A stretch of 37,457 nt of DNA, from positions 1-37,457 of the forward strand of contig NZ_JAFAUS010000306.1 in NCBI RefSeq assembly GCF_019243155.1, in the 5' to 3' direction. The notes under the pieces are model-generated. The model saw only the letters and a list, made by a program, of their open reading frames with translations. It had not been told where the DNA came from and did no database searches. Source of the DNA: Mycobacterium sp. GTDB lineage: Bacteria > Actinomycetota > Actinomycetes > Mycobacteriales > Mycobacteriaceae. Position numbers and translations under genes: made by a program. This document shows positions 1-37,457 of the stretch, one piece after another. Every line of letters begins with the position of its first letter. The first letter of the stretch is position 1.

Positions 1-254
1 CCGTCGTAGGTGGTTGCGGCGCTGGCGATCAGGTCGGCGACCGACGCGATGTCCGACAGATCGAAGGCGACGTGTGTCGCCGTCCCGCCGGCCGCGACGA
101 TGCGCGCGGCCGTCTGGCGCGCTGCGTCGACGGCCACGTCGCCGATCACGACCCGGCACCTCTCCTCGGCCAGCCGAGCGGCCGTCGCCGCGCCGATACC
201 GGTGGCGCCGCCGACGACCACCGCAACCTTGTCCGTTAGACCTCGTAGTCCCAT
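1..254 (-). CDS. Short-chain dehydrogenase/reductase, N-terminal part (cut by window edge)
   Basis: Reading the minus strand from the ATG at 254 gives about 84 codons with no stop, beginning MGLRGLTDKVAVVVGGATGIG. The GGATGIG glycine motif near residues 14-20 and the acidic residue after the second strand (VVIGDV) mark a Rossmann-fold SDR that should bind NAD(H) or NADP(H). The Tyr-Lys active site lies outside the window, so substrate cannot be judged. The gene is absent from the ORF track because it has no end here. It diverges from the hydrolase operon at 297 across a 42-bp gap. A TAAAGT hexamer sits 8 nt before the ATG, which suits a leaderless or near-leaderless transcript. Confidence 0.85.
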   Translation of the reverse strand, partial: MGLRGLTDKVAVVVGGATGIGAATAARLAEERCRVVIGDVAVDAARQTAARIVAAGGTATHVAFDLSDIASVADLIASAATTYD

Positions 255-262
255 GGCTATTG

Positions 263-268
263 ACTTTA
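263..268 (-). promoter_or_regulatory. Candidate -10 box of the truncated SDR gene
   Basis: TAAAGT on the minus strand fits the mycobacterial TANNNT -10 pattern and ends 8 nt before the ATG at 254. The transcript would start at or just before the start codon. The palindrome at 269-286 lies directly upstream, where a bound repressor would block polymerase. Inferred from sequence only. Confidence 0.4.
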
Positions 269-286
269 CCTCTAGAACTGTAGAGG
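269..286. promoter_or_regulatory. Inverted repeat, candidate repressor operator between divergent genes
   Basis: CCTCTA-GAACTG-TAGAGG is a perfect 6-bp inverted repeat with a 6-bp spacer, in the 42-bp gap between the divergent SDR (254) and hydrolase (297) starts. Its right arm also carries the GAGG that could serve as ribosome-binding site for the hydrolase. Size and position suit a dimeric TetR- or GntR-type repressor acting on both genes. No such regulator gene is seen beside it in the window. Confidence 0.5.
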
Positions 287-296
287 ATCGCCTTTC

Positions 297-1538
297 ATGG
301 CTGGGATTCATCGGGAGCGTCCCGGAGCCGGCGACCTGGCGGCGGCAACCGATACTCCCGCGATATCGCTCGGCGACGACGTATGGATGTCGTCCGGTGT
401 CTCCAACGCCTATGCGGTGGCCACCGACGAGGGGCGGGTCATCATCAACAGCGGGCTGGTCTTCGAAGGGCCGTTGCACCGCAAGGCTTTTGCCGATGTG
501 CCGGGTCCGACCCGGGCCATCGTCATCACCCAGGGCCACGCCGACCACTGGGGTGGGGTGAACTCGCTGCGCGACGCCGGCACGGACATCGTGATGCACC
601 GCAACTATCGGTACTGGCGCGACGACAACGAGCGCCTCATGGGCTACCGCGTGCCTAAGACGTCGTTCGCCTTTCAGAAGTTCTCCGACGCCGTACTCGA
701 ACATTTCAAGACGATCGACCCGGCGACGATCGACTTCTCGTTCCCCGAACCGACCACGACCTTCGACCAGCGCCACCGCATGACGGTCGGTGGCCGTCCC
801 TTCGAGATGGCGTGGACGCTGGGTGGTGAGACCACTGACGCGCTGGTGGTGTGGCTTCCCGAGGATCGGATCCTGTTCAGCGGCAACCTTTTCGGGCCGC
901 TGTTCGGCCACGTGCCGAATCTGATGACCATCCGCGGCGACCGGTACCGTGACCCGACGCTCTACATCGAATCGCTGAACACCGTGCTCGCTTACGGCCC
1001 GCGGCGGCTGGTCACCGGCCACTTCGATCCGATCGAGGGCGCCGATCGCATCGCCGAGGAAGTCACTGCAATGCGCGACGCCATGCAGGCGGTGCACGAC
1101 CGAACCGTCGAACTGATGAATTCCGGCGCCGACGTCTACACGGCGATGCGCGAGGTCAGGGTGCCCGAGCAGTTCGACGTCGGGGAAGGTTACGGCCAGA
1201 CGTCGTGGAACGTGCGCGCCATCTGGGAGATGTACGCGGGGTGGTTTCAGCATCGCTCCACCACCGAGTTATATGGCATAGCACCGGATTCCGTCGCGGC
1301 TGACGTGGTCAACGCCGCGGGCGCCGATGCGCTGGTGGCTGCGGCCCGCGCCCATGTGGCCGCCGGCCGCTCGGTGCAGGCGCTGCACCTCACCGACCTC
1401 ATCCTGAAGGCGGAACCCGACCACCCGGGGGCGCGCGTGGTTGCCGCCGACGCCCACGAGGCGCTGCTGGACGAGACCGACAACTTCTGGAAAAAGGCGT
1501 GGCTCACCAAGTCGATCGACGAATTGAGGACACCGTGA
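297..1538 (+). CDS. Metallo-beta-lactamase-fold hydrolase with alkylsulfatase-type dimerisation domain
   Basis: The 413-aa protein has an MBL domain (about residues 20-260) followed by a helical domain (EMYAGWFQHRS to KKAWLTKS) that resembles the dimerisation domain of SdsA1/BDS1-type alkylsulfatases. The metal motif reads TQGHADHWGG, where the family has THxHADH, so the first histidine is Gln. The later family Glu (AEN) appears as SGN. The Asp-His pair and a distal GHFDP histidine remain. By recalled family knowledge one zinc site is degraded and the other kept. The C-terminal SCP2-like domain of full alkylsulfatases is missing. GAGG lies about 10 nt before the ATG. It is the first gene of the operon and its stop overlaps the next start (GTGA). 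Sulfatase activity is uncertain. Confidence 0.8.
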   Translation: MAGIHRERPGAGDLAAATDTPAISLGDDVWMSSGVSNAYAVATDEGRVIINSGLVFEGPLHRKAFADVPGPTRAIVITQGHADHWGGVNSLRDAGTDIVMHRNYRYWRDDNERLMGYRVPKTSFAFQKFSDAVLEHFKTIDPATIDFSFPEPTTTFDQRHRMTVGGRPFEMAWTLGGETTDALVVWLPEDRILFSGNLFGPLFGHVPNLMTIRGDRYRDPTLYIESLNTVLAYGPRRLVTGHFDPIEGADRIAEEVTAMRDAMQAVHDRTVELMNSGADVYTAMREVRVPEQFDVGEGYGQTSWNVRAIWEMYAGWFQHRSTTELYGIAPDSVAADVVNAAGADALVAAARAHVAAGRSVQALHLTDLILKAEPDHPGARVVAADAHEALLDETDNFWKKAWLTKSIDELRTP

Positions 1539-2275
1539 AAACCACCGTCAGTTTCGACTTCACCGGCGCCAACGTGCTGGTGACGGGCGGCACCAGCGGC
1601 ATCGGCAACGCCATCGCCGCCGAGTTCGCCAAGGCGGGCGCCGCGGTGACGATCAGCGGAACCCGTTCCGCACCAGACGATTACGACTACGACCTCAGTG
1701 CCTTCAGATACCAGCAATGCCAGATCCAAGATCCCGACTCCGTCGATGCCCTGGCGGACTCGCTGGGGGACCTGGACATCCTGATCAACAACGCGGGCGG
1801 TCCGTACCCCGCGGGCGACGAATACGACCCGGACGGCTACGTCGCGTCGGTGACCCAGAACATGTTGGGCCCCATGCGATTGACCATGCGCTGTCATGAG
1901 CGCCTCAGGGCGAGCCAGAGCGCGAGCGTCGTCAGCGTCGTCTCGATGTCCGCGTTCCGCTCGGCGATCTTCGTCCCTGGCTACGCCTCATCGAAAATGG
2001 GCCTGATCGCGTTGACGATGAACCTGTCCCGCCGGTGGGCCGACGACGGGATCCGCGTCAACGCCATCGCGCCCGGGCTGATCGACACGCGAATGACGCA
2101 CCCCGCCATGAACATCCCCGAGGTCATGGACGTCGAGATCGGGTTTCACACACCGCTGGGCAGGCCCGGAATCCCGCAGGACTGCGCCGGTGCGGCGCTG
2201 TTCCTGTGTACCGACGCGGCGTCGTACATCACCGGCAGCACCATCGCTGTCGACGGCGGATACCTGACGGTCTGA
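1535..2275 (+). CDS. SDR family oxidoreductase
   Basis: A classical SDR of 246 aa from the GTG at 1535. TGGTSGIG near the N-terminus binds the cofactor, NNAGG follows, and the active site is Ser in VVSVVSMS with GYASSK (YxxxK). The C-terminus (ITGSTIAVDGGYLTV) is typical of the family. The track starts it at 1499, but the GTG at 1535 has GAGGA about 6 nt upstream, overlaps the hydrolase stop as GTGA, and gives the usual family length. It should oxidise an alcohol or reduce a ketone. The operon implies the substrate is shared with the neighbouring hydrolase, sulfotransferase-like protein and alcohol dehydrogenase; its identity is unknown. Confidence 0.88.
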   Translation: MKTTVSFDFTGANVLVTGGTSGIGNAIAAEFAKAGAAVTISGTRSAPDDYDYDLSAFRYQQCQIQDPDSVDALADSLGDLDILINNAGGPYPAGDEYDPDGYVASVTQNMLGPMRLTMRCHERLRASQSASVVSVVSMSAFRSAIFVPGYASSKMGLIALTMNLSRRWADDGIRVNAIAPGLIDTRMTHPAMNIPEVMDVEIGFHTPLGRPGIPQDCAGAALFLCTDAASYITGSTIAVDGGYLTV

Positions 2276-2278
2276 ATC

Positions 2279-3790
2279 ATGGGCGACTACGACCACATCA
2301 CCACCCCGGACGACGTCCTGGAGCTGGCCGCGAAACGCACCGGATGTAGCGAGGTCGACTCCGACTCGTGGCGCGACGGGCTGACGATCATGCTCGACGA
2401 CCTCAACAACTCGCCGGCCTTCACCACCTTCGGTCGCGACCGTATCCTGGGCGATGCGACCGACGCGCTGGGCCGGCGGCTGCGGGTCCACGCCTACATC
2501 CAGGACCACCCCGAGGTGCTCGACGCGCCCGTCGAGCGGCCACTTTTCGTGCTCGGCATGCCCCGCACCGGCACCACCGTCATCAGCTATCTGCTCGACC
2601 AGGACCCGGCGCGCCGGTCGCTGCTGCACTGGCAATGCGTCGATCCGATACCGCCGGCCCGCACCGAGGCGCTGCGCACCGATCCGCGCTGCCTGGCCCT
2701 GCTGGGAGAGCAGCGCAAGATCCTGGAGATGGTCAAGCAGGCGAAAGTGCCGCTGCCGCATTGGGAAGACGCCGACGGGCCGACCGAGGACATGTTCATC
2801 CACAACCAGGATTTCAAAGGGCTGTCCTGGGATTCCTTTCTGTCCACCTCGCGGTACGCGGAATGGCTGTTTCACGAGACCGACATGACGAGCACGTACG
2901 AATACCAGAAGCGCTACCTGCAGGTGCTGCAGTCGACCGCGCCGGGTACGTGGAGCCTGAAGATGCCGTCGCACTCGGTGCACATCGACGCACTACTGAA
3001 GGTGTTCCCCGACGCCCGGCTCATCTGGGCGCATCGCGATCCCTACAAGGCGACCGGGTCGTTGTGCAATCTGTGGATGCTGCCCAAGGGAATGGTGCTG
3101 CAACCCGACGCCATCGACTCGAAAGCGATGGGCCGCAACGCGATGGCGCAGATGCAATACCACGTCGAGCGGCCGCTGCGGGCGCGGGACCGCATCGGCG
3201 ATGACCGCTTCTTCCACATGTACTACCACGAGATGATGCGCGACCCGATGGACGTCATGCGGCGCATCTACGAGTGGGCGGGCGACCCGCTGACCGCCGA
3301 AACCGAAGCGCGGATGGGCAATTGGCTGGCCGGCCATCCCCAGAATCTCTTCGCCCTCAACACCTACAACCTCGGTCAGTACGACCTGACCGTGGACAAG
3401 CTCAAGCCGATTTTCGCCGAGTACCTCGACACCTTCGACATCGAACTGGAGCCACGCCATGAACCCGGCGGACTGCTATCACACCGGACTGGTCGTCGAG
3501 GACGTGGCCGCCGCCGCGGCGCGGCTCACCGAGGCGATGGGATACCACTGGACCAAACCCGTCGAGTCGACGCTGAGCGTGACCACGGCCGACGGCGACA
3601 TCGAGGTGCCGTTCTGTTTCGTCTATTCGGTGAATGCGCCGCACCTGGAACTGATTCAGGAAATCCGGGGCACGATCTGGACCGCGCCGGTCGACGGCGG
3701 TGCACACCACCTGGGCTACTGGGTCGACGACATCGCTGCGGCCGCAGCGCAACTCGAACGCACCGGATACCGCCTCGAAGCGCGTCCTAG
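2279..3790 (+). CDS. Sulfotransferase family protein with an apparently lost stop codon
   Basis: Residues 1 to about 393 form a PAPS-type sulfotransferase (Sulfotransfer_3-like). The 5'-phosphosulfate loop is GMPRTGTTVISYLL near residue 88 and the 3'-phosphate region is LIWAHRDPYKATGSL. Such proteins normally end near EYLDTFDIELE. Here the frame stays open for over 100 more codons, giving an Arg-rich tail (GRRGRGRRRGAAHRG) that is only the VOC gene at 3459 read in another frame. TGA at 3460-3462 would be in frame if one base were added upstream, which would restore an ATGA overlap. A one-base deletion or a sequencing error near 3430-3459 is likely. It starts 3 nt after the SDR stop. It probably transfers sulfate to a lipid or small alcohol, substrate unknown. 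Confidence 0.8.
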   Translation: MGDYDHITTPDDVLELAAKRTGCSEVDSDSWRDGLTIMLDDLNNSPAFTTFGRDRILGDATDALGRRLRVHAYIQDHPEVLDAPVERPLFVLGMPRTGTTVISYLLDQDPARRSLLHWQCVDPIPPARTEALRTDPRCLALLGEQRKILEMVKQAKVPLPHWEDADGPTEDMFIHNQDFKGLSWDSFLSTSRYAEWLFHETDMTSTYEYQKRYLQVLQSTAPGTWSLKMPSHSVHIDALLKVFPDARLIWAHRDPYKATGSLCNLWMLPKGMVLQPDAIDSKAMGRNAMAQMQYHVERPLRARDRIGDDRFFHMYYHEMMRDPMDVMRRIYEWAGDPLTAETEARMGNWLAGHPQNLFALNTYNLGQYDLTVDKLKPIFAEYLDTFDIELEPRHEPGGLLSHRTGRRGRGRRRGAAHRGDGIPLDQTRRVDAERDHGRRRHRGAVLFRLFGECAAPGTDSGNPGHDLDRAGRRRCTPPGLLGRRHRCGRSATRTHRIPPRSAS

Positions 3791-3908
3791 CGGTGACACG
3801 CTGTCGATGTTCGCGTACTACGCCGACCCCAGCGGAGTTCGGATCGAAATCGTCGACCGCGCACTGTTTCCCGACTGGCCCGGGTTCCTGAAGTCGATGG
3901 CGTCATGA
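3459..3908 (+). CDS. VOC (glyoxalase/bleomycin-resistance fold) protein
   Basis: The 149-aa protein has two beta-alpha-beta-beta-beta modules. YHTGLVVEDV opens the first, HLELIQE carries a likely metal-ligand region, HHLGYWVDDI opens the second, and VRIEIVDR closes it. The layout resembles methylmalonyl-CoA epimerase and glyoxalase-like enzymes (Glyoxalase_4 type). Its ATG lies inside the read-through frame of the sulfotransferase, and its stop overlaps the next ATG (ATGA). Members act as epimerases, lyases, dioxygenases or binding proteins, so the reaction cannot be set from sequence. Coupled translation implies it acts with the flanking dehydrogenases. Confidence 0.82.
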   Translation: MNPADCYHTGLVVEDVAAAAARLTEAMGYHWTKPVESTLSVTTADGDIEVPFCFVYSVNAPHLELIQEIRGTIWTAPVDGGAHHLGYWVDDIAAAAAQLERTGYRLEARPSGDTLSMFAYYADPSGVRIEIVDRALFPDWPGFLKSMAS

Positions 3909-4924
3909 AGATCTCGATGGTCACGGGCCCGGGCAAGGCCGAGGTCGTCGACGCCGACCGTCCCGAGGTGGGTCCCCGGGACGTGCTGGTGCGGATGCGC
4001 GCCTGCGGCATCTGCGGGTCCGACGCGTTCTACATCATCATCGGGGGCATCCCGCCGCGCCAGGGCCACACGCCGCTCGGGCACGAACCGGCCGGGGAGG
4101 TCGCCGAAGTCGGCGCCGACGTCTCCGGGATCGCCGTCGGCGATCACGTCGTCATCAACCCGATGGCCGCTCCCGGGGGCATCATCGGCAACGGGGGACC
4201 GGCGGGTGCGCTCGCCGACTACCTGCTGATCGAGAACGCCGTTCGCGGAACCAGTTTGGAGGTCATCCCCGAGCACATCCCGTGGGAGGTCGCCGCGCTC
4301 AACGAGCCGATGGCCGTCGCGCGGCACGGCGTCAACCGGTGCAACCCCAAACCGTCGGACAAAGTCGTGGTGTTCGGTGCCGGCCCGATCGGGCTGGGCG
4401 CGACCCTGGCCTTCAAATCCGTTGGCGTCAGCCATGTGGTGGTCGCGGATCTGATCCCCGCGCGGCTGGACAAGGCCCTGCAGATCGGGGCCGATGCCGT
4501 CATCAACTCCGCCGAGGAGGACGTCGTGCGGCGTCTGATCGATTTGCACGGTCCGGGGGAGTCTGTATTTCCCAGGTTCCCCGGCGCGGCCGGCACCGAC
4601 ATCTACCTGGACGCCGCGGGTGCGCCGGCCGTCGTCAACACCGCGCTGGCCGCCGCGCAGAAGGGCGCCACCCTCGGCATTGTCGGCGTGCACAAGGAGC
4701 CGATTCCCGTCGAGTTCGTCAACGTGATGAGCAACGAGATCACCATCGTGGGCAGCATGGGTTATCCCGACGAAATCTTCGAGGTGACCAAGGATCTCGT
4801 CGCGAACTGGGAGAAGTACGCGCTGATCGTCAGCCACACGGTGCCGTTCGCCAACGTCGGCCAAGCGCTCGACCTCGCCCGTACACCCGGCGCCGCGGAC
4901 AAGGTCGTGGTCACCTTCGCCTAA
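3905..4924 (+). CDS. Zinc-type medium-chain alcohol dehydrogenase
   Basis: A 339-aa MDR enzyme. The N-terminal GroES-like domain has the catalytic zinc cysteine in ACGICGSD and GHEPAGEV with the conserved His-Glu. The cofactor domain has VFGAGPIGLG and then VVADLIPARL, where Asp ends the second strand and suggests NAD over NADP. The four-cysteine structural zinc loop is absent: the segment reads MAAPGGIIGNGGPAGALADY with no Cys. It most resembles sorbitol/threonine-dehydrogenase-like members. The ATG overlaps the VOC stop. It ends the operon, and its TAA overlaps the stop of the convergent oxidoreductase gene at 4921. Confidence 0.88.
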   Translation: MKISMVTGPGKAEVVDADRPEVGPRDVLVRMRACGICGSDAFYIIIGGIPPRQGHTPLGHEPAGEVAEVGADVSGIAVGDHVVINPMAAPGGIIGNGGPAGALADYLLIENAVRGTSLEVIPEHIPWEVAALNEPMAVARHGVNRCNPKPSDKVVVFGAGPIGLGATLAFKSVGVSHVVVADLIPARLDKALQIGADAVINSAEEDVVRRLIDLHGPGESVFPRFPGAAGTDIYLDAAGAPAVVNTALAAAQKGATLGIVGVHKEPIPVEFVNVMSNEITIVGSMGYPDEIFEVTKDLVANWEKYALIVSHTVPFANVGQALDLARTPGAADKVVVTFA

Positions 4925-6342
4925 CGGCGTCGATCGAGATGGGCGAGGGCGAGCCGGGCGGCATTGGCGCCACACATGCCGTGCGCACCGGGCCCCGGCG
5001 GGGTGGCCGCCGAGCAGATGTAGCTGCCTGGAATTCCAATATTGTACGGCGACAGCGTGATTCGCGGGCCGAAGGTCAGCTGGCGAATGTCCTTGGCACC
5101 GGTCATGATGTCACCACCCACATAGTTGGGGTTGTAGGTGTCCATCTGCGCCGTCGAACGCACCGTCAGCCCGATGATCCGCTCCCGGAAACCCGGGGCG
5201 AACCGCTCGATTTGGGCGATGATGGCCTCGGTCGCGTCGCCGGCGTAGCCGTTGGGGACATGGGCGTAGCTCCACACCGGATGGGTATTGCCCACCGAGC
5301 GTTGCGGATCGGCGAGATACTGCTGACCGACCAGCACGAACGGCCGTTTCGGCATGCGTCCGGCATGGATTTCGCGCTCGGTCGCGGCGAGCTCAGCATA
5401 AGTGCCGGCCAGGTGCACGGTACCGGCGCGACGCGCATCCGGGGTCGTCCATGGCACGCCGCCTTCGACGGCGAAGTCGACTTTGAAGGCGCCTGGGCCA
5501 CGCCGGAATCGGGTGAAGGCCCGCGAAATGCGGTGCGGCAGGCGGTCGCCGAGAATGCCCGCGACCGCGCTGGGCGCCAGGTCGAACATCGTGACGTCGG
5601 CCGGCGGCAGTTGGGCCGCCGTCCGCACCCGGATGCCGGTCTCGATCTTGCCGCCCAGGTCGCCCAGCAGCGCCGCCATCGCGTTGCTGATCGATTGCGA
5701 TCCGCCTTCGGCCACCGCCCAGCCGTGCCGGTGGCCTGCCGCGATGATGCCCGTTCCGATCGCCGAGGTCATCGGGTAGTGCAGCGGCCGGAAGGCGTGT
5801 GCCGCAACGCCTCCGAACAATGCCCGGCCTTCCTCGGTGCGGAACGCGCGGGCGAACGCGGACGCCGGTAGCACCGTGGGAGCCCCGAACCGCGCCAGCT
5901 TCAACGGATGGTGCGGGAATCGCAGCAGCGGCCGCATGATGTCCTCGCTCAGGGTGTCGAACTGGGCGGCCGAGTAGCCGAACGCCAGCCGCCACCGCGA
6001 GCCGTCGCGGCCGAGGCCGGCCGCGGTCTGTTCCACCGATCTATGCAGCACGCCGGCGCTGCCGTCATCGAGAGGGTGCACACAATCGATTTCCGGCCGG
6101 CGCCACGACAATCCGTACCGCTCCAGGGCGAAGCCGCGAAGGAACGCGGAGCCGACGGCCATCGGGTGGATCGCCGAGCAGTGGTCGTGCAGCAGGCCGG
6201 GAACGATCGCTTCGCTCGACCGGGTACCGCCGCCGATCTCGTCGGCGGCCTCGAGGACGGTGACCTGTACGCCCTTGGCTGCCAGGCAGATGGCGGCGGC
6301 GAGCCCATTGGGTCCGCTGCCGACCACCACTGCGGTACTCAC
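4921..6342 (-). CDS. FAD-dependent phytoene-desaturase-like oxidoreductase
   Basis: A 473-aa flavoprotein from the GTG at 6342. The N-terminus VVVGSGPNGLAAAICLA carries the dinucleotide fold, followed by VLEAADEIGGGTRS of the NAD(P)/FAD-dependent CrtI-like family. The C-terminus GSYICSAATPPGPGAHGMCG matches the FAD-closing motif of these proteins. The track extends it to 6543, but the GTG at 6342 overlaps the TGA of the upstream membrane protein (GTGA) and puts the glycine motif at the N-terminus. It is the second gene of a two-gene minus-strand operon. Substrate unknown; a lipid or isoprenoid is plausible from family. Confidence 0.87.
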   Translation of the reverse strand: MSTAVVVGSGPNGLAAAICLAAKGVQVTVLEAADEIGGGTRSSEAIVPGLLHDHCSAIHPMAVGSAFLRGFALERYGLSWRRPEIDCVHPLDDGSAGVLHRSVEQTAAGLGRDGSRWRLAFGYSAAQFDTLSEDIMRPLLRFPHHPLKLARFGAPTVLPASAFARAFRTEEGRALFGGVAAHAFRPLHYPMTSAIGTGIIAAGHRHGWAVAEGGSQSISNAMAALLGDLGGKIETGIRVRTAAQLPPADVTMFDLAPSAVAGILGDRLPHRISRAFTRFRRGPGAFKVDFAVEGGVPWTTPDARRAGTVHLAGTYAELAATEREIHAGRMPKRPFVLVGQQYLADPQRSVGNTHPVWSYAHVPNGYAGDATEAIIAQIERFAPGFRERIIGLTVRSTAQMDTYNPNYVGGDIMTGAKDIRQLTFGPRITLSPYNIGIPGSYICSAATPPGPGAHGMCGANAARLALAHLDRRR

Positions 6343-8117
6343 GCCAGGGCCCCGTGCTTGCTGCCGCCGAGCGACCAGCTCACCTGGGTCGGGATGGGAC
6401 CGTTCGGCAGCCAGGGCTGTTCGGCAACCGCGTCGGCGACCTTCCAGGTGCCGCGCTCGATCACGCCGAGGGCGGCGTCGATCAACTTGTAGTGCTGCAC
6501 ACCGCTGCCGACGGCCTCGGATTCCACCCAGGCGATAACGCACTCGCCCGGCTCGAATGCGGCTTGGCGTTGCACGGCGCGGATCAAGTCTTCATTGTGC
6601 AGGTGACCGTCACCGAAGTTGAATCCGGTCAACGAGTTGCAGATGAACTCGCCCTCGCGCACCGTGCGGGTGTCGACGTCGGGCAGATGGTTCAGCAGCA
6701 GCGAGAACAGGCCGCGACCCTGGCTGTGCATAGTGCGCCACGCGATCGTCTTCTGTGCGGTGATCTCGGCCCAGTGCGGTTCGTAGCCGAACTCGATGAA
6801 CTGGTCGACCTGGTTGCGCGTCGGGCGGGTGACACGGTCGAGCTTCTGTTCGGCGCCCGGCGCGAACGCCCACACGGCCGACGCCCAGTTTCCGGCGTAC
6901 TGGCGCAGCGACGGGAGGAACGAAACCTTGTCCGGACGCAGGTTTCCCAGCACCGGGAAAAACAGCAGGCCCGCCACAACCGCGGCCGTCAGCCACGGCG
7001 AGGACATGTCGGTCACGTAGTAGCCGTTCCAGGATGGGAACCCGAGGAACAAAAACACTGTGGTGTAAGCGAATACGACGTTCCACTCCAGCGGGACCGC
7101 CAGCGGGAAGGTCGAGATGATGAACAGGTGGAACCCCACCATGAGCAGCGCGGCGGCCAGCGTCACCCACTTGTTCGTGGAGAAGAACAGGATGAGGGGA
7201 GCGGCTATTTCGACGAAGGTGCCGTTGACGTGCGCCATGAAGTGGGCCATTCCCGACGGCAGCAGGTTGCGGGGGAAATCGCGGTAATGCGCGCGCTTGA
7301 GCCACTTGAACGGGATGAACGGACTGTTGCTGACCATCGGCGGAATCACGTTGGAGAAGTGCTTACCGAACTTCGAGAATCCGGCACCGATCCACACCAC
7401 CACGATCAGCATCTTCAGCGCGATGATCATGTCGGTGAACGGCAGCACGGTGAAGAACAGCAGCGCGGGGAAGTACTGCTCGCCGCGCGCGGCCAGGAAG
7501 ATGGTCTTGTCCCGCAGGCCGATCAGCACCAGCAACACCATGGGCGCTATCAACAGAGTTGGGTTGACCAGTCCAGAAGTGTTGTGCGGCAATGCCTTTG
7601 CCAGTGAATCGCTGTGCACCCCCGGTGCCAGCAGCGCGACGGCGAGGCTCACCAGTAGCGCCAGATACAGCGCGACGTCGACCCAGCCGCGACGGTCACC
7701 GCCGGTGCCGGGCACCCACTTCCACGGCCGCAGCCGGATCGTCCCCGGTCGCGCCCAGAACAGGATGCCGCCGGTCATCGGTTTGATCTTGCCGGCCAAC
7801 GGGCCCCAGGACCCCGCGATGCCGATGGATTCACACAGCACGGTCCACAGGATGACCTTCTGGTAGACGATTGGCTGGTTCCACCACTGCGCCACGTGCC
7901 AGAACGCGGGCAGCCCCGATGTCACCGTCGCCACGGCGGCACCGCCGAGCACGAAGAACAAAACCAGCTTGGCGATGTACATCAGGTGGACCAGGCGTGG
8001 TGAACCGAAACCGTTTTCGGCCCAATCGATGGTGAGAATCCGCATCCGCTCCATCAGCGGCTTGCGCAAGAACGGTTCCGGCTCGACCGCCGGGAAGTGG
8101 GGCTGTGTCAGTGCCAT
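6339..8117 (-). CDS. DUF3556-like multi-pass membrane protein
   Basis: The start at 8117 (MALTQPHFPAVEPEPF) has AAGGAG about 9 nt upstream and gives 592 aa, matching my memory of DUF3556 proteins (about 576-592 aa). The track start at 8177 adds 20 unlikely residues. Several hydrophobic segments are visible, for example YIAKLVLFFVLGGAA, VALYLALLVSLAVALLA, TLLIAPMVLLVLIGL and a cluster near the middle. The last 150 or so residues are soluble. The middle resembles HTTM or gamma-carboxylase-like membrane enzymes, but this is only an impression. It overlaps the oxidoreductase start by GTGA and diverges from the PucR-type regulator at 8249. Confidence 0.82.
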   Translation of the reverse strand: MALTQPHFPAVEPEPFLRKPLMERMRILTIDWAENGFGSPRLVHLMYIAKLVLFFVLGGAAVATVTSGLPAFWHVAQWWNQPIVYQKVILWTVLCESIGIAGSWGPLAGKIKPMTGGILFWARPGTIRLRPWKWVPGTGGDRRGWVDVALYLALLVSLAVALLAPGVHSDSLAKALPHNTSGLVNPTLLIAPMVLLVLIGLRDKTIFLAARGEQYFPALLFFTVLPFTDMIIALKMLIVVVWIGAGFSKFGKHFSNVIPPMVSNSPFIPFKWLKRAHYRDFPRNLLPSGMAHFMAHVNGTFVEIAAPLILFFSTNKWVTLAAALLMVGFHLFIISTFPLAVPLEWNVVFAYTTVFLFLGFPSWNGYYVTDMSSPWLTAAVVAGLLFFPVLGNLRPDKVSFLPSLRQYAGNWASAVWAFAPGAEQKLDRVTRPTRNQVDQFIEFGYEPHWAEITAQKTIAWRTMHSQGRGLFSLLLNHLPDVDTRTVREGEFICNSLTGFNFGDGHLHNEDLIRAVQRQAAFEPGECVIAWVESEAVGSGVQHYKLIDAALGVIERGTWKVADAVAEQPWLPNGPIPTQVSWSLGGSKHGALA

Positions 8118-8248
8118 GGTGTCGGCTCCTTGGTCCGGGACGAAGAATGTCGACAACGGTAGGAATCCCGAGCACAAAGACCACCGTCGCGAATCGACAA
8201 AACCGCACGCCGGAGTTATCGCCGGAAGACAACCCGGCGTCTAACGTC

Positions 8249-9547
8249 ATGGAGGTGAACAAACCACGCCTCGACAGCGACGTCGAGGTGCATCAATACG
8301 TCGCCGAGACGGCCGTCCGGCTGCACGGCAGGCTGGGCGACGTCGCGTCGGCCATTCATCTTTCCCTGAAGGAACAGATCCCGGAGCTGCGTGGCGACCC
8401 GGCGATCGTCGAGCTGCTCGGCATCAGCGTCGAGAGCAATGTGGACACGATGCTGCATGCCCTGCGCTACAACATCGCGGTTGAGCGCGTCGAGGCGCCG
8501 ACCGCGGCGCTGGAGTACGCGCGCCGGCTGGCGCAGCATGGCATCCCTGTCAACGCTCTGGTCCGCGCCTACCGGCTTGGCCAACGACGCATGAATGAGC
8601 TGATTTTCGCCGAGCTGCGCGCGATCGAGGTTCCCGACGCGATACGGGTGGCGGTCCTCGAGGCGATCACCGGCGCGATGTACGAGTACATCGACTGGAT
8701 GTCACAGCAAGTGGTCGTGGTCTACGAGGACGAGCGCGAACGGTGGTTGGAAAATCAGAACAGCCTTCGCGGCATGCGGGTGCGCGAAGTGCTCGCCGCG
8801 AACAAGCCCATTGACGTCGACGCGGCAACCACATCGATTCGTTATCCGCTGCGGTGGCATCACCTTGGGCTGATCGTCTGGTATCCGGAATCGGGCACCG
8901 ACGGCGCCGGCGTCGACGACCTCGCTCGGTTGCAACGATTCGTCCGCGAACTCGGCGAAGCCATTGGCGCCCGACCGCTGTTCGTCGCCGCCGATCAAAG
9001 CTGCGGCTGGGTCTGGCTGCCGTATCGCGCGGTGTCGACCGACACCGTCGAGAGCGTCCGTCGATTCGCGCGGACCCGGCCCGAGGCGCCGAGCGTGGCC
9101 ATCGGCACGGTGGCGGGCGGCATCGAAGGCTTTCGTCGCTCCCACCGGGAGGCGTCGGAGGCCCGCGGCGTCGCGATCGTGCGGGAGCGCCAAGATTCCA
9201 CGGCGCCGACCATTATCGCCGCCACCGACCCCGGCTTATCGGTGGTGGCGCGCCTTGGCAGTGACGTGGCCGGCACCCGGGGATGGGTGGCCGACGTGCT
9301 CGGAGATCTCGCCTGCGATGACGAGAACGACGCGCGGCTGCGGGAGACGTTGCGGGTCTACCTGGCGTGCGGCTGCAGCTATAAGGTTGCGGCCGAGGAA
9401 CTCAATTTGCACTTCAACTCGGTGAAGTATCGCGTGGGCCGAGCCGTCGCCAGGCGCGGCCGCGAAATCGGCGGTGACCGGCTCGACGTTGAGCTGGCCT
9501 TGCTGGCGTGTCACTGGTACGGCAGCGCGGTGCTGCGGCCGAAATAA
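8249..9547 (+). CDS. PucR/CdaR-type transcriptional regulator
   Basis: From the ATG at 8249 the protein is 432 aa. An N-terminal helical sensory region (VHQYVAETAVRLHGRLGDVASAI, ALVRAYRLGQRRMNELIF) precedes a GGDEF-like middle and a C-terminal PucR helix-turn-helix (LRVYLACGCSYKVAAEELNLHFNSVKYRVGRA, quoted in part as CSYKVAAEELNLH). The start is uncertain: an ATG at 8147 follows GGGACGAAG, while 8249 lacks a clear ribosome-binding site. 8249 leaves 131 bp for the divergent promoters. Placement opposite the membrane protein/oxidoreductase pair suggests it controls them. Effector unknown. Confidence 0.8.
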   Translation: MEVNKPRLDSDVEVHQYVAETAVRLHGRLGDVASAIHLSLKEQIPELRGDPAIVELLGISVESNVDTMLHALRYNIAVERVEAPTAALEYARRLAQHGIPVNALVRAYRLGQRRMNELIFAELRAIEVPDAIRVAVLEAITGAMYEYIDWMSQQVVVVYEDERERWLENQNSLRGMRVREVLAANKPIDVDAATTSIRYPLRWHHLGLIVWYPESGTDGAGVDDLARLQRFVRELGEAIGARPLFVAADQSCGWVWLPYRAVSTDTVESVRRFARTRPEAPSVAIGTVAGGIEGFRRSHREASEARGVAIVRERQDSTAPTIIAATDPGLSVVARLGSDVAGTRGWVADVLGDLACDDENDARLRETLRVYLACGCSYKVAAEELNLHFNSVKYRVGRAVARRGREIGGDRLDVELALLACHWYGSAVLRPK

Positions 9548-9563
9548 GTTGGGCTGCAGGGGT

Positions 9564-9701
9564 CTACGCGAGGGTGGGTCGCGGGCGGGTGAGCGTCGTG
9601 GCGGGCCGGTTGGTCCCCATGATGACGTGCGCCACGGTGATGATCACCGGGACGAGGACGGGTGCTAGGACTACCAGCATGATGAAGGCGGGCAGCAACA
9701 T
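9564..9701 (-). CDS. Small single-span membrane protein (45 aa)
   Basis: The track lists an 89-aa frame, but the part from the ATG at 9701 is gene-like: MLLPAFIMLVVLAPVLVPVI begins a single hydrophobic span (about residues 2-28), then a short basic tail (TNRPATTLTRPRPTLA). AGGTG lies about 8 nt before this ATG. It is convergent with the PucR-type gene ending at 9547. No family recognised. A chance hydrophobic ORF is possible, but the ribosome-binding site and clean membrane topology argue for a real small protein. Confidence 0.5.
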   Translation of the reverse strand: MLLPAFIMLVVLAPVLVPVIITVAHVIMGTNRPATTLTRPRPTLA

Positions 9702-10022
9702 GGTTTCACCTACGTTTCCCCGCGAGGCGGAACAGTCGGATTGGTTTGTGGTACTTGAGCTGTGACGCGGCATTGCGTTCGGGAGGAAACTTAACGACGC
9801 CGGCCCCGCCGGGGGATGTCGTCGGCCGACCAACTTGCGACGCGCTTTTGTCTTCCCGCGACAAACGCGGCAAAGGAGCGCACAACTGCCGCTTCGCGGC
9901 GCAAGCGCGCCGCCCTTACACCAGCGGTTTCAGCCCCACATTGTGCGCGATACCTGTGCGCGATGCCGAATTGTGTCGCCGTGGACATTTCATTGAGGTC
10001 GAATTGGGTTAATGATATTCCA
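9702..10022. other. Intergenic region between small membrane gene and HdeD-like gene
   Basis: These 321 bases lack a convincing gene; track ORFs here are short and out of normal codon use. They must carry the promoters of both divergent genes. I could not assign boxes with confidence. There is no Shine-Dalgarno sequence next to the ATG at 10023, and the AT-rich stretch GGGTTAATGATATT just before it could hold a -10. Confidence 0.4.
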
Positions 10023-10607
10023 ATGACGAATACCAATCAGACCGTTGTCGAAGGTCCATTGCAGCAGCTTGCTCGCAGTGCGTGGCAATTGTTGCTGCTC
10101 ATCGGTGTGGGAGCCGTGGCACTTGGTGTCATCGTGCTCGCCTGGCCAGGCAAGACGCTGTTTGTGGCCGGCGTCCTGTTCGGCATCTACTTGGTGTTTT
10201 CCGGAGTCGGATACGTGTTTGCCGCCTTTGGCACACACGCCGGGGCCGCAATGAGAGTGTTGACATTCATCACCGGGGTCGTATCGCTGGTTCTGGGTTT
10301 CTTCTGCTTCCGAGACAAATTCGAGGCCGTGACGCTTTTGGCCTTATGGGTCGGCATCAGCTGGGTGTTCCGTGGAATGACACTGCTCGCGGCTGCGCTT
10401 TCCTTCGACCACATGCCCGGACGCGGCTGGCAGGCGTTCTCAGGCCTGATCATCGTTATCGGCGGTGGGGTGATGATCATTTCCCCGCTCGATTCGATCG
10501 CAGTCCTGACGCTGGTAGCCGGCTGCTGGCTGATCGTCATCGGCATCATGGACGTCATCTCGGCGTTCCAAGTTCGCAGTCGGGCAAAACACGTCGCCGC
10601 CGCCTAG
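10023..10607 (+). CDS. HdeD/DUF308-family membrane protein
   Basis: From the ATG at 10023 (MTNTNQTVVEGPLQQL) the 194-aa protein has six hydrophobic segments in three paired repeats, starting LLLLIGVGAVALGVIVLAWP and ending SIAVLTLVAGCWLIVIGIMDV. This repeat pattern and the short N- and C-tails fit the HdeD acid-resistance family. The track start at 9816 adds a low-quality 69-residue stretch. A second HdeD-like gene lies 1.3 kb away at 11945. HdeD proteins are linked to acid or envelope stress in enterics; the role in mycobacteria is not known to me. Confidence 0.83.
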   Translation: MTNTNQTVVEGPLQQLARSAWQLLLLIGVGAVALGVIVLAWPGKTLFVAGVLFGIYLVFSGVGYVFAAFGTHAGAAMRVLTFITGVVSLVLGFFCFRDKFEAVTLLALWVGISWVFRGMTLLAAALSFDHMPGRGWQAFSGLIIVIGGGVMIISPLDSIAVLTLVAGCWLIVIGIMDVISAFQVRSRAKHVAAA

Positions 10608-10714
10608 GGCGGTCGCGGCTCGAAACGTTTCAGAGTCCCGGCGACAACGGTGTCGATCTTTTTCGTTTCCTAGCCACAAGTGCCGGGACGGGTGGGCTCT
10701 ATAAGGTCCGCTGC

Positions 10715-11914
10715 ATGAAAACCGACACGAAGAGCGATATCGATCCACACCAGGTCGCCGACGTCGCGGATGCGGTCTACCGCAGAACCGATGAAGTGTC
10801 GATCGGGCTCGCGGGCGCAATCACCCGCGAGGTGCGGCCCTACCGGGCGACCGTCGCGGTGCCGTTCGAAGTTGTGGCCGCCAGTTGTGCGGCCCACCTG
10901 GAAGCGATCTTCGGAGCGATCGCCACGGGCGCTGAATTCAACGTGACACCGGCTACCCGCGTGGGAGTCCAGCAGGCACGTGACGGAGTGCCGCTGCCGT
11001 CGGTGATGGAGGCCTATCGGGTCGGCTTTCGGGATGTGTGGGAAATCGTCGCGGTTGAGGTAGCGACGAGGCCTCGCGCCGCAGGCGCCGTATTGCGCAC
11101 GCTGACAGCTCAATTGATGATCGCCCAGGATCTGTTCACCGCCGCGATGGCGGATGGATACCGACAGGAGCAGACCCGCCGGGTCGTGGGCGACGAGACG
11201 CAGCGCTCGGTGCTCATAGACGCGCTGCTGCACGGCCGGCTCATCGAGCAGTGCAGCCTCTGGGAGGCAGCCGACTACCTTCGGCTGCCTAGCGCCGGTC
11301 CGTATGTCGTCGTCGCCGCTGATGACGTGGTCTCCGGGTTGGCAGCGCTACCGGATATCGAGGCGAAACTGCGCAGCCTCGACATGGCCTCGGCATGGCG
11401 GGGACTGCCGGACATCGAAGTCGGAATCGTGCATGTCAAGACTGACTGTCACCTGGCCGCGCTGCTGGCGCTGTTGTCCCGGGCGGCCATTGCCCGGGTT
11501 GGGGTCAGCGCCCGCTTCGAGGATCTGCGCGGTACGGCGCGGGCGCTGCATCAGGCGCGGGTGACGCTGCGGGGTCGGGCAGACAAGAGCTCGCCGGTGT
11601 CCGTCTTTGACGGCTCCATCCTGGCCACCGCTGCAGTCAGCGCTCCCGAAGTGCTGGTCGAACTCGCGCAACCGGTGATTCAGTGTTTCGCAGATCTTGG
11701 CGACGAGGAGAGGGAAGTCCTTTTCGAAACCTTCAGGGCATGGCTGGACAACGCCGGGTCGATGCGCAGCGCCGGGGAGGTTTTGTTCTGTCACGCGAAC
11801 ACCGTCCGCTATCGGATGCATCGCATCGAGGAGCGCACCGGCCGTTCCCTGACCCGACCGCGTGATGTGGCCGAACTGTGTCTGGTCTTCGAGGTGTACC
11901 GCCGTCTCATGTAA
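10715..11914 (+). CDS. PucR/CdaR-type transcriptional regulator (second copy)
   Basis: The ATG at 10715 (MKTDTKSDIDPHQVADVAD) has AAGG about 8 nt upstream and yields 399 aa. The track start at 10082 runs through the HdeD gene in another frame. The N-terminal helical region (PSVMEAYRVGFRDVWE) parallels ALVRAYRLGQRRMNEL in the regulator at 8249. The C-terminal helix-turn-helix reads SAGEVLFCHANTVRYRMHRI, the PucR (HTH_30) signature. It lies between two HdeD-like genes and probably regulates one or both. An intrinsic terminator follows at 11926. Confidence 0.85.
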   Translation: MKTDTKSDIDPHQVADVADAVYRRTDEVSIGLAGAITREVRPYRATVAVPFEVVAASCAAHLEAIFGAIATGAEFNVTPATRVGVQQARDGVPLPSVMEAYRVGFRDVWEIVAVEVATRPRAAGAVLRTLTAQLMIAQDLFTAAMADGYRQEQTRRVVGDETQRSVLIDALLHGRLIEQCSLWEAADYLRLPSAGPYVVVAADDVVSGLAALPDIEAKLRSLDMASAWRGLPDIEVGIVHVKTDCHLAALLALLSRAAIARVGVSARFEDLRGTARALHQARVTLRGRADKSSPVSVFDGSILATAAVSAPEVLVELAQPVIQCFADLGDEEREVLFETFRAWLDNAGSMRSAGEVLFCHANTVRYRMHRIEERTGRSLTRPRDVAELCLVFEVYRRLM

Positions 11915-11925
11915 CGAGTCGTAAT

Positions 11926-11946
11926 GCGTTGGTGTGCAACGCTTTT
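11926..11946 (+). terminator. Intrinsic terminator after the second PucR-type gene
   Basis: GCGTTG-GTGTG-CAACGC followed by TTTT forms a 6-bp stem, 5-nt loop and U-run, 11 nt after the stop of the regulator. The U-run overlaps the stop codon of the convergent HdeD-like gene. U-rich intrinsic terminators are uncommon in mycobacteria, so this one stands out. Confidence 0.6.
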
Positions 11947-12532
11947 AACGAGCTAGTCGCACGTGCACCCTGCGGACGACGAAAGCCATTGCGACCTCGC
12001 CGATACCGTGCGCGACAGTGCCCGCGGTGGTCCAGGTCAGCAGGGTGATGATCGGCGCATGCAACGAACCCGCGATGTGCAACCCGATTGCGAGCTCGCA
12101 GAGGCTCGCGATCGCCGGCACCCACCACGCGCGTTCGCGCATGGCGGCCAGTGCGGTGAGAAGGCCGACAGCGCCCCACACGACGAACAGCAGACTCATC
12201 ACCGCGGTCAGTGCGACGAAGGTTGCTTTCGCGCTTAGCAATGCCACGACGCCCGCGACGACGAACACCACCGCCACCAACCCGCGAGTAATCCGAGCGC
12301 CCTTCGACGAAATCGCGCCCTCCAGTGCTTCGGTGGCCGCGGCCACCAAACACAACACTCCAACGAGCTTGGCGAGAGCCGTAACGGTTTCGTAGGCGAA
12401 GCGGGGGATCGCGAAACCGATCGCGAGCCAGATCACGCCGACGATGAGAAGCAGCCACCAGTAGCGGGTCTTCGCCCCGAGGGTATCGGTGAGGTGGGCG
12501 ACGACATCGCGCAATTTTCCTGACGGCGCCAT
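11945..12532 (-). CDS. HdeD/DUF308-family membrane protein (second copy)
   Basis: From the ATG at 12532 (MAPSGKLRDVVAHLTDTL) the protein is 195 aa with six hydrophobic segments in pairs (WWLLLIVGVIWLAIGFAI; GLVAVVFVVAGVVALLSA; APIITLLTWTTAGTVAHG). It is a diverged relative of the protein at 10023. The track start at 12772 reads backwards through the neighbouring gene. It follows the helical-protein gene by 32 nt on the same strand, so the two are probably co-transcribed. No clear ribosome-binding site precedes the chosen ATG. Confidence 0.8.
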   Translation of the reverse strand: MAPSGKLRDVVAHLTDTLGAKTRYWWLLLIVGVIWLAIGFAIPRFAYETVTALAKLVGVLCLVAAATEALEGAISSKGARITRGLVAVVFVVAGVVALLSAKATFVALTAVMSLLFVVWGAVGLLTALAAMRERAWWVPAIASLCELAIGLHIAGSLHAPIITLLTWTTAGTVAHGIGEVAMAFVVRRVHVRLAR

Positions 12533-12564
12533 GGAAATGTCAGTCTGCAAGATCGCTGCTGCGA

Positions 12565-12993
12565 TCAGCGGCGCAATGCCTCTGCTTCGGCGCGCGCGGA
12601 CATCGCGTCCAGCGCCGCGGACTCGGCTTCGTCGACAGCGGCCGCCGCGAAATCGATCGCATCGAGCGCATAAGACAGGGCTATATTGGCGTCCGTGTCC
12701 GCCATTTCGGCGTCGACTTTTTCTTTCTTTTCTTTTACCGAGGTCTGCACCTTCGCGACATGCGCCTGCCATTTTTCGCGGATGTCTTGCCAGTGTGACG
12801 AGGCCTTGTCGCGTGCGCTATCCGCGTTGGCTTTCAACTGATTTGCCGCTGCGGTTGCCCTCTCTCGTGCACTCGCGGCGTCGGCGGCCAGCTGATCCCT
12901 GGTGCGCTGACCGGCCGCACGGAGATGTTGTGTCGCCGTGTTCGCTTGGTCGGAGATCTTCTCGAACTGTGCGCTCAGGTCCTTGTTTGCCAT
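12565..12993 (-). CDS. Ala/Lys/Glu-rich helical protein, function unknown
   Basis: The ATG at 12993 (MANKDLSAQFEKISDQAN) has AAAGGAG about 6 nt upstream, a near-ideal site, and gives 142 aa. Almost the whole chain is predicted amphipathic helix or coiled coil, rich in Ala, Lys, Glu and Asp, with no Cys and no membrane span (for example QLAADAASARERATAAANQL). It recalls apolipoprotein-like or LEA-like stress proteins, which is an impression rather than an assignment. It is the first gene of an operon with the HdeD-like gene. Confidence 0.8.
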   Translation of the reverse strand: MANKDLSAQFEKISDQANTATQHLRAAGQRTRDQLAADAASARERATAAANQLKANADSARDKASSHWQDIREKWQAHVAKVQTSVKEKKEKVDAEMADTDANIALSYALDAIDFAAAAVDEAESAALDAMSARAEAEALRR

Positions 12994-13120
12994 CGGAACT
13001 CCTTTGCTCAAGGGGCTAGTCGCCCACGCCTTGATCGTCTGCGACTGGCGCCCGATGGGCATTGTTCGCGCAGACACGATCATCGAGCGGAAAATGTTCT
13101 GCACCACAAGTGGGGAGGAC

Positions 13121-13603
13121 TCAAGCGCGGATCTCGGCGGTGACAGCGCCGGTCAGCCGGATCAGATCCTGCGGTGCGACCGCGACGTCCCAGCCGCGGC
13201 GCCCCGCACTGCAGAAAATCCGATCCCACCCGAGCGCACCCGAATCGACCACGGTGGGCAGGCGCCTACGTTGCCCGAACGGCGAAACGGCGCCAACCAC
13301 ATAACCGGTGGCCCGCTCGGCGGCGGCGGCCTCGGCCATGCCCGCTTTGGCCGCTCCCAGGGCCGAAGCGGCCGCCTTCAGCGAAAGTCGGCTCGGGACG
13401 GGCAATATCGCGACGGCCAGCCCGTCGGGCACGGCGATAATCAGGGTCTTGTAAACCTGCTCGGGCGCAATGCCTTCCGTCCTGGTCAGCTCCTCGACGG
13501 CTTCGGCGCCGAACGACTCCGCCCGCGAGTCGTGGTCGAACTTCAGGATCTGGTGCGGCACACCGGCTTTGGCGAGTGCGGCGATAGCCGGTGTGGCAGC
13601 CAC
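13121..13603 (-). CDS. YbaK/ProX-type aminoacyl-tRNA deacylase
   Basis: From the GTG at 13603 (VAATPAIAALAKAGVPHQIL) the protein is 160 aa, normal for YbaK. Typical features are the HQILKFDHD strand, EQVYKTLII with the conserved Lys, LPVPSRLSLK, and the closing GYVVGAVSPFGQRRRLPTVVD. YbaK clears mischarged Cys-tRNA(Pro). The start lies 4 nt after the SDR stop, so the two are co-transcribed. The track extends it upstream through the SDR gene in another frame. From memory, M. tuberculosis has this gene broken as Rv3224A/Rv3224B; here it is intact. Confidence 0.87.
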   Translation of the reverse strand: MAATPAIAALAKAGVPHQILKFDHDSRAESFGAEAVEELTRTEGIAPEQVYKTLIIAVPDGLAVAILPVPSRLSLKAAASALGAAKAGMAEAAAAERATGYVVGAVSPFGQRRRLPTVVDSGALGWDRIFCSAGRRGWDVAVAPQDLIRLTGAVTAEIRA

Positions 13604-13607
13604 TAGG

Positions 13608-14456
13608 TTAAGAGCCGGAGTACCCCGGCGGGTTGACGCCGTCGACCCAGAAGTCGACGCCCAGCTCCGAACCCGGGATGCAGTCGTACACCGACAGGTC
13701 CTTGACTCCGGAGTCGACGAGCACGTCCTCGCACAGCAGCATGTTGCCGGTGAACTCCTTGGCCGGCTTGTTGAGGATGACGTAGGCCGCGTCGGAGTAG
13801 ATCTCGGGCTTGCGGGCGCGTCCCATCGCCTCGTCACCGCCCAGCAGGTTCTGCACCGCGGCGGTGGCCACCAGCGTGCGCGGCCACAGCGTGTTCGACG
13901 CGATGCCCTCGGAGCGCATCTCCTCGGCGATGCCCAGCGCGCACAGCGTCATGCCGAACTTGGCCATCATGTACGCCGTCGGCTTCAGCCACTCGCTACC
14001 CAACAGCACCGGCGGCGAAAGCGTCAGGACGTGCGGATTCTCCCGGCCCTTCATGTGGGCGAGGCACGCCTGCGAGACCGCGTAGGTGCCGCGGACCTGA
14101 ATGCCGTTCATCAGGTCGAAGCGCTTCATCGGCACCTCGGCGATGGAGCCCAGGTTGATCGCCGACGCGTTGTTGACGCAGATGTCGATGCCGCCGAACT
14201 GCTCGACGGTCTTGGCCACCGCGGCCTCCACGGAGTCCGGCTCGCGGACGTCCCCGACGATCGGCAGTGCCTGGCCGCCGGCTTCCTCGAGCTCCTTGGC
14301 GGCGGTGAAGACCGTCCCCGGCAACTTCGGATGCGGCTCGGCGGTCTTGGCGATCAGGGCGATGTTGGCTCCGTCACTGGCGGCCCGTTTCGCGATCGCG
14401 AGGCCGATTCCGCGACTGGCGCCGGAGATGAACATGGTTTTGCCTTTAAGGGACAT
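13608..14456 (-). CDS. SDR family oxidoreductase, Rv3224 ortholog
   Basis: The 282-aa protein matches the length I recall for Rv3224. GASRGIG binds the cofactor, VNNASAI follows, and the active site is TAYMMAKFG (YxxxK) with Ser in LTLSPPVLLG. The sequence resembles HSDL2-type SDRs. Rv3224 is annotated as possibly iron-regulated, but I see no IdeR box here. TAGTGT ends 6 nt before the ATG, fitting a leaderless transcript. It diverges from sigH and is followed by ybaK. Substrate unknown. Confidence 0.9.
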   Translation of the reverse strand: MSLKGKTMFISGASRGIGLAIAKRAASDGANIALIAKTAEPHPKLPGTVFTAAKELEEAGGQALPIVGDVREPDSVEAAVAKTVEQFGGIDICVNNASAINLGSIAEVPMKRFDLMNGIQVRGTYAVSQACLAHMKGRENPHVLTLSPPVLLGSEWLKPTAYMMAKFGMTLCALGIAEEMRSEGIASNTLWPRTLVATAAVQNLLGGDEAMGRARKPEIYSDAAYVILNKPAKEFTGNMLLCEDVLVDSGVKDLSVYDCIPGSELGVDFWVDGVNPPGYSGS

Positions 14457-14462
14457 GGCGTC

Positions 14463-14468
14463 ACACTA
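14463..14468 (-). promoter_or_regulatory. -10 box for leaderless transcript of the Rv3224-like SDR
   Basis: TAGTGT on the minus strand fits TANNNT and leaves exactly 6 nt to the ATG at 14456. There is no Shine-Dalgarno sequence. Leaderless mRNAs are common in mycobacteria. Confidence 0.5.
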
Positions 14469-14521
14469 ACGTCCTGCGCAAACCGGTCCTAGAAGAGGGG
14501 GAAGCCGACGGCCGGGCGGGC

Positions 14522-14548
14522 GGAAATAGCGTGCCGAGCGCCGATGTT
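14522..14548 (+). promoter_or_regulatory. Candidate SigH-dependent promoter of sigH
   Basis: GGAAAT (14522-14527), 17 nt, then TGTT (14545-14548) fits the recalled SigH/SigR consensus GGAAYA-N16-18-CGTT apart from single changes. It lies about 80 nt before the upstream GTG start, so it would drive a transcript covering the extended reading frame. SigH autoregulation is established in M. tuberculosis; this position is inferred. Confidence 0.5.
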
Positions 14549-14616
14549 AAAACAATCGGTCTTCGATGTTTGCGTGGCAGCCCGGGCAGACACTGTCGGG
14601 AGCAGCCTTTAGATTG

Positions 14617-14759
14617 AAAGGAGCAGTTTGGTGTCAGCGGCGACGAGCCTGTTGGACAGTCCAGTGGGCGCAGAGCGGTTGGCTTGCTTCCTTGCGAGTC
14701 CGAGTGCGCTTCGATTGCCGCCCGGTAGCACCGCAGCAGAAGGGACCGGGGTTATCCAA
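14617..14759 (+). other. Probable N-terminal extension of SigH (long isoform), with its ribosome-binding site
   Basis: AAAGGAG at 14617-14623 is a strong ribosome-binding site 7 nt before a GTG at 14631, in frame with sigH. Translation from there adds 43 residues ([20 protein letters not shown] at the start) before the usual MADSDGV. The usual ATG at 14760 has only GAAGGGA about 14 nt away. Streptomyces SigR makes an unstable longer isoform from a stress-induced promoter, and a similar mycobacterial SigH form has been reported; this layout matches that design. Confidence 0.6.
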
Positions 14760-15404
14760 ATGGCCGATTCAGACGGCGTCATAGACGAAGAGAGTCCCCA
14801 ACGATCTGAGGAATCAGATGCGGAATTGACGGCGCGGTTCGAACGCGACGCGATTCCGCTGCTCGACCAGCTTTACGGTGGTGCGTTGCGCATGACGCGG
14901 AATCCCGCGGACGCCGAAGATTTGCTGCAAGAGACGATGGTAAAAGCGTATGCGGGATTCCGCTCCTTCCGGGCCGGCACCAACCTGAAGGCGTGGCTGT
15001 ACCGGATCCTGACCAACACCTACATCAACAGCTATCGCAAAAAGCAGCGTCAACCTGCGGAGTATCCGACCGAAGAAATCACCGACTGGCAGTTGGCGTC
15101 GAACGCCGAACATTCGTCAACCGGGTTGCGTTCGGCCGAGGTCGAAGCGCTGGAATCGTTGCCGGATTCAGAGATCAAAGACGCGCTGCAGGCTTTGCCG
15201 GAGGAATTCCGGATGGCGGTCTATTACGCCGACGTCGAGGGGTTTCCGTATAAAGAAATCGCGGAAATCATGGAGACGCCGATCGGGACGGTAATGTCTC
15301 GGCTGCACCGCGGCAGACGCCAGCTGCGCGGGCTGTTGGCCGACGTGGCCAAAGAGCGAGGCTTCAATCGCGGTCACCAGGCGCACGAGGAGGTGTCGTC
15401 ATGA
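14760..15404 (+). CDS. sigH: ECF sigma factor SigH
   Basis: The 214-aa protein from ATG 14760 (MADSDGV) is nearly identical to recalled M. tuberculosis SigH through the core. Region 2 includes [20 protein letters not shown] and [20 protein letters not shown]. Region 4 has [20 protein letters not shown] and [14 protein letters not shown], the -35-binding helix. SigH directs the response to thiol-oxidative and heat stress (thioredoxin and chaperone genes). It is co-transcribed with its anti-sigma gene rshA, whose ATG overlaps the sigH TGA. An alternative start at GTG 14631 may also be used. Confidence 0.97.
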
Positions 15405-15700
15405 ACGAGTTTCCCAGCAAGGGCGACGCGTGCCCGAACGACGATTCCCACGGCGGCGTCGGCTGTGCCGAGGTAATCGCCGAGGTATGGACCCTGCTCG
15501 ACGGCGAATGCACACCCGAAGCCAAAGAAAGGCTGCGCCAGCACCTCGAGGCTTGCCCCGGATGCTTCAAGCATTACGGGCTCGAAGAGCGCATCAAAGC
15601 GCTGGTCGCCAGCAAATGCAGAGGTGAGAAAGCCCCCGAGGGATTACGTGAGCGGCTGCGCCTGGAGATCCGGCGCACCACCATCATTCGGGGTGTGTAG
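15401..15700 (+). CDS. rshA: Zinc-binding anti-sigma factor RshA
   Basis: A 99-aa ZAS-family protein. The HLEACPGC segment carries the HxxxCxxC zinc and redox motif; an upstream Cys (GECTPEAK) and a C-terminal Cys (ASKCRGEK) are also present. In M. tuberculosis RshA binds SigH under reducing conditions and releases it on oxidation. AGGAGGT lies 6 nt before the ATG, within the sigH end, and the ATG overlaps the sigH stop (ATGA), so the two are translationally coupled. Confidence 0.95.
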
Positions 15701-15710
15701 TAGCCGTCGG

Positions 15711-15785
15711 CTAGGAATTTGGCCGCTTGCCGTGGTTGGCCTTGCTGTGCTTGCGGTCGCGCTTCTTCCGGCCTCGTTTGGCCAT
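15711..15785 (-). CDS. Ribosomal protein bL37 (24 aa)
   Basis: On the minus strand ATG 15785 to TAG 15711 encodes MAKRGRKKRDRKHSKANHGK plus RPNS, 24 residues, 11 of them Arg or Lys. This matches, to my memory, bL37, the mycobacterium-specific large-subunit protein found in the M. smegmatis ribosome structure. GGAGGT lies 8 nt before the ATG, an ideal site. The gene is convergent with rshA (10 bp apart) and divergent from the TB7.3 gene. It is too short for the ORF track and easy to miss. The peptide should sit in 23S rRNA near the peptidyl-transferase region. Confidence 0.9.
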   Translation of the reverse strand: MAKRGRKKRDRKHSKANHGKRPNS

Positions 15786-15996
15786 TTTGGAAAACCTCCG
15801 TGGATTGAAATGCTCGTGATAGCGGGCGCTTGGCGCCGATAGCTTGCCTTCTAGTCTCTCACGGGAAGTGTTTGCACCGTCACGGGCCCACACGCCGCGC
15901 TCGACGCAGGCCCTATGGTTCGATATACGAAAGCCTGATACAAGTTTGAGGGACCAGCAGCCAGCCTGCGCAAATGGCCGAACGAGTGGGGTGAAG

Positions 15997-16212
15997 ATGG
16001 CCGAAGACGTGCGCGCCGAGATCGTGGCCAGCGTGCTCGAAGTCGTGGTGAACGAGGGTGACCAGATCGGCAAAGGCGACATCGTGGTGCTGCTGGAGTC
16101 GATGAAGATGGAAATCCCGGTTCTGGCCGAAGTCGACGGGACCGTCAGCAAGGTGAGCGTGTCGGTGGGCGATGTCATCCAGGCGGGCGACCTCATCGCA
16201 GTGATCAGCTAG
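15997..16212 (+). CDS. Single-domain biotinylated carrier protein TB7.3
   Basis: The ATG at 15997 gives 71 aa, the same length as Rv3221c (TB7.3). The biotin attachment site is LLESMKMEIP, with the central Lys, inside a biotinyl-lipoyl barrel repeat (NEGDQIGKGD and SVGDVIQAGD half-motifs). GGGGTGA lies just upstream. It stands alone with no carboxylase gene nearby, so it may serve as a carrier for an acyl-CoA carboxylase encoded elsewhere or as a minor biotin protein. The track start at 15844 is too long. Confidence 0.95.
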   Translation: MAEDVRAEIVASVLEVVVNEGDQIGKGDIVVLLESMKMEIPVLAEVDGTVSKVSVSVGDVIQAGDLIAVIS

Positions 16213-16269
16213 TCCCGAAAAGCTTGAACCCTCCTGCCCGCTGCCGGGGAACGACCCGGGGAGTCATTG

Positions 16270-17769
16270 ATGTCAACTCTCGGTGATCTGCTTGCCGAAC
16301 ACACGATGCTGCCGGGCATCGCGGTGGATCACCTGCATGCGGTGGTCGGGGAATGGCAACTACTGGCCGACCTTTCGTTCGCCGATTATCTGATGTGGGT
16401 CCGGCGCGATGACGGGGTGCTGGTGTGCGTTGCGCAGTGCCGGCCCAACACCGCGCCCACGGTTCTGCTGACCGACTCGGTCGGTACGGTCCTTGGCGCC
16501 GACCGGTTGTCGATCGTGGCCGAGACGTTCGACTCCGGCACCGCGCAGCGGGATTACGATGCGGCACAAGAGAATTCGTGGCTGCCGGGTCCGCACGTCG
16601 CGTCCTCCCCGGTGCGGTACGGCGGCCAGGTGGTTGCGGTGCTGACCCAGCATCAAACCGCGGAAACGGCCGACCGGACGTCGGGCCACCTGGAGACCGC
16701 CTACCGGGAGTGCGCCAGGGATCTGGTGCAGATGCTCGCCGAGGGCGCCTTTCCCGACGTGGGGGACGTGGTCATGTCCCGCTCCACACCGCGCGCGGGC
16801 GACGGTTTCATGCGCCTCGATGTCAACGGCGTCGTCGCCTACGCCAGCCCCAACGCGGTGTCGGCCTATCACCGGATGGGCCTGACGAGCGATCTCGAGG
16901 GCCGCAATCTGGTCAAGGTGACGCGCCCGCTGGTCTCGGACCCCTTCGAGGCACAAGAGCTGGCCGAGCACGTGCTCGACCTGCTGGCCGGCGGCAAGAG
17001 CATGCGGATGGAGGTCGACGCCGGCGGCGCGACGGTGCTGCTACGCACGTTGCCGCTGGTGGTGCACGGTCAGAGCGCCGGCGCCGCGGTGCTGATCCGC
17101 GACGTCACGGAGGTCAAGCGCCGCGACCGCGCCCTGATATCGAAGGACGCCACGATCCGCGAGATCCACCACCGCGTGAAGAACAACCTCCAAACCGTGG
17201 CGGCGCTGCTGCGCCTGCAGGCGCGCCGAACGGTCAATGCCGAGGGGCGAGAGGCCCTGATCGAGTCGGTGCGGCGGGTGTCGTCGATTGCCCTGGTTCA
17301 CGACGCGCTGTCGATGTCGGTGGACGAGCAGGTGAACCTCGACGAGGTGATCGACCGGATCCTGCCGATCATGAACGACGTGGCGTCGGTGGACCGCCCG
17401 ATCAGGATCAACCGCGTCGGCGACCTGGGGGTGCTGGACTCCGACCGGGCGACGGCCCTGATCATGGTCATCACCGAACTGGTTCAGAACGCGATCGAGC
17501 ATGCCTTCGACCCCGCCGCGCAGGAAGGGTCGGTGACCATTCGGGCCGAGCGTTCGGCGCGCTGGCTCGACGTCGTGGTGCACGACGACGGGCGCGGGCT
17601 GCCCGAGGGCTTCAGCCTGGAGACGTCCGACAGCCTCGGCCTGCAGATCGTGCGGACCCTGGTGTCGGCCGAGCTCGATGGCACGCTGGGCATGCGGCAG
17701 GGCTCCGCCCGCGGCACCGATGTGGTGCTGCGGGTGCCGATCGGCCGCCGGGCCCGGCTAATGCTGTAA
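16270..17769 (+). CDS. pdtaS: Cytosolic sensor histidine kinase PdtaS
   Basis: A 499-aa kinase with no membrane span. An N-terminal GAF-like domain (residues 1-160) and PAS-like domain (about 175-285) precede a HisKA_2 dimerisation segment, REIHHRVKNNLQTVAALL, with the phosphoacceptor His near residue 300. The HATPase has ITELVQNAIEHAF (N-box) and DDGRGLP (G1). It is orthologous to Rv3220c, which phosphorylates the antiterminator PdtaR, encoded elsewhere. GGGGAG precedes ATG 16270; the track begins one codon earlier at TTG 16267. A two-hairpin terminator region follows. Confidence 0.95.
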   Translation: MSTLGDLLAEHTMLPGIAVDHLHAVVGEWQLLADLSFADYLMWVRRDDGVLVCVAQCRPNTAPTVLLTDSVGTVLGADRLSIVAETFDSGTAQRDYDAAQENSWLPGPHVASSPVRYGGQVVAVLTQHQTAETADRTSGHLETAYRECARDLVQMLAEGAFPDVGDVVMSRSTPRAGDGFMRLDVNGVVAYASPNAVSAYHRMGLTSDLEGRNLVKVTRPLVSDPFEAQELAEHVLDLLAGGKSMRMEVDAGGATVLLRTLPLVVHGQSAGAAVLIRDVTEVKRRDRALISKDATIREIHHRVKNNLQTVAALLRLQARRTVNAEGREALIESVRRVSSIALVHDALSMSVDEQVNLDEVIDRILPIMNDVASVDRPIRINRVGDLGVLDSDRATALIMVITELVQNAIEHAFDPAAQEGSVTIRAERSARWLDVVVHDDGRGLPEGFSLETSDSLGLQIVRTLVSAELDGTLGMRQGSARGTDVVLRVPIGRRARLML

Positions 17770-17785
17770 ATGCGTACGCAGAAGT

Positions 17786-17857
17786 GCGGCCTCGACAATG
17801 TCGAGGCCGCGTACCCACGCAAGAGTGCGGCCCCGACTTTCGTCGAGGCCGCACTCT
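17786..17857. terminator. Two tandem hairpins sharing one stem, between pdtaS and whiB1
   Basis: Hairpin 1 (17786-17810) is GCGGCCTCGAC-AAT-GTCGAGGCCGC, an 11-bp perfect stem. Hairpin 2 (17822-17857) is a 16-bp stem with one mismatch that becomes a G-U pair in minus-strand RNA, around a TTTC loop. Both contain the same GCGGCC[TC]CGAC core. They lie between convergent genes and probably stop transcription from both sides. There is no U-run, as usual in mycobacteria. Confidence 0.75.
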
Positions 17858-17874
17858 AATCTGCGCTAACTGGG

Positions 17875-18129
17875 TCAGACTCCGCTGCGGGCCTTCGTCC
17901 GGGCGTTGCGACGCTTCAGTGCGCGCCGCTCGTCTTCGCTCATGCCGCCCCAGACGCCCGAGTCCTGGCCAGTATTCAGGGCCCAGGCGAGACACTCTGT
18001 GGTCACCGAGCACCGATTGCAGACCAGTTTCGCGTCAGCGATCTGTGCGAGCGCCGGGCCACTGTTCCCTACCGGGAAGAACAGCTCCGGGTCTTCGTCG
18101 CGACAGACCGCCTTGTGGCGCCAATCCAT
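17875..18129 (-). CDS. whiB1: Fe-S transcription factor WhiB1
   Basis: The 84-aa protein differs from recalled M. tuberculosis WhiB1 at only a few positions. Four cysteines (Cys9, Cys37, Cys40, Cys46, in LVCNRC and TECLAW) bind a [4Fe-4S] cluster. GVWGG follows, then the basic C-terminal helix (RRALKRRNARTKAR) that binds DNA. WhiB1 is essential in M. tuberculosis, reacts with nitric oxide and contacts SigA region 4. GAGGAG lies 9 nt before the ATG. The long upstream region carries CRP-like sites. Confidence 0.97.
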   Translation of the reverse strand: MDWRHKAVCRDEDPELFFPVGNSGPALAQIADAKLVCNRCSVTTECLAWALNTGQDSGVWGGMSEDERRALKRRNARTKARSGV

Positions 18130-18279
18130 AAGTTATTACTCCTCACTGAGTGCGCAGCAAGGCGCACGGCCATTTTTCTTCGGCTGTTCTCGCGTGCACA
18201 AGAAATGTGGTCCGTACCCCTACATGACTTTCTGCATGCAACCTTTCGATCGTTTCACAGGCTCGACGGATGTCAATAG

Positions 18280-18307
18280 TGTGAGTTCGCTCGTGGGCTA
18301 TCTCACT
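18280..18307. promoter_or_regulatory. CRP-like sites upstream of whiB1
   Basis: TGTGAGTTCGCTCGTG (18280-18295) matches TGTGA-N6-TCACA with two changes in the second half. An overlapping second copy, CGTGGGCTATCTCACT (18292-18307), matches less well. M. tuberculosis whiB1 is known to be controlled by the cAMP receptor protein Rv3676 through two sites. Distance to the transcription start could not be set here. The rest of the 272-bp gap (18130-18401) shows no gene. Confidence 0.42.
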
Positions 18308-18401
18308 TAGACCATTTCGTAGCCGAGCCCTTACTCAGTTGTACTACACTGACGGGCCACTCTTCGATGAGATTTTCGTCGCTCGATTTGCCGGATTTCC
18401 G

Positions 18402-19385
18402 TTACCGCAGGTCAGAGCCATGTTTCCCGGGGGGTGCGACCACCGCCAGCGCGTCGGGAACCGCCTTGAATGTCATCGTTTCGCGCACCCCGAGGTAATC
18501 CCCGTCGAACTGGCAGGCGACCGGGCCGCCGGACGAGGTAATTCGCAGGCCGGCCAGGTCGTCTTCGGTGACGAGGTGCTTGAACTCGAACTTGGGTCGC
18601 TTCGCGAACATCTGCCGGACGACTCGCAGCGTGGGGATCGGTTTCATGCTGGTGGGCGCGAACACGCCCAGCCCCGACTCGAAGCTGCAGGCGGGGTTGG
18701 TCCACACCGGCCGCTCGTTGGCGAACGTCCACGGGCTGGAGTTCGACACGAAGGCGAAGCTGACGCCGGGGATCGGTTCGCGGCCGGGGAGCTCGAGGGT
18801 GAGCGTGGGTTCGCGGCGCGTGTAACCCCAGACGGCCGGCACGGCCGCGCGGATGTAACGCCACGCCGTCACCTTGCCGCCCTTGTCGCGTTCGGCCTCG
18901 ACCGCGGCCACCACCTCCGCGTCGACACCCATTCCGGTGTTGAACACGGCCCATCGCTCGCCGCAGTCGATCAGGCCGATCCGCCGCCAGGTGCCGTGCA
19001 GGCGATAGTCGTCGAGCAACTGAATCAGCTGGTTGGTCGCCGCGACCGGGTCGCGGGAGATCCCGAGCGATCGCGCCAGTACGTTCGCCGAACCGCCGGG
19101 CACCACCGCAACCGCCGGCACGTGACCCGTCGGCGCCGAAGTGGGGGAGCCGGGGCGGCCCAGCAGGCCGTTGACCACACCGCTCACGGTGCCGTCCCCG
19201 CCGTGGACGACGACCAGGTCGACACCGTCCGCGAGCGCCTTCTCCGCCAGTTCGGTGCCGTGGCCGCGGTGGTTGGTGTGTTCGACGGTGAGCTGCAGAC
19301 GGCTCTTGAGCGCGTGCGCCAGCAGGTCGCGGCCGGCCGGTGTGGTCGAGGTCGCTGTGGGGTTGACGATCAGCACGGCACGCAT
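18402..19385 (-). CDS. Diacylglycerol-kinase-family lipid kinase (Rv3218-like)
   Basis: A 327-aa protein with the DAGK catalytic domain. VLIVNPTAT opens it, VVHGGDGTVSGVVNGL is the nucleotide-binding GGDGT motif, and VVPGGSANVLARSLGI follows. The C-terminal part is the beta-sandwich lobe of YegS/BmrU-type kinases. It should phosphorylate a lipid or sugar-lipid at the membrane; the substrate is unknown. It is transcribed divergently from the small membrane protein at 19478. A large antisense ORF (18339-19481) is a shadow. Confidence 0.9.
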   Translation of the reverse strand: MRAVLIVNPTATSTTPAGRDLLAHALKSRLQLTVEHTNHRGHGTELAEKALADGVDLVVVHGGDGTVSGVVNGLLGRPGSPTSAPTGHVPAVAVVPGGSANVLARSLGISRDPVAATNQLIQLLDDYRLHGTWRRIGLIDCGERWAVFNTGMGVDAEVVAAVEAERDKGGKVTAWRYIRAAVPAVWGYTRREPTLTLELPGREPIPGVSFAFVSNSSPWTFANERPVWTNPACSFESGLGVFAPTSMKPIPTLRVVRQMFAKRPKFEFKHLVTEDDLAGLRITSSGGPVACQFDGDYLGVRETMTFKAVPDALAVVAPPGKHGSDLR

Positions 19386-19393
19386 GAGGCACG

Positions 19394-19399
19394 AGCTTA
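19394..19399 (-). promoter_or_regulatory. Candidate -10 box of the DAGK-family gene
   Basis: TAAGCT on the minus strand ends 8 nt before the ATG at 19385. No Shine-Dalgarno sequence is visible, which suits a leaderless start. Confidence 0.4.
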
Positions 19400-19465
19400 T
19401 GCGGGTGGGTTAAGGCTTCGCTGTGGGGAACCGCTCGCGTCCGAAGGCGACGCCGCCGCGCTGAC

Positions 19466-19471
19466 TACGCT
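19466..19471 (+). promoter_or_regulatory. -10 box for leaderless transcript of the Rv3217c-like gene
   Basis: TACGCT is followed by 6 nt and the GTG at 19478. No ribosome-binding site precedes the GTG, so translation probably starts on a leaderless mRNA. Confidence 0.5.
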
Positions 19472-19477
19472 TGCGGC

Positions 19478-19912
19478 GTGACCCCAATTGTCCCCCCGCC
19501 GGCCGTGCGCGGCGCAGGCGTCATCGTGGCGCTGCAGGGGGTGCTCGCGTTGGTGGTGGCGGCGGTGCTGGTGGTGCGGGGGATCGCGGGAGCCGACCAG
19601 CGCGTGGTCAATGGCCTGGGCACGGCGGCGTGGTTCGTGGTGATCGGCGGCGTGGTGGCGGCCGCCGGGCGCGCGCTGGTGATCGGAAAGCGTTGGGGCC
19701 GCGGGCTGGCCGTGTTCACCCAACTGCTGCTACTGCCCGTGACGTGGTACCTCGCGGTGGGGTCGCACCGGCCCGCATTCGGGATCCCCGCGGGCGTCGT
19801 GGCGCTGACGGTGCTGGCTTTGCTGTTCAGCCCCGCCGCGGTGCGCTGGGCGACCGGCCGCGATCAGGGCGACTCGGCCAGCTCGGCCAGGCGCGAACCC
19901 GACAACCGGTAG
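19478..19912 (+). CDS. Four-span membrane protein (Rv3217c-like)
   Basis: A 144-aa protein with four hydrophobic spans: GVIVALQGVLALVVAAVLVV, AAWFVVIGGVVAAAGRALVI, GLAVFTQLLLLPVTWYLAV and GIPAGVVALTVLALLFSP. The C-terminal tail is short and charged. Length, topology and position match Rv3217c, a conserved integral membrane protein of unknown function. It starts at GTG 19478. Its last 49 bp overlap the end of the convergent acetyltransferase gene. Confidence 0.87.
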   Translation: MTPIVPPPAVRGAGVIVALQGVLALVVAAVLVVRGIAGADQRVVNGLGTAAWFVVIGGVVAAAGRALVIGKRWGRGLAVFTQLLLLPVTWYLAVGSHRPAFGIPAGVVALTVLALLFSPAAVRWATGRDQGDSASSARREPDNR

Positions 19913-20337
19913 GTGGTCCACTCGCGTTGGGGTTGGCCGCCGAGCCCGTCGTAGAGCCCGATCGCGTCGACGTTCCAGTTCAGCACCGCCCACGACAACC
20001 GCGTGTAGCCGCGGTCGACGCATTCACCGGCCAGCGCCGCCAGTAGTGCGCGGGCCAGCCCGCGGCGGCGAAAGTCGGGGCGCACGAACAGGTCTTCGAG
20101 ATAGATGCCCGCCACGCCGTCCCAGGTGGAGAAGTTGACGAACCACAATGCCATCGCTGCGATCTCGCCATCGATTTCCGCGACGTGCCCGTGCACCGTC
20201 GGCGCATCACCGAAAAGCGCTGCGGTCATCTGCTTTTCAGTGACCGTGCATTCGGCTGCGGCATGCTCGAATTCGGCCAGCGCGTGGATCATTTCGACGA
20301 TCGCGGCGACGTCGTGCGGTGTGGCGCCGCGAATCAT
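19864..20337 (-). CDS. GNAT-family N-acetyltransferase (Rv3216-like)
   Basis: A 157-aa GNAT protein. IYLEDLFVRPDFRRRGLARA holds the acetyl-CoA loop (RRRGLA), with AVLNWNVDAIGLYDGLGG after it, where the Tyr may act as general acid. The sequence resembles spermidine/diamine acetyltransferases (SAT1-like). It is the third gene of a minus-strand cluster; its ATG overlaps the entC TGA (ATGA). The substrate is not known. Confidence 0.9.
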   Translation of the reverse strand: MIRGATPHDVAAIVEMIHALAEFEHAAAECTVTEKQMTAALFGDAPTVHGHVAEIDGEIAAMALWFVNFSTWDGVAGIYLEDLFVRPDFRRRGLARALLAALAGECVDRGYTRLSWAVLNWNVDAIGLYDGLGGQPQREWTTYRLSGSRLAELAESP

Positions 20338-21431
20338 TGCTGTACTTCCAGGGCATTGAGAATCGTCGCGAATTTCGGTGTGGTTTCGGCGACTTCATCG
20401 TCGGGGTCGGATTCGGCGACGATTCCGCCTCCGGCGTGGGCGGTCGCCGTGCGGCGGTCCGCCGACAGCTGCGCGCAGCGGATGGAGACCACCCAGCGGC
20501 CATCGCCTTGGGCGTCACACCACCCCACGGCCCCCGCGTAGAAACCGCGGTCGCCCTCCAACTCGGCGATAAGCTCTGTCGCGGCCTTCGTCGGCACCCC
20601 GCCAACCGCCGGGGTCGGATGCAGCGCCAGCGCCAAATCGATTGCGGTGGTTGATGTATCGCGCAACGTGCCGCTGATCGGTGTGCACAGATGCCAGACC
20701 GTCGCGGTGCGGCTCAGTTCGGGCTCGGGCGCAATCGTCAGCTCGTCACACAGCGGCTCCAGTGCGTCCTGGATTGTCTCGATCACCAGCCGATGCTCGT
20801 GCCGGTCCTTGGCCGAGGCGACCAGCGTGGCGCCATTGGCCGCGTCGACGTCCGGGTCGGCGGCGCGCGGGGCCGACCCGGCGAACGGGCGGCACGTGAC
20901 GCGGTCGCCGGAGCGTGCCACCAGGAGTTCCGGGCTGGCGCCCACCAGCGCCGCGCCCGCATAGTCGCCGCCGGCGGCGGACAGGTCGACCAGGTAGCCG
21001 TATGCGGCCGGGTCCGCGGCGATGAGCCGGCGCAGGATGACGCGCGCGTCCAACGGGCCATCGGCGACCAGTCGCAGCGCGCGGGCCAAGACCACCTTGT
21101 GCAGTGGGTTGTCGGCCGCGGCGAGCTGATCGACGGCCCGGCTGATCCGGTCGCGGTGCTGCGCCGGTAGCGGTACGGCGGCCGTCACGCGCGACGCCGG
21201 CAGCGGGCCGGTGGGCCAATCCGGTGGACCGTCCAAGTGGCGCACGGCATCCGGCGTCAGCAGAGCGGCGGGTCGGTGCACGTCAAAAGGCAACGCGCCC
21301 AGCACTATTGGCGCAGCACCGGACCGCAGCGCGGCCTGCGCCGCGCTCACGTCGGCGTAGCGCTCCCGAACCCCGTCGGCGATCAAAGTCTGCGTCGGCC
21401 CGCACAGGACGAATGGGGGTTCGGTGTTCAC
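20334..21431 (-). CDS. entC: Isochorismate synthase
   Basis: A 365-aa chorismate-utilising enzyme from GTG 21431. Family motifs are ALVGASPELLVAR, SAKDRHEHRLVIETI, TVWHLCTPISGTL, LALHPTPAVGGVPT, GFYAGAVGW and AHAGGGIVAESDPDDE, including the Mg-binding Glu residues. It isomerises chorismate to isochorismate, the entry to menaquinone (via MenD) or salicylate. It is orthologous to Rv3215 (EntC). The start overlaps the gpm2 stop (GTGA), and its own stop overlaps the acetyltransferase start. No iron box is seen. Confidence 0.93.
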   Translation of the reverse strand: MNTEPPFVLCGPTQTLIADGVRERYADVSAAQAALRSGAAPIVLGALPFDVHRPAALLTPDAVRHLDGPPDWPTGPLPASRVTAAVPLPAQHRDRISRAVDQLAAADNPLHKVVLARALRLVADGPLDARVILRRLIAADPAAYGYLVDLSAAGGDYAGAALVGASPELLVARSGDRVTCRPFAGSAPRAADPDVDAANGATLVASAKDRHEHRLVIETIQDALEPLCDELTIAPEPELSRTATVWHLCTPISGTLRDTSTTAIDLALALHPTPAVGGVPTKAATELIAELEGDRGFYAGAVGWCDAQGDGRWVVSIRCAQLSADRRTATAHAGGGIVAESDPDDEVAETTPKFATILNALEVQQ

Positions 21432-22018
21432 TGACCGGTCAACCCGAGCGCCCTGAGCTGTTGCACTCCGTGCTCGAACCCGCAGACCGCGACCGACGCG
21501 GTGATCATGGCGAAGCGGATTCCCTCTTCGAGCGGCAGCTCGACCCAGCGCGTGATCACCGCGCGGGAGAAGTGGCCGTGGCCGACGAACACCACGTCAC
21601 GCGTTTCCATGTTTTCCAGCGCGCGGGCGACGGCGCGGTCAGCGCGCTCGCTGACATGCGCGACGCTCTCGCCGCCGGGGCACCCGTGCGTCCACACCAT
21701 CCAATCCGGAACCGTTTCCTGGATCTGCACCGTGGTGAGGCCCTCGTAGGACCCGTAGTCCCATTCGGCGAGCATGGGGGACACCTCGTCGACGGTGAGC
21801 CCGGCCAGCTCCGCGGTGTCCAGCGCGCGTTTCCGCGGGCTGCTGATCACCAGCGGATCAACAAGATTCAGTTCGTCGATCGTCGAGCCGGCCCGCTTGG
21901 CCTGCGTACGGCCCACGTCGGTCAACTCGATCTCGCTGCGGCCCGTGTGTTGGCCCGATTTCGACCACTCGGTCTCGCCGTGGCGCAGCAGCACCAGTCG
22001 ATTGTCATGCAAGCCCAT
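21428..22018 (-). CDS. gpm2: Histidine-phosphatase-superfamily phosphatase (Gpm2-like)
   Basis: From ATG 22018 (MGLHDNRLVLLRHGETEWSK) the protein is 196 aa. RHGE is the catalytic phospho-histidine motif, SSPRKRALDTAELAG the phosphate pocket, and VFVGHGHFSRAVI holds the second catalytic His. It is orthologous to Rv3214, annotated as phosphoglycerate mutase 2 but shown, to my knowledge, to act as an acid phosphatase. The track start at 22237 is too long. It leads the gpm2-entC-GNAT cluster and diverges from the ParA-like gene. Confidence 0.92.
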   Translation of the reverse strand: MGLHDNRLVLLRHGETEWSKSGQHTGRSEIELTDVGRTQAKRAGSTIDELNLVDPLVISSPRKRALDTAELAGLTVDEVSPMLAEWDYGSYEGLTTVQIQETVPDWMVWTHGCPGGESVAHVSERADRAVARALENMETRDVVFVGHGHFSRAVITRWVELPLEEGIRFAMITASVAVCGFEHGVQQLRALGLTGQ

Positions 22019-22129
22019 ATCCGTTGATTCTGCCCGACGACATGCCCGGGCCGCTGGCCGAAGCGTTCGGCTGGCGAACGTGCCAGGATGGGCACTGAAA
22101 CCGCGAGGCGAAAGGACGGGTGGGCGCTC

Positions 22130-22933
22130 GTGACTAAAACGACCCGGGTATTGGCGGTGGCCAACCAGAAGGGCGGCGTAGCCAAGACGACCACGGTCGC
22201 TTCGCTGGGCGCGGCGATGGTGGACGAGGGCAAGCAAGTGCTACTGGTCGACCTCGACCCGCAGGGCTGTCTGACCTTCTCGCTCGGCCAGGATCCGGAC
22301 AAGCTACCGGTCTCCGTGCACGAGGTGCTGCTCGGTGAGGTCGAGCCGAACGCCGCGCTGGTCGAGACCATCGAGGGAATGACGCTGCTGCCGGCAAACA
22401 TCGATCTGGCGGGCGCCGAGGCGATGCTGCTGATGCGGGCGGGGCGTGAATACGCACTCAAACGCGCGCTGGCCAAGCTCTTTGACCGGTTCGACGTGAT
22501 CGTCATCGACTGCCCGCCGTCGCTGGGTGTGCTCACCCTCAACGGGCTGACCGCCGCCGGGGAGGTCATCGTGCCGCTACAGTGCGAGACCCTCGCGCAC
22601 CGCGGCGTCGGCCAGTTCCTGCGCACGGTGGCCGACGTCCAGCAGATCACCAACCCGGACCTGCGGCTGCTCGGCGCACTGCCGACGCTGTACGACTCGC
22701 GCACCACCCACACCCGCGACGTGTTGCTCGACGTGGCCGACCGATACAGCCTGCCGGTGCTGGCCCCGCCGATTCCGCGCACGGTGCGTTTCGCGGAGGC
22801 CAGCGCCTCGGGCTCGTCGGTGATGGCCGGGCGCAAGAACAAGGGCGCCGTCGCGTACAGCGAGCTGGCAAAGGCGCTGCTCAAGCACTGGAAGACGGGC
22901 AAGGCGCTGCCGACGTTCGCCGTCGAGGTCTAA
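22130..22933 (+). CDS. ParA/Soj-like ATPase (Rv3213c-like)
   Basis: From GTG 22130 the protein is 267 aa, the recalled length of Rv3213c. The deviant Walker A is NQKGGVAKTTTVASLG, Walker A' is LVDLDPQGCLT and Walker B is VIVIDCPPSLGVL. It lacks the N-terminal helix-turn-helix of plasmid ParA. No parB lies next to it, so it is an orphan MinD/ParA-type ATPase. AAAGGA is 13 nt upstream of the GTG; the track ATG at 22088 adds 14 doubtful residues. Its stop lies 6 bp from that of the convergent gene. Confidence 0.92.
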   Translation: MTKTTRVLAVANQKGGVAKTTTVASLGAAMVDEGKQVLLVDLDPQGCLTFSLGQDPDKLPVSVHEVLLGEVEPNAALVETIEGMTLLPANIDLAGAEAMLLMRAGREYALKRALAKLFDRFDVIVIDCPPSLGVLTLNGLTAAGEVIVPLQCETLAHRGVGQFLRTVADVQQITNPDLRLLGALPTLYDSRTTHTRDVLLDVADRYSLPVLAPPIPRTVRFAEASASGSSVMAGRKNKGAVAYSELAKALLKHWKTGKALPTFAVEV

Positions 22934-22939
22934 ACGGAC

Positions 22940-24163
22940 TCAACCGAGGGCGGCGACGGTGTCGCCGCGCTGCTCGAACACCCGGGACCCCGAAACGGCC
23001 AACGCCACCGGCTTTCCAAGCGGGCCGGGCGGCCGGTCCACCGGAAGGTAGCGCTCGCTGGCGCCGCTGACCGGGTCGTAGATGCCGATCGCGCCGGTGA
23101 CCGGCACCAGCAGCTTGCCCGCCATCATCACTCCCGGTCCCAACGGCGCCGCCGTGTCTCCCGCCGCGATCGTGTAGCGCAGGGTCAGGCTGTTCGCCTC
23201 GAAAACCATCAGGGAATCGCCGGTCCACCAGGTGATCAGGTTGCCGGCGTGCGAGATCGTCGCTGCGGGCGACGGCGGCTTGGGCACCAGGGTGCTGGAC
23301 ACGGTCGCGCCGGTCTCGTCGATCACGTCGACCCGCGGCTGCGGCGCGGGCAGGTACACCGCCGTGTTGTTCTCCCAGACGGTCAGCACGCGGGCGCCCG
23401 AATCCGGCTTGATCCCGGGTTCGGACACGATGTGCTGCTGGGGTTCGTCGTCTTCCTTACCCGGGTGCAGCAGCACCAGCCGTAGGTCCGCCTGGCTCAC
23501 ACAGCTTTCCAACACCGAGACCGCCGACGAGCTGGCCGCCGCCGAGATGAGCCGGCATCCCGAATGCAGCCCGCGCGCAGAGGGTTTCACTCGAGCGTCG
23601 GTCTCGCCGTAGGCCAGTATCCGGACCATGTCCGAACGCCACAGCTCCAGGTGGGTGTCGCCGTACGACAACACCGTCGTGCCGTCTGAGGACAGCTGCA
23701 CGTGCGGGTCGGCGTAGCCACTGCGCGCGGGACCGCGACGGCCGGTCGACCCGTCCAGGGTGCTCACCTGCCCGCAGCCACGGTCGTCGCGGTAAACCGC
23801 GACGGCGTAGCGGTACAGCCAGGAAACCCCGCACAGACCGGTGTCGCGGGAGTAACTCCACCGCGACTGGCCGTTGCCCTGATCGCGCCCGTCGACCTGG
23901 CGGCCGTCGCCGGTGATGACTGTCCCGCCGATGGCCAGCGGGGAGGAGGTGGTGGCCGGGCTGTTCGCGGTCCACAGCTGCTTCAGGGTTGCCGGCACCT
24001 GCTTGGCCGGCGTGGGATTGGCGGCTGGGACGGCGGCCGGGCGGCTGATGGTGGCCCGGGCGTCGCTGGTCCACCAGATCAGGGCCGCGGTCAGCGCGAC
24101 GACGGCCGCGATCGACGCGGCGGCCACCACGTCGCCCTTGGTGCGGCGTTCGGGTCTGACCAT
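22940..24163 (-). CDS. Membrane-anchored beta-propeller-like protein (Rv3212-like)
   Basis: A 407-aa protein, identical in length to my memory of Rv3212. A basic cytoplasmic tip (VRPERRTK) precedes one span (VAAASIAAVVALTAALIWW), then a Pro/Ala-rich linker and a large exported domain. Repeated beta units are visible (VQLSSDGTTVLSYGD, VLTVWENNTAVYLPAP, MMAGKLLVPVTGAIGIYDP), as in PQQ/WD-type propellers. Cysteines at GLCGVSW, RGCGQVS and LHSGCRL could form disulfides. It follows rhlE by 16 nt on the same strand. Function unknown. Confidence 0.87.
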   Translation of the reverse strand: MVRPERRTKGDVVAAASIAAVVALTAALIWWTSDARATISRPAAVPAANPTPAKQVPATLKQLWTANSPATTSSPLAIGGTVITGDGRQVDGRDQGNGQSRWSYSRDTGLCGVSWLYRYAVAVYRDDRGCGQVSTLDGSTGRRGPARSGYADPHVQLSSDGTTVLSYGDTHLELWRSDMVRILAYGETDARVKPSARGLHSGCRLISAAASSSAVSVLESCVSQADLRLVLLHPGKEDDEPQQHIVSEPGIKPDSGARVLTVWENNTAVYLPAPQPRVDVIDETGATVSSTLVPKPPSPAATISHAGNLITWWTGDSLMVFEANSLTLRYTIAAGDTAAPLGPGVMMAGKLLVPVTGAIGIYDPVSGASERYLPVDRPPGPLGKPVALAVSGSRVFEQRGDTVAALG

Positions 24164-24179
24164 GCGTCAGTGCGGCGCT

Positions 24180-25694
24180 TTAGTTGCCGTTTGTGGCCGC
24201 GCCGGCTGCCGTGGCGTCCGAGGGCTTGCGACGCCGACGGCGGCGCCGGTTCGTCGCGGGGCTGTCCGGGGTTTCCGCGACGGCCTCACCGTTGGTGCTC
24301 GCGGCGCCGTTGCCCGACGGGTGCGCGGCGACGGCCTGGCCGCCCCGGGTGCGCCGACGGGTGCCGGAGCGGCGCGCGGGCCTGTCCGACTTCTGATCCG
24401 GCTTCTGGCCGTCGCGTCCGCTGCTGCGGCGCTGGCCTTGCGGCTTGCGGGCCGCGCCCACCGTGCCCCCGGTCTCGGCGGGGATGCCCAGCTCGGCATG
24501 GAGGTGTGGCGAGTTCGAGTAGGTCTCGGCGGGCTCGGGGCAGTCCAGCCCCAGGGCCTTGTCGATCAGCGACCAGCGGGCCATTTCGTCCCAGTCCACC
24601 AGGGTGACCGCGATACCGGTCTTGCCCGCGCGGCCGGTGCGGCCGATGCGGTGCACGTAGGCCTGCTCGTCCTCCGGAATCTGGTAGTTGATGACGTGGG
24701 TGATGTCGTCGATGTCGATGCCGCGGGCGGCCACGTCCGTGGCGACCAGCACGTTGATGTCGCCGGTCCGGAAGGCCTTGAGGGCCTTCTCGCGGGCCGC
24801 CTGCCCGAGGTCACCGTGCACGGCGCCCACCGCGAAACCGCGCTCGGCCAGCTCGTCGGCCACCTTCTGCGCGGTGCGCTTGGTGCGGGTGAAGATCATC
24901 GTGGCGCCGCGCCCCTGCGCCTGCAGCACGCGGCTGACCAGCTCGACTTTGTCCAAGGCGTGGGCCCGGTAGGCGTACTGGACGGTTGTGTCGTGGGTGG
25001 CCGCCGAGTGCGGCGCTTCCGCCCGGATGTGGGTGGGCTGGTTCATGAAAGTGCGGGCCAGCGTGATGATCGGGTCCGGCATGGTCGCCGAGAACAGCAT
25101 GGATTGCCGGTCGGTGGGGATTTGGCGCAGGATCCGCTCGATGTCGGGCAGGAAGCCCAGGTCGAGCATTTCGTCGGCCTCGTCGAGCACCAGCACCGTC
25201 AGCCCGCCCAGTTGCAGGTGATTCTGCTGACTCAGGTCGAGCAGCCGGCCCGGGGTGCCCACCACGACGTCGGCGCCGGCGCGCAGCGCCTCGATCTGGG
25301 GCTCATAGGGGCGTCCCCCGTAGATGGGGACCACCGACAGCGGCCGGTCGCCTTCGGCGGTCAGGTGCTTGGCCGCCAACGTCAGGTCATCGGTGACCTG
25401 CAGGCACAGCTCGCGCGTGGGCACCACGATCAGCGCCCGTGGTGTGCCGTTGAGCGGCCGGGCGGCGGTGCCGGCGGTGATGCGCTGCAGCAGCGGCACG
25501 CCGAAGGCGAAGGTCTTGCCCATCCCGGTGCGGGCCTGGCCGATCAAGTCGTCGCCGGCCAGCGCCATCGGCAGGGTCAGCTCTTGGATGGCAAAAGGGC
25601 TTTCGATCCCTTTTTCGGCGAGGGCGCGCACGATTTCGTCGCGGACGCCGAGTTGAGCAAAGGTCAGTTCAGTTGTGCTTGTCAGTGTGGACAT
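24180..25694 (-). CDS. rhlE: DEAD-box RNA helicase RhlE
   Basis: From ATG 25694 (MSTLTSTTELTFAQLGVRDE) the protein is 504 aa. All core motifs are present: FAIQELTLP (Q), ARTGMGKT (I), PTRELC (Ia), TPGRLLD (Ib), VLDEADEM (II), FSATMP (III), ARGIDIDD (V) and HRIGRTGRAG (VI). A long basic Arg/Gly/Ala-rich tail (PARRSGTRRRTRGG, NRRRRRRRKPSD) probably binds RNA. The track start at 25928 adds 78 doubtful residues. The 266-bp upstream region suggests a long 5' leader. It is orthologous to Rv3211 and is followed by the Rv3212-like gene. Confidence 0.94.
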   Translation of the reverse strand: MSTLTSTTELTFAQLGVRDEIVRALAEKGIESPFAIQELTLPMALAGDDLIGQARTGMGKTFAFGVPLLQRITAGTAARPLNGTPRALIVVPTRELCLQVTDDLTLAAKHLTAEGDRPLSVVPIYGGRPYEPQIEALRAGADVVVGTPGRLLDLSQQNHLQLGGLTVLVLDEADEMLDLGFLPDIERILRQIPTDRQSMLFSATMPDPIITLARTFMNQPTHIRAEAPHSAATHDTTVQYAYRAHALDKVELVSRVLQAQGRGATMIFTRTKRTAQKVADELAERGFAVGAVHGDLGQAAREKALKAFRTGDINVLVATDVAARGIDIDDITHVINYQIPEDEQAYVHRIGRTGRAGKTGIAVTLVDWDEMARWSLIDKALGLDCPEPAETYSNSPHLHAELGIPAETGGTVGAARKPQGQRRSSGRDGQKPDQKSDRPARRSGTRRRTRGGQAVAAHPSGNGAASTNGEAVAETPDSPATNRRRRRRRKPSDATAAGAATNGN

Positions 25695-25887
25695 GCGTAG
25701 GTAGTAAGCCTTTCGGTGACGTATCGGTCGATGTCGGTGTTCTCTGTCGCGGTCACGCGCGCACGAGTTCCGACTCCGAATACGTCGCCGAGTCGCGGGC
25801 CCCTGCTCAAAGTTGGTGGGGCCTGCTGTGCACGCACATTTCGCCGATAGCAGCTTGGGGAAAACAGATCTTGATCGAATACAGCCG

Positions 25888-25906
25888 CTATCTACGTACA
25901 TGATAG
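25888..25906. repeat. Imperfect palindrome between rhlE and the ferritin-like gene
   Basis: CTATC-TACGTACAT-GATAG is a 5-bp inverted repeat with a partly palindromic spacer (TACGTA). It lies 194 nt upstream of rhlE and 55 nt upstream of the divergent gene at 25961. The region is AT-rich against its surroundings and probably holds the rhlE promoter, so it could be an operator or simply promoter sequence. Confidence 0.35.
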
Positions 25907-25948
25907 CTGGTCGACAGCTGGCACCCATTTTCCGCTAAGTCCGCCGAC

Positions 25949-25954
25949 TAGAGT
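25949..25954 (+). promoter_or_regulatory. -10 box for leaderless transcript of the ferritin-like gene
   Basis: TAGAGT is followed by exactly 6 nt and the ATG at 25961. No Shine-Dalgarno sequence is present. The same hexamer and spacing occur before the gene at 31128. Confidence 0.55.
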
Positions 25955-25960
25955 GTTGCC

Positions 25961-26644
25961 ATGACTCGGCCCTCTGCCCAGCCCTCTGAAGCCTCCCGAC
26001 TGTCGGCCGATCACCCCGGCGTCAACGAGCTGTTCGCGGTCCTCGCCTACGGCGAGATCGCCGCGTTCTACCGGCTCACGGATGAGGCTCGGATGGCGCC
26101 CGACCTGCGCGGACGGATCTCGATGGCGAGCATGGCCGCCGCCGAGATGCAGCACTATGAGCTGCTGCGCGACGCCCTGGAGGGGCGTGGCGTCGACGTG
26201 GTCGCGGCGATGTCGAAGTACGTCTCGGCGCTGGAGAACTACCACCGGCTGACGATGCCCAGCACCTGGCTCGAAGCGTTGGTGAAGACCTATGTGGGCG
26301 ACGCTCTGGCCGCCGACCTGTACCTCGAGATCGCCGACGGGTTGCCCGACGAATGCGCCGACGTCGTTCGGGCGGCGCTGTCGGAGACCGGGCACTCGCA
26401 GTTCGTCATCGCCGAGGTGCGGGCCGCGGTGACGTCGAGCGGCAAGCAGCGCAGCCGGCTGGCGCTGTGGTCCCGCCGGTTGTTCGGCGAGGCGATCACC
26501 CAGGCGCAGTACCTGCTGGCCGACCACGACGAGCTCGTCGACCTGTTGGTTTCGGGCGCGGGTGGGCTCGGCCAACTCAGCGCGTTCTTCGACCGCCTGC
26601 AGCAGACGCACGACCGCCGGATGCACGAACTCGGCTTGAGCTGA
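25961..26644 (+). CDS. Ferritin-like/MiaE-like protein (Rv3210c-like)
   Basis: A 227-aa helical protein. Carboxylate and His residues spaced as in diiron bundles are visible: AYGEIAAFYRL, AAAEMQHYELL, LYLEIADGLP and LSETGHSQFVI. This matches the ferritin-like fold (MiaE_2 type) related to tRNA hydroxylases. Whether it oxidises tRNA is unproven. It is orthologous to Rv3210c by order and length, and convergent with the MmpS-like gene (3 bp between stops). Confidence 0.87.
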   Translation: MTRPSAQPSEASRLSADHPGVNELFAVLAYGEIAAFYRLTDEARMAPDLRGRISMASMAAAEMQHYELLRDALEGRGVDVVAAMSKYVSALENYHRLTMPSTWLEALVKTYVGDALAADLYLEIADGLPDECADVVRAALSETGHSQFVIAEVRAAVTSSGKQRSRLALWSRRLFGEAITQAQYLLADHDELVDLLVSGAGGLGQLSAFFDRLQQTHDRRMHELGLS

Positions 26645-26647
26645 CGA

Positions 26648-27442
26648 TCAGCGCGTGCAGGTCGCCAGGTTCGAGTTGTTCATCGACGCGACGACCATCT
26701 GACCGGCGGCGTTGACGACCGAGCAATTGAGTTGCCCCAGGAAGCTGGTCGCGACCACAGACTCGGTCTGCACGCCGGGGTTCAGGACGACCATCTTCGT
26801 CCACGGCAGCGACACGTTGAACTCTGTCTGCGGGTAGCCGCGCGCGTCGGTGTAGACGATGTTCACCAGGTCCAGCAGCTGCTTCGTCCCGGTCACGTTG
26901 TAGACCACCGTGCGCGGGTTGAGCCCGGCCGTCGGCGGCTGAGCCGGCGCGACGGCCGGCGGTGCGGCGGTCGGCGTGCCGGTGGGCCCCATACCGGGCG
27001 CGGCGCTCGGCGGAGCCACGGTGGTGAACGTCTCGGGCGGCAGTTGCGCCACGCGCGAGGGGCTCGGGGACGCGCTGGGCGGGACCGACGCCTTCGTCGT
27101 CGCGGGCGCCGAGGTCACCGGGTGCGGAACCGGCGCGCCCACGGTGGCCTTGGTTGAGGCGCTGTCGCCGCTGTTGAGGATGACGGCGGTGGCGACGGCG
27201 CCGAGCGCAACCACGGCGCCGAGGATCGCCGTGACGGGGCGTTTGCGGGGATCCGCCGGCCAGCCCGTCCAGCTGTAGTCGTTGTCGTAGTCGTCGTTCT
27301 CGTCGTACTCGTTCTCGTGGTCGCCGTAGATCTCCTCGATCTCGTCCTCGGGGTAGTTACGGACCCGATCGTCGAGGTGGCGCCCGTGGCGGGGCGACAA
27401 GCGGGGCAATGAAGTGGTACCCATGGTGCCGAAGTTAGCCAT
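26648..27442 (-). CDS. MmpS-like membrane-anchored protein with Pro/Thr-rich linker (Rv3209-like)
   Basis: A 264-aa protein. An acidic cytoplasmic region (EDEIEEIYGDHENEYDENDD) precedes one span (VTAILGAVVALGAVATAVIL), a Pro/Thr/Ser/Ala-rich stretch, and a C-terminal globular domain. That domain (TVVYNVTGTKQLLDLVNIVY to NNSNLATCTR) resembles the periplasmic MmpS fold, with two Cys that could pair. There is no mmpL next to it. The start is uncertain between ATG 27442 and ATG 27424; neither has a Shine-Dalgarno sequence. It corresponds in position to Rv3209. Confidence 0.82.
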   Translation of the reverse strand: MANFGTMGTTSLPRLSPRHGRHLDDRVRNYPEDEIEEIYGDHENEYDENDDYDNDYSWTGWPADPRKRPVTAILGAVVALGAVATAVILNSGDSASTKATVGAPVPHPVTSAPATTKASVPPSASPSPSRVAQLPPETFTTVAPPSAAPGMGPTGTPTAAPPAVAPAQPPTAGLNPRTVVYNVTGTKQLLDLVNIVYTDARGYPQTEFNVSLPWTKMVVLNPGVQTESVVATSFLGQLNCSVVNAAGQMVVASMNNSNLATCTR

Positions 27443-27629
27443 GTGACAACACAGAGTGGGTCTCGGGCGCGGGTGTGAGCTGACCTGGAAGCTAATCGTT
27501 ATCGGTTCGCGACCGGCGTTTCGCTCACCGCGAACTGCGTCCAGGGGGCTGTCGGGGGTGCCGGGGCGCGGCGTCTACTAGCCTTCAGCTGACAGGCCTG
27601 CGACTTCAATACCAACGTTAGGGGTGACC

Positions 27630-28587
<958 letters not shown>

Positions 28588-28794
28588 TTAATCGGCGACC
28601 GGCCGTCGGAATCACCCTGCCGGCCGTGCGCGGCTCGTTGCACAGACATTACTACCCGTGACGTGTTCGTGACCGTCATCACCGTCCGCGCCACCGTCGG
28701 CGCCCCCTGATGCAAACCCACAGAAAGCGGTGTCGGGCGGGGCATTCGGGCGCGCCAAGGTGGCCTCCATGGCCAGCTGTGCCATCCTGGGGAA

Positions 28795-29820
28795 ATGACG
28801 TCCCAGCGGCCTACGCGTGGCTCGGGCCGTGTGCCGGTGCTGCGCGACGAGTGGCGAGAACCACTTCGGGCCCTGCGCGACCCGACCGCCCGGGAGGCCG
28901 GCCGGGTCCGGGCCGACCGCGACCGCCCGAACCAATGGCGCAAGCAGACACGGCTGGGACGGTTCATCTCCACCTACGGCTGGCGCGCGTACGCCCTGCC
29001 TATTCTGGTGGTGCTCACGGCGCTGGTGCTCTACCAGACGGTGACCGGCACGGGTGCGCCGAAGCCGACCGCGAATCAGCCCGCGCAGGGGCCGCCGGCG
29101 ATCGGTGCGGTCGGCACGGCGATCATGGACGCCCCGCCGCGCGGGCTGGCCGCGTTCGATGCCAATCTGCCGGCCGGGACGCTGCCGGATGGCGGCCCGT
29201 TCACCGAGGCCGGCGACAAGACCTTCCAGGTGGTGCCGGGCACCACGCCCCAGATCGGTCAGGGCACCGCCAAGGTGTTCCGGTACACCGTCGAGGTGGA
29301 GAACGGCATCGACCCCACCATGATCGGCGGCGTTGATGCTTTCGCCAACATGGTCGACCAGACGCTGTCCAACCCCAAGGGCTGGACGCACAATCCGCAG
29401 TTCGCCTTCATCCGAATCGACAACGGCAAACCCGACTTTCGGATCTCGCTGGCGTCGCCGGTGACGGTCCGCGAGGGCTGCGGCTACGAATTCCGGCTGG
29501 AGACCTCCTGCTACAACCCGGTTTTCGGTGCCAACCGCGAGGCACGGGTCTTCATCAACGAGGCGCGCTGGGTGCGCGGCGCAGTCCCGTTCGAGGGCGA
29601 CATCGGTTCCTATCGGCAGTATGTGATCAACCACGAGGTCGGGCACGCCATCGGGTACCTGCACCACGAGCCGTGCGAGCAGCAGGGTGCCCTGGCGCCG
29701 GTGATGATGCAGCAGACGTTCTCCACGTCGAACAACGACGCCGCCCAATTCGACCCGGACGTCGTCAAGGCCGACGGGAAGACCTGCCGGTTCAACCCGT
29801 GGCCGTTCCCGATCGCCTGA
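28795..29820 (+). CDS. Membrane-anchored DUF3152 metalloprotease-like protein (Rv3207c-like)
   Basis: A 341-aa protein. A basic Arg-rich cytoplasmic tail leads to one span (residues about 66-83, YALPILVVLTALVLYQ), then an exported DUF3152 domain. Near residue 280 NHEVGHAIGYLHH gives HExxHxxGxxH, the zinc site of metzincin proteases, and APVMMQQT downstream could be the Met-turn. Cys residues (EGCGYEF, TSCYNP, EPCEQQ, KTCRFN) suit disulfides outside the cell. GGGGAA precedes the ATG. Protease activity is inferred from the motif. The next gene is moeZ. Confidence 0.88.
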   Translation: MTSQRPTRGSGRVPVLRDEWREPLRALRDPTAREAGRVRADRDRPNQWRKQTRLGRFISTYGWRAYALPILVVLTALVLYQTVTGTGAPKPTANQPAQGPPAIGAVGTAIMDAPPRGLAAFDANLPAGTLPDGGPFTEAGDKTFQVVPGTTPQIGQGTAKVFRYTVEVENGIDPTMIGGVDAFANMVDQTLSNPKGWTHNPQFAFIRIDNGKPDFRISLASPVTVREGCGYEFRLETSCYNPVFGANREARVFINEARWVRGAVPFEGDIGSYRQYVINHEVGHAIGYLHHEPCEQQGALAPVMMQQTFSTSNNDAAQFDPDVVKADGKTCRFNPWPFPIA

Positions 29821-29857
29821 TTACTGCGTCTGCCGCGTGATTGAGGAGGTGTTGTAG

Positions 29858-31036
29858 TTGTCGACTTCGTTGCCGCCGCTTGTCGAGCCCGCGGCCCAGC
29901 TGACTCGCGACGAGGTGGCCCGCTACAGCCGCCACCTGATCATTCCCGACCTGGGTGTCGACGGTCAGAAGCGACTCAAGAACGCCCGGGTGCTGGTGAT
30001 CGGCGCGGGCGGCCTCGGTTCCCCGACGCTGCTGTATCTGGCCGCCGCCGGCGTGGGCACGCTCGGCATCGTCGACTTCGACGTCGTCGACGAGTCGAAC
30101 CTGCAGCGGCAGATCATTCACGGCGTCGCCGACGTCGGGCGGCCCAAGACCCAGTCGGCGCGCGAGTCGATCGCCGCGATCAATCCGCTGGTCGACGTGC
30201 GGTTGCACGAGTTCCGGCTGGACGCGAGCAACGCCGTCGACCTGTTCAGGCAGTACGACCTGATCGTGGACGGCGCCGACAACTTCGCCACCCGGTATCT
30301 GGTCAACGACGCCGCGGTGCTGGCCGGCAAGCCGTACGTGTGGGGGTCGATTTACCGCTTCGAGGGCCAGGTCTCGGTCTTCTGGGAGGACGCCCCCGGC
30401 GGGCGGGGCCTCAACTATCGCGACCTGTATCCCGAACCGCCCCCGGCGGGAACGGTTCCCTCGTGCGCCGAGGGCGGGGTGCTCGGGATCATCTGCGCGT
30501 CCATCGCGTCGGTCATGGGCACCGAGGCGATCAAGCTCATCACCGGGATCGGCGAATCGCTGCTGGGCCGGTTGATGGTGTACGACGCGCTGGACATGAG
30601 CTATCGCACGATCACGGTCCGCAGGGACCCGTCGGAGGCCTTCCGGCCGAAGATCTCCGCGCTGGTCGACTACGAGCAGTTGTGTGGCGTGGTGTCCGAC
30701 GGCACGGGCAGCGAAGCCGGCATCACGCCGCGGGAGTTGCGCGACATGCTGGACTCCGGCAAGAAGCTGGCGCTGATCGACGTTCGCGAGCCCGCGGAGT
30801 GGGACATCGTGCACATCGAAGGGGCCCAACTGATCCCGCAGTCGTTGATCAATTCCGGTGAGGGGCTGGCAAAGCTGCCGCAGGACCGCACGCCGGTGCT
30901 GTATTGCAAGACGGGAGTGCGCTCGGCCGCGACGCTGGCGGCGGTGCGCAAGGCCGGATTCCCCGATGCGGTGCATCTGCAGGGCGGCATCGTGGCCTGG
31001 GCGCAACAGATGCAACCCGACATGACGATGTACTGA
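29858..31036 (+). CDS. moeZ: Adenylyltransferase/sulfurtransferase MoeZ (MoeB1)
   Basis: A 392-aa fusion. The E1-like domain (1 to about 270) has IGAGGLGSPTLLYLAAAGVG for ATP, DESNLQRQI, and PSCAEGGVLG with a catalytic-type Cys; the CxxC zinc pairs of classical MoeB are not seen. The C-terminal rhodanese domain has LIDVREPAEWDIVHIEGA and the active-site Cys in YCKTGVRSA. In M. tuberculosis MoeZ adenylates and sulfurates CysO and MoaD2 for cysteine and molybdenum-cofactor synthesis. The start is TTG 29858 with AGGAGGT 7 nt upstream. Order matches Rv3206c (moeB1). Confidence 0.96.
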   Translation: MSTSLPPLVEPAAQLTRDEVARYSRHLIIPDLGVDGQKRLKNARVLVIGAGGLGSPTLLYLAAAGVGTLGIVDFDVVDESNLQRQIIHGVADVGRPKTQSARESIAAINPLVDVRLHEFRLDASNAVDLFRQYDLIVDGADNFATRYLVNDAAVLAGKPYVWGSIYRFEGQVSVFWEDAPGGRGLNYRDLYPEPPPAGTVPSCAEGGVLGIICASIASVMGTEAIKLITGIGESLLGRLMVYDALDMSYRTITVRRDPSEAFRPKISALVDYEQLCGVVSDGTGSEAGITPRELRDMLDSGKKLALIDVREPAEWDIVHIEGAQLIPQSLINSGEGLAKLPQDRTPVLYCKTGVRSAATLAAVRKAGFPDAVHLQGGIVAWAQQMQPDMTMY

Positions 31037-31115
31037 GCCGGTGCGCGTGTTGCTCTGGCGGCAACCCGCCGCGCCCGGCCGTGCCGCGCTGGCGGTTGGC
31101 GCTGGTGGCCTCGTT

Positions 31116-31121
31116 TAGAGT
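31116..31121 (+). promoter_or_regulatory. -10 box for leaderless transcript of the APH-like gene
   Basis: TAGAGT is followed by 6 nt and the GTG at 31128, matching the arrangement before 25961. No ribosome-binding site is seen. Confidence 0.55.
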
Positions 31122-31127
31122 GCTGGT

Positions 31128-31982
31128 GTGACAGTCGAACCGCCGCCAGAGCATGTGCTGTCGGCGTTCGGTTTGACCGCCGTGAATCCCGTCTATCTCG
31201 GTGCCAGCTGGGAGGGCGGTTGGCGCTGCGGCGAGGTCGTCCTGTCGCTGGTGGCCGACAACGCCCGCGCGGCATGGTCGGCCCGGGTGCGCGAGACGTT
31301 GTTCGTCGACGGCGTGCGGCTGGCCCGCCCGGTGCGGTCAACCGACGGGCGATACGTGGTTTCCGGATGGCGGGCGGACACCTTCGTCGCAGGAACCCCC
31401 GAACCCAGGCACGACGAAGTCGTCTCGGCGGCCGTGCGTCTGCATGAGGCGACCGGCAAACTGGACCGGCCCCGGTTCCTGACGCAAGGGCCCGGCACGC
31501 CGTGGGGAGACGTCGACGTCTTCATCGCGGCCGACCGCGCCGCGTGGGAGGAACGGCCGCTGTCCTCGGTGCCCCCGGGCGCGCGGACCGCGCCCGAAAC
31601 GGCGGACGCCCAGCGCTCGGTGGAGCTGATCGACCAACTCGCCACGCTGCGCAGGCCGACGAAGAGCCCCAACCAGCTGGTGCACGGAGACCTTTACGGC
31701 ACAGTGCTTTTCGTGGGCACCGCGGCGCCGGGAATCACCGACATCACCCCGTACTGGCGGCCCGCGTCGTGGGCGGCGGGCGTGGTCGTCGTCGACGCGC
31801 TGTCCTGGGGAGACGCAGACGACGGCCTCATCGAGCGCTGGAACGCACTGCCGGAGTGGTCACAGATGTTGTTGCGGGCGTTGATGTTTCGACTGGCCGT
31901 TCATGCCCTGCACCCGCGGTCGACCGCCGAGGCGTTCCCCGGTCTCGCCCGTACCGCCGCGCTCGTCAGGCTGGTCCTCTAG
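31128..31982 (+). CDS. TIGR02569-type protein with degenerate aminoglycoside-phosphotransferase fold (Rv3205c-like)
   Basis: A 284-aa protein from GTG 31128. NQLVHGDLYGTVLF resembles the APH/choline-kinase catalytic loop HGDLxxxN, but the Asn is Thr-Val here. ITDITPYWRPASWAAGVVVVD resembles the metal-binding DxxxxxRP strand. A Gly-rich lobe near residues 22-32 could replace the P-loop. This fits the actinobacterial TIGR02569 family and Rv3205c by position. It may be an unusual kinase or a pseudokinase. Its stop overlaps the convergent alkyltransferase-like gene by 4 bp. Confidence 0.87.
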   Translation: MTVEPPPEHVLSAFGLTAVNPVYLGASWEGGWRCGEVVLSLVADNARAAWSARVRETLFVDGVRLARPVRSTDGRYVVSGWRADTFVAGTPEPRHDEVVSAAVRLHEATGKLDRPRFLTQGPGTPWGDVDVFIAADRAAWEERPLSSVPPGARTAPETADAQRSVELIDQLATLRRPTKSPNQLVHGDLYGTVLFVGTAAPGITDITPYWRPASWAAGVVVVDALSWGDADDGLIERWNALPEWSQMLLRALMFRLAVHALHPRSTAEAFPGLARTAALVRLVL

Positions 31983-32287
31983 CGGCGCTTCGGAAACTCG
32001 TAGCGGACCTCGTCAAGCGCGATCTTGCCGTCGACGGCAAGAATGCCCTCGGCGCGCAGCAGCTCCAACTGCCGCGTGGTCAGGTGCCGCGCCGGGCGTC
32101 CGGAGGCGGTGATCACCCGATGCCAGGGCAGGTCCGAGGAGTCGGTGCGCATGATGTAACCGACGATGCGCGGGCTGGAAAGCCCTGCGACGGCGGCGAT
32201 GTCGCCATACGTGACGACCCGGCCGGACGGTATCGCCGCGACCAGCGCGCGCACCCGTTCTACCTGCTCGTCGGTCACGGCTGCCAC
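31979..32287 (-). CDS. Alkyltransferase-like (ATL) DNA-binding protein (Rv3204-like)
   Basis: A 102-aa MGMT C-terminal-domain protein from GTG 32287. The helix-turn-helix (GRVVTYGDIAAVAGLSSPRI) is kept, but the active-site PCHR reads PWHR (DLPWHRVI), with Trp for Cys. That exchange defines ATL proteins, which bind O6-alkylguanine and recruit nucleotide excision repair rather than removing the alkyl group. The start lies 2 nt after the lipV stop, so the two are co-transcribed. It corresponds to Rv3204. Confidence 0.93.
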   Translation of the reverse strand: MAAVTDEQVERVRALVAAIPSGRVVTYGDIAAVAGLSSPRIVGYIMRTDSSDLPWHRVITASGRPARHLTTRQLELLRAEGILAVDGKIALDEVRYEFPKRR

Positions 32288-32289
32288 GA

Positions 32290-33075
32290 TCAGCGGCCTT
32301 CGATCAACTCGAGCGCCAGCGCGGCGACCTCAGTGGGCCGGGCGTAGGGCACCATGTGGTTGCAGTCGAAATCGAGCAGCCGGAATTCGGGCCCCAATCG
32401 TTCTTGTAGCCCGGTGATCAGCTCCTCGCTGACGTAGGGCGGCGAGGTCCGCAGCGCCCGCACCAACGTTGTCGGCGTCCCGGCGGGCGGCAGCACGATG
32501 TCGCGCGCCAGCTCGCTCCAGTACGACATCATCGCGGGGATGCTGATGCGCCAGCCGTATCGCCCGCTCGGCAACTCGATCAGATGCTCGTCGATCTCGG
32601 CCTTCAGCAACGCGGGTTCGACATCAGCCCACGAGCCCGTGGCCTTTTCCGCGCGCGGTTCCTCGACGTCGGGGTAGTCGGGGGAGGACAGCATCGCTTC
32701 GGCTATGTAGCGCGTCCACATGCCGTCGAGCCCGACCGCCGGGTCGAGCAGCAGCAGCGCGCCCACCCGATCCGGACGGGCCGAGGCCAAATGCATTGCG
32801 AGCCCGCCCCCGAATGAGTGACCGATGATCAGCACCGGCGCGTCGGCCTCGTTGTCGAGCAGATCCGCCAGCGCCGAGACGTTGGCGTCGATCGTCCACG
32901 GCGCCGCCCACGTCGACCTGCCATGACCGAGCAGATCCGGTGCGGCCATGCCGATCTCGGGCAGGAAGCCGGACAGGTGCTGCCAGCGCTGCCCGTGGCC
33001 GGTCAAACCGTGGATCGCCAGAATCCGCACCGGGCCGGGCGGACCGTAGCGGTGCACATGCAGGGGAGCGGTCAC
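32290..33075 (-). CDS. lipV: Alpha/beta-hydrolase LipV
   Basis: A 261-aa alpha/beta-hydrolase from GTG 33075. LAIHGLTGHGQRW is the oxyanion segment, IIGHSFGGGLAMHLA carries the nucleophile (GHSFG), and DCNHMVPYARP the catalytic His. LLLLDPAVGL follows the fifth strand. It lies where Rv3203 (lipV) lies in M. tuberculosis; the recalled annotated length there is shorter (224 aa), possibly due to a later start. No signal peptide. It probably hydrolyses short acyl esters, and is co-transcribed with the ATL gene. Confidence 0.87.
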   Translation of the reverse strand: MTAPLHVHRYGPPGPVRILAIHGLTGHGQRWQHLSGFLPEIGMAAPDLLGHGRSTWAAPWTIDANVSALADLLDNEADAPVLIIGHSFGGGLAMHLASARPDRVGALLLLDPAVGLDGMWTRYIAEAMLSSPDYPDVEEPRAEKATGSWADVEPALLKAEIDEHLIELPSGRYGWRISIPAMMSYWSELARDIVLPPAGTPTTLVRALRTSPPYVSEELITGLQERLGPEFRLLDFDCNHMVPYARPTEVAALALELIEGR

Positions 33076-33138
33076 CCGTCGATGGTGCCAGTCGACACTG
33101 ACGCGGCTCTAGGGCGGTCGGCAGATGCGGTCCCCGCC

Positions 33139-33333
33139 TCAGCGATCATCCCAGTCGTCCTCTTCGGGGACGGTGTACGCCTGCTCGATCACGTCGGCTT
33201 CGTTGGCATCGCGATCCGCTGCCAGGTAGTCGATGTCCAGGCCCGCCTCGCCGGAATCGACTGGCCGCAGTTGATCCGCGGCATCGCCTTCGGGTGTTTC
33301 GTCGGTGGGGAAGCCGCGTTCGACGTCCTTCAC
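33139..33333 (-). CDS. Small acidic protein, function unknown
   Basis: From GTG 33333 (VKDVERGFPTDETPEGDAAD) the protein is 64 aa with many Asp and Glu and no Cys or membrane span. GAGAGG lies about 9 nt upstream. The track ATG at 33432 would add 33 residues overlapping the adnA start and looks wrong. The ending NEADVIEQAYTVPEEDDWDD recalls a group of short acidic mycobacterial proteins, but I cannot name the family. It diverges from adnA and lies upstream of lipV, 63 bp away. Confidence 0.72.
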   Translation of the reverse strand: MKDVERGFPTDETPEGDAADQLRPVDSGEAGLDIDYLAADRDANEADVIEQAYTVPEEDDWDDR

Positions 33334-33426
33334 GATTGACAACCTCTCGTAACGGGTGGACTGCTTGACCTCCAGCCTAAGAGCCGACGCCCGCGCCGGC
33401 TGGATGAACTTGTCACACCCCGGTGG

Positions 33427-36400
33427 TTGCATGCAGCCATGTCATACACCTGGGACGACGAGGCGCAGGCTCTGCTGGCGCAAGGGCTGCGCGGGCAGGT
33501 GCGTGTCCTCGGCGGTCCCGGTACCGGCAAGAGCAGCCTGCTGATCGACGCCGCGGTCGCCCAGATCGACGCCGGTGTCGAGCCGGAAACGGTTCTGCTG
33601 CTTACCGGTTCCGGTCGGCTCGGGGTGCGCGCCCGCAGCAGCCTGACCACCGCGTTGCTTCGGCCCCGCGCCAGCGGTCCGTGCCGCGTCGCCGTCCGCG
33701 AGCCGTTGGTGCGCACCGTGCACAGCTACGCATACGCGGTCCTGCGGCGGGCGGCCGAACGGGCCGGCGACGCGCCACCGCGGCTGGTCACCAGCGCCGA
33801 ACAGGACGCCATCATCCGGGAACTGCTGGCCGGTGACCTCGAAGACGGACCGCGCGCCGCGACGGCGTGGCCTTCTCATCTGCTGCCCGCGCTGAGCACC
33901 GCCGGTTTCGCGACCGAACTGCGAAACCTGTTGGCCCGCTGCACCGAACGCGGCGTGGACCCGAAGGAACTCGAACGGCTGGGCCGCCGCTGCCGGCGCC
34001 CGGAATGGACGGCTGCGGGTCAATTCGCGCGGCAGTACGAGCAGGTGATGTTGCTGCGGGCGGCGGTGGGCACGGCGGCGCCGCAGGCGACGACGCCCGC
34101 GCTGGGTGCCGCCGAGCTCGTGGGCGCCGCTCTGGAAGCCTTCGCGATCGACCCCGAATTGCTTGCGGCCGAACGTAATCGGGCGCGGGTGTTGTTGGTC
34201 GACGACGCCCAGCAACTCGATCCGCAGGCTGCCCGCCTGGTGAAGGCTCTTGCGACCGGCGCCGAGCTGGCGGTGATCGCCGGCGACCCCAACCAGGCGG
34301 TGTTCGGGTTCCGTGGCGGGGAATCCGCCGGATTGCTGGCCGACGATTCACGGTCGGTGATGTTGACGGTGTCGCAGCGCTGCGCTCCCGCGGTCGCGCG
34401 TGCTGTCAGCGGCGTCGCGCACCGACTGCCGGGCGGCAGCGGCGGCAAGCGGATCGACGGCACCGGGGCCGACGACGGGTCGGTCACGGTGCGCCTGGCC
34501 GGGTCGGCGCACGCCGAGGCGGCGATAATCGCCGACGCGCTGCGGCGTGCGCACCTGATCGACGGCGTGCCGTGGTCACGGATGGCGGTCATCGTCCGGT
34601 CGGTGCCCCGGGCGGGCGCGCGTTTGCCGCGGGCGCTGGCCGCGGCGGGCGTGCCGGTGGCGGCGCCCGCGGCCAGCGGACCGTTGTGCGAGGAGCCGGC
34701 GGCCCAGGCGATGCTCACGGTGCTGGCGGCCACCGCCGACGGACTCGACGGCCGGCAGGCGATGTCGCTGCTGACCGGTCCCATCGGTCGCGTCGACCCG
34801 GTGGCGTTGCGGCAGCTGCGCCGAACGCTGCAGCGCGCCAACCCGCAACGTAGGCCCGGTGACTTCGCGGATCTGTTGGTAGCCGCGCTGTCCGGCGAAA
34901 AGCTGCCGGCGGGGCCGCAATTTCGCCCGCTACAGCGGGTGCGCGCGGTGCTGGACGCGGCCGCGAGTTGCGATGGCGCGGGCCAAGATCCGCGCTACAC
35001 GCTGTGGGCCGCCTGGCAGCGGTCCGGACTGCAGCGCCGCTGGCTCACGGCCAGCGAGCGCGGTGGCCCGATCGGCGCCCAGGCCACTCGGGACCTCGAG
35101 TCGGTGACCACTTTGTTCGACATCACCGACCAATACGTGTCCCGCACCTCCGGCGCGTCGTTGCGTGGACTCGTCGACCACATCGCCGCGCTGCAGCTGC
35201 CGGGCGGCAATGCCGAACCGGTGTCGCCGGTGGAGCAGGTCAGGGTGCTCAGTGCGCACGCCGCACTGGGGCACGAGTGGGATTTCGTGATCATCGCCGG
35301 GTTGCAGGACGGGTTGTGGCCCAACACGATTCCGCGCGGCGGTGTGCTGGGCACGCAGCGGTTGCTGGACGCGATGGACGGCATCACCGAGGACGTGTCG
35401 GTGCGTGCGCCCCTGCTGGCCGAGGAGCGCAGGCTGTTAGTGGCGGCGCTGGGCCGGGCCCGGCGTCGCTTGTTGGTGACGGCGGTCGACAGCGACAGCG
35501 ATGGGCCGGGCCAGGAGGCCGCGCTGCCCTCGGCGTTCTTCTACGAGATCGCGCAATGTTCCGACGGCGGCAACGATCTGGCTGCCGTGCAGCCGATTTC
35601 AGCCCCGCGGGTGTTGTCCGCGGCGGCGCTGGTGGGCCGCTTGCGCGGCGTCGTCTGCGCGCCCCAGGGCGCCGTGGACGACGAGGCCCGAGATTGCGCG
35701 GCAACGCAATTGGCGCGGCTGGCCAAAGCGGGTGTGCCGGGCGCCGACCCGGCCGGCTGGCACGGCCTGACGCCGACCAGCACGAGCGAACCGTTGCGGG
35801 GCAGCGGCGATGTCGTCACGTTGACGCCGTCGACGCTGCAGACGCTCAGCGATTGCCCGTTGCGCTGGCTGGCCGAACGCCACGGCGGGACCAGTCCGCG
35901 TGATCTGCGGTCGACCATCGGTTCGGTGCTGCACGCGCTGGTCGCCGAATCGCACAGAAGCGGAAACGAACTACAGGTCGAGCTCGAGCGTGCCTGGCGG
36001 CACCTGCCCTTCGACGCCCAGTGGCATTCCGCCAATGAGTTGGACCGGTACCGCGCGATGGTGCAGGCATTCACCGAGTGGCGCACCCAAACCCGCGGCG
36101 CACTGACCGAGGTGGGCGTCGAGGTCGAGATCGACGGGACCCTGACCACGCCGCGGGCTGACGGCGGCGAGGTTCGGCTGCGGGGGCGAGTCGACAGGCT
36201 GGAGCGCGACGCCGCCGACAGGCTCGTGATCGTCGACATCAAGACCGGCAAGACGCCGGTCAGCAAGGACGACGCCCAGCAGCACGCCCAGCTCGCGATG
36301 TATCAGCTGGCGGTGGCCGAAGGCATGGTCGTCGATGGCGACCAGCCCGGTGGCGCACGGTTGGTCTACCCCGGTAAGACCGGGGCCGCGGGTGCCGTTG

Positions 36401-36573
36401 AGCGCGAACAGGATCCACTGACCCCGGCAGGACAAGACGAATGGCGCGATGTCGTGCGGCTGGCGGCCGACGCGACGGCCGGGCCGCAGTTCGTTGCCCG
36501 GCGCAACGACGGTTGCACGCATTGTCCGATACGTCCCTCCTGCCCGGCGCAGGTCGACGGGTCGACGCGGTGA
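33427..36573 (+). CDS. adnA: ATP-dependent helicase-nuclease subunit AdnA
   Basis: A 1048-aa UvrD-like SF1 helicase fused to a RecB/AddB-type nuclease. Walker A is GGPGTGKS (about 29-36), motif II is LLVDDAQQL (DDAQ in place of DEAQ or DEYQ), and motif III is AGDPNQAVFGFRG. The nuclease has RLVIVDIKTGK. Cys in SDCPLRWLAE, with CTHCPIRPSC at the end, supplies four Cys for an AddB-like Fe-S cluster. Order and length match Rv3202c (AdnA). With AdnB it resects double-strand breaks for recombination. The start could also be ATG 33439. The stop overlaps adnB (GTGA). Confidence 0.95.
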   Translation: MHAAMSYTWDDEAQALLAQGLRGQVRVLGGPGTGKSSLLIDAAVAQIDAGVEPETVLLLTGSGRLGVRARSSLTTALLRPRASGPCRVAVREPLVRTVHSYAYAVLRRAAERAGDAPPRLVTSAEQDAIIRELLAGDLEDGPRAATAWPSHLLPALSTAGFATELRNLLARCTERGVDPKELERLGRRCRRPEWTAAGQFARQYEQVMLLRAAVGTAAPQATTPALGAAELVGAALEAFAIDPELLAAERNRARVLLVDDAQQLDPQAARLVKALATGAELAVIAGDPNQAVFGFRGGESAGLLADDSRSVMLTVSQRCAPAVARAVSGVAHRLPGGSGGKRIDGTGADDGSVTVRLAGSAHAEAAIIADALRRAHLIDGVPWSRMAVIVRSVPRAGARLPRALAAAGVPVAAPAASGPLCEEPAAQAMLTVLAATADGLDGRQAMSLLTGPIGRVDPVALRQLRRTLQRANPQRRPGDFADLLVAALSGEKLPAGPQFRPLQRVRAVLDAAASCDGAGQDPRYTLWAAWQRSGLQRRWLTASERGGPIGAQATRDLESVTTLFDITDQYVSRTSGASLRGLVDHIAALQLPGGNAEPVSPVEQVRVLSAHAALGHEWDFVIIAGLQDGLWPNTIPRGGVLGTQRLLDAMDGITEDVSVRAPLLAEERRLLVAALGRARRRLLVTAVDSDSDGPGQEAALPSAFFYEIAQCSDGGNDLAAVQPISAPRVLSAAALVGRLRGVVCAPQGAVDDEARDCAATQLARLAKAGVPGADPAGWHGLTPTSTSEPLRGSGDVVTLTPSTLQTLSDCPLRWLAERHGGTSPRDLRSTIGSVLHALVAESHRSGNELQVELERAWRHLPFDAQWHSANELDRYRAMVQAFTEWRTQTRGALTEVGVEVEIDGTLTTPRADGGEVRLRGRVDRLERDAADRLVIVDIKTGKTPVSKDDAQQHAQLAMYQLAVAEGMVVDGDQPGGARLVYPGKTGAAGAVEREQDPLTPAGQDEWRDVVRLAADATAGPQFVARRNDGCTHCPIRPSCPAQVDGSTR

Positions 36574-37457
36574 ACGCGCGCTACACCCCCGGCGAATTGG
36601 CAAGCGCGCTGGGGCTTTTCCCGCCAACCGCCGAGCAGTCGGCCGTCATCGCGGCGCCGCCGGGGCCACTGGTCGTCATCGCCGGCGCCGGCGCCGGCAA
36701 GACCGAGACGATGGCCGCGCGGGTGGTGTGGCTCATCGCCAGCGGCTATGCCGAGCCGGGCCAGGTGCTGGGGTTGACGTTCACCCGCAAGGCCGCCGGC
36801 CAGCTGCTGCGCCGAGTCCGGGCCCGGCTGGGCCGGCTGGCCGGCATCGGCCTGGACCTGACCGGTGGCCGGGCGGACTCCGAGCCGGCGGGTGCCCCGG
36901 TGGTCAGCACCTACCACGCCTTCGCGGGATCGCTGCTGCGTGACCACGGGCTGCTGTTGCCCGTCGAACCCGACACCCGGCTACTCGGCGAAACCGAGTT
37001 GTGGCAGCTGGCTTTCGACGTCGTGAGCGGGTACCGCGGCGAGCTGCACACCGATAAGACCCCGGCCGCCGTCACCTCGATGGTGCTGCGCCTGTGGGGA
37101 CAGCTGACCGAACACCTGGTGGACACCCGGCAGCTCTGCGACACCCACGTGGAGCTGGAGCGGCTGGTCCACGCCCTTCCCGCGGGCCCCTACCAGCGGG
37201 ACCGCGGACCGAGCCAGTGGCTGCTGCGCATGCTGACCACTCAGACCGAACGCGCCGAGCTGGTTCCGCTGCTCGACGCGCTCAACGAGCGGATGCGCGC
37301 CGAGAAGGTGATGGATTTCGGTATGCAGATGGCGTCGGCGGCGCGGCTGGCCGCGGCCTTCCCGCAAGTCGGCGCGGACCTGCGCAGCCGCTATCGGGTG
37401 GTCCTGCTCGACGAATACCAGGACACCGGCCACGCCCAGCGCATCGCGCTGTCGGCG
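36570..37457 (+). CDS. adnB: ATP-dependent helicase-nuclease subunit AdnB, N-terminal part (cut by window edge)
   Basis: GTG 36570, overlapping the adnA TGA, opens a frame that runs 296 codons to the window end, so the track misses it. It begins VNARYTPGELASALGLFPPT. UvrD-type motifs follow: EQSAVIAAP (Q), IAGAGAGKTETM (Walker A), LTFTRKAAGQLL (Ia), STYHAFAGSLL (Ic) and LLDEYQDTGHAQ (II). These match Rv3201c (AdnB, about 1100 aa), the lead motor of the AdnAB complex. Motifs III-VI and the nuclease domain lie beyond the window. Confidence 0.95.
   Translation, partial: MNARYTPGELASALGLFPPTAEQSAVIAAPPGPLVVIAGAGAGKTETMAARVVWLIASGYAEPGQVLGLTFTRKAAGQLLRRVRARLGRLAGIGLDLTGGRADSEPAGAPVVSTYHAFAGSLLRDHGLLLPVEPDTRLLGETELWQLAFDVVSGYRGELHTDKTPAAVTSMVLRLWGQLTEHLVDTRQLCDTHVELERLVHALPAGPYQRDRGPSQWLLRMLTTQTERAELVPLLDALNERMRAEKVMDFGMQMASAARLAAAFPQVGADLRSRYRVVLLDEYQDTGHAQRIALSA

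Follow-up and report, generated by a model that had tools for sequence, protein, structure and literature searches.

A gene for the 24-residue ribosomal protein bL37 lies tail to tail with rshA at the sigH locus of a Mycobacterium genome

From this analysis, we delineated the arrangement of genes around a very short minus-strand open reading frame in the window, the whole stretch of 37,457 nt of Mycobacterium DNA analysed here (contig NZ_JAFAUS010000306.1). The sigma factor gene sigH and the anti-sigma factor gene rshA lie on one side of it, and the genes for the biotin/lipoyl carrier protein TB7.3 and a PdtaS-like sensor kinase follow on the other (Table 1). The reading frame is convergent with rshA, the two facing each other tail to tail across a gap of 10 nt, and consists of ATG, 23 further codons and TAG, translated to MAKRGRKKRDRKHSKANHGKRPNS.

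Table 1 Features of the bL37 locus in the window, and the corresponding relic in Mycobacterium lepromatosis.
Feature	Position	Strand	Basis
sigH, ECF sigma factor	14706..15404	+	TIGR02947, 352.7 bits (cut-off 251.55)
rshA, mycothiol-system anti-sigma factor	15401..15700	+	TIGR03988, 103 bits (cut-off 62.5)
bL37 gene, 24 aa	15711..15785	-	ATG at 15785, TAG at 15711-15713; translation, PDB matches, NF047428, 388/397 genomes
Shine-Dalgarno sequence GGAGGT	15794..15799	-	8 nt 5' of the bL37 ATG; sequence
TB7.3 biotin/lipoyl carrier protein, divergent neighbour of bL37	15997..16212	+	NF004547, 120.6 bits (cut-off 75)
PdtaS-like sensor kinase	16267-17769	+	
bL37 relic, M. lepromatosis FJ924	L070:6972-7040 and L073:2473-2541	-	

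The sequence upstream of the start codon, including the GGAGGT, reads ...CGGAGGTTTTCCAAAATG, and a GGAGG-like site precedes the ATG in most of the related loci compared at the codon level as well. Because the frame stays open far upstream, over 161 codons (15711-16196), the start at 15785 is set by this ribosome-binding site together with the length of the homologues. Scanning positions 15600-16100 for sigma-70-type promoters and terminators yielded none.

A search against all PDB chains identified the 5o60 group (M. smegmatis 70S ribosomes, 26 entries; E 8e-11) and the 7kgb group (12 entries; E 1e-10) as the closest matches, each identical to the window protein in 23 of 24 residues, with the 8crx group more distant. 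Both close relatives are also 24 residues long. The M. smegmatis bL37 (PDB 5o60 chain 3; UniProt A0QTP4) differs solely at the last residue (S/A), and 7kgb chain v, which we take to be the M. tuberculosis protein, at position 13 (H/Y). Chain V of 8crx, presumably bL37 of Cutibacterium acnes, has the same length and binding pocket and reaches 23.3 bits against the window protein; C. acnes bL37 was described as 67% identical to that of M. smegmatis (PMC10085706). At 51.5 bits, the window protein clears the 30-bit cut-off of NF047428, the NCBIfam equivalog model for “50S ribosomal protein bL37”, and the match spans every model position (1-24 of 24). The planctomycete bL37 model NF047429 gave 18.4 bits against a cut-off of 40 and thus stayed below threshold, and Pfam, which holds no bL37 model, returned DUF6254 as the sole match, far below its cut-off. 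Within the host genome there is one genuine bL37 copy; the second match found by the genome search is weak (E 0.2).

The original prediction of a 24-aa bL37 gene between rshA and the TB7.3 gene, preceded by a GGAGGT site and located at the SigH locus, is therefore borne out by the translation, the structures and the family model, and the near-identity to M. smegmatis bL37 that it had put forward was found on comparison with the chains of mycobacterial 70S structures. Its description of the gene as hidden holds in part, given that the M. smegmatis copy has a UniProt entry and NCBI maintains a dedicated model. As bL37 has been present in ribosome structures since 2017 and a standard annotation model exists, the window gene is not a discovery; it is an ordinary, already known mycobacterial bL37 gene in its usual place.

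To describe its distribution, we searched Mycobacterium genomes for bL37 and found a match in 145 of 149 in a first sample and in 388 of 397 in a wider one, a count that takes in the relic of M. lepromatosis described below; where listed, nearly all matches were 96-100% identical. Most of the genomes lacking a match were not scored as losses: in one the contig stops inside pdtaS (G408), in another just past rshA (G126), and most of the others are fragmentary assemblies. In an order-level sample, bL37 was found in 47 of 61 genomes, five of them from Mycobacterium. Three families of this sample yielded no match in six, two and two genomes (f2, f8 and f10, respectively), reflecting either true loss or divergence past the reach of the model. 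One Mycobacterium genome (G059) encodes a second bL37-like protein in an ORF of 38 codons on contig C124 (L071:2086-2202, plus strand; MSKRADKKRARRNNNANHGKRPNSGKRLRATKLAITRR), which is located away from sigH-rshA, scores 41.8 bits on the bL37 model, above the cut-off, and is 67% identical to the window protein. A few further genomes among the 397 also have two bL37 matches.

In M. lepromatosis FJ924 (G075, NZ_CP083405.1), nothing like bL37 is left but a relic at the locus where the gene would be expected. It is about 57-59% identical, has lost its start and stop codons, carries alterations in several conserved basic residues and, with 19.7 bits, falls under the family cut-off. The neighbouring sigH contains several stop codons and rshA is fragmented, while both TB7.3 and PdtaS remain intact. 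Another Mycobacterium genome, of 3.1 Mb (G385), has kept a bL37 that is 96% identical, and its sigH and rshA are intact. In the genome that we take to be M. leprae TN (G115), many large stretches of contig C1 (3,268,203 bases) consist of N; a missing match there is not evidence of loss, and the status of bL37 in M. leprae was therefore not judged. According to the genome paper, M. lepromatosis retains 52 of 53 ribosomal protein genes, and the passage stating this does not mention bL37 (PMC9248898). Our searches of the open-licence literature found no paper reporting a loss of bL37 in leprosy bacilli.

An open reading frame of only 24 codons, in an intergenic gap and with many mechanical ORFs of similar size nearby, could in principle have arisen by chance. 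This origin is refuted by the homology to bL37 and is vanishingly improbable: it would have to account for the identity to structurally solved chains at 23 of 24 positions, for a score well above the cut-off of a curated model and for matches in almost all of the Mycobacterium genomes searched. It is also at odds with the pattern of substitution, since the 81 codon differences from the window gene in nine same-genus loci comprise 67 synonymous and 14 non-synonymous ones. At second codon positions, these nine copies of equal length show no differences at all.

The second alternative concerns the neighbourhood. In every one of the 17 Mycobacterium loci checked, bL37 is set between the pair SigH and RshA and the pair TB7.3 and PdtaS. 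Outside of Mycobacterium, RshA lies within 1.5 kb in 22 of 25 loci and SigH in 17 of 25, so that the linkage, which is seen again in further families of the order, must be old. This recurrence, and the decay of bL37 together with both sigH and rshA in M. lepromatosis, would be expected if bL37 were a member of the SigH stress regulon that tunes the ribosome during thiol-oxidative stress. Convergent transcription, however, places bL37 on the opposite strand and hence outside the sigH operon and its transcript, and the joint decay is weak evidence given the roughly 1,500 pseudogenes of that genome. A scan with the SigH consensus detected zero sites upstream of bL37 but carries no weight, as it also passed over the promoter of sigH itself, the positive control. 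The open-licence literature searched contained no paper tying bL37 to SigH. We consider membership in the regulon very unlikely; the tie of bL37 to the SigH stress response is one of neighbourhood only. Somewhat less improbable, yet still doubtful, is the idea that bL37 is dispensable and that its retention tracks the SigH system, in which case its decay with sigH and rshA in M. lepromatosis would have left an unfilled pocket next to the peptidyl transferase centre.

Returning to the reading as a genuine bL37 gene, the protein was named in M. smegmatis, where it folds into a roughly 13-residue helix with a loop and occupies a pocket of H39, H40, H41/H42, H72 and H89 (PMC5876184). It sits there beneath the tip of the 5S rRNA, against 23S rRNA helix H89 and by the peptidyl transferase centre (PMC5876184, PMC10085706). 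C. acnes bL37 contacts the tip of the 5S rRNA as well as the backbone of H89 and was suggested to coordinate functional centres (PMC10085706), and the exact function of the protein has been described as not established (PMC6133939). In Borrelia burgdorferi, an N-terminal helical extension of uL30 fills the rRNA pocket of bL37 near H89 (PMC10618245); this extension is part of another protein and compares with bL37 as an analogue in filling the pocket.

The window gene encodes a very basic 24-residue peptide in which, by analogy, some 13 N-terminal residues would form a helix and the C-terminal part a loop with the ANHGKRPN motif. Incorporated in the 50S subunit, it would fill the pocket formed by H39, H40, the base of H41/H42, H72 and H89 under the 5S rRNA tip and, most likely, steady H89 and the peptidyl transferase centre. 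The reading frame, the family membership, the conservation and the synteny are direct observations; use of the same 50S pocket in this species is probable, judging from the published M. smegmatis and C. acnes structures that define the binding site itself. Overall, we regard it as virtually certain that the minus-strand frame is the chromosomal gene of the actinobacterial large-subunit protein bL37, acting within the 50S subunit, with structural support of H89 as its most likely role. The decayed copy in M. lepromatosis suggests that the protein is dispensable in at least one lineage, which makes a strictly essential role doubtful.

A ribosomal protein of 24 residues can thus be recognised from raw sequence, although here protein, structure and family model had all been established before. 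The apparent loss in M. lepromatosis of bL37, a ribosomal protein near the peptidyl transferase centre, bears on whether the protein is essential, and likewise on modelling the action of antibiotics against leprosy bacilli with M. smegmatis ribosomes.
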